This document shows positions 1 through 64,000 of a DNA stretch of 64,000 nucleotides, in pieces. Under the pieces are notes generated by a model. That model had not been told where the DNA came from. It searched no databases and was given only the letters and a program-made list of their open reading frames with translations. The position numbers were made by a program, and so were the translations under genes. Numbering within the stretch: position 1 is the first letter of the stretch; the number at the start of each line of letters is the position of its first letter. The stretch is from Vitreoscilla filiformis (GTDB lineage Bacteria; Pseudomonadota; Gammaproteobacteria; Burkholderiales; Burkholderiaceae_C). The stretch lies in assembly GCF_002222655.1 (NCBI RefSeq), contig NZ_CP022424.1, positions 218,641 through 282,640 of the forward strand, in the 5' to 3' direction.

Positions 1-1764
1 TTTGTAAATCGTGCTGCCCTTGACCGTGAAGGTGGTCTGACGGCCACAGTAATCCCAGAAATTGCCGTTGCCGTCGTAACACGGCTTGCTGTCGCCCATG
101 GGGTTGTAGGCGGTGGAGACGAGTGTGCCCGGGCTGGCTTCGGGACGAGCATTGTTATCGTCTTGCGGCGTCAGATCCATCAACTGGCCAGGGCCGCCGG
201 TGGAGTGAGACACGTTGCCTTCAATCTGCTTGAGCTTGATGAAACGCGGGTACAGCGCCACTTTGCGAGACAGCCCCAGCGTGCGTTCCGGAAACGCCAG
301 CCACAAACCGTTGCCCAGGGCATCGCCGGTGTGGTTGTTGGTCAGGGTGTTGTCTGGGTTGGTCATCCAAACTGCGGAAGGGCCGGCCTCGTACACCTGC
401 GAGCCCTCATGCACCTTGAGCAGTTTGTCGGCGTTAGGCGAACGCACCTTGAGCACCAAGTTGTCAGAGATGACGTTGCGCCGCTCGGTAGCATCCTCCA
501 AGAAAATGGCGTGGCCCTTGATGTTGTAACAAATGTTGTTGCGCACCTGCACGCCGTTGGTGCTATGGATGACGATGCAGCGCTGGGCCGAGTCCCAAAT
601 GGCGCTGTTGCGGATCACATGGCCGGTGGCGTCACCGCGCTGGAGACCCGTGTTGATGTCATAACTCAAGAGGTGCCAGTGGATGGGGTAGCGTGCCAGT
701 TTGCCTGCCTGGCCAACGCGGCGAAACTCGACGCCATCGACCACCACCTTGGAATCCAAGCCCATGATCAGCATGTGTGCGCCGAACCCGTGGTGATTCC
801 AAGCGTCGTCATTGGCGCCCTGAATGACGATGCGCCGGGACAGGTTGCCGACCTCAGCGCGTGAGTCCAGCACCGTGGGGAACGGGGTGGAAGGCGGGGC
901 AAAGCTGCTTTGCGGCTGCAAGCTCATGCCTTGGTCGGTGAGGTACTGGAGCCGTCCCCAGCGTGCAGTCTTCAGCCCGGAGCCCAGTGTGATGTTGGTG
1001 CCACTGGCGTTTTGCGCCAGCGTGACTTGCTCGGTGGTCGCTTGTTGATAGAAGTCGGTCGGAGCGAAGATGAGCTGATCGCCTTTGCGCCAGGAGACGC
1101 CGTTTTTCAGCGTGGCCGTGCGGGTGTATGAGGGCAGATGCTGGTTGAGCTGTGTCCACGTCGGCCCCGTGAACTGGCCATACAGCAGCAGCGACCCGCC
1201 GACCACATTGAACCCCCGAGAAATACCGTCGTTGTCCACCGTGGTGTCGGTGTTGGTGCGTAGCCCGGTCAGGGTGATGGTGGCTTGGTGGGTGAAAGGC
1301 GCCGCAGCGCTACCGATTTCCAAACGCCCGGTCAGCAAAATGTTGCGGGCACTGAGTTTCACGTCGCGCCGGTCTTCGAACACCAATGCGCCTTTGATGG
1401 TCAAGGCTGGCAGGCTGGGCGGATCCATGTCCAGAATGACGGTGGTGCCGCTCGGAATGACCACTTCACTCACCCCGCGCAGATCGGTGGCCGTTTTAGG
1501 CAGGCCGCTGTTGGCCGCCGACCAGCGCACCGTGGTGGCTTCGGCAGTGGCGACCAAGCGGGTGCCGTTGGCGGCAGTGTGGGCCTCGGCAGTGCTGGCC
1601 AGGGCCTGCGCCAGCAGTACATGCGATGAGTGATCCGCCTCAGCCGCTTGGGCCGTGGCGCGCAAGGTGGTGGTATCGGTGGTGCAGATGTCTGCGTCGT
1701 CACCGCCTCCGCATCCGTTCAGAGCAACCGCAGCCCCCAGAAGGGCCCATAACCGATGGTGCAT
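1..1764 (-). CDS. G8-domain / parallel beta-helix lipoprotein, C-terminus beyond the window edge
   Basis: An open frame starts at the ATG read leftward from 1764 and has no stop before base 1, giving at least 588 codons. The N-terminus (MHHRLWALLGAAVALNGCGG) is a lipoprotein signal with lipobox LNGC, so an outer-membrane or periplasmic lipoprotein is likely. About residues 90-210 resemble a G8 domain (conserved Gly/Trp spacing, 'VVIPSGTTVILD', 'KGALVFED'). After that come beta-helix-like rungs with many Asn and short hydrophobic strands ('VIRNSAIWDS', 'VQVRNNICYN', 'NVISDNLVLKV'). G8 proteins are extracellular and thought to bind or process polysaccharide; the substrate here is unknown. The gene stands alone and is divergent from the methyltransferase gene. 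The forward-strand frames in this stretch are shadows. The family assignment is by eye. Confidence 0.72.
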   Translation of the reverse strand, partial: MHHRLWALLGAAVALNGCGGGDDADICTTDTTTLRATAQAAEADHSSHVLLAQALASTAEAHTAANGTRLVATAEATTVRWSAANSGLPKTATDLRGVSEVVIPSGTTVILDMDPPSLPALTIKGALVFEDRRDVKLSARNILLTGRLEIGSAAAPFTHQATITLTGLRTNTDTTVDNDGISRGFNVVGGSLLLYGQFTGPTWTQLNQHLPSYTRTATLKNGVSWRKGDQLIFAPTDFYQQATTEQVTLAQNASGTNITLGSGLKTARWGRLQYLTDQGMSLQPQSSFAPPSTPFPTVLDSRAEVGNLSRRIVIQGANDDAWNHHGFGAHMLIMGLDSKVVVDGVEFRRVGQAGKLARYPIHWHLLSYDINTGLQRGDATGHVIRNSAIWDSAQRCIVIHSTNGVQVRNNICYNIKGHAIFLEDATERRNVISDNLVLKVRSPNADKLLKVHEGSQVYEAGPSAVWMTNPDNTLTNNHTGDALGNGLWLAFPERTLGLSRKVALYPRFIKLKQIEGNVSHSTGGPGQLMDLTPQDDNNARPEASPGTLVSTAYNPMGDSKPCYDGNGNFWDYCGRQTTFTVKGSTIYK

Positions 1765-1951
1765 GTCAATTCCCTTGATTCCAACTCAGCCGGGCGCTGG
1801 GCTTGCGCCCCTTGGCTGCGCATTTTCCGGGCGCTGACACTGGGATTGACGGGAATTTACACATTGCAAAACAAGAAGTAACACAAAGCAGTGGTGTAGC
1901 CTCGCGAATGCGCCACCCATGGGGGTGGCGTTCCTTACAACGGAGCATCTT

Positions 1952-2560
1952 GTGCGTACTTTTCTTCACGTGGGCTGCGGTTCCAAGCGCAAAGACCAAA
2001 CCACCGCAGGCTTCAACACCCCCGACTGGCAAGAGCGGCGTTTTGACATCGACCCTGCCGCCCGCCCCGACATCGTCGGCACCATGACGGACATGTCAGC
2101 CGTGGCATCGGCGTCGGTGAATGCGGTGTTTTCCAGCCACAACATCGAACACCTGTACCCGCACGAAGTGCCGGTGGCGCTGGCCGAGTTTCGGCGCGTG
2201 CTCACCCCCGATGGGTTTGTGGTGATCACCTGCCCGGATTTGCAATCCGTGTGCGCCGCCGTGGCCGAAGACAAGCTGGACGACCCTCTCTACAAATCCC
2301 CCGCCGGCCCGATCTCGCCGTTGGACATCTTGTACGGCCACCGGGCCTCGATGCAACGCGGCAACCTGTTCATGGCCCACCGGTGCGGGTTCACGGCCAA
2401 GGTGTTGATCGCGGCGCTGCGGGCGGCGGGCTTCACGTCGGTGGCTTGCACCAAGCGGGCGGCACCGTTTTTCGATCTGTACGCCGTGGCCACCCGCGAG
2501 CCCAGCAGCCGCGAAGTGCTCGAACAGTTGGCGCAGTTGCACTTCCCCAAGCGTACTTGA
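1952..2560 (+). CDS. Class I SAM-dependent methyltransferase-like protein
   Basis: Small (about 202 aa) Methyltransf_11-type protein. The glycine-rich SAM-binding motif I is at the very N-terminus (FLHVGCGSKRKD), followed by an acidic strand end (FDIDPAARPDIVG), the post-motif 'SSHNIEHLYPHEV' and 'FRRVLTPDGFVVITCPD'. I chose the GTG at 1952 because GGAG (1942-1945) lies 6 nt upstream and the protein then begins directly at the SAM motif. An in-frame ATG at 1919 has no good ribosome site. The substrate is not evident. It is convergent with the nitroreductase, with only 3 bp between the stops. Confidence 0.75.
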   Translation: MRTFLHVGCGSKRKDQTTAGFNTPDWQERRFDIDPAARPDIVGTMTDMSAVASASVNAVFSSHNIEHLYPHEVPVALAEFRRVLTPDGFVVITCPDLQSVCAAVAEDKLDDPLYKSPAGPISPLDILYGHRASMQRGNLFMAHRCGFTAKVLIAALRAAGFTSVACTKRAAPFFDLYAVATREPSSREVLEQLAQLHFPKRT

Positions 2561-2563
2561 GGC

Positions 2564-3151
2564 TCAATCTCGCCACGTCACCCCATCGGCCACGGCAGGT
2601 CGGGGGCGTGGCGGTTTGACCCGCGTCGGCGTGCCCAGGCTGATGAAACACACCGCCTGTTCGTGCGGAGCCACATCAAACGCCTGACGCATGGCCTCGC
2701 CCTGCAACGCCTTCCCGCCCGACAAACCACTGCCCCAGCCGCGTGCATGCGCCGCCAGCAGCACGTTTTGCACCGCCGCCCCCACAGCCAGCAAGCGCTC
2801 CCAGGGCGGCACGTCGCTGTCATCACCGCCGAGGCGGGCGATCACCAGCACCAACACCGCGCCCCGCTGCGCTTTGGCACGGGCATCGGCCAGTTGTTCG
2901 GGCAGGGCGTGCGGGTCACGCGCCAGCAGGCTGTGGGCGAAGACTTCGCCCAGCCGCTCACGCGCTTGCGGCCCCAGCACCACAAAACGCCATGGCGTCA
3001 GGCGGCCATGATCCGGTGCCGCCGCCGCAGCGCGAAACAGCGCCTCCAGCGTCGCGGCATCCGGCCCCGGTTCCCCCAGATGTTTGGGGCCGATGTGTTG
3101 GCGGGTGTGGATCAGCGCATCACACAGTTCAACAGGAAAAGACAGGTTCAT
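2564..3151 (-). CDS. Nitroreductase family protein (FMN-dependent)
   Basis: About 195 aa, typical of single-domain nitroreductases of the YdjA type. Visible features are an N-terminal FMN-phosphate-binding pattern (LIHTRQHIGPKH), 'AAAAAPDHGRLTPWRFVVL', a central 'GAAVQNVLLAAHARGWGSG' helix and a C-terminal 'CFISLGTPTR'. Such enzymes transfer electrons from NAD(P)H via FMN to nitro or quinone substrates. The start at 3151 (MNLSF) was chosen because longer in-frame starts run into ccmI, whose stop is at 3162. It is the last gene on this strand after the ccm operon and probably shares its transcript, but has no obvious role in haem attachment. Confidence 0.8.
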   Translation of the reverse strand: MNLSFPVELCDALIHTRQHIGPKHLGEPGPDAATLEALFRAAAAAPDHGRLTPWRFVVLGPQARERLGEVFAHSLLARDPHALPEQLADARAKAQRGAVLVLVIARLGGDDSDVPPWERLLAVGAAVQNVLLAAHARGWGSGLSGGKALQGEAMRQAFDVAPHEQAVCFISLGTPTRVKPPRPRPAVADGVTWRD

Positions 3152-3161
3152 GGGCAGGCTT

Positions 3162-3854
3162 TCAACGCCCCGGTGCCGGAGCCATGCGCGGATCTTCGCC
3201 GCGTTCCAGCCGAGCGATGGCCCCATCCAGCGCTTGACGATCCGGGCTGCCGACGGCGTACTGTTCGCGCAGGCGGGTGAAGGCTTGTCGGGCCAAGGCC
3301 ATGTCGCCCTGATCCAGCGCCGCCAGCCCGTGCAACATCAACACCTTCGGGTGCTGCGGTGCCAGGGAAACGGCTTGGCGCAGCAGGCCCACACTGGTGT
3401 CATCAAAGTGATGTTCGGCGCTGAGGATGCGGGCTTCGAGCCAATCGGTCAGCACGTCCACATCTTGCGTGGCCCGTTCGCCGACACGGGCGTAGGCTTG
3501 CGCCGCTTCCGCCGTCCGACCGGTGACTCGCAGCGAGCGCGCCAGCATCAACCAGCCCTCCGGGTCATTGGGCTGGCGCTCCAGGCGTTCAGCCAGACGC
3601 TGCACCCGGTCTTCGATCTGCGTCGCTGCCGATTCGCGCTCCGCCGGATTCAAGGCCCGAGGGTGCCCCAGCAGCGCATACAGCCCGATCACCGCCAACG
3701 GCACACCCAGCCACAGCGCCCACCGAGCGCCGCGCTCGCTCAAACCGTCACGCCCGACGGCCCACACCAAACTGGCGCCAAAGATCCCCACCAGCGCAGC
3801 GGCGCTGCCCAAAAACGGCAGCAGCCACGGCGGCGGATTCAACCAAGCGTTCAT
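3162..3854 (-). CDS. ccmI: Cytochrome c maturation protein CcmI, TPR domain (apocytochrome chaperone)
   Basis: 230 aa. It has two N-terminal membrane segments (about residues 8-33 and 45-62), an amphipathic linker, then TPR-like helices ('EGWLMLARSLRVTGRTAEAAQAYARVG', 'HPKVLMLHGLAALDQGDMALARQAFTRL' in part). CcmI holds apocytochrome c in the periplasm and delivers it to the CcmF/CcmH ligation complex. It overlaps the preceding ccmG-ccmH stop by ATGA, so translational coupling is expected. It is the last ccm gene in the operon. Confidence 0.85.
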   Translation of the reverse strand: MNAWLNPPPWLLPFLGSAAALVGIFGASLVWAVGRDGLSERGARWALWLGVPLAVIGLYALLGHPRALNPAERESAATQIEDRVQRLAERLERQPNDPEGWLMLARSLRVTGRTAEAAQAYARVGERATQDVDVLTDWLEARILSAEHHFDDTSVGLLRQAVSLAPQHPKVLMLHGLAALDQGDMALARQAFTRLREQYAVGSPDRQALDGAIARLERGEDPRMAPAPGR

Positions 3855-4843
3855 GCCGAGGCCTCCTCATTCGCTGCTGAAACTGCCGCTCGCTGGGCCT
3901 GACGCTGCAAATGGCGCCACGCTCCCCAAGCTGCGCCCAGCAGCAACAGCAGCGGCCCCAGCCACAGCAGCACGGTGCGGGCGCTCCACGGCGGGCGGTA
4001 GGTGACGAAATCGCCGTAACGCTCCACCAAAAAACGGCGGATCTCATCGTCCGATTCCCCGGCGAGGATGTGCTCGCGCATCTCCCGTTTCAGGTCGAGT
4101 GCCAGCCCGGCGGTGGAGTCGGCCAGCGATTCGTTTTGGCACACCAAACAGCGCAGTTCGGCGCTGAGGGCGTGCAGGCGGTCGTCGTCGGCTGGGTGCC
4201 ACGGCCCCCTCTCCCCAACCCCTCCCCCGCGAGGGGGGAGGGGCTTTGACAGTATTTCTCCCTCTCCCCTCGTGGGAGAGGGCCGGGGAGAGGGGGCGAG
4301 TGCCACCAACCTCGGCAACAACTCCCGCGCCACAACCTCCGCCGTCAGCGCCCCCGCATGCCGAAACACGATGCGCCCTTGCGCATCCACCACAAACGTT
4401 TCCGGCGCGCCGTACACGCCCAACTCGATGCCCATGCGCCCGTCCGCATCCACCAGCGAGGTGGCGAACGGGTCGCCCAGGCGTTGCAGCCAGGCGCGGG
4501 CCTCGGTGGCATCGTCCTTGTAATTCAGGCCGATGAGCTGGCCGCCCCGCCCCTGCGCCCGCAGCGTCGCCGCCAGCGAAAGCAACACCGGATGCTCTTC
4601 CCGGCACGTTCCGCACCAGCTCGCCCAAACGTTGACGATGCGTGCTTGGCCGCGCCAATCCCGCCGCCCGTCCACCAGGCCGGCTTGCAGCAACTGCGGC
4701 AAGGCCCGATCTGGCCACAGCGTGCCCACGCGCACCGAGGGCAACTCACGCGGATCGTGGCGCATCCCCACCGCCAACAGCCCCAGCAACGCCAACCCGC
4801 ACAAGGCGGCGAGGATCACGCCGGTTTTCATCGGGTTCTTCAT
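3851..4843 (-). CDS. CcmG-CcmH fusion: thiol-disulfide reductase joined to apocytochrome reductase
   Basis: 330 aa in one frame carrying two normally separate proteins. Residues 1-182 are CcmG/DsbE: membrane anchor (7-26), thioredoxin fold with WCGTC (Cys77, Cys80) and cis-Pro motif GAPETF. Residues 214-330 are CcmH: LRCLVCQNESLADS (Cys232, Cys235), 'ERYGDFVTYRPP' and one C-terminal membrane helix (about 290-307). CcmH has lost its own signal peptide and relies on the CcmG anchor. The about 30-residue joint (184-213, rich in Pro, Gly, Arg) is encoded by the palindromic repeat at 4205-4297. Start 4843 overlaps the ccmF stop (ATGA). CcmG normally reduces CcmH, so the fusion tethers successive steps of one thiol relay. 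Confidence 0.88.
   Translation of the reverse strand: MKNPMKTGVILAALCGLALLGLLAVGMRHDPRELPSVRVGTLWPDRALPQLLQAGLVDGRRDWRGQARIVNVWASWCGTCREEHPVLLSLAATLRAQGRGGQLIGLNYKDDATEARAWLQRLGDPFATSLVDADGRMGIELGVYGAPETFVVDAQGRIVFRHAGALTAEVVARELLPRLVALAPSPRPSPTRGEGEILSKPLPPRGGGVGERGPWHPADDDRLHALSAELRCLVCQNESLADSTAGLALDLKREMREHILAGESDDEIRRFLVERYGDFVTYRPPWSARTVLLWLGPLLLLLGAAWGAWRHLQRQAQRAAVSAANEEASA
4205..4297 (-). repeat. Palindromic interspersed repeat, in-frame copy in ccmG-ccmH
   Basis: About 93 bp made of two CTCTCCCC/GGGGAGAG-type inverted repeats around a short A/T-richer centre. Read on the minus strand it closely matches 18187-18278 in cas3 and encodes the same peptide pattern (PSPRPSP..GEGE..SKPL..GVGERG). 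It forms the linker between the CcmG and CcmH halves. Confidence 0.85.
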
Positions 4844-6771
4844 GCTCGTTTGGCTCCCCATGCCGCACAAAACGCCCCCAAGGCCATGCCGAGCACGCCG
4901 AACCAAATCCAGCGCACAAACGGCTTGTGCTGCACACGCACACTCCAGGCGGAACGCGGGTCATCCGGCTGCAAGGCTTCACCCAGGGCGACGTACAAAT
5001 CGCGGCTGAAGCCCCAGTCGATGGCGCTTTCCGTCATCGGCATGGCCGAGCCGACGTAGGCGCGTTTTTCCGTCACCAACGTGCGCGGGGCCGCGCCGGG
5101 GCAGTTGAGTTGAAAGGTGGCCGCCATCGCTTGGTAATTCGGGCCGCGCTGGGCGGCGAGGCGCTCGAAGTGCAGATCGCAGCCGGCCAGGCGGTGGTGA
5201 TCGCCGGGGGCCAAACGCACATCGCGCTCCACGCCGTAGCCCTTGACCATCGCCACGCCCACCATGAACACCGCCACGCCCAGGTGCGCCAGCACCATGC
5301 CCGCCGGTCGAGCACCAAAACGGCGCCACCCTTGTTGACGCCCGCGCTGCACCGCCCCATGCAACGTGCTGACCGCCACGCCCAGCGCCAGCCACAACGC
5401 CAACGCGGTGAGCAGCTCGACACGGCCCCACGCCCCCCACAACGCCGCCGGCAGCGCCAGGGCACCCACCCCCAACGCCCAGGCGGTGGGACGCAAACGC
5501 CGCCACAACGCCGCCCCATCATCCCGCCCCCAACGCAGCCAAGCGGCGGGTAGCAGCAACACGGCGCCGGGCAGCAACAACGGGGCCATCACCGCATCAA
5601 AGTACGGCGCGCCGACCGACAACTTGCCCAGCCCGAGCGCATCCATCGCCAACGGGTAGAGCGTGCCGAGCAGCACGCTGGCGCAGGCCACACCGAGCAG
5701 CAGCGGCATCAGCGTCAACAAGCTGTCCCGCGAGAGCATGGCTTGCCCGGTGCCGATGCGCGCCGGCAGCAAGCGCTCCCCGTGCCGCGCCCACAGCCCC
5801 AAACTCACCAATAAGGTGGCCGCCAGCAAGGCCAGCATGACACTGCCCCGGCGCGGGTCGGACGCAAAGGCATGTACCGAGGTCAACACCCCCGATCTCA
5901 CCAGGAACGTGCCCAGCAGCGCCAAAGCAAACCCGAAGATGGCCAGCCAAGCGGTGGCGTGCGGCTGGCCGCCGCGCAGGTCTCGCGCCACCAGGGTGTG
6001 CATCAAGCCGGCCAGGATCAGCCAGGGCATGAAGGAGGCGTTTTCCACCGGGTCCCAAAACCACCAGCCGCCCCAGCCCAGTTCGTAATACGCCCACCAA
6101 CTGCCCAGCGCAATGCCCAGCGACAAAAAGCCCAGCGCCACCGCCACAAACGGGCGCATCCGGCGCGCCCAGTTCACCGGCCCACCATAAGCGAGCGTGG
6201 CCAACGTCATCGCCAACGGCACTGCGGTGCCGACGTAGCCCAGGTACAACAAGGGCGGATGGAACACCAAACCCGGGTCTTGCAACAACGGGTTGAGGCT
6301 TTGGCCCTCGTCCAACGCCGGCAACAGGCGCACAAAAGGATTGGAGGTGAACAACACAAACGCCAGCACCGCCACCGAGACGACCCCCAGCACCCCCAGC
6401 ACCCGCACGCCCCACCGCGCCGGCGCTTCCCGCAGCGCCCAGGCCGAGGCCAGGCTCCACAGCGTCAGCACCGCCGCCCACAGCAACATGGAGCCTTCGT
6501 GCCCGCCCCAGGTCGCGGCGACGCAGTAGGCCAGCGGCAAGGTGCTGTGGCTGTGCTGGGCGACGTAGGCGAGCGAAAAATCATGCTGCACAAACGCCAG
6601 CGCCAACGCCACCAGCGCGCCCCACGCACCCAGCGTCTGCCAGCCCAGCGCCGTGTGGGCCAGGCGCTGGTGAGCGAACGTCACGGTGGCCGGAATGAGC
6701 CCCGCCAGCGCCTGCACCGCCGCCGCCACCAACGCGACGATGAGCAACAAATGGCCCAGTTCCCCCGTCAT
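4840..6771 (-). CDS. ccmF: CcmF, haem lyase subunit of the cytochrome c maturation system
   Basis: 643 aa, about 14 membrane segments. The signature tryptophan-rich loop WGGWWFWDPVENASFMPW is present, as are 'HNDFS'-type (here QHDFSLAYVAQHS) and 'PLLYLGYVG' segments typical of the family. CcmF takes haem from CcmE and, with CcmH and CcmI, forms the thioether bonds on reduced apocytochrome. It starts with ATGA overlap with ccmE and ends with ATGA overlap with ccmG-ccmH. Length is normal and no defect is seen. Confidence 0.95.
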   Translation of the reverse strand: MTGELGHLLLIVALVAAAVQALAGLIPATVTFAHQRLAHTALGWQTLGAWGALVALALAFVQHDFSLAYVAQHSHSTLPLAYCVAATWGGHEGSMLLWAAVLTLWSLASAWALREAPARWGVRVLGVLGVVSVAVLAFVLFTSNPFVRLLPALDEGQSLNPLLQDPGLVFHPPLLYLGYVGTAVPLAMTLATLAYGGPVNWARRMRPFVAVALGFLSLGIALGSWWAYYELGWGGWWFWDPVENASFMPWLILAGLMHTLVARDLRGGQPHATAWLAIFGFALALLGTFLVRSGVLTSVHAFASDPRRGSVMLALLAATLLVSLGLWARHGERLLPARIGTGQAMLSRDSLLTLMPLLLGVACASVLLGTLYPLAMDALGLGKLSVGAPYFDAVMAPLLLPGAVLLLPAAWLRWGRDDGAALWRRLRPTAWALGVGALALPAALWGAWGRVELLTALALWLALGVAVSTLHGAVQRGRQQGWRRFGARPAGMVLAHLGVAVFMVGVAMVKGYGVERDVRLAPGDHHRLAGCDLHFERLAAQRGPNYQAMAATFQLNCPGAAPRTLVTEKRAYVGSAMPMTESAIDWGFSRDLYVALGEALQPDDPRSAWSVRVQHKPFVRWIWFGVLGMALGAFCAAWGAKRA

Positions 6772-7214
6772 GGTTGGCTTCCTGGGGCGCTGGCGCCGTG
6801 GCGTTTCAAAGCATCATGGACGGCTGCGGGCATGTAGTTCTCATCGTGTTTGGCCAGCACTTCGGCGGCTTGCAGGGTGCCGGAGGCGTCGAGTCGGCCT
6901 TGGGCGATGGCGCCTTTGCCGGCGACGAACAAATCGGGCAGCACGCCCTCGTACACCACCGGGATCTGGTGGCCGCCGTCGCTCAACACAAAACGCACGC
7001 GCAGGCTCTGGGCCTCCCGATGGATCGAGCCGGGCTGCACCAGGCCGCCCAGGCGCAGTGTGTCGGCGCGGTTCACTTCACCTTGCACCACTTGGCTAGG
7101 GGTGACAAAAAACACCAAATTGCTTTGGAAAGCGCGCAGCAGCAGCGCCCCGCCCAGGCCGAGCACGGCAAGCACCAGGGCGAGAAGGAGGAAACGGCGT
7201 TGTCGGGCGGTCAT
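6768..7214 (-). CDS. ccmE: CcmE, periplasmic haem chaperone
   Basis: 148 aa: an N-terminal membrane anchor (residues 7-27) and an OB-fold domain (FFVTPSQV, LRLGGLVQPGSI). It carries the haem-binding motif HDENY with His123, the residue that binds haem covalently in the family, and Tyr127 as axial ligand. It overlaps both neighbours by ATGA (ccmD upstream, ccmF downstream). Confidence 0.95.
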   Translation of the reverse strand: MTARQRRFLLLALVLAVLGLGGALLLRAFQSNLVFFVTPSQVVQGEVNRADTLRLGGLVQPGSIHREAQSLRVRFVLSDGGHQIPVVYEGVLPDLFVAGKGAIAQGRLDASGTLQAAEVLAKHDENYMPAAVHDALKRHGASAPGSQP

Positions 7215-7435
7215 GGATAGTGGCGTTCAGCGGAAACATCGTCGGCAGCGTCATCGCAACGCTGTTCGGTCAGGCGTTGGGCGCGGCGGCGCAAGGCGAA
7301 CCATTCGCCAGCCAAGGCCAAGGCCGTCAGCCCCAGCGCCGACCAGACGTACACGCCATGCCGCCCCATCTGCCCCAACGCCGCCCAATCCGACCACCAA
7401 ATGGAGCCGAAGGCGGACACGATGGCGTCAAACAT
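7211..7435 (-). CDS. ccmD: CcmD, small haem exporter subunit
   Basis: 74 aa with a single membrane helix (VYVWSALGLTALALAGEWF) followed by a basic stretch (ALRRRAQRL), the usual CcmD layout; this one has a longer acidic tail than most. The ATG at 7435 lies within the last codons of ccmC, an 8-bp overlap. CcmD stabilises release of haem-loaded CcmE from the CcmABC complex. Small size limits certainty, but position between ccmC and ccmE is diagnostic. Confidence 0.85.
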   Translation of the reverse strand: MFDAIVSAFGSIWWSDWAALGQMGRHGVYVWSALGLTALALAGEWFALRRRAQRLTEQRCDDAADDVSAERHYP

Positions 7436-8162
7436 GGTGCAGCGCCTCCAGCCAGCGGGCGTGGGCCTCACGCTCCTCGATCAATATTTGCACCCGGCGT
7501 AGCACGGTGGCAGCGGCGTAGGCCCACGCGGCGCCCACCATCAGCAGCAGGGCGGCCAGCATCGCCGGCGCCAAGCTCGATTGGCCAAGCGTGACGCTCG
7601 CCCCTTGGTGCAGCGTGTTCCACCAGCGCACCGAGAAATACATCACCGGCAGGTTGAACGCCCCCAGCAGGGCCAGCACGGCGCAGGCGCGGTCGGCGCG
7701 CTGGCGGTCTTCGTGCGCGTTCAGCAAGGCGAGGTAGCCGATGTAGAGGAACAGCAGCAGCAGCGAGGAGGTCAGCCGCGCATCCCACACCCACCAAGTG
7801 CCCCACATCGGGCGACCCCACAGGGCGCCGGTGATCAAACTCAAGGCGGCGAACAGCGCCCCGGTCGGTGCCAAAGCGTGGGCCATCAAAAAGGCGCTTT
7901 TGGTGTGCCACACCAGCCCGACGAAGGCCCACAGCGCCATGCCCGCATAAGCCAACATGCTCACCCACGCAGCGGGTACATGCAAGTAGAGCAGGCGGTA
8001 GCCCTCGCCTTGCACGGCATCCGCTGGCGTGGCGACGAAACCGAGCCACGCCCCCGGCAGCAGCAGCGCCAACGCCAGCCCCAGCAACGGGCCGGTGAGG
8101 CGCCGCGCCAGCGCGTGTAAGCGCATCGGGCTGGCGAAATAAAACAGCAGGCGGGCCCACAT
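7428..8162 (-). CDS. ccmC: CcmC, haem-handling membrane protein
   Basis: 244 aa, six membrane helices, with the tryptophan-rich motif WGTWWVWDARLTS that binds haem for transfer to CcmE, and the flanking 'YLHVPAAWVSM' and 'HQGAS' regions containing the axial histidines. I start at ATG 8162 (MWARLLFYFASP), the usual N-terminus of this family; the longer in-frame extension overlaps ccmB. Confidence 0.93.
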   Translation of the reverse strand: MWARLLFYFASPMRLHALARRLTGPLLGLALALLLPGAWLGFVATPADAVQGEGYRLLYLHVPAAWVSMLAYAGMALWAFVGLVWHTKSAFLMAHALAPTGALFAALSLITGALWGRPMWGTWWVWDARLTSSLLLLFLYIGYLALLNAHEDRQRADRACAVLALLGAFNLPVMYFSVRWWNTLHQGASVTLGQSSLAPAMLAALLLMVGAAWAYAAATVLRRVQILIEEREAHARWLEALHHV

Positions 8163-8187
8163 GGTTCGATGGTTTCCTGGTTGAAAT

Positions 8188-8877
8188 TCAGTTTTGGCTG
8201 GCCGATTGCAGCGCCAACGCCCCCAGCACCGGCCCCACCACGCAGGACAGCGCCAACACCGCCCCGAGCAAGGACAGCTCCGCCGCCACCGGCCGCCCGG
8301 CCTGCGCGGCGTGTACCGCCAAGGTGCCAAACACCAGCACCGGCACCGCCAAGGGCAGCACGATCAACAGCGTGAGCAACGCCGCCTGCCGCACCCCGGC
8401 GGCCAGGGCAGCGGCCACGCCCGCCAGTTGCACCAGCACGCCCGTGCCCAGCACCAGCCCGAACCACAGCACCACCAGCGCCGGGGCACTCAGGCCGAAT
8501 TGCAGCGCCACCAGCGGCGCCACCAGCAACACCGGCCCCGCCGTCAAGGCCCAATGCACCGCCAACCGGGCGGCGACCCACACCGCCAGCGGCATCTCCA
8601 GCGCAGCGCAGGCGAGCACGGCTTGATCGAGCCAACCGCTGCGCACATCGTCATGAAACAACCGTGCGCTGGCCAGCAACACCGCCAGCAAAGCCCCGAC
8701 CCACAGCACCCCCGGCCCCAAAACCCGCAACGTGGCCGGATCGGGCCGCAGCGACAAAGGAAACAAGCTGGCCACCATCACAAAAAAACCGGCGTGCCAG
8801 GCCCAATCGCCGGGGCGCTGCACCGCCAGGCGCCATTCGCGCCGCAGCGTGGCGGCCAGGGCGCGGCGCCAGCTCAT
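8188..8877 (-). CDS. ccmB: CcmB, membrane subunit of the haem exporter ABC complex
   Basis: 229 aa, six membrane segments. Typical features: 'LRREWRLAVQRPGDW' N-terminus, 'FHDDVRSGWLDQ' loop and 'LLTLLIVLPLAVPVLVFG'. Start 8877 overlaps the ccmA stop (ATGA). Works with CcmA and CcmC to present haem to CcmE and release holo-CcmE. Confidence 0.92.
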   Translation of the reverse strand: MSWRRALAATLRREWRLAVQRPGDWAWHAGFFVMVASLFPLSLRPDPATLRVLGPGVLWVGALLAVLLASARLFHDDVRSGWLDQAVLACAALEMPLAVWVAARLAVHWALTAGPVLLVAPLVALQFGLSAPALVVLWFGLVLGTGVLVQLAGVAAALAAGVRQAALLTLLIVLPLAVPVLVFGTLAVHAAQAGRPVAAELSLLGAVLALSCVVGPVLGALALQSASQN

Positions 8878-9458
8878 GCCGAAGCTCCCAAATCGAGCGG
8901 CGTGCAGGCGGGGAAATCGTCCGGCAGGGCGTGATGCGCCGTCAGCACCACGCCGCCGCCGTTGGCCAGATGCGCCCGCGTCGCCTCGGTGAGCCAAGCG
9001 ACGCCAGCGGCATCGAGCGCATCAAACGGTTCATCCAACAACCACAGCGGGCGCGGCGCCAGGTGCAACGGCGCCAGATGCAGTTTGCGGCGCTGCCCGG
9101 CAGAAAGCTGGCGCACCGGGCGCCGCGCTGGCAGGCTCCAGCGGCGCAACCAGTCGCGCAGAGCGTCGGGCGCGGGCGGGGCGCCGGCCATGTCCAACCA
9201 GGTGCTGAGGTTGTCCAACGCGCCCAGCTCGTCGGCCAGCGGGCAAGCGTGGCCCAGGCTCCACAGCGGCGCGTGGCGTTGCACCCGACCACTCAGCGGC
9301 GGACGCAAGCCCCCCAGCGTGCGCAGCAGCGTGGTTTTGCCACAGCCGTTCGGGCCGCGCACATGCAACGCTTCACCCGCGTGCAGCGTGCAATCCAGCG
9401 GCCCCCACAACCGACGGCCTTGGCGTTCCGCCGCCAGCGCTTGCGCGTTCAACAGCAT
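8874..9458 (-). CDS. ccmA: CcmA, ATPase subunit of the haem exporter
   Basis: 194 aa ABC ATPase: Walker A GPNGCGKTT, signature LSAGQRRK, Walker B LWLLDEP and switch His (LTAHH). Slightly short, as is normal for CcmA. It begins 1 nt after the stop of the dnr-like regulator gene, so the ccm operon appears to be co-transcribed with, and possibly controlled by, that regulator. Confidence 0.93.
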   Translation of the reverse strand: MLLNAQALAAERQGRRLWGPLDCTLHAGEALHVRGPNGCGKTTLLRTLGGLRPPLSGRVQRHAPLWSLGHACPLADELGALDNLSTWLDMAGAPPAPDALRDWLRRWSLPARRPVRQLSAGQRRKLHLAPLHLAPRPLWLLDEPFDALDAAGVAWLTEATRAHLANGGGVVLTAHHALPDDFPACTPLDLGASA

Positions 9459-9459
9459 G

Positions 9460-10182
9460 TCAGCGCCCTTGGTGGTGGAAGTAGTCGGCCAAGCGATGCA
9501 CGTCGGGGATGAGGATGTCGCGCTTGTCCATCTCGATCAGGCCGTGGGCCTCCAGCTCACGCAGCACGCGGGAAAAATACTCCGGCGTGAGCGACAGCCG
9601 CGACGCAATCGTTGCCTTGCTCACTGGCAGGCTGATGCGGTGGTTGCCTGTGAGCGTGGCGGGGGTGTCTTCGTTCGGCCCCTCCGGCAGCTCGCGCAGC
9701 AAGTAACCGATGACACGCTGCACGCCACTGTCCAGCGCGTAGGCTTGCACATCGCGCACGAGGCCGTGCAAGCGGCGCGAAATACCGGCCAACATGCGCA
9801 GCGCAAAACGGCCATCGCGGGCGATTTCGGCGGTGATCGCGTCTTTGTGAACGCTGAGCACCAACGCATCGGTGAGCGCTTGGGCGTTGACGATGTAAGG
9901 CTTGTCCGTGAACAGCAACGCTTCGGCGAAGGTGTGGCCGGGGCCGATCAGCTCGATCACCTTTTCTTGTCCGGCTGGCGACAGCGCAAACAGCTTGACT
10001 TGGCCGGTGACGCTGGCGTGAAACTCCTCACACGCTTCGCCGACGCGAAAAATGGGGTCGCCCCGCCCAAATCGCCGCAGGCGGCAGCCGTGCGCCAAGC
10101 GCTCCAGCTCCTGGGGGGTCATTTCTTGAAACAGGGGCAGCACGGCCAAACAGCGCGCCACATCGCCAATGCGGGTGTCCAT
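9460..10182 (-). CDS. dnr: Crp/Fnr-family regulator, Dnr-like
   Basis: 240 aa. An N-terminal cyclic-nucleotide-binding-type beta roll (about 20-125) lacks the clustered N-terminal cysteines of FNR, so it is not an Fe-S oxygen sensor; there is a long dimer helix and a C-terminal winged HTH (ISLPVSKATIASRLSLTPEY, then FSRVLRELEAHGLI). Family members without Fe-S ligands that sit beside denitrification genes are mostly Dnr/NnrR-type nitric-oxide responders. It is divergent from napD and directly upstream of ccmA. Two FNR-type boxes lie in the shared promoter region. Specific ligand is inferred, not seen. Confidence 0.75.
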   Translation of the reverse strand: MDTRIGDVARCLAVLPLFQEMTPQELERLAHGCRLRRFGRGDPIFRVGEACEEFHASVTGQVKLFALSPAGQEKVIELIGPGHTFAEALLFTDKPYIVNAQALTDALVLSVHKDAITAEIARDGRFALRMLAGISRRLHGLVRDVQAYALDSGVQRVIGYLLRELPEGPNEDTPATLTGNHRISLPVSKATIASRLSLTPEYFSRVLRELEAHGLIEMDKRDILIPDVHRLADYFHHQGR

Positions 10183-10218
10183 GGCGGCGGATTCTGGAAA
10201 TGTGGCCCCGTCTCAGCC

Positions 10219-10232
10219 TTGAGTGCAATCAA
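10219..10232. promoter_or_regulatory. FNR/Dnr-type box 1 between dnr and napD
   Basis: TTGAG-TGCA-ATCAA matches the consensus TTGAT-N4-ATCAA at 9 of 10 fixed positions. Its centre lies about 43 bp upstream of the dnr-like ATG, suggesting control of the dnr-ccm transcript. Confidence 0.65.
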
Positions 10233-10253
10233 GCGATTCGAGACCGCCCCGAC

Positions 10254-10267
10254 TTGAAGCAGTTCAA
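10254..10267. promoter_or_regulatory. FNR/Dnr-type box 2 upstream of napD
   Basis: TTGAA-GCAG-TTCAA is a perfect inverted repeat with 8 of 10 matches to the FNR/Dnr consensus, centred about 70 bp before the napD ATG. It probably serves the nap operon. No convincing -10 element was recognised downstream. Confidence 0.55.
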
Positions 10268-10330
10268 GGCGCCACCCGGATCGCCCGGCGACAGTGCGCG
10301 GTTTTGTCAGCCAGAACGAAGGGGCCGATC

Positions 10331-10639
10331 ATGAGCATCTTGGGCGTGGTGGTGCGGGCGCGGGCCGAAGCCGTGGCGGACGTGGCGCAGCGGCTGGCCG
10401 AGCAGCCGGGTGTCGAGGTGGCGCTCAATCCGGGTGATGGCCGCTTGGTGGTGGTGATGGAGGATGTGGACGGCGCCAACGGCGAGCCAAGCGCCGCCCG
10501 CACGCTGGCCGATGTGGCGACGTGGCCGGGGGTGTTGGGCACGTCCTTGGTGTGGGAGTACTCGGGGCCGGACGCGCCGGCACCCGAAGGCAGCCAGATG
10601 GCGGATTTCCGGGCGTGGCGGGGGCGACCGGGGGGGTGA
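10331..10639 (+). CDS. napD: NapD, NapA-specific Tat chaperone
   Basis: 102 aa, ferredoxin-like fold family ('ILGVVVRARAEAVADVAQ', 'GDGRLVVVMED', 'WPGVLGTSLVWEY'). NapD binds the twin-arginine signal peptide of NapA and delays export until the molybdenum cofactor is in. ATG 10331 was chosen because the upstream extension runs through the FNR boxes. First gene of the operon; napE and napF are absent. Confidence 0.9.
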   Translation: MSILGVVVRARAEAVADVAQRLAEQPGVEVALNPGDGRLVVVMEDVDGANGEPSAARTLADVATWPGVLGTSLVWEYSGPDAPAPEGSQMADFRAWRGRPGG

Positions 10640-10712
10640 ATCGGGTCATTTCAGATAAACCCAAACCAGTTCAAGGACACGCCCCCCCGCTTGCATCGAC
10701 CATGGCTCCCGC

Positions 10713-10731
10713 AGCGCCCAGGCGCTTTTTT
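10713..10731 (+). terminator. Terminator-like hairpin between napD and napA
   Basis: AGCGC-CCAG-GCGCT followed directly by a run of six T, placed in the 115-bp gap before napA. It looks like a short intrinsic terminator or attenuator inside the operon, or a 3'-end stabiliser for napD RNA. The stem is only 5 bp, so function is uncertain. Confidence 0.45.
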
Positions 10732-10754
10732 GCTTTTCTGCCGGAGCCCCATCC

Positions 10755-13310
10755 ATGCAAGCCAACCGTCGAGATTTCCTCAAGGCGCAAGCCCTGGCCG
10801 CCAGTGCGGCGGCGGCGGGCCTTCCCATCGTTGCGGAAGCCGCCGCGAACAAAGACGCCGGCAAAACCGCCGCCGACGTGGCCGTGCGTTGGGACAAAGC
10901 CCCCTGCCGCTTCTGCGGCACCGGCTGCGCCGTGATGGTGGGCGTGCAAGACGGCAAGGTCGTGGCCACCCAAGGCGACCCGGAAGCCCCCGTGAACCGG
11001 GGCTTGAACTGCATCAAAGGGTACTTCCTCAGCAAAATCATGTACGGCAAGGATCGGCTGCAAACGCCCTTGCTGCGCAAAAAGAACGGCCAATACGACA
11101 AGGACGGCGATTTCACCCCCATCACCTGGGATGAAGCCTTCGACATCATGGCCGCCAAGTGGAAGGAAGCGCTCAAAGCCGAAGGCCCGAACAGCCTGGC
11201 CATGTTCGGTTCCGGCCAGTGGACGGTGTGGGAAGGCTATGCCGCCTCCAAGCTGTGGAAAGCGGGTTTCCGCACCAACAACCTCGACCCGAATGCGCGC
11301 CATTGCATGGCCTCGGCGGTGGCGGGTTTCATGCGCACCTTCGGCATCGATGAGCCGATGGGCTGTTATGACGACATCGAGCAAGCCGACGCCTTTGTGC
11401 TCTGGGGCTCCAACATGGCGGAGATGCACCCGATTCTGTGGAGCCGCATCACCGACCGCCGGCTCTCGAATCCGCATGTGAAGGTGGCGGTGCTTTCCAC
11501 CTACGAGCACCGCAGTTTTGACTTGGCGGACTCGGGCATGGTGTTCGTGCCGCAGACGGACTTGGCGATCCTGAACTACATCGCCCACTACATCATCACG
11601 AACAAGAAGGTGAACACCGAGTTCGTGAAGAAGAACGTCAACTTCAAGAAGGGCGCGGACGACATCGGTTACGGCCTGCGCCCGGTGCATGCGCTGGAGA
11701 AGGACGCCAAGAGCAACGGCTACCCCGGCGCCGATGGCAAGCCCAAGGGCAACCCGAACGACTCGACGCCCATGAGCTTCGAGGACTACGCCAAGTTTGT
11801 GAGCGAGTACACCGCCGAGAAGGTGAGTGCGCTCTCGGGCGTGCCGGTCAAGCAACTGGAAGACCTGGCCAAGCTCTATGCCGACCCGAAGGTCAAGGTG
11901 GTGTCCTTCTGGACGATGGGCTTCAACCAGCACACGCGGGGCACTTGGGCGAACAACATGATCTACAACGTCCACCTGCTGGTGGGCAAGATCAGCCAGC
12001 CCGGCAACGGCCCGTTCAGCCTGACCGGCCAGCCCAGCGCCTGCGGCACGGCGCGGGAAGTGGGCACTTTCGCCCATCGCCTGCCGGCTGACATGGTGGT
12101 GACCAACCCCGATCACCGCAAGCACACCGAAGAAATTTGGGGCGTGCCTGAAGGCACCATCCCCGACAAAATCGGTTACCACGCCGTCGCGCAAAGCCGC
12201 GCTTTGAAGGACGGCAAGATCCGCTGCTACTGGACGAGCACCACCAACAACATGCAGGCCGGGCCGAACATCAACGGCGAAATCCTGCCCGGTTGGCGCA
12301 ACCCGAAGGCTTTCGTCGTGGTGAGCGACCCTTACCCGACGGTGAGCGCGATGGCCGCCGATTTGGTGTTGCCTTCGGCGATGTGGGTGGAAAAAGAAGG
12401 CGCCTTTGGCAACGCCGAGCGCCGCACCCAGGTGTGGCGCCAGCAGGTGAAGGCACCGGGCCAAGCGCGCTCGGATCTGTGGCAGATGATGGAGTTCGCC
12501 AAGCGCTTCAAGATCGAAGAGGTGTGGCCAGCGGAGCTGATCGCCAAGATGCCCAGCGTGAAGGGCAAGACGCTGTTTGACGTGCTGTTCAAGAACGGCA
12601 AGATCAACAAGTACCCGATGGGGGATCTCACCAAGGTCAACGGCAAATACATCCCCGGCTACAAGAACGACGAGTCCGAAGCCTTTGGCTTCTATGTGCA
12701 AAAAGGCTTGTTCGAGGAATATGCCGAGTTCGGGCGCGGCCACGGCCACGATCTGGCGCCGTTCGACGTGTACCACGAGGTGCGCGGCCTGCGCTGGCCG
12801 GTGGTGGACGGCAAGGAAACGCTGTGGCGTTTCCGCGAAGGTTATGACCCGTACGTGAAGAAGGGCGAAGGCCTGCGCTTCTACGGCAACAAGGACGGCA
12901 AGGCCAACATCTTTGCCCTGCCGTACCAGCCCGCCGCCGAATCGCCGGACAAGGAATTTGACCTCTGGCTGTGTACGGGCCGCGTGCTGGAACATTGGCA
13001 CACCGGCAGCATGACCCGTCGCGTGCCCGAGCTGCATCGCGCCGTGCCGGAAGCCGTGTTGTTCATGCACCCGGATGACGCCAAAGCGCGGGGCATCCAG
13101 CGTGGCATGCAAGTGAAGGTGGCCTCGCGCCGGGGCGAAATCACCCTGGCGGTGGAAACCAAGGGCCGCAACAAGGTGCCGCGTGGGTTGGTGTTCGTGC
13201 CCTTCTTTGACGAAGGCCGGCTGGTGAACAAGCTGACGCTGGACGCCACCTGCCCCATCAGCAAAGAAACCGACTACAAGAAGTGCGCCGTCAAGGTGGT
13301 GCGCGCCTGA
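10755..13310 (+). CDS. napA: NapA, catalytic subunit of periplasmic nitrate reductase
   Basis: 851 aa molybdoenzyme. N-terminal Tat signal with NRRDFLK. The [4Fe-4S] cluster is bound by Cys51-x2-Cys54-x3-Cys58-x27-Cys86. The molybdenum-ligand cysteine is Cys184 in NARHCMAS. Bis-MGD-binding segments follow through to the C-terminal domain ('[13 protein letters not shown]'). It reduces nitrate to nitrite in the periplasm, taking electrons from NapB. GGAG lies 9 nt before the ATG. Full length, no defect seen. Confidence 0.97.
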
Positions 13311-13323
13311 GGTCGCCAGCGCC

Positions 13324-14112
13324 ATGAAACTCAACCGGCGTGAGCTGCTGCAAGCCGCCTCCAACGCCGCCACGGCGGGGCTGGTGGCGGGCGGGGCGGC
13401 TGTGGTGAGTCGCCCGGCGGTGGCACGCCCCGCGCAGGCGCTGCGCCCACCGGGGGCGTTGGCGGAAGGCGATTTTTTGGGCGCCTGCATCCGCTGCGGC
13501 CTGTGCGTGCGCGATTGCCCGCCGCACAACCTGCTCTTAAGTGAATGGGGCGCGGGCGTGGCGGCGGATGTGGCCATCGGCACGCCGTACTTTGTGGCGC
13601 GGGACATCCCGTGTGAGATGTGCGAGGCCGTGCCCTGCGTCAAAGCCTGCCCCACCGGCGCACTCGATCCCAAGCTCACCGACATCACCCAAGCCCGCAT
13701 GGGCCTGGCGGTGTTGATCGACCATGAAAGCTGCTTGAACTTCCTCGGCCTGCGCTGCGACGTGTGTTACCGCGTCTGCCCGGTGATCGACCAAGCCATC
13801 ACGCTGGAAAAAGTCAACAACCCGCGCAGCGACCGCCACGCCATGCTCTTGCCCACCGTCCATGCCGACGCCTGCACCGGCTGCGGCAAGTGCGAAAAAA
13901 GCTGTGTGTTGGAACAGCCGGCCATCAAGGTGCTGCCGCGTGAACTGGCGCAGGGTGAGCTGGGCCACCACTACCGCAAAGGCTGGGAAGCGCCGAATCG
14001 AAGCGGCAAACCGACGTTCGACAAACCCGTGCAACGCCTGCCCGACCAGGCTGTGCCGGGCGACTTGGTGCCGCTTCGTTCGGGTGATGCACCTTACCGG
14101 GAGACGCCATGA
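13324..14112 (+). CDS. napG: NapG, periplasmic ferredoxin-type quinol oxidation subunit
   Basis: 262 aa MauM/NapG-type protein with a Tat-like N-terminus ([17 protein letters not shown]) and four [4Fe-4S] clusters: [35 protein letters not shown] and [11 protein letters not shown]. Works with NapH to pass electrons from quinol toward NapC/NapB. Stops with ATGA overlap with napH. Confidence 0.93.
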
Positions 14113-14948
14113 GCTGGGCCGCTGTGGGCATGAAGGGCTGGTGGCGCAGCCATCGGTTTTTGCTGCTGCGCCGCTTGAGCCAATTTGGCATCTTGGGGCT
14201 GTTTTTGCTGGGGCCGTGGGCGGGGGTGTGGCTCGTCAAAGGCAACCTCAGCAGCAGTTTGACGCTGGACACGCTGCCGCTGACCGACCCGTTCGTGCTG
14301 GCCCAACTGCTGGCCACGCGCCACCTGCCGGCGCTGAGTGCCGGGGTGGGGGCGCTCATCGTCGGGGTGTTTTACGCCTGGGTGGGCGGGCGGATGTTCT
14401 GTTCGTGGGTCTGCCCGGTGAACGTGGTGACGGACACCGCTGCGTGGCTGCGCCGCCGGTTGGGCATTTCCACCGGGCGGGCACCGCGTGCGCTGCGCTT
14501 TTGGCTGCTGGGCGCGGTGCTGCTGGCCAGTGCGGTGTCGGGCGGGTTGGTGTGGGAAAGCGTCAACCCGGTGAGCTTGACCCAGCGGGCGCTGATCTTT
14601 GGCGGCGGCCTGGCTTGGGGCGGTGTGGCGGCGGTGTTTTTGTTTGATTTGCTGGTGGCACCGCGTGGTTGGTGCGGCCACCTCTGCCCGCAGGGCGCGG
14701 CTTATGCGCTCATCGGCCACAAAGCGCTGTTGCGGGTGAGTGCGCGCCACAGCAGCCGCTGCACCGATTGCGCCGACTGTTACGCCGTCTGTCCCGAGCC
14801 GCAGGTCATCCCCATCGCGTTGAAGGGCAAAGGCGGCGCCGGCCCGGTGATCGCCGATGCGGCTTGTACCAACTGCGGTCGCTGCATCGATGTGTGCGGC
14901 CCCGATGTTTTCACCCTGACCCACCGTTTAGATGTTCGGAGAGACTGA
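14109..14948 (+). CDS. napH: NapH, membrane quinol dehydrogenase subunit
   Basis: 279 aa, four membrane helices, two CxxxCP motifs on the membrane domain (CSWVCPV, CGHLCPQ) and two C-terminal ferredoxin motifs ([27 protein letters not shown]). Forms the quinol-oxidising module with NapG. Its stop shares one base with the napB start (TGATG). Confidence 0.93.
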
Positions 14949-15415
14949 TGACAACCTTGCTCAAAACTTTGGCCAGCGCCGTGATGGCGGCGGTTCTGGT
15001 GGCGTCGGGCATGAACCTGGCGCAAGCAGCCGATGCCGCAGCGCCGGTGAAACTCGAAGGCCTGCGCGGCGGCACGCCCATCACGCAGGACAACGCGCCC
15101 ACCCCCATCAAACAAGAGCGGGATCACGGCCCAGCCGATCGGGATTTTGTGCAACAGCCACCGCTGATTCCGCACACCATCCAGGGCTACCAAATCACCA
15201 AGAACTACAACAAGTGCATGGACTGCCACGCCTGGCAAAAGACCAAGGAAAGCGGCGCCACCAAGGTCAGCGTGACGCACTTCAAAACCCGCGACGGCCA
15301 AGAGTTGGACAACATCAGCCCGCGCCGGTATTTCTGCACCCAATGCCACGTCCCGCAGACGGACGCCAAGCCGCTGGTGGGCAACACCTTCCAGCGCGCA
15401 CGCGGTTTGCAGTGA
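14948..15415 (+). CDS. napB: NapB, dihaem cytochrome c subunit of nitrate reductase
   Basis: 155 aa. Sec signal peptide (cut near AQAADA), two haem c motifs CMDCH (90-94) and CTQCH (130-134), and distal histidines in 'LIPHTIQGY' and 'THFKTR'. Electron donor to NapA; its haems need the Ccm system encoded next door. Confidence 0.95.
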
Positions 15416-15434
15416 CACCCCAGGAGCCCACACC

Positions 15435-16076
15435 ATGAGTGACACCTCCAAGACGGGTTTCATCGCCCGCTGTTTGGCCGCTGTGAAGACGCGCCAGTTT
15501 GCGGTGCTGGCCAGCGCTTTTGTGGCGGGGATTTTGTTCTGGGGCGGTTTCAACACCGCGATGGAATGGACGAACCGGGAAGAGTTTTGCATCTCGTGCC
15601 ACGAAATGAAGGACAACGTTTACGCCGAATACCGCAACACCATCCACTACCAAAACCGCACCGGCGTGCGTGCCACCTGCCCGGATTGCCATGTGCCCAA
15701 GGAATGGGGGCACAAGATGCTGCGCAAAATCCAGGCGAGCAACGAGGTGCTGCACAAAATCCTGGGCACCATCGACACGCCGGAAAAATTCAACGCCAAG
15801 CGGGCGGTGCTGGCGCAGCACGAGTGGGATCGCATGAAGGCCAACGACAGCCGCGAGTGCCGCAACTGCCACCACTTCGAATCCATGGATTACGCCGAAC
15901 AAAACCAGCGCTCGGCCACGCGCCACCAAGCCGCGTTCAGCGCCGGACAAACCTGCATCGACTGCCACAAGGGCATTGCGCACACGTTGCCGCAGGTGGA
16001 GCAGCACATCGGCGCACCCAAGGACGGGGTGGTGGCAGTGCCGCCGGCGGTTCAGCCGGCCTCTGCCTCACAATAA
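15435..16076 (+). CDS. napC: NapC, membrane-anchored tetrahaem quinol dehydrogenase
   Basis: 213 aa NapC/NirT family: one N-terminal membrane helix (about 22-40) and four haem motifs CISCH, CPDCH, CRNCH and CIDCH at residues 52, 82, 142 and 174. Oxidises quinol and feeds NapB. With NapGH present too, the operon has both known quinol routes. Last gene of napDAGHBC. The next 136 bp to cas1 contain no terminator I can support. Confidence 0.95.
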
Positions 16077-16212
16077 AGCGCATCGGAGGCTCCGACCGCC
16101 GCCTGGATGGCCCCGCCCGCATTGAGGATGGGGCACGTACACCACCTCATCGCGCTTGAGCCGCTGGGGCATGATGCGCCAAGCGAGTCACCGGTCAGTT
16201 CAGGGAGCCTCA

Positions 16213-17223
16213 ATGGAACAAATCAATGCCTCCGACTTAAAAACCATCCTGCATTCCAAACGCGCCAACCTCTATTACTTGGAGCACTGCCGGGTGCTGG
16301 TCAATGGCGGGCGGGTGGAGTACGTCACGGAACGTGCTCAACAGCAGCTTTACTGGAACATCCCCATCGCCAACACCACCACGGTGCTGCTGGGCACGGG
16401 CACTTCCATCACCCAAGCGGCGGTGCGCGAGCTTGCCAAGGCCGGGGTGATGCTGGGGTTTTGCGGCGGAGGTGGCACACCGCTGTTTGCCGCCACTGAA
16501 TTTGAAGTGGAGGTGGCCTGGTTCAGCCCGCAAAGCGAGTATCGCCCCACCGAGTACCTGCAACACTGGGTGCGGTTCTGGTTTGATGACGCACTGCGGC
16601 TGGAGGCCGCCAAGGCGTTTCAGCAAGCGCGGCTGGAGCGGCTGCGTCAGCACTGGGGCAGCAGCAAGGCGCTCAAAGAGCAAGGCTTTGCGCCTGACAT
16701 GGCGGCCCTGGCAGCTTGCGTGCGTGACAGTGCCGCCGCCGTGGCCCAGGTGCCCAGCAACACGGCTTTGCTCACCGAAGAAGCCCGCTTGACCAAGCAG
16801 CTCTACCGACTGGCGGCTCAAGCCACGCGCCACGGTGAGTTCACCCGTGCCAAGCGCGGCGAGAGTGTGGATGCGGCCAACCAGTTTTTGGATCACGGTA
16901 ATTACCTGGCCTACGGCTTGGGCGCCACCGCATGCTGGGTGTTGGGGCTGCCTCACGGCTTGGCCGTGCTGCACGGCAAAACCCGGCGGGGTGGCTTGGT
17001 GTTTGATGTGGCGGATTTGGTGAAGGATGCGCTGATCCTGCCGCAAGCCTTTGCGTCGGCGATGAAGGGGCATACCGAGCAGGAGTTCCGCCATGCTTGC
17101 ATTGAAGCCTTTGCACGCACCGAGGCGCTGGATTTCATGATCGACACACTCAAAGCCGTTGCCACTTCGCTCGGTCTGAAGGCACTGGGCGCCCAGGCTT
17201 CCCAGTCGGAGAACCTCGCATGA
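16213..17223 (+). CDS. cas1: Cas1, type I-F integrase
   Basis: 336 aa Cas1f. It has 'NTTTVLLGTGTSITQAAVRE' in the N-terminal beta domain and, in the helical domain, 'TRAKRGESVDAANQFLDHGN' (metal Glu region), 'GLPHGLAVLHG' (His) and 'FDVADLVKDA' (Asp). With the Cas2 domain of Cas2-3 it integrates new spacers. Start 16213 has GGGAG 5 nt upstream (16203-16207); an earlier in-frame ATG lacks one. The stop overlaps cas2-3 by ATGA. Confidence 0.95.
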   Translation: MEQINASDLKTILHSKRANLYYLEHCRVLVNGGRVEYVTERAQQQLYWNIPIANTTTVLLGTGTSITQAAVRELAKAGVMLGFCGGGGTPLFAATEFEVEVAWFSPQSEYRPTEYLQHWVRFWFDDALRLEAAKAFQQARLERLRQHWGSSKALKEQGFAPDMAALAACVRDSAAAVAQVPSNTALLTEEARLTKQLYRLAAQATRHGEFTRAKRGESVDAANQFLDHGNYLAYGLGATACWVLGLPHGLAVLHGKTRRGGLVFDVADLVKDALILPQAFASAMKGHTEQEFRHACIEAFARTEALDFMIDTLKAVATSLGLKALGAQASQSENLA

Positions 17224-20200
17224 ACATCTTGCTGGTGTCGGAGTGCGACAAACGGGCGCTGGTGCAAACCCGGCGCATCCTCGATCAATTTGCCGAGCGC
17301 CGAGGCGAGCGCACCTGGCAAACGCCCATCACCCAAGAGGGGCTGGACACCCTGCGTCGCTTGCTGCGCGCCAGTGCGCGCAAAAACACCGCCGTGGCTT
17401 GCCACTGGATACGCGGCCAAGATCACACCGAACTGCTATGGGTGGTCGGCGATAAAACCCGCTTCAACGCGCAAGGCGCGGTGCCCACCCACACCACCCG
17501 GCGCGACGTGTTGCGGGCGGGTGATGAAAACGATTGGCACAGCGGCGAAGACATCCACTTGCTGGCCGCCCTGGCCGCTCTGCTGCACGATTTGGGCAAG
17601 GCCAGTGCGGCGTTCCAAAGTCGGCTTCAAGACAGTTTGGCGGGCCACGGTGCCCACAGTGGGCGCAACCGCTACCGGCATGAGTGGGTCTCGCTGCGCT
17701 TGTTTCAGGCGTTTGTGGGGCAAGACGAGGATGCCGCTTGGCTAGCGCGGCTGGCCGACCCCACACCCGCCGATGTGGCAAGTTGGGCAGACGCCAAAAC
17801 CGGGCGTTTGCAGCGGGATGGTTTGGATGCCCCCGACGCCTGTGTGCCGCCTTTCCAGGCGCTGGCCCATGCGCCACTGGCGCAGGCGGTGGGTTGGTTG
17901 ATCCTGACGCATCACCGCTTGCCGGTGCTGCCTGCGCACCAAGACAACGGCGAACAAGCCTGGCTCGGCTGCCCCAGCTCGCGTTTTGGTGCGGCCAGCT
18001 TGCAGGCGGGTTTGCGCCAGGTTCAGGCGGATTGGAACGAGATCGTCCGTGCCGGCGGTGCTTCGGAGATTCAACCTTATTGGCACTTCCCGCAGGGTTT
18101 ACCGGTGGCGTTGCCGCACTGGCAGGCCCAAGCCAAGCGCTTGGCGCTGCGGCTGCAAGCCATGCTGGTGGCGCGACGGCAAGGTTCCCCCTCACCCCGG
18201 CCTTCTCCCCCAAAGGGAGAGGGAGAAATGCCTTCAAAGCCCCTCTCCCCTTGTGGGAGAGGGGTTGGGGAGAGGGGGAGCGCTTGGCTCGACGAACCTT
18301 ATGTGATGCACCTGAGCCGCTTGGCGCTGATGCTGGCCGATCACCACTATTCCAGCCTCAACCGTGAAGACGGCCACAGAGCCCGGGGGCGGGTGGACGT
18401 ACCAGAGGGCTGCACGCTGCTGGCCAACACCTACAAGGACAAGGTGCAGGGGCGCACATGGCCTAACCAGACGCTGGATGAACACCTCATCGGCGTGGCC
18501 CAGGGCAGCCGGCGTATCACCCATGCATTGCCCAGTTTGGCTGACAGCTTGCCGGGTTTGGTGAACCATAAACCGCTGCGCAAACGCAGCACCGAAGCAC
18601 GCTTTGCCTGGCAAAACAAGGCAGCCGATGCTGCGGCCAGCCAGCATGCCCAAGCCGCCGAGCATGGCGCGTTCATCGTCAACATGGCCAGCACAGGCAC
18701 GGGCAAAACCCTGGCCAACGCCCGCGTGATGAATGCCCTGGCCGACCCGGAGCGGGGCCTGCGCTGCGCCTTTGCGATGGGTTTGCGCACCCTCACGCTA
18801 CAAACCGGGCGGGCGTTTCAAACCCTGTTGTCTTTGGGGGAAGAACAACTCGCCATCCGCGTGGGTGGCCATGCCAGCCGGGCCTTGTTTGAGCACTTTG
18901 AAACCCGTGCCGAGGCCACGGGTTCAGCCTCTAACCAAGCCTTGTTGCTGGAAGAGGAGGAAGAAGGCTCGGTGGAATTTGCTGGCGATGCGGGCTTGGA
19001 TGAGCGCCACCCCGTGCTGGCACGCACGCTGCACGACCCTCTGGTGAAAAAACTGCTGGTGGCCCCGGTGCTGGTCTGCACGATTGACCACCTCACACCA
19101 GCGACCGAAAGCCAGCGCGGCGGGCGCCAGATCGCACCGATGTTGCGCCTCTTGAGCGGCGATCTGGTGCTGGATGAGCCCGACGACTTTGATTTGGCCG
19201 ACTTGCCCGCACTCACCCGCTTGGTGCATTGGGCGGGGCTGCTGGGCAGCCGGGTGCTGTTGTCTTCGGCCACGTTGGCGCCTGCGCTGGTGCAGGGTTT
19301 GTTTTTAGCCTACCGCGCTGGGCGCATGGCTTACCAGCGCCATCGGGGTGCGCGGCCCAGCGGCGCGGTCACGCCACCCGAAATTGCCTGCCTGTGGCTG
19401 GACGAGTTCAACCAACAGGCCAGCGCGTGCGCTACGCCCGAGGCTTTTCAGCAGCAGCATGAAGGCTTTGCCGCGAAGCGCCATGCGCGTTTGGCGCAGG
19501 AGGCGGCCACGCCCCGTCGGCGTTGCGCTTTGGTGGACGTGAGGCCACTGGCAAGCGCCAAAACGGATGCCGAACGCGCCAGCGCCTTGGCTGTGTTGCT
19601 GCAAACCCAGGCGCTGGCCCTGCACGAACTGCACGCTCAGCCCGATCCACAGAAGCCTGAGCGGCGGGTGAGTTTTGGGCTGATCCGCATGGCCAACATC
19701 GAGCCGCTGGTGCAGGTGGCGCGGGCGCTGTTTGCGCTGGCGCCACCGCCGGGGGTGCAGATTCATTTGTGCGTGTATCACTCGCAGTTTCCGCTGCTGC
19801 TGCGCTCCAACATCGAGCGGCGGTTGGATGCGGCACTCAACCGCCGGGATCCCGAGGCGGTGTTTGCGCTGGCGGACATCCGAACGCGGTTGGAGGCGCA
19901 CCCGCAGGCGGCGCAGCATCTGTTCATCGTACTGGGCTCCCCTGTGACGGAAGTGGGCCGCGATCACGATTACGACTGGGCCATCGTCGAGCCGTCTTCG
20001 ATGCGCTCGCTGATTCAGCTCGTGGGGCGGGTCAAGCGCCACCGGGTGGAGGTGTGCGGCAAGGCGGCCAATGTGCGGGTGCTGGATAGCAATTGGCGGC
20101 ATTTCTCAAAGCCCGGTGGGCCGGTGTTTTACCGGCCTGGGTTTGAAACCTCCACGGCGCAGCTCGCGCATTGTCAGTTACGGCACCTGTTGCGACCGGA

Positions 20201-20765
20201 AGAGTTTGGTGTGGTGGATGCGCGGCCGCGCATCGTGTGCCCCACGCCCTTGGAGCCCCACAAACAATGGGTGGATTTGGAGCACTGGCGCATGGCGCAG
20301 GCGATGCTGCCGCCTCAAACGCAAGTCAACTCCCCGGTGCCAGCGGCTGAAGCGGCGTGGTGGTGGTGGCATTTCCCCCCTGCCTCAGCCTTGATGACCG
20401 CCCTGCTACCGCAACACCAGCCCTTCCGTGATGACACCCAAAAGCGGGTCGATCTGTGCCTTCGCCCGACCGACGATGACCCCGAGCGCATCGAGTTGAC
20501 CGAGGTGGTGGATCTCAAAAAAGGCAGCGGCAAGCGCTACGTGTCAGCCCAAAACCGCTGCAAGATGTGGACGGATGAAAGCATTTTTTCCGCCCTTGGC
20601 ATCTGCGCTTGGGCCGAGCCGAGCTACGCCCAGGCGCTCGCCGAGTTGGCGCAAGCGATGGACATGCCCTTGCAGCGCTGCGCCGAGCGCTTTGGCACGG
20701 TGAGCTTGCCCGCCAGTGAACCGGGTTGGTGGTGGCATGCGGCGCTGGGGTTTGTGCGGCGTTGA
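17220..20765 (+). CDS. cas3: Cas2-Cas3 fusion, type I-F nuclease-helicase with adaptor domain
   Basis: 1181 aa. Residues 1-95 form the Cas2 domain (MNILLVSECDKRALVQTRRI). Next is an HD nuclease domain (LLHDLGKA with His123-Asp124, HEWVSLRLF, LTHHRLP). A superfamily 2 helicase follows: Walker A STGTGKT near residue 493, DEPDD near 650, LLSSATLA, and motif VI 'QLVGRVKRHR'. A C-terminal domain ends GWWWHAALGFVRR. Residues about 323-353, inside the HD region, are encoded by an inserted palindromic repeat that keeps the frame. The last 78 bases are duplicated downstream of vapC, where they would end FVRHK instead. It degrades DNA bound by the Csy complex and supplies Cas2 for adaptation. Confidence 0.95.
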   Translation: MNILLVSECDKRALVQTRRILDQFAERRGERTWQTPITQEGLDTLRRLLRASARKNTAVACHWIRGQDHTELLWVVGDKTRFNAQGAVPTHTTRRDVLRAGDENDWHSGEDIHLLAALAALLHDLGKASAAFQSRLQDSLAGHGAHSGRNRYRHEWVSLRLFQAFVGQDEDAAWLARLADPTPADVASWADAKTGRLQRDGLDAPDACVPPFQALAHAPLAQAVGWLILTHHRLPVLPAHQDNGEQAWLGCPSSRFGAASLQAGLRQVQADWNEIVRAGGASEIQPYWHFPQGLPVALPHWQAQAKRLALRLQAMLVARRQGSPSPRPSPPKGEGEMPSKPLSPCGRGVGERGSAWLDEPYVMHLSRLALMLADHHYSSLNREDGHRARGRVDVPEGCTLLANTYKDKVQGRTWPNQTLDEHLIGVAQGSRRITHALPSLADSLPGLVNHKPLRKRSTEARFAWQNKAADAAASQHAQAAEHGAFIVNMASTGTGKTLANARVMNALADPERGLRCAFAMGLRTLTLQTGRAFQTLLSLGEEQLAIRVGGHASRALFEHFETRAEATGSASNQALLLEEEEEGSVEFAGDAGLDERHPVLARTLHDPLVKKLLVAPVLVCTIDHLTPATESQRGGRQIAPMLRLLSGDLVLDEPDDFDLADLPALTRLVHWAGLLGSRVLLSSATLAPALVQGLFLAYRAGRMAYQRHRGARPSGAVTPPEIACLWLDEFNQQASACATPEAFQQQHEGFAAKRHARLAQEAATPRRRCALVDVRPLASAKTDAERASALAVLLQTQALALHELHAQPDPQKPERRVSFGLIRMANIEPLVQVARALFALAPPPGVQIHLCVYHSQFPLLLRSNIERRLDAALNRRDPEAVFALADIRTRLEAHPQAAQHLFIVLGSPVTEVGRDHDYDWAIVEPSSMRSLIQLVGRVKRHRVEVCGKAANVRVLDSNWRHFSKPGGPVFYRPGFETSTAQLAHCQLRHLLRPEEFGVVDARPRIVCPTPLEPHKQWVDLEHWRMAQAMLPPQTQVNSPVPAAEAAWWWWHFPPASALMTALLPQHQPFRDDTQKRVDLCLRPTDDDPERIELTEVVDLKKGSGKRYVSAQNRCKMWTDESIFSALGICAWAEPSYAQALAELAQAMDMPLQRCAERFGTVSLPASEPGWWWHAALGFVRR
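18187..18278 (+). repeat. Palindromic interspersed repeat, in-frame copy in cas3
   Basis: About 92 bp, closely matching the reverse complement of 4205-4297. It adds about 31 residues (SPSPRPSPPKGEGE, then SKPLSPCGRGVGERG) between ARRQG and WLDEP, within the HD domain. Flanking Cas3 sequence is continuous, so this reads as an in-frame insertion. Confidence 0.85.
20683..20760 (+). repeat. 78-bp direct repeat, copy 1 (3' end of cas3)
   Basis: Identical over 78 bases to 21513-21590, 830 bp away. It covers the last codons of cas3 before the stop and brackets the vapBC-like pair. Confidence 0.95.
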
Positions 20766-20776
20766 TCGGGCCTCCT

Positions 20777-20802
20777 CACTTATAAGTGCATGACACTTAT
20801 AA
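20777..20802 (+). promoter_or_regulatory. Operator of the toxin-antitoxin pair
   Basis: CACTTATAAGTG is a perfect palindrome, and TTATAAGTG-N5-CACTTATAA forms a perfect 9-bp inverted repeat at 20780-20802. It is 33 bp before the antitoxin ATG in an A/T-rich patch. Ribbon-helix-helix antitoxins autoregulate by binding such repeats, so this is the expected operator. Confidence 0.7.
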
Positions 20803-20834
20803 TTGATCTCATCTTTCTACCTTGGAGCACCGCC

Positions 20835-21086
20835 ATGGCCCAGGTGACGATTTACCTTGAAGACAGCCTGTTGCAGGTCGCCCGCGAGGCCGCCACGCGG
20901 CAAAGCGTGTCGCTCAGCCAGTGGTTTTCGCAGTTCGCAGCGCAGGAGAAAAAGCGCCAGGCGCAGGATTGGGGCCTCTTTTTCAGCCAGTTGGATGCCA
21001 TCAGCGCTCCACAAAACGATCCGTTCCCAAACCCCGATGCGTTGCGTCGCCACGAAGTGGCCGATCTGCCACGGGAAGCGTGGTAA
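20835..21086 (+). CDS. Ribbon-helix-helix antitoxin, VapB/CopG-like
   Basis: 83 aa. The N-terminus (MAQVTIYLEDSLLQVAREAA, then SVSLSQWFSQFAA) has the strand-helix-helix layout of a DNA-binding ribbon-helix-helix protein; the C-terminus (residues 45-83) is acidic and Pro-rich, suited to wrapping the toxin. ATG 20835 has GGAG at 20824-20827. It is 5 nt upstream of the PIN toxin gene, and an inverted-repeat operator precedes it. The exact antitoxin family is not certain. Confidence 0.82.
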   Translation: MAQVTIYLEDSLLQVAREAATRQSVSLSQWFSQFAAQEKKRQAQDWGLFFSQLDAISAPQNDPFPNPDALRRHEVADLPREAW

Positions 21087-21091
21087 CTCAC

Positions 21092-21490
21092 ATGGCGTAC
21101 TTGTTGGACACCAACGCGTTGATCTACCTGTTCAAGAACCAGGGCAACGTGCGCCAACGTGTGGCCTTGCGGCAAGACCATGAAATTTGCATGTGTACGC
21201 CTGTCCTGTGGGAGTTGAAGACAGGCGCACTCAAATCCAGCCAACCGGAAGCAGCGCTGCAAAAACTCACGTTTGTACAAAGTCGGTTCAAGCTGCTGAC
21301 GTTTGACGAAGCCTGCGCCGATCAGGCCGCCCGTGTGCGCGCCTCGCTGGAGCTGCAAGGCACACCCATCGGCCCCATTGATACGCTCATCGCCGGCACC
21401 GCCCTGGCCCACGAACTGACACTGGTCACGCGCAACCTTCGGGAGTTCCAGCGGGTGCCTGGGCTGGCCGTGGAGGATTGGTACAGCTAA
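21092..21490 (+). CDS. vapC: PIN-domain ribonuclease toxin, VapC family
   Basis: 132 aa. All four acidic active-site regions are visible: LLDTNALIY (Asp6), ELKTG (Glu), PIDTLIAGTAL (Asp) and a terminal LVTRNLREFQRV. VapC toxins cut tRNA or rRNA when the antitoxin is lost. It lies inside the cas operon between cas2-3 and csy1, so loss of the locus could be penalised by post-segregational killing; that role is inference. Confidence 0.88.
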   Translation: MAYLLDTNALIYLFKNQGNVRQRVALRQDHEICMCTPVLWELKTGALKSSQPEAALQKLTFVQSRFKLLTFDEACADQAARVRASLELQGTPIGPIDTLIAGTALAHELTLVTRNLREFQRVPGLAVEDWYS

Positions 21491-21512
21491 CGCCCGGTGG
21501 CCTTGCCACATA

Positions 21513-21590
21513 CCGAGCGCTTTGGCACGGTGAGCTTGCCCGCCAGTGAACCGGGTTGGTGGTGGCATGCGGCGCTGGGGTTTGTGCGGC
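21513..21590 (+). repeat. 78-bp direct repeat, copy 2 (displaced cas3 end)
   Basis: Perfect copy of 20683-20760. In the cas3 frame it would continue ACAAGTGA, giving the ending FVRHK and a stop. It is a non-functional remnant or the ancestral cas3 terminus. Confidence 0.95.
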
Positions 21591-21617
21591 ACAAGTGAGC
21601 GGTCTAGGGCGTGTCGT

Positions 21618-21668
21618 CCCCTCACCCCGACCCTCTCCCCTTGGGGGAGAGGGGTTGGGGTGAGGGGA
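21618..21668 (+). repeat. Short form of the palindromic interspersed repeat
   Basis: 51 bp, CCCCTCACCCC ... GGGGTGAGGGG, with an inner CTCTCCCC/GGGGAGAG stem. Related to the outer arms of the copies in cas3 and ccmG-ccmH but without the centre. Its right arm (GAGGGGA) directly precedes an ATG. Confidence 0.8.
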
Positions 21669-21869
21669 ATGCGTCGCCAAACACACCGACAGTTGAAGCT
21701 TGACGCCCTGACCAACACCACAGCCGAAGCTGCTCGCCGCTGCGGTGTGACGCAACCGCGCATGAATGACTTGCTGCGCGATCGCATCAACCGCTTCTCG
21801 CTGGATGCGCTTGTGAACATGGCTGCGGCTTGTGGGCAACGGGTGCGGGTGGAGCTAGCGCCTGCGTGA
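21669..21869 (+). pseudogene. HigA/XRE-type antitoxin fragment
   Basis: 66 codons from ATG 21669. 'AARRCGVTQPRMNDLLRDRI' and 'FSLDALVNMAAACGQRVRVE' match the C-terminal part of HigA-like XRE antitoxins (HTH with GVTQPR recognition helix). The usual N-terminal 20-30 residues are absent and replaced by the palindromic repeat, which happens to supply a GAGGGG ribosome site. No toxin partner is adjacent, so I regard it as a remnant, possibly still translated. Confidence 0.65.
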
Positions 21870-21920
21870 AGCGCTCTGCTCGCACTCTCAAGGGTCACGA
21901 CATTGATCCCCACAGAAGTG

Positions 21921-21947
21921 AAAAAGCCGGCGCGAGGCCGGCTTTTT
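21921..21947 (-). terminator. Intrinsic terminator ending the mini-CRISPR transcript
   Basis: Perfect 11-bp arms AAAAAGCCGGC / GCCGGCTTTTT around a 5-nt loop. Symmetric, so it could act on both strands. On the minus strand it immediately follows, and partly overlaps, the second degenerate repeat of the mini-CRISPR; on the plus strand it would end the XRE fragment transcript. Confidence 0.85.
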
Positions 21948-22022
21948 GCTGCCTATCCGGCAGTGAAGGTGTCGAACCACACGAAGCGTGCAATTTTCTG
22001 AGCTGCTTGCCAGCAGTTCAGG
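21941..22022 (-). ncRNA. Degenerate mini-CRISPR encoding a crRNA-like regulator (CreA/CreR-like)
   Basis: Read on the minus strand it has the order pseudo-repeat 1 (22022-21995), pseudo-spacer (21994-21969, 26 nt), pseudo-repeat 2 (21968-21941), then terminator. Pseudo-repeat 1 ends GCAGCTCAGAAA, one base from the array repeat ending (GCAGCTTAGAAA), and keeps a 5-bp stem by a compensating pair change (CTGCT-GGCA-AGCAG). Pseudo-repeat 2 has TTCACTGCCGGATAGGCAGC, one mismatch to the array repeat over 20 bases, but a decayed 3' end. So the Cas6f hairpin is kept in both and the crRNA 5' handle only in the first, exactly what a single processed guide needs. The guide's first 11 bases match 22074-22084 beside a CC PAM. 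It resembles CreA antitoxin RNAs or CreR cas-repressing RNAs; which one is open. Confidence 0.78.
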
Positions 22023-22055
22023 GATGAGCTTACACTGCTCTCACTGGTAAGCAAT

Positions 22056-22092
22056 TTGGTAGCTAAACACGCTAAGCGTGCAATGGTTAAAA
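22056..22092 (+). promoter_or_regulatory. Promoter upstream of csy1 overlapped by the mini-CRISPR protospacer
   Basis: Two overlapping sigma70-like readings: TTGGTA (22056-22061) with 17 bp to TGCAAT (22079-22084), or TAAACA (22064-22069) with 17 bp to TTAAAA (22087-22092). The protospacer (22058-22084) and PAM (GG at 22085-22086, CC on the other strand) cover this core, so a bound Csy complex would block it. The 13-bp palindrome CACGCT-A-AGCGTG (22068-22080) lies inside and could also bind a protein. No better promoter was found nearer csy1. Confidence 0.6.
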
Positions 22093-22217
22093 AATTGTCT
22101 GCCGAAGAAAAAGGACATCGGTGATGCTGCAACACCACCGATGCCAGAGCAGCAACGCCAAGGCTCAGACGCCAGGCACCCACCCACAGGGGCTGATGCG
22201 GGATACGGAGGATGCGT

Positions 22218-22256
22218 ATGTGGACTGACTTTCACATGCTCAGAAGAGATTCCTGA
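22218..22256 (+). CDS. 12-codon mini-ORF with tandem AGA codons (possible CreT element)
   Basis: ATG 22218 stands 6 nt after GGAGG (22207-22211), one of the stronger ribosome sites in the region. It encodes MWTDFHMLRRDS and stops at 22254-22256. The two Arg codons are consecutive AGA (22242-22247), codons that appear scarce in the CGN-dominated neighbours. Known CreT RNAs act by a strong ribosome site plus tandem rare codons that sequester a tRNA. Similarity is of design only; chance occurrence is possible. An overlapping 34-codon frame (22124-22228) is a competing reading. Confidence 0.3.
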   Translation: MWTDFHMLRRDS

Positions 22257-22283
22257 CACCTGAAGCTGTTTCACAGCACACAC

Positions 22284-22303
22284 CCCCGAGCATTGCCTCG
22301 GGG
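22284..22303 (+). terminator. Hairpin before csy1, weak terminator or attenuator
   Basis: CCCCGAG-CATTGC-CTCGGGG, 7-bp GC-rich stem followed by CATTCT rather than a clean U tract. It could end a creT-like RNA while letting some transcription pass into csy1, 40 bp downstream. Confidence 0.45.
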
Positions 22304-22343
22304 CATTCTAAAAGCGGCCATCGCGTCGCAAAAAGGACTTTTC

Positions 22344-23633
22344 ATGCCGAACCTTTCAGGGAGGTCGGCGGCGATTCGATCCGTCATCACGGCGTTCTTG
22401 CTGGAACGCCGCGATGGCAAGCTCGACAAGCTGCCCGCCGATGACCCCAAACGCGCCGAGCTGCTGGCGCAATTTCAGCCGGCGGTTTGGCTGGAAGACG
22501 CCGCCCGGCGAGTGAGCCAGATCCAGGCCGTCACCCATTCGCTCAAACCCATTCACCCCGATGCCAAGGGCAGCAACCTTTATTGCCCGCCGCCTCGCTT
22601 GGCCGCGCAAACCGTGGTCGGCAGCCATTGTCTCGGTGAATCCTTCGCCACGGATGTGGTCGGCAACGCCGCTGCCCTGGATGTTTATAAATTCCTCAAG
22701 CTGGAGTTTGAGGGCCAAAGCTTGTTGGCCCGGCTGCTGGCCGGTGATGAGGATGCGCTCGCCGCCCTGAGCGACGATCCCACCCAGGCGCACCACTGGG
22801 CGCAAGCTTTCACCGGCTTGGTGGCGCCGCGTGGCCGCGTCGCCAGCCACACTTTGGCCAAGCAGCTTTACTGGCTGGCCGGTGAAGCCCCGCTGCGCGA
22901 TGCGGATTTCCACCTGCTGGCCCCGCTTTACCCCAGCTCGCTGGTGCAACGGATGTATGAGCAGTTGCAGGAGGATCGCTTCAGCGAAGCCGCCAAGGAA
23001 GCGCGCCAAGCCAAAAAAGCCGGCGAGTTTCACGAACGCCCAACGCACGATTACCCCCATTTGGCGGTGCAAAAGCTGGGTGGCACCAAGCCGCAGAACA
23101 TCAGCCAACTCAACAGCGAGCGGCTGGGGCAGAACTTCTTGCTGGCCTCGCAGCCACCACAGTGGCACAGCCGGGATGTCCTGCCGCTGCTGGACACCGA
23201 CAGCTTGTTCAAGCGCTTTGGCCGCCGACCCGAGGTGCGCCAAACGGTGAAGGCCCTGCACACGTTTTTGGCCGCCAACCCGCCGAAGAACGTGGGCACC
23301 CGCGACACCCGCGATGACTTGGCCGATGGGCTGATCGACGAGTTCTTGCTCTTTGGCGCCGCGCTGCGCGAGCTGCCACCCGGCTGGAGCCAAGCGCCGG
23401 AATGCAAACTGCCCGATGAGCAAAAAGTGTGGGTGGACAGCGGCGCTTTCTCCCCTGAAAACCTGCCACCGAACTGGGCCGACGAGCTGGCCGCTCGCTA
23501 CGCCTTGTGGCTCAACGCCGCGCTGAGCACCACCGATGCCATGACGATGGGCGACCCCGAGCACGCCCACTGGCGCAACGATCTGCGCGACGCCCTGGCC
23601 GCCTACGACTGGGAGCTGCGCCATGCTGCATGA
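22344..23633 (+). CDS. csy1: Csy1 (Cas8f), large subunit of the type I-F surveillance complex
   Basis: 429 aa. The family motif GGTKPQNISQLNSER is present near residues 249-263, with 'GSNLYCPPP' before it and the C-terminal 'WADELAARYALWLN'. Csy1 with Csy2 holds the crRNA 5' handle and reads the CC PAM. ATG 22344 follows AAAAAGGA (22330-22337) by 6 nt; the longer TTG-started frame is rejected. It is separated from cas2-3 by 1.58 kb of accessory DNA, unusual for a I-F operon. Confidence 0.95.
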   Translation: MPNLSGRSAAIRSVITAFLLERRDGKLDKLPADDPKRAELLAQFQPAVWLEDAARRVSQIQAVTHSLKPIHPDAKGSNLYCPPPRLAAQTVVGSHCLGESFATDVVGNAAALDVYKFLKLEFEGQSLLARLLAGDEDALAALSDDPTQAHHWAQAFTGLVAPRGRVASHTLAKQLYWLAGEAPLRDADFHLLAPLYPSSLVQRMYEQLQEDRFSEAAKEARQAKKAGEFHERPTHDYPHLAVQKLGGTKPQNISQLNSERLGQNFLLASQPPQWHSRDVLPLLDTDSLFKRFGRRPEVRQTVKALHTFLAANPPKNVGTRDTRDDLADGLIDEFLLFGAALRELPPGWSQAPECKLPDEQKVWVDSGAFSPENLPPNWADELAARYALWLNAALSTTDAMTMGDPEHAHWRNDLRDALAAYDWELRHAA

Positions 23634-24687
23634 CATGCCTGAAATCAACGGCTTGCTGGTGCTGCCGTGCTTGCGGGTGCAAAACGCCAACGCCATTTCC
23701 AGCCCGCTGACCTGGGGTTTCCCATCCATCACGGCGTTCACGGGCTTCATGCACGCGCTGGAGCGCAAGCTGGGCGCTGACAGCCCGCTCAACTTCAACG
23801 CGATTGGGGTGATCTGCCATGCGTTTGAGCCGCAAACCACCGAGGGCGGTTTCACCCGCGCCTTTCGGCTGACGCGCAACCCGGTGAACGCCGATGGCAG
23901 CTCAGCCGCACTGGTGGAAGAAGGCCGCGCCCATCTGGACATCACCTTGGTGCTGGGGTTTTCAAGTGACACCCTGGCCGCCGCCGATGAAACCACCCGC
24001 CAGCAAACCGCCCAGCGTGTGGCCGATGCCGTGGCCGGCATGCGCCTGGCCGGTGGCAGCGTGATGCCCGCGCTGCCCTTGGCCGGTGGCAGCTCACGCC
24101 AGCGCCGGCCCGAGATGCTGCCCTGGCCGCTGCACTACCAAGCCGAAAAGGCCGATCAAGCCTGGCGCCGCCTGCGCCAGCGCTGGTTGCCCGGTTTTGC
24201 CTTGGTGGCACGGGATGACTTGTTGACCGCTCACTTGGCCGAGCTGCAAACCCAAAACCCCAGCGCCACGGTGCTGGACGCATGGCTGGATGCCTCGCGC
24301 CTCAACCATCGGGCGGTGCGGGTGAACGCACCCGATACACCTGAACGGGTGGAATGGCAGCGCGATGCGCGGCCCGGCTGGATCGTGCCGATTCCGGTGG
24401 GTTACGCGGCGCTGTCTGAGCTGCACGCGCCGGGCTCGGTGGCAGGGGCGCGAGATCGGGAAACGCCGTTCCGGTTTGTGGAGAGCGTTTACAGCTTGGG
24501 CCAGTGGATCGGCCCGCATCGGCTGGGCAGCGCGCAAGACCTGCTCTGGTGGAGTGACTTTGACGCCGACGCCGGCCTCTACCGCTGCCGCAACGCTTAC
24601 CGGCCGCCCGCATCTGCGCCAATCCCCTCACCGTCTTCGGCTGAAGACCCCCTGCAAGACCCCGATTCCCCGTTCGCTTACGTCTAA
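23623..24687 (+). CDS. csy2: Csy2 (Cas5f), crRNA 5'-handle binding subunit
   Basis: 354 aa RAMP protein with the family block [18 protein letters not shown], '[14 protein letters not shown]' and 'GEFxxxF'-like positions, ending in an Asp/Pro-rich tail. It starts inside csy1 (11-bp overlap) at ATG 23623 with GGGAG 7 nt upstream; ATG 23635 is an alternative. Forms a heterodimer with Csy1. Confidence 0.93.
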
Positions 24688-24706
24688 ACCCTCAGGAGAG
24701 ACCTTC

Positions 24707-25747
24707 ATGGCTACCAAAAAAGACACCTCCGCTGCGCTGGCCACCGCTTCGGTGTTGGCGTTTGAGCGCAAGCTCGATCCGTCTGACGCGCTGTTTCATG
24801 CCGGCATCTGGGCCGAACGCGATCAACCCAAGGCTTGGGTGCCGGTGGGGGTGAACGCCAAATCGGTGCGCGGCACGATTTCCAACCGGCTCAAAACCAA
24901 AGACCAAGACCCGATCAAGCTGGATGCCGCGATTCAAAACCCCAACCTGCAAACCGTCGATGTGGCCGCCCTGCCCGCTGAAGCGGACACGCTGCGGGTG
25001 AGTTTCACGCTGCGGGTGTTGGGCGGCGCGGGCACGCCTTCAGCCTGCAACAGTGCGGACTACCAAGCCAAGCTGCTGCAAACCGTGGCCGGCTATGTGA
25101 GCGCCAACGGCTTTACCGAGCTGGCCAGCCGCTACGCGCACAACCTCGCCAACGGGCGGTTCTTGTGGCGCAACCGGGTAGGCGCGGAAGCCGTGGAAGT
25201 GCGCGTGGCTCATCTGCAAGACGGCCAGGCTGCCAAAACCTGGGTGTTTGATGCGCTGGCACTCTCGCTGCGCGAGTTCAACAGCCCGGCGGTGGCGGAG
25301 TTGGCCGCGCTGCTGGCTGAAGGTCTGGGCGGCAACCGCCATGTGCTGCTGCAAGTGACGGCCTTTGTGCGCCAAGGCTTTGGGCAAGAGGTGTTCCCTT
25401 CGCAAGAGCTGATCTTGGATCGGGGACGCGGGGACAAGAGCAAGACGCTTTACACCGTGAACAAGGTGGCCGGCCTGCACTCTCAAAAAGTGGGCAACGC
25501 GCTGCGCACGATTGACACCTGGTATCCCGAAGCCGACACCCTGAACCTGGGGCCGATTGCGGTGGAGCCCTATGGCTCGGTGACGACGCTGGGCCGCGCC
25601 TGCCGCCCACCCGCAACCAAGCGGGATTTTTACAACCTGCTGGACAACTGGCTGCTCAAAGACCAAGTGCCCGCGCTGGAACAGCAGCACTTTGTGATGG
25701 CCACGCTCATCCGAGGTGGTGTGTTTGGCGACGCAGGCAAGGACTGA
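24707..25747 (+). CDS. csy3: Csy3 (Cas7f), backbone subunit of the surveillance complex
   Basis: 346 aa, six copies expected per complex along the spacer, kinking the guide at every sixth nucleotide. Visible family segments: '[19 protein letters not shown]', 'NRFLWRN'-type '[17 protein letters not shown]', 'FPSQELILD' and 'TLGRACRPP'. ATG 24707 has GGAG upstream. Confidence 0.95.
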
Positions 25748-25751
25748 GGCC

Positions 25752-26345
25752 ATGTGTACGTACTACCTGGATTTGGTGCTGGAGCCTGACCCGGAGTTTG
25801 GCGCGCCGATGTTGATGGCGGCGCTCTACGCCAAGCTGCACCGGGCACTGGTGGCGGTGGAGTCCACCACGCCGCTGGGCGCAGTGGGGGTGAGTTTTCC
25901 GCTGCATGACGATGCCCGGCCCACGCTAGGCACCTGCATGCGCTTGCACGGCAGTGAAGCGGCGCTGGCCGCGCTGATGAGCACGCCTTGGCTGCGCGGT
26001 GTGCGGGATCATCTGGCGCAAGCACAACCGACACCGCAACCCGTGCCGCTGGAGAAATTGCAGGGCTACCGGGTGGTGAGCCGGGTGCAGGTTCACAGCA
26101 GCCCGGAGCGTCAACGCCGTCGGCTGATGCGCCGTCAGGGCGTGGATGAGCGGGAGGCGGTGCAGCGCATTCCCAACGATGTGGTGCAGCGCTGCGATCT
26201 GCCCTTTGTGTCACTGGCCAGCGCGAGCACGGGGCAGGTATTCAAGCTGTTCGTCCGGCATGGCACGCTACAAGCGCAGGCGGTGGAGGGTCGGTTCAAT
26301 GCCTATGGACTGAGCCAGCAGGGTGCTACCGTGCCTTGGTTCTAA
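25752..26345 (+). CDS. csy4: Csy4 (Cas6f), CRISPR RNA endoribonuclease
   Basis: 197 aa. N-terminal ferredoxin-like fold with His30 (AKLHRALV) in the place of the catalytic histidine of known Csy4, an Arg-rich helix near residues 117-126 (ERQRRRLMRR) that grips the repeat hairpin, and the C-terminal block FNAYGLSQQGATVPWF. It begins 4 nt after csy3. It should cut both the array repeats and the hairpins of the mini-CRISPR. Confidence 0.94.
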   Translation: MCTYYLDLVLEPDPEFGAPMLMAALYAKLHRALVAVESTTPLGAVGVSFPLHDDARPTLGTCMRLHGSEAALAALMSTPWLRGVRDHLAQAQPTPQPVPLEKLQGYRVVSRVQVHSSPERQRRRLMRRQGVDEREAVQRIPNDVVQRCDLPFVSLASASTGQVFKLFVRHGTLQAQAVEGRFNAYGLSQQGATVPWF

Positions 26346-26386
26346 CGCCAGACCCTTTTTTTGCGGAGGTGCGTAGCTGCCTTGTA

Positions 26387-26399
26387 AATCAAGCACTTA
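26387..26399 (+). promoter_or_regulatory. IHF site, leader-distal
   Basis: AATCAAGCACTTA fits WATCAA-N4-TTR at every fixed position, 84 bp before the first repeat. IHF bending of the leader is needed for type I-F spacer integration. Confidence 0.75.
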
Positions 26400-26453
26400 C
26401 GCATGCCTGTGAAAAAAGGGTTGTACAGAGCGAACCAGGAAAAGTTCTTTAAC

Positions 26454-26466
26454 AATCAATGCGTTA
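26454..26466 (+). promoter_or_regulatory. IHF site, leader-proximal
   Basis: AATCAATGCGTTA also fits WATCAA-N4-TTR perfectly and ends 16 bp before the first repeat. Two IHF sites in one leader match known I-F arrays. Confidence 0.75.
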
Positions 26467-26482
26467 AGATGGAAGGCGTCTG

Positions 26483-29400
26483 ATTCACTGCCGGGTAGGC
26501 AGCTTAGAAAAGCACAGCGGTCGGTTCGGGCGATGGTGTGGGATTCACTGCCGGGTAGGCAGCTTAGAAAAACACCAACACCAACGCCGACACCAACACC
26601 GAATTCACTGCCGGGTAGGCAGCTTAGAAATCGCGGATCGAGGACGGCGAGGACATTTGACAATTCACTGCCGGGTAGGCAGCTTAGAAAATCAAGGCTG
26701 AAATCCTGAACGAGGGCCGCGCATTCACTGCCGGGTAGGCAGCTTAGAAACGTTGGCCAGGCCAGCGTGTGCCGCAGCGTCCATTCACTGCCGGGTAGGC
26801 AGCTTAGAAAAAGAAAGTTAGCAAGTTTGCGCTCTGGACTGCATTCACTGCCGGGTAGGCAGCTTAGAAATTGAGCAGTCTGACACCTGGGCACTCGCCG
26901 ACATTCACTGCCGGGTAGGCAGCTTAGAAACAACTGAGCCCAGAGCTATTGCCGGGCCGGGAATTCACTGCCGGGTAGGCAGCTTAGAAAGCCCCGCAGA
27001 CGCCACCAGCGCCAGCGCTGGCATTCACTGCCGGGTAGGCAGCTTAGAAATTGAGGGTATCCCGTTCCTTGCGGCGCTTGTTATTCACTGCCGGGTAGGC
27101 AGCTTAGAAATTGGAGCCGAGCCGTGTCGGCCTTGGTGCCGCATTCACTGCCGGGTAGGCAGCTTAGAAAATGACCCGCTTGACCCGCAATCGCGCCAAA
27201 GCATTCACTGCCGGGTAGGCAGCTTAGAAATTGGCGCAAGGCAGCCAAGCTGGCCGGCGTCAATTCACTGCCGGGTAGGCAGCTTAGAAATTCGGCGGAA
27301 TGCCATCTGGCATCCTGCTGTTATTCACTGCCGGGTAGGCAGCTTAGAAAATCAAAAGAATCAGCGGTGGGCTTGCCCGTTTATTCACTGCCGGGTAGGC
27401 AGCTTAGAAAGAAAGAAAATCGTTGACGTAGAGCGGAACCCAATTCACTGCCGGGTAGGCAGCTTAGAAAAACGCGCCACCACGGCGCCCACGATCACCG
27501 AGATTCACTGCCGGGTAGGCAGCTTAGAAATCTCCAGGGTGTGGCCGGGTGCGTCACACCAAATTCACTGCCGGGTAGGCAGCTTAGAAAAGCACAGGCG
27601 TCGCTACTGAGGCTCATGGCCGATTCACTGCCGGGTAGGCAGCTTAGAAAAGGCTGGCTTCCAGATCCGTGACGTGCTTGTTATTCACTGCCGGGTAGGC
27701 AGCTTAGAAAATCCGCGAATTCATCAAGAACTACTGATCCACATTCACTGCCGGGTAGGCAGCTTAGAAAACTCAGTCACGTCCACTCAGTCACGTCCAC
27801 TCATTCACTGCCGGGTAGGCAGCTTAGAAACCGAAGCGATGGCGTGCCAAGAGATGGGGGAGGATTCACTGCCGGGTAGGCAGCTTAGAAATGATTGAAG
27901 CCCGCCACTGCTGGTATCGCTACATTCACTGCCGGGTAGGCAGCTTAGAAATTGCGCACGGCACAGCCGGATTGCGCGCGCTGATTCACTGCCGGGTAGG
28001 CAGCTTAGAAAGTACTCATTTGGTGGTGGTGTTGGTTGGCAAAATTCACTGCCGGGTAGGCAGCTTAGAAAAAGTACACGCTCACCGAAGAGCAAAAGCA
28101 AACATTCACTGCCGGGTAGGCAGCTTAGAAATTGCCGAGCATGACGGCAAATTTCAACGTGCTATTCACTGCCGGGTAGGCAGCTTAGAAATGGTGTTGT
28201 ATGGCCCGCTCGGCACCGGGAAAATTCACTGCCGGGTAGGCAGCTTAGAAAACTGGCCGCGTCGGATTCAACGGTGCCTGCCAATTCACTGCCGGGTAGG
28301 CAGCTTAGAAAGCTGAGCATCAGCCAGTGCGTGGCGCAGCCGCATTCACTGCCGGGTAGGCAGCTTAGAAACGAATTCGTTGGCTTGCCAAGAGATGGGG
28401 GAGATTCACTGCCGGGTAGGCAGCTTAGAAAAGTCGCTCCGCCAAAAAATCGCGCAGGGCTGCATTCACTGCCGGGTAGGCAGCTTAGAAATGGCTCCGA
28501 GTGTGGCCCGTCGTGTGGCCGGGATTCACTGCCGGGTAGGCAGCTTAGAAATTGGGGTACACGCCGGCGCCCAGGCCGTACAAATTCACTGCCGGGTAGG
28601 CAGCTTAGAAAGTGTGGCCGGGTCTGGGCTGAGGCTCACAGAGATTCACTGCCGGGTAGGCAGCTTAGAAAGGTCAGTGCGCCCCTGACGTGGGCGAGCG
28701 CATATTCACTGCCGGGTAGGCAGCTTAGAAATGAATTCACGACTTTTTTGCTTGGCTATTGCAATTCACTGCCGGGTAGGCAGCTTAGAAATGCCCGGGC
28801 ATCTTGGAAGTCGCCGGCTCTTGATTCACTGCCGGGTAGGCAGCTTAGAAAACACCAGCCCGCACGAACCAGAGTTGATGCTGATTCACTGCCGGGTAGG
28901 CAGCTTAGAAACGGGGCTGAAAGCGCGTTTTTCGGTGCAAGAGATTCACTGCCGGGTAGGCAGCTTAGAAAACTCATGTCCACTCATGTCCACTCATGTC
29001 CGATATTCACTGCCGGGTAGGCAGCTTAGAAATCTAGCGTCCGGCGTTGTGCTGTTGTTGCTGCATTCACTGCCGGGTAGGCAGCTTAGAAACCGCAGCA
29101 CCTCGCGAGACAGTTCGGGGGGCTCAATTCACTGCCGGGTAGGCAGCTTAGAAAGCGGGCAGCTTCGGCCTCGTCGGGACCGGCGGATTCACTGCCGGGT
29201 AGGCAGCTTAGAAAAAATATTTGGGGACGGCGTTTAGAGTTGCTGGATTCACTGCCGGGTAGGCAGCTTAGAAAAAAATGGTCGGGCAGGTGCTCCAGCC
29301 GTGTGAATTCACTGCCGGGTAGGCAGCTTAGAAAGGGTTGGTTTGCGTTGAGGAATTCAGCCGGGATATTCACTGCCGGGTAGGCAGCTTAGAAACTGCG

Positions 29401-32400
29401 ATGGCTCTTGGCTCAGTCGGACGAGCTATTCACTGCCGGGTAGGCAGCTTAGAAAAGCACCAGCGCAATGATGCCGGCCATCCCGACATTCACTGCCGGG
29501 TAGGCAGCTTAGAAATCGCCGGGCAGCGCGATGTCAGCAGCGAGCGGATTCACTGCCGGGTAGGCAGCTTAGAAAAGAGCTCGCCCGACCGAGCCCCGGG
29601 TCATTGCATTCACTGCCGGGTAGGCAGCTTAGAAAATTAGCCATTTCGACAATAACAGGGAATGCGCATTCACTGCCGGGTAGGCAGCTTAGAAACGATC
29701 GGGCATGAGTGGACATGAGTGGACATGATTCACTGCCGGGTAGGCAGCTTAGAAAAAGCCCGCCGCCGCAGCATGCAACCCCAGGCGATTCACTGCCGGG
29801 TAGGCAGCTTAGAAAAAACGCACTCAGAGGGCGGGCTTCCCCTGGTTATTCACTGCCGGGTAGGCAGCTTAGAAAAGAAACACCACCAGACGACGACTGC
29901 GCTAATGATTCACTGCCGGGTAGGCAGCTTAGAAAGTTAACGTGCAGCGTTCGATTCACGGTTTCTGATTCACTGCCGGGTAGGCAGCTTAGAAATCGGG
30001 CATCCCGTGGGGAGCGGGGGGGGGTTGATTCACTGCCGGGTAGGCAGCTTAGAAAACATTGGCACGTCTTGGCCTGGCTCACGCCGGATTCACTGCCGGG
30101 TAGGCAGCTTAGAAAGAGTGGACACGCCCGAGTGGACGTGACGCGGCATTCACTGCCGGGTAGGCAGCTTAGAAACTTTTCAGCCACGGCCGCGAGGAAT
30201 CGGTACAATTCACTGCCGGGTAGGCAGCTTAGAAAATCAGATCGCGCACCACCACGGTATCGCCCGCATTCACTGCCGGGTAGGCAGCTTAGAAAAAAAT
30301 AGAGCCCTGGCAGCGCTTTTTGCTTTGATTCACTGCCGGGTAGGCAGCTTAGAAAAAGTCGGCGGCAGAGGCTCACACGCGGCAAATATTCACTGCCGGG
30401 TAGGCAGCTTAGAAATGGGCATCATCGGCACGTTGGCCAGCCGTACCATTCACTGCCGGGTAGGCAGCTTAGAAAGTAACGCGGCTGCAAAAAGAAAACC
30501 AACCATCATTCACTGCCGGGTAGGCAGCTTAGAAACGATGGAACGGGGCATCTTGGGATATTGTGCTATTCACTGCCGGGTAGGCAGCTTAGAAAATGTC
30601 CGCTTCAGGTGACGTCAAAGATGTGCAATTCACTGCCGGGTAGGCAGCTTAGAAAATCGAGGTGATGAAGAGCCATGGGCTGGAGCCATTCACTGCCGGG
30701 TAGGCAGCTTAGAAAACGCACCAGGGCGGATCACACGAGCCAAAAAAATTCACTGCCGGGTAGGCAGCTTAGAAACGACAAACTCGCGCAGCTTGGCCGG
30801 TGTGGCCATTCACTGCCGGGTAGGCAGCTTAGAAATGGGGGAATCGCACGTGTTCCGCACGTCGATTATTCACTGCCGGGTAGGCAGCTTAGAAACAAGA
30901 AGAAACATTGAAAAGCGATGCGGAGCATATTCACTGCCGGGTAGGCAGCTTAGAAATGTTGCAAGGAGATCATGCTGCACCCCCTTTGATTCACTGCCGG
31001 GTAGGCAGCTTAGAAAACCTTGTTGCCACAACCGCCGACGCCGTTGCCATTCACTGCCGGGTAGGCAGCTTAGAAAGCTTTAAAGATTGGCTATGTTGTT
31101 GTTTTTGTATTCACTGCCGGGTAGGCAGCTTAGAAATCAGTTGAGGTTGCAATCGGTGCTGGGGAGAGCATTCACTGCCGGGTAGGCAGCTTAGAAAAGG
31201 ATGACGCAGGCCGGGCGTGACAGGGGTCTATTCACTGCCGGGTAGGCAGCTTAGAAAGGTGAAAGTCACCGAAGGCAATCCCGGACTCCATTCACTGCCG
31301 GGTAGGCAGCTTAGAAAACATAAGAAGCGCAACAAAAACAACAACATAGATTCACTGCCGGGTAGGCAGCTTAGAAAGCGAGACGCAGGCGTTGGAGGCG
31401 CGGCTGAGGATTCACTGCCGGGTAGGCAGCTTAGAAATTTTGGCGAGCATCATCAATCAGCCGTTGGGCATTCACTGCCGGGTAGGCAGCTTAGAAACGG
31501 CTGCGGGGAATGTTGGAGCGGTACGAGATATTCACTGCCGGGTAGGCAGCTTAGAAATGCTGCTGCTGTTGTCTCGCTGCTCGCCGTGCATTCACTGCCG
31601 GGTAGGCAGCTTAGAAACGAGTGGACGTGATTGCCCGAGTGGACATGAAATTCACTGCCGGGTAGGCAGCTTAGAAAGTCCGCTCCACATGCTGCCCCCC
31701 TACCCCCCCAATTCACTGCCGGGTAGGCAGCTTAGAAAAGTCCAGCGGTGCCAGCGGGCAGGTGGCCCGGATTCACTGCCGGGTAGGCAGCTTAGAAATC
31801 AAAAGAGGGCGACGCCGTTTGAATCTACAAATTCACTGCCGGGTAGGCAGCTTAGAAAGAGCTGACCAGCCGATCCACTGCTGACATTACATTCACTGCC
31901 GGGTAGGCAGCTTAGAAAATCAGCGCCGCCAGGCCCATGCGGCAGGCATCATTCACTGCCGGGTAGGCAGCTTAGAAAATGACCACAGGCACCAGTTCCG
32001 GGCGGGTTTGCATTCACTGCCGGGTAGGCAGCTTAGAAATTGGTGATGCCGAAAATGGCCGCAGCAATGGCATTCACTGCCGGGTAGGCAGCTTAGAAAA
32101 ATCCCCGTACAAACGGGGCATCGTTGCATTAATTCACTGCCGGGTAGGCAGCTTAGAAAATATACACCGACCGGTTCAACGTCAAACGTTAATTCACTGC
32201 CGGGTAGGCAGCTTAGAAAACGATCGATTTGGCGTCGTCCTTGGCCAGCTCATTCACTGCCGGGTAGGCAGCTTAGAAAAGGATGGGGGATGGTTCCGCG
32301 GTGACAAAAGCATTCACTGCCGGGTAGGCAGCTTAGAAAGTCAGCACGGGCTGGCGCGGCTTGGGGTCAGCATTCACTGCCGGGTAGGCAGCTTAGAAAC

Positions 32401-34191
32401 AGCGCTTCGCGCACTGCTTGCAAGCTCGGGCATTCACTGCCGGGTAGGCAGCTTAGAAAACAGAAGGCAACGCCCGGCAAGCCCTGAAGCAATTCACTGC
32501 CGGGTAGGCAGCTTAGAAATTGGCGACGCGATCCAACAGGTATGGCTGCACATTCACTGCCGGGTAGGCAGCTTAGAAAAGCGAGCCGGGCGTGTTTGTC
32601 GTCGGCACCGATATTCACTGCCGGGTAGGCAGCTTAGAAAAGGCAAACGCGACGCGGTATTCGACGCGCCAGATTCACTGCCGGGTAGGCAGCTTAGAAA
32701 ACTCGCCAGGGCACCGTGATGCCCTGGGCGGCATTCACTGCCGGGTAGGCAGCTTAGAAAGTACTCGCGTGCGATCTGTGGCACCTTCATGCATTCACTG
32801 CCGGGTAGGCAGCTTAGAAAAGCATTGCGTGAGCATCACTGAGCCGAGACTGCATTCACTGCCGGGTAGGCAGCTTAGAAAACTCATAACCGCATTGCAA
32901 AGGATACGGTCATATTCACTGCCGGGTAGGCAGCTTAGAAATGATCATTTCGCGCACCGCGTTGCGAGCGACGATTCACTGCCGGGTAGGCAGCTTAGAA
33001 AATCGCGGCGAGGTGGTGCGGCGGGTACTTCATATTCACTGCCGGGTAGGCAGCTTAGAAAAGGGTGGCAAAACTCCGAAGGCGCCAAGCTGGATTCACT
33101 GCCGGGTAGGCAGCTTAGAAAGCCAAAACGCTTGCGCACCTCGGCGGCCAGCTATTCACTGCCGGGTAGGCAGCTTAGAAAACAGATCGCACGCGAGTAC
33201 GGTGTCTGCCGCAATTCACTGCCGGGTAGGCAGCTTAGAAATTGAAGCTGGCGGCGCGGCTCTTTGCTCCCGGATTCACTGCCGGGTAGGCAGCTTAGAA
33301 AGCTGGCCAGCGCTCGCAGTTGCATCCTGCCCGATTCACTGCCGGGTAGGCAGCTTAGAAACCAAAGTGGACGGATCATTACATTCACTGCCGGGTAGGC
33401 AGCTTAGAAAAAACAGCGGCAGAGCAGCACTCAACCGAGTAGATTCACTGCCGGGTAGGCAGCTTAGAAAAATGCGGCGGAACCGGTGGCGGCGCCGGAA
33501 GTATTCACTGCCGGGTAGGCAGCTTAGAAAAGCCGGGTGCGCAGCATGAGGCGCACGATCAGATTCACTGCCGGGTAGGCAGCTTAGAAATGAAGGGGCA
33601 GGAATACACCATCGCTGGCCGCATTCACTGCCGGGTAGGCAGCTTAGAAAACCAGACGACGACTGCGCTAATGCATATTCCGATTCACTGCCGGGTAGGC
33701 AGCTTAGAAAGTTTAATCTGGGTTTGCCGTCCGGCTGTCCGTATTCACTGCCGGGTAGGCAGCTTAGAAACGAGCGCGTGATAACTCGTGTGCCGAGTTG
33801 TGATTCACTGCCGGGTAGGCAGCTTAGAAACGTGCAAGTCCAGCAGGGCGCCTTGGCGCAACATTCACTGCCGGGTAGGCAGCTTAGAAAAGAATCCATC
33901 CCGGCAAGCGAGCCAGTCAGCAATTCACTGCCGGGTAGGCAGCTTAGAAAAGCGTCGGGGCCAGCCCCATCAGATCAATCCAATTCACTGCCGGGTAGGC
34001 AGCTTAGAAAAGTAGCCGCGAGATTTGCAGCCCGTTCAGGTTATTCACTGCCGGGTAGGCAGCTTAGAAACACTCGTTCAGAAGGCCCTTCATTTCGTCC
34101 CACATTAACTGCCGGGTAGGCAGCTTAGAAAATGTTCGCCAAACTGAAGCTCTGCGCCATTGCATTCACTGCCGGGTAGGCAGCTCAGAAA
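26483..34191 (+). CRISPR. Type I-F CRISPR array, 129 repeats and 128 spacers
   Basis: 28-bp repeats beginning ATTCACTGCC and ending GGCAGCTTAGAAA, with a CTGCC/GGCAG stem, alternate with spacers that are nearly all 32 nt (some 33 or 34). One spacer (33362-33382) is only 21 nt. Repeats are essentially invariant except the last two: 34104-34131 (TTAACT for TTCACT) and 34164-34191 (CTCAGAAA for CTTAGAAA), marking the leader-distal old end. Leader and cas genes are on the left, so new spacers enter at 26483. Such a long array implies long-term adaptation. The many frames running through it are meaningless. Confidence 0.98.
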
Positions 34192-34321
34192 CACCAGCAC
34201 ATGAAGCGCAGCGCATCCCCTTGAGGGTGAGGGGAATGCAACACATGGGACGAAATGGGGCGCGGCGTTTTCCATCACACCCGCCAGCTCAACGAGCGCG
34301 GCTTGATGGTGCAAGCAGCGC
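34192..34321. other. Array-flanking intergenic DNA with a partial palindromic repeat
   Basis: 130 bp between the last repeat and psd. 34217-34237 (CCCCTTGAGGGTGAGGGGAAT) matches one arm of the palindromic repeat at 21618-21668. Nothing else recognised. Confidence 0.55.
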
Positions 34322-35170
34322 TTACCGCGTCCCCATCACCTCACCCATGCGCACAGGGGCGGTGGGCTCCCAACGTGTCGTGAAACGCAAGCCGCTGCCC
34401 TGAGGGAACAGCATCACCACGGTCGAACCCAGTAAAAAGCGGCCCATTTCGGCGCCTTGGGCCAGGGTGATGGCCTGATCGCCTGCATAGTCCCAGCTCC
34501 GAGGCTCGGCGCTGCGCGGCGGATTGACCACACCATGCCACACCGTGGCCATGCTCCCCACAATCGTGGCACCCACCAACACCATCACAAACGGCCCACT
34601 GTCGCCCTCAAACACGCACACCACGCGCTCGTTGCGGGCGAACAGCCCCGGCACCCCTCGCGCCGTGGTGGGGTTGACGGAGAACAGCGCCCCCGGCACG
34701 TACACCATGCGCTTCAACCGACCCGCACAGGGCATGTGAATGCGGTGGTAATCACGCGGGCTCAGGTAAATGGTGGCGAACTGGCCGTCTTGGAACGCCG
34801 CCGCCAATGCCGCATCCCCGCCCAGCAAGGCCGTGGCGCTGTAGCGATGACCCTTGGCTTGGAACACCTGATCGCCGCTGATGCGACCAAACTGGCTCAC
34901 CGCGCCATCCACCGGGCACACCCACGGCGCCGACGCCAGTGGACGCGCCCCCGGACGCAGCGCCCGTGTAAAAAAGTCGTTGAACGTGGCGTAGGCCGCA
35001 GGGTTGGGTTCGGCCGCTTCCGCCATGTTCACGCCATAACGCGCAATGAACCAGCGGATCACCTGCGTGGTGCGCTCACCATGGGGCGTGCGGGCCAACG
35101 CACCGGCCCGTTCGGTCAACAGGCGTTTGGGGAAAAGGTATTGGGGCAGAACAGCAAGTCGGTCACGCAC
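34322..35170 (-). CDS. psd: Phosphatidylserine decarboxylase proenzyme
   Basis: 282 aa. The self-cleavage motif LGST (FLLGSTVVMLFP) near the C-terminus gives the pyruvoyl group; conserved blocks 'CPVDGAVSQFG', 'YLSPRDYHRIHMP' and 'GALFSVNPTT' are intact. It converts phosphatidylserine to phosphatidylethanolamine at the inner membrane. I prefer the GTG at 35170 (VRDRLAVLPQYLFPK), which gives the usual family N-terminus; ATG 35239 is possible but overlaps the divergent acylase gene. No pssA is adjacent. Confidence 0.9.
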   Translation of the reverse strand: MRDRLAVLPQYLFPKRLLTERAGALARTPHGERTTQVIRWFIARYGVNMAEAAEPNPAAYATFNDFFTRALRPGARPLASAPWVCPVDGAVSQFGRISGDQVFQAKGHRYSATALLGGDAALAAAFQDGQFATIYLSPRDYHRIHMPCAGRLKRMVYVPGALFSVNPTTARGVPGLFARNERVVCVFEGDSGPFVMVLVGATIVGSMATVWHGVVNPPRSAEPRSWDYAGDQAITLAQGAEMGRFLLGSTVVMLFPQGSGLRFTTRWEPTAPVRMGEVMGTR

Positions 35171-35228
35171 GATGTCTGGCAAGCGAGGGATAAAGCAGGC
35201 CGGCAGTGTAGGACGCGGCCATGATGAA

Positions 35229-37616
35229 ATGGCAACCATGCGGCGCTTTCTTCGTGGATCACTGTGGGTTGTGGGCGGTTTGGTGCTGGGGGTGGCCCTG
35301 GCACTGTGGGTCAACGTGCGCATGCGGCTGCCACAGCGTGAAGGCACCCTGTCGTTGCCTGGCTTGCAAGCCGAGGTCAGCGTGCGTTATGACCGCTGGG
35401 GCGTGCCCCATGTGCGCGCCGCCAACGAAGCCGATTTGTATCGCGCCTTGGGTTACGTTCATGCGCAGGATCGCTGGTTTCAAATGGAAATGCTGCGCCG
35501 CTTGGCACGCGGTGAGCTGGCCGAGGTGCTGGGCCCGAAACTGCTGCCAACGGATCGTTTGTTCCGCACCCTCACCGTGCGACAGTGGGCAGACACCCAA
35601 GCCCAGCGCCTGAACCCCACCGATCCATCGACCCTGGCGCTGCAAGCGTACCTGGACGGGGTGAATCACTTCGTCACCACCGGGCCGCTGCCCTTGGAGT
35701 TCCAACTGCTGGGCCTGCCGCGCCGCCCGTTCGCTGCGGCGGACACGCTGAGTGTGGCCGGCTATCTGGCTTACAGCTTCGCCAATGCGCTGCGCACCGA
35801 ACCCGTGTTCACGCAGATTCGGGATCAGCTCGGGCCGGCGTACCTGTCCGTAATCGAACCGCTGGCCGCACCGCCCGCCCGCATGGCACCGAACGTGCCG
35901 CTGCCAGCCTTGACGGAGCTGGCCCAGCTCGGCTTGGATGCCGCCGATGCCGCTGGCTTGCCGTTGCTCGAAGGCAGCAACGCTTGGGCGATCAGCGGGG
36001 CCCGCAGCCGCAGTGGCCGACCGATGTTGGCAGGCGATCCGCACATTGGGTTTGCCGTGCCTTCGGTGTGGTACGAGGCGGGATTGGAAGCCCCGGGGTT
36101 CACGCTGCACGGCCACTTTGCCGCATTGATTCCCATGGCATTGCTGGGGCACAACGCGCAGTTTGGTTGGTCGCTCACCATGTTCCAAAACGATGACATG
36201 GATTTGATCGCCGAACAAACCTCCCCCGACCACCCGGGCCAAGTGCGTCACCACGGCGCGTGGGTGGCGTGGCGCGAGCGGCAAGAAAACATCGCCGTCA
36301 AAGGCCAAGAATCGGTGGCGTTGACGCTGCGGCATGGCCCCCACGGCCCCATCGTCAATGACGCTCTACCGGCCCACGCTCTGCCCGCTTCGACCCCCAT
36401 CGCCTTGTGGTGGACGCTGTTGGAGAGTGACAACCCCTTGCTGCGCGCTTTCTACCAACTCAACCGCGCAGACACGCTGGACAAGGCCCGTCAGGCCGCC
36501 AGCCAGATCCACGCTCCAGGCTTGAACATCGTGTGGGCGAATGCGGGGGGAGATATCGCGTACTGGTCGGCGGCGCGGTTGCCGATTCGTCCGGCGGGCG
36601 TGAACCCCCACTTTGTCCTTGATGGCAGCCGTCCGGAAGCGGACAAACTCGGCTGGCTGCCCTTCAGCGCCAATCCTCAGCAGGAAAACCCATCCGGTGG
36701 CCTGATCGTCTCCGCCAACCAAGCACCGATGGCACCGGTGCCCGGGTATTACGCCCCGCCCGATCGGGCCCGCTGGCTCACCCAAGCGCTGGCCGACCCG
36801 GATGTGCGCTGGGACAGTGCTGGCCTGCAACGCCTGCAACTGGCCCACACTTGGGACACGGCGTCCGACATCGCCGCCGCCCTGCGCACCGCGTTGGGCG
36901 ACCCTGACGCCTTGCCGGCGGGTGAACAGCGGCTGCTGGCCCTGCTGGCGCGATGGGATGGCCGCCATGGGGTCAACGACGTGGCCCCGACCCTGCACCA
37001 TCAATGGTTGTACGAGGTGCTGCGGGCGGCCATGTCCGATGAGCTGGGGCCGGCAGGTTTCGATTTGCTGCTGCGCACGCGCAACATCGAGTCCATCGCC
37101 TTGCGGCTGGTGCTCGACCCGGCCTCACCTTGGTGGGATCGGCGTGACACGCCCCAGGTGCAGGAGACCCGCAGCGCCATCGTCCAATACGCTTGGCGAG
37201 CGGCTGGGGCTCACTTGCGCCGCACGTTCGGCGATGACCCGGCCACCTGGCGCTGGGGCCGGGCCCACACCTTGACCCACGTTCATCCCCTGGGACGACA
37301 GGCGCCGTTGGATCGGGTGTTCAACGTGGGGCCCTTGGAAGTGGCCGGGGGGCGTGAGGTGCCCCATCAACACAGCTTTCAGATCGGTTCGGCGCCGTGG
37401 CGGGTCACCAGTGGCCCGTCCACGCGCCGGGTGATCGATTGGGGCGACCTGACGCAGACGCTGGGTAGCACGCCGGTGGGGCAAAGCGGCGCCTGGGGCG
37501 ACACCCATTACGCCGATCAAGCCGCCGCCTTCGCCCAAGGCCGGGGCCGTTCCATGGGCACAGGCCCTTGGCCGGCCACAACGCCACCTGTTCACGAACT
37601 GCGATTGCAGCCATGA
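35229..37616 (+). CDS. Penicillin-acylase-family N-terminal nucleophile hydrolase
   Basis: About 795 aa. N-terminal membrane anchor or uncleaved signal (RRFLRGSLWVVGGLVLGVAL), alpha-chain region ('YDRWGVPHVRAANEADLYRA', 'GYVHAQDRWFQMEM'), then the beta-chain start GSNAWAISG, where the Ser becomes the catalytic N-terminal residue after autocleavage. 'GDPHIGF' and the C-terminal 'GNS'-like region (here VGQSGAWGDTHY) fit the family. Likely cleaves amide bonds such as acyl-homoserine lactones or beta-lactam side chains in the periplasm; substrate unknown. Ends with ATGA overlap with the next gene. ATG 35238 is an alternative start. Confidence 0.85.
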   Translation: MATMRRFLRGSLWVVGGLVLGVALALWVNVRMRLPQREGTLSLPGLQAEVSVRYDRWGVPHVRAANEADLYRALGYVHAQDRWFQMEMLRRLARGELAEVLGPKLLPTDRLFRTLTVRQWADTQAQRLNPTDPSTLALQAYLDGVNHFVTTGPLPLEFQLLGLPRRPFAAADTLSVAGYLAYSFANALRTEPVFTQIRDQLGPAYLSVIEPLAAPPARMAPNVPLPALTELAQLGLDAADAAGLPLLEGSNAWAISGARSRSGRPMLAGDPHIGFAVPSVWYEAGLEAPGFTLHGHFAALIPMALLGHNAQFGWSLTMFQNDDMDLIAEQTSPDHPGQVRHHGAWVAWRERQENIAVKGQESVALTLRHGPHGPIVNDALPAHALPASTPIALWWTLLESDNPLLRAFYQLNRADTLDKARQAASQIHAPGLNIVWANAGGDIAYWSAARLPIRPAGVNPHFVLDGSRPEADKLGWLPFSANPQQENPSGGLIVSANQAPMAPVPGYYAPPDRARWLTQALADPDVRWDSAGLQRLQLAHTWDTASDIAAALRTALGDPDALPAGEQRLLALLARWDGRHGVNDVAPTLHHQWLYEVLRAAMSDELGPAGFDLLLRTRNIESIALRLVLDPASPWWDRRDTPQVQETRSAIVQYAWRAAGAHLRRTFGDDPATWRWGRAHTLTHVHPLGRQAPLDRVFNVGPLEVAGGREVPHQHSFQIGSAPWRVTSGPSTRRVIDWGDLTQTLGSTPVGQSGAWGDTHYADQAAAFAQGRGRSMGTGPWPATTPPVHELRLQP

Positions 37617-40600
37617 GAACCCCGACCCTGCCGGAGCGGCGCCTGAGCCTGCTGGCCTTGTGGGGAGCGGGGCTGCTGTGCGCGTTGTGTCTCGGGGTGG
37701 GTGCTGGTTTTGTGCTGTTGGAAAAAGAGCGCATCCGCCAAGGGGCCACCGACGAAGTGGTGCTCCACGCCAAAGCGCTGGAGGAGCAAACCTCGCGCAC
37801 CATGACCATGGCCGACACAGTGCTGCGCGTGATCGCCGACATCATGAACGAGACCGGGGGAGAAGAATCTGCACGCCTGTCTTCGCTGCTGCATGACAGC
37901 TCCCGGCGCCAACCTTTGTTGCGCAGCGTCTCGGTGCTGGATCTGGACGGGCGGGTGTTGGGCAGCTCGCAGCCGGACAACATCGGCGCCCAAGTGGACA
38001 TGGGGTTGTTTGAGCACAGCGAACGGCCACGCACCGAGACCCGCCCTGGCCGTCTCCTGGCGGGGCGCGATGTGCGTGACTTGCGCGCTCTGCGCCCGGG
38101 TCAGCCAGAAGCGGCTTATGTGCTGCCCATGCTGCGATGGGTGCAAGGCGTCCGAGGGCAGCCCCTGCTGATGCTGGCATTGATCAACATCGACTATCTG
38201 GCCAACGAACAAGAGCGCATGCTCAGCGGGGGACGTTCGCGTGCGGCCTTGCTGTCTTACACCGAAGGCCAGTTTTTGGCCGGCCCCACCGACTTGGAGT
38301 TGGGACGATCGATGTCCCACCTGGAGGTGTTCACCCATTTTTTGCCGCGCAACGTGGAGCATTCCACCTACATCGGCCCGGGCCTCGGGGGCCAACCCAG
38401 CCTGATCGGTTTCCGGGCCCTGCGCAACTGGCCCCTGGTGGTGGTGGTGGAGGTGCCCTACGACAAACTCAACTTGCCGCTGCACCACACGATGAAACAA
38501 GTCGGCGGGGTGACGCTGGCCATTTGTGTGTTCATCATCGGCATGGCGGGCCTGCTCCACAGCAGCCTGCGCCGTGAAGAACAACACGGCCAGCACCTGC
38601 GGGCTGTGCAAGCCGCCGCACGGGGGTTGGAACTGCGCCGGCGGGCCGTGCTGGAATCGGCGCTGGACGCCATCATCACCTTTGATGGCGATGGGCGCGT
38701 GGTGGACTTGAATCCAGCCGCCGAACAGATTTTTGGCCGCAGTGCCAGCCAGTTGCTACAAGGATCGTTGTTTGATTTGCTGGCACCGCTGCATCGCACG
38801 GCATACCACGACGCCTGGCAGCGTTATCCCGATGACCAGGGCCTGCTGGCACTGAACCACTGCGTTGAAATCGACGCTTTGCGGGCCGACGGGGGGGCAT
38901 TCCCAGCAGAAATGACCATGGTGCCCATGCGCTCGGGCGATGGGCTGTTCTTCACCATGACCCTGCGTGACATCACACGCCGCCGCCAAGTCGAGGCCGA
39001 GCGCGATGCCTTGTTGATGCGTTACCGCACGCTGGCCACCGATTTGGAACGCCAGAAGTTGGCGCTGGATGAACACGCCATCGTCAGCATCACCGACGCG
39101 CAAGGGATCATCCGTTATGCCAATGCCAAGCTGGCCGAAATCTCCGGCTATGCACCCGGGGAGTTGATTGGCAGCCGGCACAGTTTGCTCAAATCGGGCC
39201 GGCAGTCCCGAGAAACTTACCTGGCTTTGTGGGACACCATCACCCAAGGGCGGATTTGGCACGGTGAGTTGGTCAATCGTCGCAAAAATGGCCGCTTTTA
39301 TTGGGTGGCCAGCACCATCGTGCCAGTGCCCGGGGACGACGGACGGCCCCGCGAGTACATCAGCATCCAAACCGACATCTCGGCCCTGCGCCAAGCAGAG
39401 ATGGCTCTGGCGGAGGCCCACCAGCGTGAATTGGACATTGGCACCCGCATCCAACAATCCTTGCTGGTGACGCCGCCGTCCCAACAAGTGCCCGGCTTGT
39501 GGGTGAGCGTGTTCAACCAAGCTTCCCAGGGCATCGACGGCGATTTCGTCGAAGTGTTCCAACTGGGTGAGGGGTGCGTGGACATTGTGGTCGGGGATGT
39601 GATGGGCAAGGGCCTGTCGGCGGCGCTGATGGGGGCGGCCACCAAGTTGCAGTTTTGCCGTTCCATGACCGAGTTGATGGCCACCAGCTCCGGCACGGGG
39701 GCGGCCTGGGCCACACCGGCCCAAATCGTGGCGGCGGTGCATCGGGCCATGACCCCACATCTTCAAGCCTTAGAAGCCTTCGTTACCCTGTGTCACGTGC
39801 GCTTGGACATGGGTCGGCGCTGCCTGAGTTGGGTGGGATGCGGCCATGAAGAACCCCTGGTGCTGCGCCAAGGCCAAGCCCTGCGCCGTTTGGAAAATCA
39901 ACATCCCCCGCTGGGGGTGCTCGACGATGACCAATACCAACAAGACGAGTTGCCGTTGGCCGAAGGCGATGTGCTGTTCTTGTGTTCCGATGGCGTGACC
40001 GACGCCATGCGCCCCGACGGTGAACGTGTGGGGCATGAGCGCGTCCATGCGGCGCTGCAAACCTTGGTCGCCTCTTGCGCTCCGCCATCTGCCATGATGC
40101 AGCGCCTGCGCCGCATGCTGCTGCACGACGGTGTACAACTCAACGACGATGTGACCATGCTCATGGCGCACATGCCGGTCGGCGGCTGCGATACCGAACG
40201 CCTTGAACTGCCCCCCCATGTCGAGCAGTTGCATGGGGTGCGGGCCTTTGTGACCGAACAATGCCAGACCATGGGGCTGGACGAGGGTGCCAGTGATTTG
40301 CTCACCTTGGCCGCCGTTGAAGCTTTCACCAATGCGGTGCGCCACACCGTCAATCGGCCCGCTGATGCACCGATCGAGTTGATCGCCCGCCGTGATCGCT
40401 TGGGGGTCTTGATGCTGGAAGTGGTGTGCCTAGGCGATCCCTTCGAGCCCCCTGCCCACCTGCCAGAAACCGATTTAAATGCTTTCCCAGAAGGCGGTTT
40501 TGGCCTGAGCATCATCCGCATGGCCTGCGACTCGGTGAGTTACCTCCATGCGGAGGGCATCAACACGGTGCGCATGGTGCGCCACTGCCGCCCCGCCCCG

Positions 40601-40630
40601 CACGCCCGGGGCGTCGAAGAAACTGTCTGA
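37613..40630 (+). CDS. Membrane sensor with PAS domains, SpoIIE-type phosphatase and HATPase
   Basis: 1005 aa. TM1 near 12-32, a periplasmic Cache-like region with 'LRSVSVLDLDGRVLGSSQPD', TM2 near 305-325, PAS 1 ('ALDAIITFDGDGRVVDLNPA'), PAS 2 ('AIVSITDAQGIIRYANAKLA'), a short coiled linker, a PP2C-like SpoIIE domain ('VVGDVMGKGLSAALMGAA', 'FLCSDGVTDAM', 'NDDVTMLMA'), and a C-terminal RsbW-like ATPase ('AAVEAFTNAVRHTV', 'GGFGLSIIRMA'). It combines the phosphatase and kinase halves of a partner-switching module, presumably acting on an anti-sigma-factor antagonist. No STAS antagonist is encoded nearby. Overlaps the acylase stop by ATGA. Confidence 0.88.
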   Translation: MRTPTLPERRLSLLALWGAGLLCALCLGVGAGFVLLEKERIRQGATDEVVLHAKALEEQTSRTMTMADTVLRVIADIMNETGGEESARLSSLLHDSSRRQPLLRSVSVLDLDGRVLGSSQPDNIGAQVDMGLFEHSERPRTETRPGRLLAGRDVRDLRALRPGQPEAAYVLPMLRWVQGVRGQPLLMLALINIDYLANEQERMLSGGRSRAALLSYTEGQFLAGPTDLELGRSMSHLEVFTHFLPRNVEHSTYIGPGLGGQPSLIGFRALRNWPLVVVVEVPYDKLNLPLHHTMKQVGGVTLAICVFIIGMAGLLHSSLRREEQHGQHLRAVQAAARGLELRRRAVLESALDAIITFDGDGRVVDLNPAAEQIFGRSASQLLQGSLFDLLAPLHRTAYHDAWQRYPDDQGLLALNHCVEIDALRADGGAFPAEMTMVPMRSGDGLFFTMTLRDITRRRQVEAERDALLMRYRTLATDLERQKLALDEHAIVSITDAQGIIRYANAKLAEISGYAPGELIGSRHSLLKSGRQSRETYLALWDTITQGRIWHGELVNRRKNGRFYWVASTIVPVPGDDGRPREYISIQTDISALRQAEMALAEAHQRELDIGTRIQQSLLVTPPSQQVPGLWVSVFNQASQGIDGDFVEVFQLGEGCVDIVVGDVMGKGLSAALMGAATKLQFCRSMTELMATSSGTGAAWATPAQIVAAVHRAMTPHLQALEAFVTLCHVRLDMGRRCLSWVGCGHEEPLVLRQGQALRRLENQHPPLGVLDDDQYQQDELPLAEGDVLFLCSDGVTDAMRPDGERVGHERVHAALQTLVASCAPPSAMMQRLRRMLLHDGVQLNDDVTMLMAHMPVGGCDTERLELPPHVEQLHGVRAFVTEQCQTMGLDEGASDLLTLAAVEAFTNAVRHTVNRPADAPIELIARRDRLGVLMLEVVCLGDPFEPPAHLPETDLNAFPEGGFGLSIIRMACDSVSYLHAEGINTVRMVRHCRPAPHARGVEETV

Positions 40631-40654
40631 CCGTCCGACCTTTTGCTCCTTGTC

Positions 40655-42607
40655 ATGATCTCTGCTCCTGCCTCGCTGCGGGTGTTGAGCCTCATCCCAC
40701 CGATGACGCAGCTCAACACGCCCTACCCCGCCACCGCCTACCTCACGGGTTTTTTGCGCTCACGCGGAGTTCACGCCAGCCAAGACGATTTGGCCCTGAA
40801 ACTCGTGCTGCGGCTGTTGTCTCCCGAAGGCCTGCTGCGGCTGCACGAAGCGGCACAGGATTGTGTCCAGCGCCACCACGCGCAACGGCAAACGCCCCCT
40901 GCGCCCGTGGCCCATTTTTTGCACGAATTCGAGCGTTACCGTCTCACGATGCGCCCCGTTCTGCGGTTCTTGCAGGGCAAAGATGGCACGCTGGCCCACC
41001 GCATCAACACCCGAAGTTTTCTGCCCGAAGGCGCCCGGTTTGCCTCGTTGGACAACTATGTGGATGACGGCAGCGGTGATTCGCTGTTCTGGGCCTTCGG
41101 TGCCTTGGGCGCCACGGACAAAGCCAAACACCTGGCCACGCTCTATCTGAATGACGTGGCCGACGTGTTACGCCTGGCCGTGGATGCCCGCTTCGAGTTC
41201 GTGCGTTACGCCGAACAACTGGCCACCAGCCAAGCGAGTTTCGAGCCGTTGGCACAGGCCCTGGCCGCCGCCCCCAACTGGGTGGATGCCACGCTGGCAC
41301 AGCTCACCCGCGAGGCTTTGGCGCAGCATCGGCCAACGCTGGTGTTGCTGTCCGTGCCGTTTCCGGGGTCGGTGTATGCGGCGCTACGCATCGCACAGAC
41401 GATCAAAGCCGAAGCGCCCGATGTGGCCATTGCCCTGGGGGGCGGGTTTGTGAACACCGAACTGCGCGAGCTGGCCGAGCCGCGTGTGTTTGATCACGTT
41501 GATTTCGTCACGTTGGATGCGGGTGAACGCCCCCTGCTGGCCCTGATCGAGCATTTACAGGGGCGACGTTCACGCCAGCGTTTGGTGCGTACCTTTGTGC
41601 GCGAGGTGTCCGACACCGGCGCGGCCCGCGTGGTTTATCACCACATGCCGGAACCCGAAGTGCCGTTTGAGGAGACAGGCACGCCCACCTGGGAGGGCTT
41701 GCCGCTGGATCAGTACCTGTCGCTGCTGGACATGCTCAACCCCATGCACCGGCTCTGGAGCGATGGCCGCTGGAACAAACTCACGGTGGCGCACGGTTGT
41801 TATTGGAAGAAGTGCAGTTTTTGCGATGTGAGCCTCGATTACATCTCCCGTTACGAAGCCGCCAGCGCGAGCACGCTGGTCGATCGAATCGAAACCGTGG
41901 TGCGGGAAACTGGGCAAACGGGGTTCCATTTTGTGGACGAGGCGGCGCCACCCAAATCACTCAAGGCGCTGGCCGAGGAGTTACAGCGCCGGGGAACGGC
42001 GATTGCGTGGTGGGGCAACATCCGCTTTGAAAAGAGTTTCACGCCCGAGCTGTGTTTGCAATTGGCGGACGCGGGGTGCATCGCCGTCACAGGTGGGCTG
42101 GAGGTGGCGTCGGATCGGTTGCTCAAGCGCATGAAAAAAGGGGTTTCGGTGGAGCAAGTGGCCCGTGTGACCAAGGGATTCGCCGACGCCGGTATTTTGG
42201 TTCACGCTTATTTGATGTACGGATTCCCCACGCAAACCGTGCAAGACACGGTCGATGCGCTTGAATATGTGCGCCAGTTATTTGAAAACGGCTGTTTGCA
42301 CAGTGGGTTTTTCCACCGTTTTGCGTGTACCGTCCATTCGCCTGTCGGGCAGCATCCGCAGGATTACGGCATCCAACTCCAACCGTTGCCGCCGGGGGGA
42401 TTTGCCCGCAACGATGTGGGTTTCATCGATCCCACAGGCACCGATCACGATGCCTTGGGGCAGGGCCTCAAAAAAGCGTTGTACAACTACATGCACGGCG
42501 TCGCGCTGGACGAGGATGTGCGTGCTTGGTTCCGCCACCTGCCTGGCAAAGTCCCCCGCCCGACGGTGGCGCGGGGTTGCATCGCCAAAGCACTGCGGAT
42601 GGCATAG
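40655..42607 (+). CDS. B12-binding-type radical SAM protein
   Basis: 650 aa. N-terminal Rossmann-like region resembling a cobalamin-binding domain ('PRPTLVLLSVPFPGSVYAAL'-like strand, 'GGGFVNTELRELA'), then a radical SAM domain with HGCYWKKCSFCD, a Cys-x4-Cys-x2-Cys spacing seen in some B12-type members rather than the usual Cys-x3-Cys-x2-Cys. 'FVDEAAPPKSLKAL' and 'TGGLEVASDRLLKRMKKGV' continue the barrel. Reaction unknown. ATG 40655 preferred over the earlier TTG. Confidence 0.8.
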   Translation: MISAPASLRVLSLIPPMTQLNTPYPATAYLTGFLRSRGVHASQDDLALKLVLRLLSPEGLLRLHEAAQDCVQRHHAQRQTPPAPVAHFLHEFERYRLTMRPVLRFLQGKDGTLAHRINTRSFLPEGARFASLDNYVDDGSGDSLFWAFGALGATDKAKHLATLYLNDVADVLRLAVDARFEFVRYAEQLATSQASFEPLAQALAAAPNWVDATLAQLTREALAQHRPTLVLLSVPFPGSVYAALRIAQTIKAEAPDVAIALGGGFVNTELRELAEPRVFDHVDFVTLDAGERPLLALIEHLQGRRSRQRLVRTFVREVSDTGAARVVYHHMPEPEVPFEETGTPTWEGLPLDQYLSLLDMLNPMHRLWSDGRWNKLTVAHGCYWKKCSFCDVSLDYISRYEAASASTLVDRIETVVRETGQTGFHFVDEAAPPKSLKALAEELQRRGTAIAWWGNIRFEKSFTPELCLQLADAGCIAVTGGLEVASDRLLKRMKKGVSVEQVARVTKGFADAGILVHAYLMYGFPTQTVQDTVDALEYVRQLFENGCLHSGFFHRFACTVHSPVGQHPQDYGIQLQPLPPGGFARNDVGFIDPTGTDHDALGQGLKKALYNYMHGVALDEDVRAWFRHLPGKVPRPTVARGCIAKALRMA

Positions 42608-42616
42608 GCGCAAAAA

Positions 42617-42640
42617 AAGCGGGCCGTTTCCGGCCCGCTT
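42617..42640 (-). terminator. Terminator of the RTX-type gene
   Basis: AAGCGGGCCG-TTTC-CGGCCCGCTT, perfect 10-bp stem. On the minus strand it is followed by a run of T, so it ends the long minus-strand gene; the plus-strand side has no T run. A second palindrome, CAGGGAAGGC/GCCTTCCCTG, is at 42657-42678. Confidence 0.85.
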
Positions 42641-42693
42641 GCGTTGATCCACGGACCAGGGAAGGCCTGCCTTCCCTGTCATGCATCAGTTCA

Positions 42694-45600
42694 TCACACG
42701 ATCGGAACAGCGGTATCGCCGATCAGCGCCAAGATGTCGGCCACGGCCAAGGTCGTACCGTCATCCAGCTCAATGCTGCCCACCGTGTAGGCCCCCACCT
42801 GCTTCTGTTCGAAGAAGCCGTCGATGGTCAACGTGCCGGTGCCACCGATGTCGAGCACCAGATCGAGACCATCTTGGCTGGCCGACAGGTTCGCCGCCGT
42901 GATGCCCGCGCCCAACTGGATGACATCTGCCGTCGCCAAGGAGCTGGCGTAGGTGTAGATGATGTCATCGCCGTCACCGACCGCGTAAACGATGGTGTCG
43001 GACTCGTTGTCAACTTCAGACACCGTGCCAGAGTAGATGGCATCGTTGTCTTCGCCACCGGTGAGGGTGTCGGCGCCACCGTTGCCATGCAGCGTGTCGT
43101 TGCCAGCGTTGCCGATGATTTCGTCGTCGGTGGCGTAGCCGATCAGGACATCGTCACCGCCCGTACCGATCAACGATTGGGCCAGGATGTCTTGATAGGT
43201 CAAGGTGGCGGTCGAATCGGTCGCGAACCCAATGGTGCCCACCGTGAACTCATCCGATGCGCTGTAGCTGAAGAAGTTCTTCACGTTCAGCGTGTCGGAC
43301 GTAGAGGTCAGGCCCAGCACCAGATCGTCGCCGCTGCGCGACACCACCAATTCGTTGACACTCACCGTGCTATCGAGGCCGATGGCATCGGCTGCCCCCT
43401 CGGAATTAGCGTAAGCGTAGACCGTGTCATTGCCATCGCCTTCGCCGAAGACCAGCACGTCCGCAGCGTTGTCCCCACCGGCCGTGCCGGTGTAGATGAC
43501 ATCGTTGCCAACGCCACCGTCCAGAGCGTCGGTGCCAGTGCCACCTTGGAGGGTGTCATCGCCATCACCGCCGACAACGGTGTCGTTACCAGCAGCCCCG
43601 CTCAGCTTGTTGTCACCAGTGTTGCCCGTCACAACGTTGTTCACGCTGTTGCCGGCGCCGTTGATGTCAGCCGTTCCCGTCAGCGTCAGGTTCTCGAAGT
43701 TGGTGCCCAGCGCCCAGGTCACGGATGCCAGAACCAAATCGGTGCCACCCAAGGTGTTACCTTCAACCAGAGTATCCCCAGTCGAGTCAACCACGTAGGT
43801 GTCGTTGCCCAAGCGACCCTTCAGGGTATCAGCACCTGAACCACCGTCCAGGTAGTTCGCTGCACCGTTACCGATGATTTCGTTGTTCAGCGTGTTGCCA
43901 AACCCATTGATGGCGCTGTCCCCTGCGGCATTGGCTCCATACAAAACCAAATTTTCCACATTGGCGGCCAACGTCCACGTCACGGTCGAGGTGACCTGAT
44001 CCGTACCCGCACCGCTGGCTTCGGTGACCGTTTCACCGCCGTCCACGATGTAGGTGTCGTTGCCCGTGCCGCCGTCCAGCGTGTCGGTACCTGCACCACC
44101 GGTCAGGATGTTGTGACCCGTGTTGCCCGTGATGACGTTGTTCAGCGCGTTGCCCGTGCCGTTGATATTGTCCGTACCCGTCAGGGTCAGGTCTTCAACG
44201 TTATCGCCCAGCGTCCAGCTGACCGACGAGTTGACGAGGTCTTGGCCGCTGGTAACCGCTTCCGTGACCACGTCGGTGGACGAGTTGACCGTGTAGGTGT
44301 CATTGCCAGCACCACCCGCCAGCGAGTCGGCACCGGAGTCGCCATTCAGTGCGTTGTTGCCGGTGTTGCCGACGATGATGTTGTTCAGCACGTTGCCCGT
44401 GCCGTTGATGTTGTCCGCGCCCGTCAGGGTCAGGTTTTCAACGTTGGCACCCAAGGTGTAGGCGATCGACGACTTGACTTCGTCGGTACCTGCATCCAGG
44501 TTTTCGGTGACGCCATCGCCCGCATCGTCAACGACGTAGGTGTCGTTGCCTGCACCGCCCGCCAAACTGTCTGCGCCGGCTGCGCCGTCCAGGGAGTTGT
44601 TACCGCTGTTGCCGTCGATTCTGTTACCGCCAGTATTGCCGGTGCCGTTGATATTGGCCGTACCGGTCAGCACCAGGTTTTCGAAATCTGCGGCCAGTGT
44701 CCAGTTCACCGAGGATTGAACCTCGTCCGTACCCACCGTTTCGGTCAGCGTGTCGCCAGCGTTGTCCACGACATAGGTGTCATTGCCATCGCCACCCAAC
44801 AGCGAATCGATACCGACACCACCAGACAGCGAGTTGTTACCCGTGTTACCCGTGATGACGTTGTTCAGCGCGTTGCCCGTGCCGTTGATATTGTCCGTAC
44901 CCGTCAGGGTCAGGTCTTCAACGTTATCGCCCAGCGTCCAGCTGACCGACGAGTTGACGAGGTCTTGGCCGCTGGTAACCGCTTCCGTGACCACGTCGGT
45001 GGACGAGTTGACCGTGTAGGTGTCATTGCCACCACCACCCGCCAGCGAGTCGGCACCGATGTCGCCATTCAGTGCGTTGTTGCCAGTGTTGCCGACGATG
45101 ATGTTGTTCAGCGCGTTGCCCGTGCCGTTGATGTTGTCCGCGCCCGTCAGGGTCAGGTTTTCAACGTTGGCACCCAGGGTGTAGTCAACCGACGACTTGA
45201 CTTCGTCGGTACCTGCATCCAGGTTTTCGGTGACGCCATCGCCCACATTGTCAACGACGTAGGTGTCGTTGCCTGCACCGCCCGCCAAACTGTCTGCGCC
45301 GGCTGCGCCGTCCAGGGAGTTGTTACCGCTGTTGCCGTCGATTTCGTTACCGCTAGTATTGCCGGTGCCGTTGATATTGGCCGTACCGGTCAGCACCAGG
45401 TTTTCGAAATCTGCGGCCAGTGTCCAGCTCACCGAGGATTGAACCTCGTCCGTACCCGCCGTTTCGGTCAGCGTGTCGCCAGCCTCGTCCACGACATAGG
45501 TGTCATTGCCATCACCACCCAGCAGCGAATCGATACCGACACCACCAGACAGCGAGTTGTTACCCGTGTTGCCCGTGATGACGTTGTTCAGCGCGTTGCC

Positions 45601-48600
45601 CGTTCCGTTGATGTTGTCCGTGCCTGTCAGGGTCAGGTCTTCAAAGTTCTCGCCCAACGCCCAGCTGACCGACGAGTTGACCAAGTCTTGACCGCTGGCA
45701 GCCGCTTCCGTGACCACGTCGGTGGACGAGTTGACCGTGTAGGTGTCATTGCCAGCACCACCCGCCAGCGAGTCGGCACCAGTGTCGCCATCCAGTGCGT
45801 TGTTACCGGCATTGCCGATGATGATGTTGTCCAGCGTGTTACCGATGCCGTCGATGTTGGCCGTGCCCGTCAGGGTCAGGTTTTCCAGCTCGGCACCCAG
45901 GGTGTAGCTAACGCTCGATTGCACTTCATCGGTGCCTTCGCTTGCGTTTTCAGTGACTTCGTCTGCGGCATCATCGACCACATAAGTGTCGTTACCGGCG
46001 CCGCCGACCAAGCTGTCTTGGCCCGCAGCCCCATCCAGGGAGTTGTCGCCGCTGTTGCCATCGATCGCATTGTCAAGCGCGTTGCCGGTGCCATCGATGT
46101 CACCCGTGCCAGTCAGCACCAGATCTTCCAAGTTGGCACCCAGCGTCCAATCCACCGACGACTCGACCAAATCAGTGCCCTCGTCAAGCACTTCCGTGAC
46201 CACATCATCGGCCGAGTTGACCACGTAGGTGTCGTTACCGTCACCACCGGTCAGCGCGTCGGCGCCGGACACACCGTTCAGGCTGTTATCGCCTGCGTTG
46301 CCGGTGATGCTGTTGGCTTGGGTGTTGCCCGTGCCGTTGATGTTGCCCGTGCCGGTCAACACCAGGTTCTCGACCTGTGCAGCCAAGGTGTAAGACACCG
46401 AAGACCGGGCCTCATCGGTACCCTCACCACCCAGCTCGCTGATGACGTCCAACGCCGCGTCAACGATGTACACATCATTGCCCACGCCCCCAGCGAAGGA
46501 GTCATTCCCCGTACCGCCATCCAGCGTGTTGTTGCCCGTGTTACCGGTGATGACGTTGCCCTGCGTGTTGCCCGTCCCGGTGAGGTTACCTGTCCCCGTC
46601 AAGGTCAGGTTTTCCAGATTGGTGCCCAGGGTGTAGTTGATGGCCGATCGCACTTCGTCAGTGCCTTCGCTGACCTCTTCGGTGATCACATCACCAACGT
46701 CATCGATCACATAGGTGTCGTGACCGACACCGCCAACCAGGGAGTCTTGGCCAACGCCACCATCCAGCCAGTTGTCAGCACCATTGCCGGTGATGCTGTT
46801 GTTCAGGTCATTCCCCGTGCCGGACAGGTTGTACCCGTTGTCCACCAGGGTCAGGTTTTCCAGGTTGCTGCTCAGGGTGTAGTTGAATTCAGCTTCGACC
46901 CAGTCAGTCCCCTCGTTCGTATTTTCCGTGATGACATCACCAGCCGAATCGACATGGTAAGTGTCGTTACCGGCACCGCCCGTCAGGGTGTCATTGCCCT
47001 TCAAACCATCCAAGCGGTTGGCTGCACTGTTGCCTTGAATGATGTTGTTGGCAGCGTTACCGGTGCCATCAATGGTGCTGGTGCCCGTGAGCGTAAGGTT
47101 CTCCAGGGTGGCGGCCAGGGTGTAGGACGCGGCGGATTGCACCCAGTCGGTGCCTTCTCCCGCCCATTCAATGATGGTCACGTTGCCCGTGCCAGCGACG
47201 TAGGTGTCGTTGCCGGTACCGCCCACCAAAGTGTCATCGCCTGCGCTACCGCCGTCCAGCAGGTTGCCAGCCGTGTTGCCAGTGATCAGGTTGTCCAGAG
47301 CATTGCCTGTGCCATCAATGTCGGTGCTGCCCGTCAGGAGCAGATTTTCCACATTGGCAGACAGTGTCCAGTCGAGTGAAGCGTGCACCTCATCGGTGCC
47401 AGCGTCCAGGGCCTCAGTGACGGTGTCACTTGCGTGGTCTACAACGTAGGTGTCATCCCCATCGCCACCTTCCAGCGTATCCGCACCGGCCGCGCCATCC
47501 AGCAAGTTGGAGCTGCTGGTGCCTCGAATCAGGTTGCCATCCGCGTTCCCCGTGCCGTTCAGATCCGAAGAGCCGCTCAGCAGCAGGTTTTCGATGTTGG
47601 CTCCCAGGGTGTAGCTGACAGAGGCAGATACCGTGTCATTTCCACTGCTAGCCGCTTCGGTCACCGAGTCTGTGCTGGAGTTGACCACGTAAGAGTCATT
47701 GCCACCACCGCCCACCAGGGTGTCTGCGCCCGTGCCACCGTCCAGGGTGTCACTGCCGGCATCACCCGTGATCACGTTGTTCAGTTCGTTCCCGGTGCCG
47801 ACCAAATTGGTCCCGCGCAGCACCAAGTTCTCGACTTGGCTGGCCAGCGTCCAATCCATGGAGACCTGCACCTCATCTGTGCCACCACCGGCCAGTTCAC
47901 TGGTGGTATCGCCGACATCGTCGACCACGTAGGTGTCATTGCCGTCCCCACCTGCCATGGCATCGGCACCTACATCGCCGTCCAGCAGGTTGTTCCCTAC
48001 GTTGCCCTTCAGAATGTTGACCAGCTCATTGCCGGTAGCATTCACGTTCTCGGTCCCGATGAGCGTCAGGTTTTCGATGTTGTCGCCGAGTGTGTAGGAC
48101 ACGCTTGCTTGAATCGTGTCGGTGCCTTCGGCAGCCGCTTCGACGACGCTGTCCCCAGCAGCATCGACCCGGTAGAAGTCATCACCATCGCCACCACGCA
48201 AGACATCATTGCCTGTCAAACCAAGCAGGGTGTCGCTGCCGTCACCACCCAGGAGGGTATCGTTGCCCGAGGCACCGGTGAGGTGGTTATCCAGTGCGTT
48301 CCCAGTTCCCAACAGGCCGACAGTGCCCAGTACCAGCAGCCTTTCCACGTTGGCGGACAACGTGTAATTCACCGAAGTGTTGATCTGATCCGTACCCGCA
48401 TTGAGGTCTTCCGTGACCACGTCATCGGCCGAGTCCACCACATAGGTGTCATGACCTGCACCACCTGTGAACACGTCGGTGCCAGTGCCACCCGACAACA
48501 AGTTGGCCCCCGAGTTGCCCGTGATGACGTTGTTCCCGGTGTTTCCGGTAACGTTCAGGTTGCTCGTGCCAGTGAGGGTCACGTTTTCGATGTTGGCGCC

Positions 48601-50619
48601 CAGGGTGTAGGACACCGACGAGTTCACTTGGTCAGTGCCTTCGCTCGCATTTTCGATGACCACATCCCCCGAGGCATCGACCGCATACGTGTCATCGCCT
48701 GCACCGCCGGTGAGGGTGTCGCTACCCGCCTTGCCATCAATGAAGTTGTTGGTTTCGTTGCCAGTGATGGCATTGTTCGAGCTGTTGCCAACCGCCGACA
48801 AGTTCGAGCCGGTACCGAGCACCAGATTTTCGAAGTTGCTGCCCAACGTGTAGCTGATGGTGGCGAGAACCGTGTCAGTGCCCGTGTTCGCACCGGCGGC
48901 CTCAATGACGGTGTCTCCGAGCTGATCGACCGCATAGCTGTCATTGCCGTTGCCGCCTACCATGTAGTCGGCACCAGCGCCGGCGTGGAAGGTGTCATGG
49001 CCGTCGTTACCCACCAGCGTGTTGTCACCGACGTTGCCGAAGAAAGTGTTGTCCAGTGCGTTGCCCGTGCCCGACAGGTTAGCAGTGCCCGACAGGGTGA
49101 GCTTCTCGACGTTGACCGCCAGGGTGTACGCCGTTGCGGTCGAGATCACACTGTCAGTGCCTTCGTTCAGGGCTTCTGTGATGACGTCAGTGGCACTATC
49201 GACGTAGTACGTGTCATTGCCCGTGCTACCCACCAGGGTGTCGGTACCGGCAGAGCCGTCCAGCGTGTCATCATCGGCACCGCCCGAGAGGGAGTCGTTG
49301 CCATCACCGCCGACCAACGAGTCACTCCCTTTGCCCCCGTGCAGGGTATCGGCGCCAGCAGCACCGTACAGCGTGTCGTTCTCAGTTTCCCCGAGCAAAG
49401 AGTCATTACCAGCACCGCCATCCAGCGTGTCAGCACCAGCTCCGCCGATCAGCGTATCGTCACCGGCCGCACCCGACAAACTGTCGGTGCCATCCCCGCC
49501 CTGCAAAGAATCATTGCCGGCTCCGCCATCCAGCGTATCGCTGCCTGCCAGGCCAAACATGGTGTTGTTGCCTGTGCTGCCCGTGATGACGTTGGCCAGG
49601 CCGTTGCCTGTACCAGACTGGCCGCCAACGGCCAGCACCAAGTTTTCAACATTGTCAGACAGCGTGTACGCCGCAGCGGAGGAGACCACGCCATCGGTGC
49701 CACTGTCCAGGGACTCTACGGTAACGTCGGTGGCACTGTCCACATAGTATGTGTCATTACCGAGACTACCCACCAGGGTATCGACGCCCGCAGAACCATT
49801 CAGCACATCATTGCCGTCCCCACCGATAACGGAGTCGTTGCCAATGCCGCCGGTGAGGGAGTCATTGCCCGTCCCGCCGCGCAGGGTGTCAGCACCGGCG
49901 GAGCCGTTCAGGGTGTCGTTGTCAGCGTCCCCCACCAGCGAGTCATTGCCGTCACCGCCATCCAGCACGTCGTTGCCTGCTAGGCCGTACACGGTGTTGT
50001 TGCCGGAGCTGCCGGTGATGGCGTTGGCCAGCGCATTGCCGGTGCCAGACAAACCACCAACGGCCAATACCAAGTTCTCAACGTTGTCTGACAGGGTGTA
50101 GCTGATGCTGGTGGTCACGGTGTCCGTGCCTGCCGCAGCATCTTCCACCACCACATCGGCGCTGTTGTTGATGGTGTAGGCGTCGTCACCTGTACCACCG
50201 ATGAGCGTGTCAGTGCCGGTGCTGCTGATCAGCGTGTCATTGCCCGCCAAACCCGACAGCGTGCTGTTGCCCGTGTTGCCCGTGATGACGTTGTTCAGGC
50301 TGTTGCCGGTGCCGGCCAAACCGACCGAACCGGTGAGCGTCAGGTTTTCAAGGTTGGCGCCAAGCGTATGGCTAACGCTGGAATAAACGAGGTCGGTTCC
50401 TTCACCTGACAGCTCGGTGACGACGTCCAGCAGAGAGTCGACGTAGTACGTGTCATTGCCGGCTCCACCCACCAAGGTGTCATTCCCGACCCCCCCGCGC
50501 AGGATGTCGTTGCCAGAACCGCCGACGAGCGAGTCATCGCCCTCCAAACCCCGAAGGGAGTCATCGCCAGAGGTGCCTGTCAGGTTGTCATTGCCGGACG
50601 TGCCGTTGAAGTCTGCCAT
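42694..50619 (-). CDS. Giant RTX-type calcium-binding repeat protein
   Basis: 2641 aa. Almost all of it is repeats: GGxGNDTxxGGxGNDxY-type nonapeptides alternating with beta-strand blocks such as [17 protein letters not shown] and [12 protein letters not shown], giving about 80-residue modules. There is no signal peptide. The C-terminus has non-repetitive Hemolysin-type segments ('[18 protein letters not shown]', '[18 protein letters not shown]') and ends [13 protein letters not shown], consistent with type I secretion. GGAG lies 8 nt before the ATG. Likely an S-layer-, adhesin- or matrix-type protein; no enzymatic domain seen and no type I exporter nearby. Long frames on the opposite strand are by-products of the repeats. 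Confidence 0.88.
44100..46000 (-). repeat. 720-bp higher-order repeats within the RTX gene
   Basis: Stretches starting at 44147 and 44867 are nearly identical, as are 44369 and 45089; a third, more diverged unit follows 720 bp further (45587, 45809). Each unit is 240 residues, three 80-residue modules, showing recent unit duplication. Confidence 0.85.
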
Positions 50620-50794
50620 GTTCTAACTCCGATTTCTGTACTGATGAGGCTAACAGTGCCTCAAAGATAGTAGCTGATTAAGCGGTACGTTTCTATCCTG
50701 CTTCCGCCTGAGAAGAATTGATGTAGGCTGAAACAGTTTGTTAATTGTGTGTAGATGCTTCCGGTACTCAGATCGCCTTCTGATATTCGTCAAA
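50620..50794. other. A/T-richer intergenic region upstream of the RTX gene
   Basis: 175 bp between the RTX start and the flotillin stop, noticeably lower in GC than its surroundings. It should hold the RTX promoter and flotillin operon end; no clear -35/-10 pair or terminator could be supported. Confidence 0.4.
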
Positions 50795-52474
50795 TCAATT
50801 TTGACCGCGTGGTGACGGCAGCATTTCGGACAGCGCCTGTGCCACTCCAGTGATACCTTCGTTAGCCAAGCCCGCATCCTTCATCACCGCATCCACGATC
50901 GGCTTGGCCAGTTGGTACTGCAACGCGGAATTCATCACCTGTTCGGGAAACGTCGCACCGTGGGCGGTGGCGCTTTCGCCTGTGGTACCCGCTGCGCCTG
51001 GCAGACCGTTGACTTGGAAAATCCGAATCGAGTCGATCTTCTCCATCGGTCGCACGGCCTGTTCCAAGATGTGGGGCAGTTGCTGCAACAGCAGGGTGCG
51101 CACCTGCAAATCGATCTGCGCCGCCGACAGCGTGTTCTGAGCCTCGTTGATGGCCCGCTTGCCCTCGGCTTCCGCCAGCGCCGCTGCTTGGCGCGCCCGC
51201 GCCTCAATGGTGAGTGCTTCGGCCCGGTCGATCGCGGCTTCTTTCTCCGCTGCGGCCGAGACTTTGACGGCAATCGCGCTTTGCTCGGCCTCTTTAGCCG
51301 CCTCGATCAGTTGAATGTTCTTGTCCCGCTCGGCGACGGCCACTTGGCGTGCCGTGGTCACGGCTTCTTCGGCCTTGGCGGCTTCGGCGCGGGCCAAGTT
51401 GGCCACCGCATCGGCTTCCGATTGCTCGCGGGACTTGGTGGCAATGGCGATTTGCATCTCCTGCCGAGCGATTTCCACTTGCTTACGCTGTTCAGCACGC
51501 AATGTTTCGGTTTTGCGCTCCAGCTCAATTTCCCGGGTTTGGATGGCCAGGTTTTTCTCAATTTCTGCTGCGCGAATCTCCCGCTCAGCTTCGATGCGCT
51601 TTTGACTCACTTGCCGGCTGGCCTCGATCTTCACGGCTTCGGCCTCACGGCTGCGCTCGGCTTGTTGCGATGCGATCTGCGCGGCCTGCTCGGCCTTGGC
51701 CACTTCAATCTCGCGCTGCTGCGTCAGCGAGGCAAATTCCTGATCCTTCTCGATCGTGAGCTTTTGGCGCGAGGCTTCCAAGTTCTTGGTACGCACCAGC
51801 ACTTCGGTGTCTTGCTCGACATCGTTGCGCTGCTTGCGCCGGGCTTCGGTTTGCTCGGTCAGGCGCGTCAAGCCTTCGGCATCGAAGGCGTTGTTGGGGT
51901 TGAAGAATTGCTTGTCGGTTTGATCCAAGCTGGTGAGGGACACGGCTTCCAGCTCCAGCCCGTTCTTTTCCAAATCCTCAGCCACGGCGTTTTGCACCGC
52001 TTGGACGAAATCGCGGCGTTTGTCTTGCAATTCTTGGATGCTCATGGTGGCGGCTGTGGCCCGCAAGGCATCCACGAACTTGTCTTCCACCAAAGACTTC
52101 AGCTCCTCCGGGCTCATGGTGCGAACGCCCAAGGTCTGCGCGGCAATGCTCACCGCTTCCTGGGTTTGTTGAACGCGCACAAAAAACGCCGCTGTCACGT
52201 CCACGCGCATGCGGTCGCGTGTGATCAGGCTTTCGCGTTGGTGGCGTTCCACTTCCAGTTTGAGCGTGTTCATGTTGACCAGCACACGCTCATGGAACAC
52301 CGGCAGCACGATGGCGCCGCCGTCCATGATCACTTTCTGCCCACCCAACCCCGTTCGGACGAACGCGGTCTCCTTGGTGGCCCGTTTGTACAGCCGTGCG
52401 AACACCAAACCAATGGCCAACAAAGCCACCAAGGCCACGCCGGCCAGCACCAGCAAATGCAACAAGGACTCCAT
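50795..52474 (-). CDS. yqiK: Flotillin-like membrane protein, YqiK family
   Basis: 559 aa. N-terminal membrane helix (residues 5-26), SPFH/band 7 domain ('VRTGLGGQKVIMDGGAIVLP', 'VDVTAAFFVRVQQTQEAV', 'LRATAATMSIQEL'), then a long charged coiled coil (about 225-440, Ala/Glu/Arg rich) and a short C-terminal domain. Flotillins organise membrane microdomains and help with envelope stress. ATG 52474 follows AAGGAG by 7 nt. It lies downstream of yqiJ-like and pspA-like genes, a common set. Confidence 0.9.
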   Translation of the reverse strand: MESLLHLLVLAGVALVALLAIGLVFARLYKRATKETAFVRTGLGGQKVIMDGGAIVLPVFHERVLVNMNTLKLEVERHQRESLITRDRMRVDVTAAFFVRVQQTQEAVSIAAQTLGVRTMSPEELKSLVEDKFVDALRATAATMSIQELQDKRRDFVQAVQNAVAEDLEKNGLELEAVSLTSLDQTDKQFFNPNNAFDAEGLTRLTEQTEARRKQRNDVEQDTEVLVRTKNLEASRQKLTIEKDQEFASLTQQREIEVAKAEQAAQIASQQAERSREAEAVKIEASRQVSQKRIEAEREIRAAEIEKNLAIQTREIELERKTETLRAEQRKQVEIARQEMQIAIATKSREQSEADAVANLARAEAAKAEEAVTTARQVAVAERDKNIQLIEAAKEAEQSAIAVKVSAAAEKEAAIDRAEALTIEARARQAAALAEAEGKRAINEAQNTLSAAQIDLQVRTLLLQQLPHILEQAVRPMEKIDSIRIFQVNGLPGAAGTTGESATAHGATFPEQVMNSALQYQLAKPIVDAVMKDAGLANEGITGVAQALSEMLPSPRGQN

Positions 52475-52499
52475 CACACCTCTCCTTCATGATCAGGCA

Positions 52500-53126
52500 T
52501 CACATCAGACCCGGATGGGGGTTGGCGATGCAACGGTAAAACGCGCCGACTTTGCGCACGATCAGCACTTGCGTGCCTTCTTCAAATACATCGGCTTCCA
52601 GGTCGGGCTCGACCATCAAGTAGTGGGTGCGGCCCAGGCTGTCGCGCACACGGGCTTGGGCGGCCAGGCCGCGCCGGGCAATGCCGCCGCTGATCACCCC
52701 CACCCGTCCCAACAAAGTTTGGTCACTGACGGCGCTGCTTTCATCACGCGGGATGATGTGGGCGATCAAGGCCCCCAGGCTGCGCACCGTCGCCAGCCCG
52801 GCGGGCACGGCCAGCGTCCCGGCCAGCCATGCGGGCAGATAAGCGCCCCACAAGCCCTGTGCCACCAGTTGCAGGCTGTAACCGAACACGGTGTAGCCGG
52901 TCAGGAACAGCAACAGCAGCACCAGCGCCGGTACTTTGCCGACGTGCAACCAGCCCAGCCATTGATCCAGGGCGCTGTCCGCATGGAAGTCAGGCAGCCA
53001 GTGATCCACCACGCTGCTGGGGCTGAGGGCGATGAGCATGCCCAACCCTTCAATCAGCGCCAGTCCGACGATGAGCGCAAACCCCACGCCGAACGGCCAT
53101 GTCTCTGGGGCGGTGAACAGGTTCAT
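52500..53126 (-). CDS. yqiJ: YqiJ-like membrane protein with OB-fold domain
   Basis: 208 aa. Three membrane segments (about 14-34, 66-88, 92-112) followed by a C-terminal OB/NfeD-like domain ('LLGRVGVISGGIARRGLAAQ', 'VFEEGTQVLIVRKVGAFYRC'). YqiJ partners are usually encoded next to YqiK flotillins, as here. Start overlaps the pspA-like stop by ATGA. Confidence 0.85.
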   Translation of the reverse strand: MNLFTAPETWPFGVGFALIVGLALIEGLGMLIALSPSSVVDHWLPDFHADSALDQWLGWLHVGKVPALVLLLLFLTGYTVFGYSLQLVAQGLWGAYLPAWLAGTLAVPAGLATVRSLGALIAHIIPRDESSAVSDQTLLGRVGVISGGIARRGLAAQARVRDSLGRTHYLMVEPDLEADVFEEGTQVLIVRKVGAFYRCIANPHPGLM

Positions 53127-53812
53127 GAGCGCCCCGCTTTGAGTTGCGCCAGGCGTTCGGCGATTTGGTGATCACGCACCAGGTCTTCCAATTGGCGCAA
53201 CTGCGCTCCTTGGTTCAACGGGGCGGACGTACTGGTGCCCGCCACGCCGGTTTGCCGGGTGTAAACACGGTTGAAGGCCCCCGTGACATGGGCCATGCGC
53301 TGCTCGGCCCGCGCCCCCGCGCTGGCCGCCGAAGCACCACCGCCCGCCGTGCCTGCGGTGCTTGACGCCGCCCGGCTTTGCCGAAACGCCAGCAGTGCCT
53401 CTTGCATTTCACGCTGTTTGGCCAGCAGGGCTGCGACGTAACCTTGCAACTCCGTTTCCTGCTGGGTTTGCTCGGCCAGCGTGGCCTCCAGCACGGGCAA
53501 TTGCGCCTCGATGTCCAACTGACGCGCCACGGCGGCCCGGGCCAAATCCTCGCGGCCTTGGGTCAGGGCCAGTTCGATGTGATCCGCCAGGGTGCTGTGC
53601 TGGGTGTTGAGGTTGGCATGTTGCTGTTGCGCCAGATGGCGGCGTGCAGCCACTTGGCCCAACTCGTGCCGTACCTCGTCCACCACGGCGGCGGCTTCGC
53701 GGATGGACTGCTCCATCATGGCCTCGGGGGCCTGATCTTCCAGGCGATCCAGCCAGGCATGCACACTGCCGGTCATCACGCGACCGACGCGGTTTTTCAG
53801 GGTTTCGGACAT
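53123..53812 (-). CDS. PspA/IM30-family membrane-stress protein
   Basis: 229 aa, mostly coiled coil. N-terminal 'LKNRVGRVMTGSVHAWLDRLEDQAPEAMM' (in part) matches the family start, with 'RRHLAQQQ' and 'AAVARQLDIEAQLPVLEA' following. There is a low-complexity Ala/Gly/Ser stretch at about 152-170. PspA proteins bind and stabilise stressed membranes. Sits between the unknown 53816-54355 gene and yqiJ in one operon. Confidence 0.85.
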   Translation of the reverse strand: MSETLKNRVGRVMTGSVHAWLDRLEDQAPEAMMEQSIREAAAVVDEVRHELGQVAARRHLAQQQHANLNTQHSTLADHIELALTQGREDLARAAVARQLDIEAQLPVLEATLAEQTQQETELQGYVAALLAKQREMQEALLAFRQSRAASSTAGTAGGGASAASAGARAEQRMAHVTGAFNRVYTRQTGVAGTSTSAPLNQGAQLRQLEDLVRDHQIAERLAQLKAGRS

Positions 53813-53815
53813 GGT

Positions 53816-54355
53816 TCAGACTCCTTGCGCAGACGGTTGTGAAATGCCCGGGTCGAGGTTGGCCAGCACACCGGCCAGGGCCAGCACCGGGGCGATGTGT
53901 TGCCGCACCACACCGGTGTCAAAAGCAGCCGCCTCGGGGGTGATGGCTTGGCGCAGCAGGGCCTCCCCCATCGCCAAGGCACGGCGCACCAGCGCACCTT
54001 CCAGCCGGGCCACGTTGGTTTCGTTCTCCAACGGGTGGCTCAACAGCAGGGCCATCGCGGCGGTCAGATGCTCCATCAGCAGGGCCAGCACTTCGGAATG
54101 TTGGCTGCTTTGCCCTTCAACCTGCACCAAAGCTTCGCGCTGGCGCGTCAGCAAATCTCGCAGCCAAGCGTGGGTGGCGCCGTAATCCAGCGCGCCTTCG
54201 TGCTGGCGTTTGAGTTGCCCCAGCAGTACGCGCAGCTTGTCACTGTTGGTTTGCGCACCGTCCAGCGGCAACTGGCTCAACCACAGATAGAGATCACTGG
54301 GGATGCGCGCCGACAGGGGCGACATCGGGGTGGCGGGGCTCGGAAGCATGTCCAT
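53816..54355 (-). CDS. Unrecognised protein, first gene of the flotillin/PspA operon
   Basis: 179 aa, soluble, largely helical, no signal peptide or membrane segment. Helical segments include 'TNSDKLRVLLGQLKRQH', 'AWLRDLLTRQREALVQVEGQ' and 'ALVRRALAMGEALLRQAITP'. I do not recognise a family. Three nt separate it from pspA. ATG 54349 is an alternative start. Its place suggests a role in the same membrane-stress system. Confidence 0.75.
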   Translation of the reverse strand: MDMLPSPATPMSPLSARIPSDLYLWLSQLPLDGAQTNSDKLRVLLGQLKRQHEGALDYGATHAWLRDLLTRQREALVQVEGQSSQHSEVLALLMEHLTAAMALLLSHPLENETNVARLEGALVRRALAMGEALLRQAITPEAAAFDTGVVRQHIAPVLALAGVLANLDPGISQPSAQGV

Positions 54356-54382
54356 TCCTTTCCGGCGAAACGGTTGAATTCA

Positions 54383-54410
54383 ATCGTATTCAAACGAAAT
54401 GATTTGTCAA
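54383..54410 (-). promoter_or_regulatory. Sigma70-like promoter of the flotillin/PspA operon
   Basis: On the minus strand, TTGACA (54410-54405), 16 bp, then TACGAT (54388-54383), 28 bp before the operon's first ATG. The -35 is perfect, the -10 matches 4 of 6. Confidence 0.65.
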
Positions 54411-54438
54411 CAGTTTTCCTCATTCGCGTCGCCTTGTG

Positions 54439-54453
54439 ATAACCAAAGGTTAT
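54439..54453. promoter_or_regulatory. LysR-type box upstream of the TRAP/gallate operon
   Basis: ATAACC-AAA-GGTTAT, a perfect interrupted palindrome with the T-N11-A core of LysR-type regulators. Similar ATAACC/GGTTA motifs control protocatechuate and gallate genes in other proteobacteria. No regulator gene is in view. Confidence 0.55.
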
Positions 54454-54565
54454 TGCGAAAGGCAAACGCACATCTTTTGCACGCCCCCTTCGGTTTCCTA
54501 GACTGCGCCCCACGCGCTGGATGCTTTGCGCTGAATCAAATTTCGACGAATTAGGAGACATGTCC

Positions 54566-55624
54566 ATGAACACCCGCACGTCCCATCGTTCTCTGTTGCG
54601 CTGGGTGGCTGCTGCGGCCACCGTTTTGCTGGGAAGCGCTGCCGGCTCGGCCTCAGCGCAAGAAGTCACCCTCAAGGTGCATCACTTCTTGCCGGCGGGC
54701 TCTTACGCCAACACGATGTTCATCCAGCCTTGGTGCGACAAGATCGCCAAGGAATCCAACAACCGGATGAAATGCCAGATCTACCCTTCGATGCAGCTCG
54801 GCGGCACCCCGCCCCAGCTCATCGACCAAGTGCGCGATGGCGTGGTGGACGTGATCTGGACGCTGACCGGTTACACCCCTGGCCGTTTCCCACGGGTGGA
54901 GGTGTTCGAGCTGCCATTCATGATGCAAAACCCCGAAGCCACCTCCAAAGCGCTGTGGGATTACGTGCAGCAGTACGCCCCGCAAGAGTTCAAGGACATG
55001 CACCCGATTGCCTTCCATGTCCACGGAGACGGGGTGTTTCACCTGCGGGACAAACCCATCCGCACCCTGGCCGATTTCAAAGGCTTGAAGCTGCGCGCAC
55101 CGACACGGCAAACCAACAAATTCCTCGCCGCACTCGGAGCCACCCCGGTGGCGATGCCGGTGCCGGCGGTGGGTGAGGCCATCGCCAAAGGGGTGATCGA
55201 TGGGGCGGTGGTGCCTTACGAAGTGGTGCCGTCGGTCAAGGTGCAAGAGCTGGTGAAATTTCACTCGGAAACCGATCCGGCAGAACCCGCTTTCTACACC
55301 TCGACCTTCGTTTTTGCGATGAACAAGGCGAAGTACCAGGCCCTGCCGGCGGACTTGAAGAAGGTCATCGACGCCCATTCGGGCCAAGCTTTCTCAGGCC
55401 AGATCGGCAAGGTGTTCCTGGCAGCGGATGCTGAGGGCAAAAAGCTCACCGCCCGCAACACCACCAACGTCATCCCGGCGTCCGAGCTGGTGAATTGGAA
55501 GAAGGCCGGCCAGCCGCTGATCGACACCTGGGTGGCCGACATGAACGGCAAGGGCGCCAACGGCCAGCAGTTGCTGGACGGTGCGCGAGCCCTGATCGCC
55601 AAACACAGCGCCGCTGCGCGCTGA
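54566..55624 (+). CDS. dctP: TRAP transporter substrate-binding protein, DctP family
   Basis: About 352 aa. Sec signal peptide ending AGSASAQE, then the DctP fold ('LKVHHFLPAGSYANTMFIQP', 'MQLGGTPPQLIDQVRDGVVD', 'LRAPTRQTNKFLAALGATPV' in part, 'GVIDGAVVPYEV'). The carboxylate-binding Arg of the family is expected in KLRAPT. AGGAG ends 8 nt before ATG 54566. With a gallate dioxygenase in the same operon, an aromatic acid such as gallate is the likely ligand. Confidence 0.9.
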   Translation: MNTRTSHRSLLRWVAAAATVLLGSAAGSASAQEVTLKVHHFLPAGSYANTMFIQPWCDKIAKESNNRMKCQIYPSMQLGGTPPQLIDQVRDGVVDVIWTLTGYTPGRFPRVEVFELPFMMQNPEATSKALWDYVQQYAPQEFKDMHPIAFHVHGDGVFHLRDKPIRTLADFKGLKLRAPTRQTNKFLAALGATPVAMPVPAVGEAIAKGVIDGAVVPYEVVPSVKVQELVKFHSETDPAEPAFYTSTFVFAMNKAKYQALPADLKKVIDAHSGQAFSGQIGKVFLAADAEGKKLTARNTTNVIPASELVNWKKAGQPLIDTWVADMNGKGANGQQLLDGARALIAKHSAAAR

Positions 55625-55656
55625 GCCTTTCCCCCTTTTCATTTGAATGGAACCCG

Positions 55657-55679
55657 CCCAGCGCCTTCGGAGCGCTGGG
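55657..55679 (+). terminator. Stem-loop between dctP and dctQ
   Basis: CCCAGCGC-CTTCGGA-GCGCTGGG, 8-bp stem, no T run. Probably protects the 3' end of dctP RNA so that the binding protein is made in excess over the permease, rather than a full terminator. Confidence 0.6.
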
Positions 55680-55696
55680 TGTGGAGGAGTGTTGTC

Positions 55697-56260
55697 ATGC
55701 AAGAACCTGTGCCGGGTGAGGCGCCCACCGGGGCGGCTGCACGATTCGGCCCGCTGGGGCGCGCGCTGCTGTGGGCGAGCAAGGTCTCGGCCATTGGGGG
55801 CGGTTTGGTGTTTGTTGGGCTGGTGGCGATGAGTTTGCTGTCCATCCTCGGGCGCAAGCTGTGGGCGATGCCGGTGCCCGGTGACGTCGAGGTACTGCAA
55901 ATGGCCGCAGCGCCAGCGTGTGCGGCGTTTTTCGCGTTTTGCCACCTCACGCACTGCGATGTGAAGGTGGATTTTTTCACCGCCAAGGCCCGGCCCACGG
56001 TGGTGCATGCGCTGGATGCGCTGGGCTCGCTGCTGTTCGGCGCCGTCGGGGCGTTGCTGACGTGGCGTTCGGCGGAAGGCGCTTGGATGGTGCGCGCCTC
56101 CGAGGAGACCAGCATGATTTTGGGTTGGCCGCTGTGGGTGGCCTAAGTGCTGATGTTGCCCGGTCTGCTGCTGATGGCGCTGGCGGGCGGGTACATGGCG
56201 GTGCATCACTGGCGCCTGGCCTTGCGGGGTGACTCGGCATCGATGGAGGTCGCAGCATGA
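55697..56260 (+). pseudogene. dctQ: TRAP small permease DctQ, interrupted by an in-frame stop
   Basis: ATG 55697 follows GGAGGAG. The frame encodes three membrane helices of the DctQ family ('KVSAIGGGLVFVGLVAMSL', 'VEVLQMAAAPACAAFFAF') up to GWPLWVA, then TAA at 56144-56146. Without that codon the same frame continues VLMLPGLLLMALAGGYMAVH, the expected fourth helix, and ends at 56260 with ATGA overlap with dctM. A Tyr codon (TAT/TAC) to TAA change explains it. Either the transporter is damaged or the base is an error. Confidence 0.85.
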
Positions 56261-57585
56261 GCGGCATGGCAGTGGGCGGCTGGATTTTTGCCGCATTGAT
56301 GGTGCTGCTGGTGGTGCGTGTGCCCATTGGCATTGCCATGTTCGTGGCTGGCGCGGGGGGGTACTGGTTTCTCACGGGAGACAGTGCGCCGCTGCTCAAC
56401 AGCCTGAAGCAAACGGCCTACGCCCGGTTGTCGAACTACGACATCGTGGTGATTCCGCTGTTCTTGTTGATGGGCCAGTTCGCCACCCACGGCGGGCTGA
56501 GCAAGGCGTTGTTCCGTTTCGTCGCGGCCTTCATGGGCCACTGGCGCGGTGGGGTGGCGATGGCCTCGATCGGCGCCTGTGCAGGGTTTGGGGCGATTTG
56601 CGGCTCGTCCCTGGCCACGGCGGCGACCATGGGCCAAGTCGCCCTGCCGGAGCTGAAGCGTTTTGGGTATTCGGGCAGTTTGGCCACGGGTTGCCTGGCC
56701 GCTGGCGGAACGCTGGGCATCATGATCCCGCCTTCGGTGCCGCTGGTGATTTATGCCATCTTGACCCAAGAGAGCATCGGCAAGCTGTTCATGGCGGCGG
56801 TGCTGCCGGGGATCATCGCCATGGTCGGCTACATGCTGGTGGTGCAGATCATGGTGCGGGTGAATCCTGCTTGCGGCCCGGCAGGCCCGGTGGTGCCGTG
56901 GCGTGAACGCTTCAAAGCCTTGGCCGAAGTGGCGCCAGTGCTGGGGGTGTTTTTGGTGGTGATCGTCGGCATTTACGGCGGTTGGGCCAACCCGACCGAA
57001 GCGGCGGCCATCGGTGCAGCAGCCTGCGGGGTGCTGGCCATCACCCACGGCGGCTTGCGCCTGCCGGGTTTGCTGGCGTGTGCGCTGGGCACCGCCCAGG
57101 CCACGGCCATCATCTACCTGGTGTTGCTGGGCGCGGACATGCTCAACGCCGCTCTGGCCCTGTCCCAGATGCCGGTGGAGTTGGCGGCGTGGGTGCAGGC
57201 ACAAGCCCTGTCGCCAATGCTGGTGATGGTGGTGATCCTCCTGATCTACATCTTCCTGGGCTGCGTCATGGACTCGCTGGCCATGATTTTGCTGACGATC
57301 CCCATCTTCTACCCGGTGGTGATGGGCCTGGATTTCTACGGCTTGACCTCCACCGACAAAAGCATCTGGTTCGGCATCTTGGCGCTGATGGTGGTGGAGA
57401 TTGGCCTGGTGCATCCACCCGTGGGCATGAACGTCTACATCATCAACCGCCTGGCCAAAGACGTGCCGCTGACCGAAACCTTCAAAGGCGTGATGCCGTT
57501 CCTGGCCTCCGACCTCGTGCGCATCGTGCTGTTGCTGGCGTTCCCGGCCATCAGTTTGGTGCTGGTGCGCAGCTTCGGGGCTTGA
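56257..57585 (+). CDS. dctM: TRAP transporter large permease, DctM family
   Basis: 442 aa, about 12 membrane helices. Family motifs 'VPIGIAMFVAG', 'FGAICGSSLATAATMG', 'GGTLGIMIPPSVPLVIYAI' and 'GLVHPPVGMNVYIIN' are present and complete. Sodium-driven uptake with DctP/DctQ. It is intact although the dctQ before it carries a stop. Confidence 0.94.
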   Translation: MSGMAVGGWIFAALMVLLVVRVPIGIAMFVAGAGGYWFLTGDSAPLLNSLKQTAYARLSNYDIVVIPLFLLMGQFATHGGLSKALFRFVAAFMGHWRGGVAMASIGACAGFGAICGSSLATAATMGQVALPELKRFGYSGSLATGCLAAGGTLGIMIPPSVPLVIYAILTQESIGKLFMAAVLPGIIAMVGYMLVVQIMVRVNPACGPAGPVVPWRERFKALAEVAPVLGVFLVVIVGIYGGWANPTEAAAIGAAACGVLAITHGGLRLPGLLACALGTAQATAIIYLVLLGADMLNAALALSQMPVELAAWVQAQALSPMLVMVVILLIYIFLGCVMDSLAMILLTIPIFYPVVMGLDFYGLTSTDKSIWFGILALMVVEIGLVHPPVGMNVYIINRLAKDVPLTETFKGVMPFLASDLVRIVLLLAFPAISLVLVRSFGA

Positions 57586-57635
57586 GCCGCCGCTGTTTCT
57601 TCTGATTTCTTTTCGCGGATCAAAAGGGGTTCATC

Positions 57636-58943
57636 ATGGCAACCATCCTCGGCGGTGTCGCCGTTTCCCACACACCCACCATCGGTTTTGCTTTCGACCA
57701 GAAAAAGCACACCGACCCGGTCTGGGCACCGATTTTTGAAGCGTTCGAGCCGGTCAAGCGTTGGCTGGCCGATGTGAAGCCGGACGTGGCCATCGTCACC
57801 TACAACGACCACGTCACGTCTTTCTTCTTCGATCACTACTCGGCTTTTGCGCTGGGCATCGGCGAACGCTACGAAGCAGCCGATGAAGGGGGCGGCCCGC
57901 GTGACCTGCCGGCGGTGGCTGGGCATCCCGGCTTGGCGGCGCACATCGGTGCTTCGCTGATGCACGAGGAGTTCGACATGTCGTTCTTCCAGAACAAACC
58001 GCTGGATCACGGCGCGTTCTCGCCCATGTCGGTGCTGTGGGATCACGCAGGGGGCTGGCCGGTGTCAATCGTGCCGCTGCAAATGGGGGTGCTGCAATTC
58101 CCGGTGCCCAGCGTGCGGCGTTTCTACAAACTGGGCCAGGCGCTGCGCCGAGCCATTGAGAGCTACCCGGAAGACTTGCGGGTGGTGATCGTCGCCACGG
58201 GGGGCCTGTCGCATCAAGTACATGGTGAACGTGCGGGGTTCAACAACACGCCGTGGGACATGCAGTTTCTCGACCTGTTCGAGAAAGACCCGGAGCGGCT
58301 GGCCCAACTCACCCATGCAGAATTGGCCGAGCTGGGCGGCGTCGAGGGGGCGGAGGTCATGATGTGGTTGACGATGCGCGGTGCCCTGTCACCGCAAGTC
58401 AAGAAGTTGCATCAAGCCTACTACCTGCCATCCATGACCGGCATTGCGGCGGCCATCTACGAAAACCAGGCGGGCCCGGTGATTGCCGGCGAAGTGGCCC
58501 GTCACCAGCAAGCCATCGGCACGCAACTGGCGGGCGCTGAGCGGCTGGTGGGCGCGTATCCGTTCACGTTTGCCCGCAGCGTCAAGGCGTTCCGACTCAA
58601 CCGCTTTTTGCACGACTTGATCGAGCCGGCCCAGCGCGAACGTTTCAAGACCGATGAAATCGGGGCCATGCAAGCCGCCGGGCTAACCGAGGAAGAGATG
58701 GGGTTGGTTCAGACGCGCAACTGGCGCGGGCTGATCCACTACGGCTGCATCTTTTTCATGCTGGAAAAGCTGGGGGCGGTGGTGGGGGTGTCGAACCTGC
58801 ACATTTACGCCGCCATGCGAGGTGAGACCTTGGAAGCTTTCCAAAAGACGCGCAACGCGCCCGGCGCGCTGTACTCGGTGGCGGGCAAGCAAGCCGGGGC
58901 GTTGGATTGGAATTCGCCGGTGGCATCGGCCACTGACGCCTGA
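57636..58943 (+). CDS. galA: Gallate dioxygenase (class III extradiol ring-cleavage enzyme)
   Basis: 435 aa. LigB-like catalytic half with iron ligands His12 (VSHTPT) and His59 (YNDHVTSFF), acid-base His in 'LDHGAFSP' and 'GGLSHQVHGERAGFNNT', fused to a LigA-like C-terminal half ('EMGLVQTRNWRGLIHYGCIF'). This fused layout and length mark GalA/DesB gallate dioxygenases rather than two-subunit LigAB. It opens gallate to 4-oxalomesaconate. 50 bp after dctM, so likely co-expressed with the transporter. No other gallate genes are in the window. Confidence 0.9.
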   Translation: MATILGGVAVSHTPTIGFAFDQKKHTDPVWAPIFEAFEPVKRWLADVKPDVAIVTYNDHVTSFFFDHYSAFALGIGERYEAADEGGGPRDLPAVAGHPGLAAHIGASLMHEEFDMSFFQNKPLDHGAFSPMSVLWDHAGGWPVSIVPLQMGVLQFPVPSVRRFYKLGQALRRAIESYPEDLRVVIVATGGLSHQVHGERAGFNNTPWDMQFLDLFEKDPERLAQLTHAELAELGGVEGAEVMMWLTMRGALSPQVKKLHQAYYLPSMTGIAAAIYENQAGPVIAGEVARHQQAIGTQLAGAERLVGAYPFTFARSVKAFRLNRFLHDLIEPAQRERFKTDEIGAMQAAGLTEEEMGLVQTRNWRGLIHYGCIFFMLEKLGAVVGVSNLHIYAAMRGETLEAFQKTRNAPGALYSVAGKQAGALDWNSPVASATDA

Positions 58944-58945
58944 AA

Positions 58946-60544
58946 TCACTTCAACGGCACCGGCACAAACAGCGTGTCGCCCTGGCGCCGGATCAGCAAG
59001 GCCACTTGTTTGGGCTGATCTTTGAGGATCTTGCGCACCTCATCGAGCGATCGGATCGGCTTGCCGTTGATGGACAACAGCACGTCCCCCGGCTCCACGC
59101 CTGCACGGGCGGCTGCACCGCTGCCGTCCAAACCTTCCACCAGCAAACCGTTGCCATCGGTGCCCGCTTGACGCTGCTCTTGCGGCGTCAGCGGACGCAC
59201 GCGCAGGCCCAGGCGGTTGCTTTCGTCGGCGCTGTCGCTGGCGGAGGTGGGGGGGTTGGGTTTGTCGTCGGCGCTGCCGAGCTGGGCCCGCAACGTCTGC
59301 GCCCGCTGATCACGCCAAATTTTGAGCGTCACCGTGCTGCCCGGCGCCGCCAGGCTGATCAAGCTGGACAAGGTGCCCGCTTGAATCACCCGCTGCCCGT
59401 TGGCCTCCAAGATGACATCCCCCGGCTGTAAACCCGCTTTTTCCGCCGCGCTGCCCTTGTTGACCCGCGCCACCAGTGCCCCTTCCGGCTGGGCCAAGCC
59501 GAAGGATTCGGCCAGGGCTTGGTTCACGTCCTGCACCATCACGCCCAATTGACCATGGCGGGCGTGGCCCGTGGCAACGATTTGATCTTTGACTTGCAGC
59601 GCCACATTGATCGGAATCGCAAAGCTCAGCCCCTGAAACCCACCGCTGCGGCTGTAAATCTGCGCGTTGATGCCCACCACCGCGCCCGTGCCATCGAACA
59701 GCGGCCCGCCCGAATTGCCAGGGTTGACGGCGGCGTCGGTTTGGATGAAAGGCACGGCCGAATCCCCCGGCAACGAACGCCCTTTGGCACTGACGATGCC
59801 TTGCGTGGCCGTTTGCTCCAGCCCGTAAGGCGCGCCGATGGCCAGCACCGGATCGCCCACTTCCAACGTGCTGGCGTCGCCCAAACGCACCGCCGGCAAC
59901 CCTTTGGCGTCGATGCGCAACACGGCCACATCCGTCACCGGATCGGAGCCCAGCACCTTGGCGGCGAATTCACGCCGATCGGAGAGTTTGACGGTCACGT
60001 CTTTGGCGTCGCGCACCACATGCGCGTTGGTCAAAATCAGCCCATCTGCGCTGATGATGAACCCCGAGCCTTGACCACGAAACGGTGTTTTGGGGCTGCC
60101 ACCCCCCCGGCGAAATTGGAAACCGGGCATGCCTCGGAAAAACTGGAAAAACGGATCGTTCTCCAACTCAGGGGGCAGGCCGCTGCTGGCACTGCTGTCG
60201 CTGTCCTCTTGGCCCCGCGTGCCGGCAACCGTCACCCCGACCACCGCCGGGCCCGCCTGGCGCACGATGGCACGGTAGTCAGGCACCGATCCCGGTGGCA
60301 ACGGGGCCACGGGCGCAGGGGTCGCGGAAGGCGTTGCCGGGGCGGAAGCCGTGTCAGCGGCGGCGTTGCCTTTGAACAAAGCGGGCAACCCCAAGGCACC
60401 CGCCGAGCCTGCGGCCACCAAGGCGGTGGTCACCCCAGCGGTGATGAGGACGGTGGACACGGTCTTCATGCTCGGGCGGGCGGGCAGGGGCATCCGCATG
60501 CGCCCACGGTGGCTGTTGGCAAACATTTCGGCAGGATCGCGCAT
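58946..60544 (-). CDS. Do-like periplasmic serine protease (DegP/MucD type)
   Basis: About 532 aa. N-terminal membrane segment (STVLITAGVTTALVAAGSAG), protease domain with catalytic His (LTNAHVV), Asp (VTDVAVLRI) and Ser (NPGNSGGP), then two PDZ domains ('GALVARVNKGSAAEKAGLQP', 'GDVLLSINGKPIRSLDEV'). Degrades or refolds damaged envelope proteins. ATG 60544 is preferred; a shorter start at MKTVSTVL is possible. Convergent with galA, 2 bp apart. Confidence 0.92.
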   Translation of the reverse strand: MRDPAEMFANSHRGRMRMPLPARPSMKTVSTVLITAGVTTALVAAGSAGALGLPALFKGNAAADTASAPATPSATPAPVAPLPPGSVPDYRAIVRQAGPAVVGVTVAGTRGQEDSDSSASSGLPPELENDPFFQFFRGMPGFQFRRGGGSPKTPFRGQGSGFIISADGLILTNAHVVRDAKDVTVKLSDRREFAAKVLGSDPVTDVAVLRIDAKGLPAVRLGDASTLEVGDPVLAIGAPYGLEQTATQGIVSAKGRSLPGDSAVPFIQTDAAVNPGNSGGPLFDGTGAVVGINAQIYSRSGGFQGLSFAIPINVALQVKDQIVATGHARHGQLGVMVQDVNQALAESFGLAQPEGALVARVNKGSAAEKAGLQPGDVILEANGQRVIQAGTLSSLISLAAPGSTVTLKIWRDQRAQTLRAQLGSADDKPNPPTSASDSADESNRLGLRVRPLTPQEQRQAGTDGNGLLVEGLDGSGAAARAGVEPGDVLLSINGKPIRSLDEVRKILKDQPKQVALLIRRQGDTLFVPVPLK

Positions 60545-60645
60545 GGTCAAACTCCAGAGCATCGGGACGGGCTGAACAATGCGCCCGTATGCCTTCATGG
60601 TGCGCTCAGAACATGAGGCCAACATGAGCCGAAAATGAGGCGAAC

Positions 60646-61023
60646 ATGAAGACACGAAACCTGATGCCATTGCTTTCACGCTCCCCCCTCCAATGCCTGT
60701 GCCTGTGGGGGCTGGCCGCCTTGGCCGGCTGTACCCCACCACCACAAACCCGCCACCGTGTGGACTTCACCCTTGACCCTCAAGGACACTGCCAAGTCAA
60801 TCACCAACCCCAGCCCTGCGCCCAAGCCGGTGCGGTGGCGCTCCAGCTCAGCCCGCAGGGGGGCAGTGGCGTCAGTGCGGTGCTGTTGGTCAGCCCCCAA
60901 AGCCCGATCGCCGCACAAGAAGCGTTGATCGGCAGCTTACGAGCCGCCAAAATCAACCATCTCCAGTACGGCGATCCGCCCACCAACGCCCAACGCCCGC
61001 AGCCCAAAGGCGCGAACGATTGA
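60646..61023 (+). CDS. Small lipoprotein, ExbD-periplasmic-domain-like
   Basis: 125 aa. Signal with lipobox LAGC, then a compact domain. 'VDFTLDPQGHCQVNHQPQPC' followed by 'SAVLLVSPQSPIAAQEALIG' and 'LRAAKINHLQYGD' recalls the periplasmic domain of ExbD/TolR-like proteins; this resemblance is by eye and weak. Two Cys (at about residues 49 and 58) may form a disulfide. Function unknown. Confidence 0.65.
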   Translation: MKTRNLMPLLSRSPLQCLCLWGLAALAGCTPPPQTRHRVDFTLDPQGHCQVNHQPQPCAQAGAVALQLSPQGGSGVSAVLLVSPQSPIAAQEALIGSLRAAKINHLQYGDPPTNAQRPQPKGAND

Positions 61024-61038
61024 GGCTCAAGTACACAT

Positions 61039-62550
61039 TCACATGTGGCCGGTCTTGACGAAGCGGCTGTGCCAGCTCAGCGACTCGTCCAACAAATGCG
61101 GCGTGTGTTGGCCGGGCGCGCCTCGACGGGCGCGTTCATAGTAGTCGCGCAGCAAGTCGCGGAACGACGGGTGGACGCAGCGTTCGATGATCAGCTCCGC
61201 CCGCTTGCGCGGTGACAACCCGCGCAAATCGGCCAAACCCTGATCGGTGACGATCACTTGCACATCGTGTTCGGTGTGATCCACATGGCTGACCATCGGC
61301 ACGATGGTGGAAATCGCGCCGCCCTTGGCGGTGGACGGGGCCATGAAAATCGACAGGTACGCATTGCGCGCAAAGTCCCCCGACCCGCCAATGCCGTTCA
61401 TGATCGACGACCCCATGACGTGGGTGGAGTTGACGTTGCCGTAAATGTCCGCCTCGATCATGCCGTTCATGGCGATGATGCCGAGGCGGCGAATCAGCTC
61501 CGGGTGATTGCTGATTTCTTGCGGACGCAGCACCACGCGCTGGCGCCAGTAATCCAAATCAGCCGTGAACTCGGCCAATGCGGCTGGGCTGAGCGCCAAT
61601 GCAGCCGACGAAGCACTGGCCAACTTGCCTGACTTGAGCATTTCCAACATGCCGTCCTGCAACACCTCGGTGTAGGCCGTGAGGTTCTCGAACGGGCCTT
61701 CGTTCAACCCGGCGAGCACAGCGTTGGCGATGTTGCCGACCCCCGATTGCAGCGGTAGCAGTTCGGGCGGCAAACGGCCCTGTGTCACCTCGTGTTGCAG
61801 GAAGTCGAGAATGTGCCCGGCAATGGCGCGCGACTTGTCATCCGGAGGCGTGAAGGCCGTGGCTTTGTCGGGATCGTGGGTCGCAACCACGGCCACCACT
61901 TTGTTCAGATCAACGTGCAGGTACGGCGTGCCAATGCGATCGTTGGGGTGAACCAACGGAATGGGCTTGCGGTGCGGTGGGCGCTCGGTGCCGTAATACA
62001 CATCGTGCATGCCTTCAAGGCCTTCGGGCTGCCAGCTGTTGACCTCCAAGATGACCTTGTCCGCCTGATCCAGCCAAGTTTTGTTGTTGCCAATCGAAGT
62101 CGACGGAATCAACCGCCCGTCCTCCAGCACGCCGGCAACCTCCACCACCGCCACGTTGAGCTTGCCAAAAAAACCAAACCACACGTACTGAGCCACATGA
62201 GACAGGTGTACGTCGATGTAGTCCATCTCACCTGCATTGATGCGCTGGCGGCAATGCGGATCACTTTGGTAAGGTAAGCGCATGTCCATGGCGTTGGCAC
62301 GGGCCAAAGCACCATCCAGCTCAGACGAGGTCGAAGCCCCCGTGAGCACCGAGATGCGAAAATGCTGGCCGGCTTGATGGGCCGCGTCGATGCGCTTGGC
62401 CAAAGCCAAGGGCACCTTCTTGGGAGAGCCCGAGCCGGTGAAACCACTCATCCCGACATGGTCACCATCGACAATGAAAGTGGCGGCCTGTTCGGCTGAC
62501 ATGAGTTTGGCGCGCAGCGCCGGATTAAGAATGCGATTGGCAGCGGTCAT
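61039..62550 (-). CDS. Acetyl-CoA hydrolase/transferase family CoA-transferase
   Basis: 503 aa. N-terminal 'FIVDGDHVGMSGFTGSGSPK', the CoA-transfer region 'LQSGVGNIANAVLAGL' and active-site Glu stretch 'YTEVLQDGMLEML', then 'GIGGSGDFARNAYLSIF' and 'QGLADLRGLSPRKRAELI'. Matches the succinyl-CoA:acetate / propionyl-CoA:succinate transferase group. Start 62550 (MTAANRILN) chosen; upstream frame lacks family similarity. Confidence 0.88.
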   Translation of the reverse strand: MTAANRILNPALRAKLMSAEQAATFIVDGDHVGMSGFTGSGSPKKVPLALAKRIDAAHQAGQHFRISVLTGASTSSELDGALARANAMDMRLPYQSDPHCRQRINAGEMDYIDVHLSHVAQYVWFGFFGKLNVAVVEVAGVLEDGRLIPSTSIGNNKTWLDQADKVILEVNSWQPEGLEGMHDVYYGTERPPHRKPIPLVHPNDRIGTPYLHVDLNKVVAVVATHDPDKATAFTPPDDKSRAIAGHILDFLQHEVTQGRLPPELLPLQSGVGNIANAVLAGLNEGPFENLTAYTEVLQDGMLEMLKSGKLASASSAALALSPAALAEFTADLDYWRQRVVLRPQEISNHPELIRRLGIIAMNGMIEADIYGNVNSTHVMGSSIMNGIGGSGDFARNAYLSIFMAPSTAKGGAISTIVPMVSHVDHTEHDVQVIVTDQGLADLRGLSPRKRAELIIERCVHPSFRDLLRDYYERARRGAPGQHTPHLLDESLSWHSRFVKTGHM

Positions 62551-62667
62551 GGTGCAAAGGTAATGGCCCCGAGGCCGGGTCAGACAGAGCGCAGAGCCCG
62601 AAAGGTACGGGTTTCTACTGATTCTGACAGGCTCAGTGGTTGCCTTGACACAGTGTCCCCAGGAAAG

Positions 62668-63345
62668 ATGAAGGTTCTGCGACGTTCTTCCCCCATCAAC
62701 CCAAGTGGTCGTGTATTGGCAGCACCTGCACAGGTGCCTGCTACTTGGTTGCGAGGACGCACCCGTTACGCCGTCTGGGCGGTGACTTGGGAGGATGACC
62801 CACACGCCACTTGGCACCTGCGGCAACGGCTGGCCGCTGTGCGTGCGGCGTTGGCACCGTGGTTGGTTTGGGGGCCACGCCAACCTCACCTGACTTTGCA
62901 GGTGTGCGGGTTTGCCAGTGATCTGGCATCAGCCCAGTGGAACGACGATTTCACGCCCGCCATGCAAGCCGCCCAATGCGCTGCGTTGGCACAGTTGGCG
63001 CCCCGGCGCTTCACGCTGCGGCTGGGGGCGGTGGCGAGTTTTGCGTCGGCAGCGTACCTGACGGTGCAAGACGAAGACGGCGCGTTGCCCGCCCTGCGAC
63101 AGGCGCTGGCCTTGGGGCACGGCGAATTTCGCAGCGCCCCTTGGGTGCCTCATGTGACGGTGGGGCTGTACCGGCGCCCCTGGCCTTGGACGGATGTGCA
63201 GGCGGCGCTGTCATCGCTGGCATGGGTTCCAGAAACGTCGCGGGCGTTGGTGCTGCCGGTGCGGGCCGTGAGCCTCGTCAGCTATGACGCCGCCGATGTG
63301 GGCGGGCGCCTGCGCACGCTGTGGCGCCATGCGCTGGCCCCCTGA
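62668..63345 (+). CDS. 2H phosphoesterase, 2'-5' RNA ligase-like
   Basis: 225 aa. The two HxTx catalytic motifs are HLTLQV and HVTVGL, about 90 residues apart, as in LigT/2H phosphoesterases. 'RYAVWAVTW' precedes. These act on cyclic phosphates of RNA or nucleotides; substrate here unknown. ATG 62668 has AGGAAAG just upstream. Confidence 0.78.
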   Translation: MKVLRRSSPINPSGRVLAAPAQVPATWLRGRTRYAVWAVTWEDDPHATWHLRQRLAAVRAALAPWLVWGPRQPHLTLQVCGFASDLASAQWNDDFTPAMQAAQCAALAQLAPRRFTLRLGAVASFASAAYLTVQDEDGALPALRQALALGHGEFRSAPWVPHVTVGLYRRPWPWTDVQAALSSLAWVPETSRALVLPVRAVSLVSYDAADVGGRLRTLWRHALAP

Positions 63346-63402
63346 AGCGGGGTTAGCATCCAAGCTCGACGATTTGCAGACAACAAAGAAAGAGAGTTGG
63401 CC

Positions 63403-63858
63403 ATGCTGAACTTCCTCGTTCCCACGGATGGTTCGGATTTGTCGCTGGATGCCGTGCGCCATGTGATCCGGTTGAGCCAAGAAGGACTGGCCTTGCAGGT
63501 CACGCTGGCGCATGTGCGCGAGCCGGTGCATCTGTACGAAGTGGTGCTCGCGCCCGATGTGGAGGTGCTGGAAAACGCCAGCCAAGCCGCCGCCGAACAC
63601 GCGCTGGTGCCAGCGGCTGAGTTGCTGACAGCGGCAGGGCTGAGTTTCACCCAGGAAATTGCCCTGGGCGATGCAGCCAGCGAGTTGCCAGAGATGGCGC
63701 TGGAGTGCGGGTGTGATGCCATCGTCATCAGCACGGGCGGGGCGGGCTTATTGAGCAATGGCCGCATCGGTCGGGTGGCGGACGCGGTGCTGCACCACGC
63801 CGAAGTGCCGGTGACGGTGGTGCGGCGCCTGGAAGGCGAAGGCGCACAAGGGGACTGA
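63403..63858 (+). CDS. Universal stress protein, UspA family
   Basis: 151 aa. 'FLVPTDGSDLSLDAVRHVI' at the N-terminus and 'CDAIVISTGGAGLLSNGRIG' with 'ADAVLHHAEVPVTVV' at the C-terminus are the standard Usp landmarks; the nucleotide loop is slightly unusual. ATG 63403 preferred over the TTG two codons earlier. Confidence 0.85.
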   Translation: MLNFLVPTDGSDLSLDAVRHVIRLSQEGLALQVTLAHVREPVHLYEVVLAPDVEVLENASQAAAEHALVPAAELLTAAGLSFTQEIALGDAASELPEMALECGCDAIVISTGGAGLLSNGRIGRVADAVLHHAEVPVTVVRRLEGEGAQGD

Positions 63859-64000
63859 AACGCCGGGCAGACCTGAACTCCCCCTAAGCTGTGCTGGCTC
63901 TGGGCTCCAGGTCGAGCCCAGGGTTTTGCACGAACACCCGTTGCTGCGTCAACAATCGAAGCCGGTTTGTTCATGGCTGTTTCAGGATCACCACTGCCGC
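63859..64000. other. Noncoding right edge
   Basis: 142 bp after the Usp gene; no gene, terminator or repeat that I can support. Confidence 0.4.

Follow-up and report, generated by a model that had tools for sequence, protein, structure and literature searches.

Type I-F CreTA, a CRISPR-regulated (type VIII) toxin-antitoxin, has been described in Acinetobacter strains WCHA45, LoGeW2-3, and ANC3789 (PMC10097628). In WCHA45 the CreT promoter starts upstream of the guide target, as predicted here too, the Shine-Dalgarno (SD) sequence and mini-ORF are enough for toxicity when placed under a tac promoter, and a single synonymous change at codon 2, 3, or 5 is reported to abolish toxicity, no other codon being named in the available part of that account; creT of ANC3789 is not deleterious to AYE cells (PMC10097628). 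Haloarchaeal CreTA belongs to type I-B, and its CreT carries AGA AGA in H. hispanica and AUA AUA in H. hubeiense (PMC8501985). CreR, a mini-CRISPR with a partial match ahead of cas genes, is listed for types I-B, I-E, and V-A in one account (PMC13131331) and for "Type I and Type V-A" in another (PMC12737573).

The Vitreoscilla filiformis locus shares with Acinetobacter I-F CreTA its position in the cas3-csy1 gap, a psiR1-psiS-psiR2 element divergent from creT, a CC PAM, a partial guide match, an SD-led mini-ORF, and a start-codon stem, which is predicted in the present case (PMC10097628). LoGeW2-3 creTA, used here as a yardstick, has the same order, and its 33-bp mini-ORF aligns without gaps with those of 11 other relatives, whereas the V. 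filiformis mini-ORF is 39 bp with a different loop; tandem rare codons are not discussed in the available part of the Acinetobacter account (PMC10097628). The likeness to haloarchaeal CreTA includes an efficient start, two consecutive rare codons, a downstream stem-loop, and a PAM-side seed in CreA repression, but the present locus is I-F and bacterial, has a start-codon hairpin, and places its rare pair farther from the start (PMC8501985). It resembles the Citrobacter rodentium I-E CreTA in occupying the gap from cas3 to the first effector gene with creA on the opposite strand, but C. rodentium CreT has a 96-bp ORF without rare codons, and its target is in a predicted UP element (PMC12055562). 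The mini-CRISPR is CreR-like, but here a toxin-like mini-ORF separates the promoter from csy1, and I-F is not named in the available parts of the CreR accounts (PMC13131331, PMC12737573). Titles, abstracts, and selected passages of openly accessible papers contain no recognizable report of an I-F CreR or a rare-codon I-F CreT, although some of the loci described here may be among the additional homologs that PMC10097628 gives in its supplement. The element is probably a type I-F CreTA module whose CreT carries rare codons and whose promoter likely also serves csy1-4.

The cas3-csy1 gap and its mini-CRISPR

The window, which is the whole 64,000-nucleotide stretch of DNA analyzed, contains a I-F locus ordered cas1, cas2-3, a short gene with a PIN-domain gene, an HTH_37 gene, a mini-CRISPR stretch, csy1-4, and a CRISPR array.

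16156-17223: cas1
17220-20765: cas2-3
20835-21490: PIN-domain gene (Pfam) and a short preceding gene without a Pfam hit
21669-21869: HTH_37 gene (Pfam)
22344..23633, plus strand: csy1 (PF09611)
23623..26345, plus strand: csy2, csy3, and csy4
26483..34070, plus strand: CRISPR array, with 127 exact repeats between these ends

The array (26483-34070) is very long, with 115 of the 126 intervals read being 32 nt, and the window has 127 exact repeat copies and two with one mismatch on the plus strand, 129 in all. A 78-nt segment of the cas3 tail (20683-20760) is copied with 100% identity at 21513-21590, beyond the PIN-domain gene pair, as would result if insertion of the pair had duplicated the end of cas3. 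This pair (20835-21490) is likely a second, protein-type toxin-antitoxin that shares the gap with the RNA module, and the HTH_37 gene is solitary; the gap of relative L003 likewise has two short genes, HicA/HicB-like by eye only. Inverted G+C repeats (CCCTCTCCCC...) are present at 18188-18277 (within the cas3 frame) and at 21618-21667 (in the gap), and are presumably REP-like.

21921..21947, either strand: hairpin flanked by A5 and T5, terminator-like by eye in both directions (sequence and fold)
21941..21968, minus strand: psi-repeat 2 of creA, 21/28 to the array repeat, with a 5-bp hairpin like that of the array repeat
21969..21994, minus strand: pseudo-spacer (guide), 26 nt
21995..22022, minus strand: psi-repeat 1 of creA, 17/28 to the array repeat, with hairpin CTGCT-GGCA-AGCAG and 3' handle CTCAGAAA
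22058..22084, minus strand: guide target (protospacer-like)
22085..22086, minus strand: CC, the I-F PAM

The guide is enclosed by a two-repeat, creA-like mini-CRISPR in the cas3-csy1 gap, and as in CreTA, degenerate repeats flank a spacer-like sequence inside a cas locus, with psiS partly complementary to a PAM-flanked site at a predicted creT promoter. The 5-bp central stem is kept in both psi-repeats on folding, and psi-repeat 2 scores 25.7 bits against Rfam CRISPR-DR4, under the gathering score of 35. An ordinary member of the canonical I-F array is rejected, as the repeats match at only 17/28 and 21/28 and the spacer is 26 nt, versus near-identical 28-nt repeats and 32-nt spacers. The hairpin at 21921..21947 is absent from the terminator-scan output, and would by its sequence terminate creA and cas3 read-through as well.

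An earlier note on this DNA had described an unbroken match at bases 1 to 11 between guide (21994 to 21968) and target (22084 to 22058), both on the minus strand, beside a CC PAM at 22086-22085, with mismatches at 12, 14, 18, 21, 23, and 24, and all of this is found exactly as described. Its count of 21 matches in 27 is also reproduced, but the spacer is 26 nt (21994-21969) and position 27 belongs to psi-repeat 2, so that the fit is 20/26. Its view that a degenerate mini-CRISPR guide fits a CC-flanked site with the six-base mismatch rhythm of I-F is borne out, the same rhythm recurring across 27 loci. The match is real and beyond chance: among 11,400 CC-preceded sites on both window strands a seed run of at least 8 is found at the target only, shuffled guides compared with the 349-nt gap (21995-22343) give 20/26 with CC in 1 of 20,000 trials and never an 11-base seed, and the 126 array spacers reach at most 15/26 with a seed of 6 or fewer, versus 20/26 and 11 for the guide. 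Chance is ruled out by these three comparisons. The prediction is that the guide brings in the Csy complex, which would repress without cleaving.

22007..22036, plus strand: predicted PcreT, with TTGCCA (22007-22012), 18-nt spacing, and TACACT (22031-22036)

PcreT is the sole sigma-70-like site in 21860-22400 (shuffle mean, 0.2) and is directed to csy1. The earlier placement of the target over the only recognizable promoter before csy1 thus stands as regards the lone promoter, but the target is ∼15 to 41 nt downstream of its predicted start and not on the −35 or −10. Nor is the target simply on a csy-side promoter, as had been proposed, since before csy1 comes a CreT-like, SD-led mini-ORF that has a tandem pair of rare codons and is followed by a 3' hairpin. 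Promoter scoring finds nothing like PcreT between mini-ORF and csy1 in the window, and csy autorepression may therefore accompany toxin control; PcreT probably also feeds csy1-4, to judge from the sequence.

Guide/target pairs at other csy1 loci

The stretch upstream of csy1 was compared in 78 loci, window included, from genome contigs and plasmids. The plasmid loci are 10 of 16 plasmid matches (H1, H2, H4-H7, H9-H11, and H13); L043 and L046, the second halves of split csy1 genes, are left out (L048 and L049 being kept), as are L007 and L001, which are the window itself. Four further places considered had no locus. A strict finder requiring the handle, CC, and at least 9 of 10 seed bases (positions 1 to 5 and 7 to 11, with position 6 ignored) returns one guide/target pair in each of 27 loci, window included, and none in 51, the latter including the minus-strand loci L010 and L012 when read in csy1 orientation. 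Applied to shuffled loci it returns a pair in 9 of 1,560, and on the control (other) strand in 3 of 78; 27/78 is probably a lower bound because modules such as L037 and L075 are missed. The gaps of L044 and L080 have two repeat-like hairpins without a strict pair, and L080 has a weaker pair. Viral contigs, scanned by pattern, yielded no relative of the window Csy1.

The 27 loci have 26 different seeds, only L062 and L064 sharing one, and a guide matches another locus in just 10 of 2,079 comparisons, so each guide changes along with its target. Mismatch counts at positions 1 to 20 (n = 27) are 0, 0, 0, 0, 0, 19, 1, 2, 0, 1, 2, 23, 1, 10, 4, 7, 5, 17, 14, and 16, with the low values at 1 to 5 and 7 to 11 partly imposed by the finder. 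There are peaks at 6, 12, and 18 (19, 23, and 17 of 27), few mismatches at 13, 15, and 17 (1, 4, and 5 of 27), and many from 18 on; the finder ignored position 6 and left 12 to 20 unscored, so that it did not impose the high count at 12, the good match at 13, 15, and 17, or the increase from 18 on. The type I-F Csy complex is known to flip out every sixth base, and the mismatch rhythm in these sequences agrees with this. The window guide matches its target at position 6, unlike 19 of the 27 loci.

The position of the predicted start relative to the target is varied. By consensus scores, which are not mapped starts, it is 34 to 40 nt past the PAM in 13 of 27 loci, such that the target adjoins the −35, but ∼40 nt before the PAM in the window, L002, L019, and L070, and variable in the other ten. 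Read-through into csy1 is proposed because no promoter is predicted between mini-ORF and csy1 in the window, but promoter scores past the mini-ORF equal or exceed those before it in L002, L006, and L019, which argues against read-through as a general rule.

The candidate creT mini-ORF and its relatives

22114..22145, plus strand: 14-pair hairpin in the creT leader (listed on the minus strand by the terminator scan)
22207..22211, plus strand: Shine-Dalgarno GGAGG
22218..22256, plus strand: candidate creT mini-ORF, 39 bases, ATG TGG ACT GAC TTT CAC ATG CTC AGA AGA GAT TCC TGA
22284..22303, plus strand: G+C hairpin CCCCGAG-CATTGC-CTCGGGG with a weak T tail, CATTCT (sequence and fold)

The candidate creT has the sequence features of tRNA-sequestering CreT, an efficient start and a tandem pair of rare codons, with AGA AGA in frame (22242-22247) after GGAGG, and its start codon is in a predicted AUGUG/CACAU stem with one extra codon. 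The combination of GGAGG, start, and tandem rare pair occurs once on the two window strands, here, and not at all in 400 kb strand-bases of a chromosome sample. AGA is used at 1.67 per 1,000 codons, the fourth rarest after CTA, TTA, and ATA (118 sampled genes, 53,854 codons), and tRNA-Arg(UCU), with anticodon TCT, is encoded by one of 57 tRNA genes (genome search, anticodons read). The downstream hairpin (22284..22303), absent from the terminator-scan output, is a candidate leaky terminator or CreT 3' stem-loop.

An SD-led mini-ORF 74 to 145 nt past the PAM is present in 13 of the 27 pair loci (the window, L002, L004, L006, L008, L009, L019, L036, L052, L069, L070, L073, and L076), with that of the window at 133 nt. 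The 12 relatives' mini-ORFs align gap-free, with AGA, AGG, ATA, TTA, or CTA at codon 8 in 11 and at codon 9 in 11, and a rare codon elsewhere only once, at codon 6; this codon set and the codon window were picked after the first pairs had been seen. Both codons are rare in 10 of the 12 (L008 and L073 having a single one), and the ten pairs are AGA AGA (four), ATA ATA (two), TTA TTA (two), AGA AGG (one), and ATA AGA (one). Pair codons are among the four rarest of 61 in 23 of 26 cases, window included, although these locus ranks are rough, being drawn from 502 to 1,448 codons per locus in any open frame of at least 150 codons on that strand. TTA is common at the Acinetobacter locus, and the pair there is AGA AGG. 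Two mini-ORFs found later, in L037 (TTA TTA) and L075 (AGA AGA), lack a strict pair and were read by eye, and the TTA TTA variants among the relatives (L036, L069, and L037) differ from the AGA and AUA pairs of haloarchaeal CreT (PMC8501985). A stop precedes the rare pair in L076, and none follows within two codons of it in L004 and L069, the latter lacking one to the end of the scanned stretch.

In the 12 relatives a stem joining the start codon with codon 5, as in WCHA45, is present with covariation: codon 1 plus one base pairs with codon 5 plus one base in 93.8% of cells, and the covariation score is 0.515 versus 0.299, with 0 of 500 shuffles reaching the pairing or covariation value and every slid version exceeded too. 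Two of five measures, pairs changed on both sides and pair types, are within the shuffles, and a fourth hairpin pair is broken in 3 of 12 relatives. In a 10-row creT-leader alignment (A2) the consensus structure is the start-codon stem only; the 5' and 3' leader hairpins seen by eye, including those like 22114..22145 in other mini-ORF loci, are not confirmed on it, perhaps because the alignment is gappy.

A 51-position covariance model built from the 12 relatives' mini-ORFs without the window, and run over 74 sources, has as its best match after the 12 training rows the window itself (22202-22253; 17.5 bits), with an E value of 0.92 over 428,460 bases and of 0.0034 for the cas3-csy1 gap alone, followed by L084 (13.6 bits) and L088 (12.8 bits). 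Training rows score at least 32.7 bits, matching by construction, and the window is the lowest of the mini-ORF set. Judged by this score, the window mini-ORF is a divergent member of the family and its most divergent one, with one extra codon and a different loop.

Nine pair loci (L003, L015, L021, L022, L056, L062, L064, L083, and L088) are instead CreR-like, with the estimated csy1 start 31 to 107 nt past the target and no rare-codon mini-ORF in frame, the one rare pair of L083 being behind a stop. L020 is close to L019 and has no recognizable mini-ORF, and L079 and L084 have longer leaders between target and csy1. In L051 the target-side promoter reads into a hydrophobic ORF of ∼54 codons, which is not a rare-codon mini-ORF and possibly codes for another kind of CRISPR-regulated product, and L057 has a short ORF between target and csy1 that ends at the csy1 start. 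On a Csy1 tree of 73 of the 78 rows (L068, L086, L088, L048, and L049, with fewer than 330 residues, being left out), toxin-bearing loci and pair loci without such a mini-ORF are separated by 5 changes versus a shuffle mean of 9.1, with 47 unlabelled rows not counted. Vreelandella venusta, which is toxin-free, nests there among toxin-bearing relatives, and V. olivaria is toxin-bearing.

Proposed control of creT and csy1-4

In the proposed module, leftward transcription would yield creA RNA, which Csy4 would cut and Csy1-4 would take up, and the guide would direct the Csy complex to the CC-flanked site at the start of the predicted creT transcript, keeping creT off. Because the guide fits its target over an 11-base seed but has mismatches farther on, binding without effective cleavage would be possible, and bound Csy would block transcription from PcreT. 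If released, creT RNA, with its strong SD, predicted start-codon hairpin, and in-frame AGA AGA, would probably stall ribosomes and occupy the single tRNA-Arg(UCU). The codon changes published for WCHA45 do not support the tRNA step; since single changes would leave one rare codon, the WCHA45 test does not settle it. Some PcreT transcripts probably continue into csy1-4, because the scan found no other good promoter ahead of csy1 and there is a terminator-like hairpin upstream, and Csy loss would then raise both csy expression and toxin.

The element fits CreTA better than plain CreR autorepression because a CreT-like mini-ORF is downstream of the target. That the guide only tunes Csy through the csy promoter, with the mini-ORF irrelevant or decayed, is unlikely: the lack of a promoter of like score from mini-ORF to csy1 in the window and the 9 of 27 pair loci with a target near csy1 and no in-frame rare-codon mini-ORF would accord with it, but the window has an SD, a predicted start-codon stem, and a tandem rare pair at toxin-family spacing (133 nt from the PAM), and its mini-ORF is matched by the covariance model. 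Plain CreR is therefore rejected for the window on account of the toxin-like mini-ORF between target and csy1, although the promoter may still serve csy1. Complete loss of creT function from a module in which creA and target still match is improbable, as the window retains an SD, an open frame, a rare pair, and a predicted stem; its model score is nevertheless the lowest of the mini-ORF set, and decay is visible elsewhere (L020 and L076).

The succession of a tandem-rare-codon mini-ORF, a G+C hairpin, and csy1 also suggests a leader-peptide attenuator, in which slow ribosomes at AGA AGA would set read-through of the hairpin and the guide would add promoter control. This is improbable to a similar degree, given that the WCHA45 SD and mini-ORF under a tac promoter sufficed for toxicity (PMC10097628) and that L004 and L069 are without a nearby stop. 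Least credible of all is that guide and target resemble each other as two operators of a transcription factor, for which the palindrome CACGCTAAGCGTG in the target, recurring in part within the pseudo-spacer, and the adjacent HTH_37 gene (21669-21869) might be invoked; the similarity extends past the palindrome to position 26, exactly between the psi-repeats, the target is beside CC, and the same arrangement occurs with other sequences in 26 other loci. An operator as sole cause is rejected on this recurrence and the psi-repeat framing.

A broader reading is a serious possibility, though somewhat short of probable: a widespread I-F family of codon-swappable RNA toxins would occupy the csy leader, with one guide-controlled promoter driving both the toxin and the csy genes. 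Under the same tentative reading the scaffold would consist of an SD, a start-codon hairpin, and codons 8 and 9 carrying host-rare AGA/AGG, ATA, or TTA, and the Csy-loaded guide that silences these toxins would have free bases 6, 12, and 18. If so, the cell may first rebuild Csy and be arrested if unable to, and sister loci without the toxin would retain autorepression only.

If the CreTA reading of the V. filiformis element is correct, loss of CRISPR would harm the cell, as the likely RNA toxin would no longer be silent. CRISPR-addiction modules would then occur in I-F well past the named Acinetobacter strains (PMC10097628), for example in Vreelandella and Marinobacterium, with a searchable signature of a target seed with free positions 6, 12, and 18, an SD, a start-codon stem, and a rare pair. 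Depletion of a tRNA by a bacterial I-F CreT, a point left open in the available part of the Acinetobacter work (PMC10097628), would become testable, and the occupation of the same slot by toxin-bearing (V. olivaria) and toxin-free (V. venusta) forms offers a natural experiment on the possible interconversion of CreTA and CreR.
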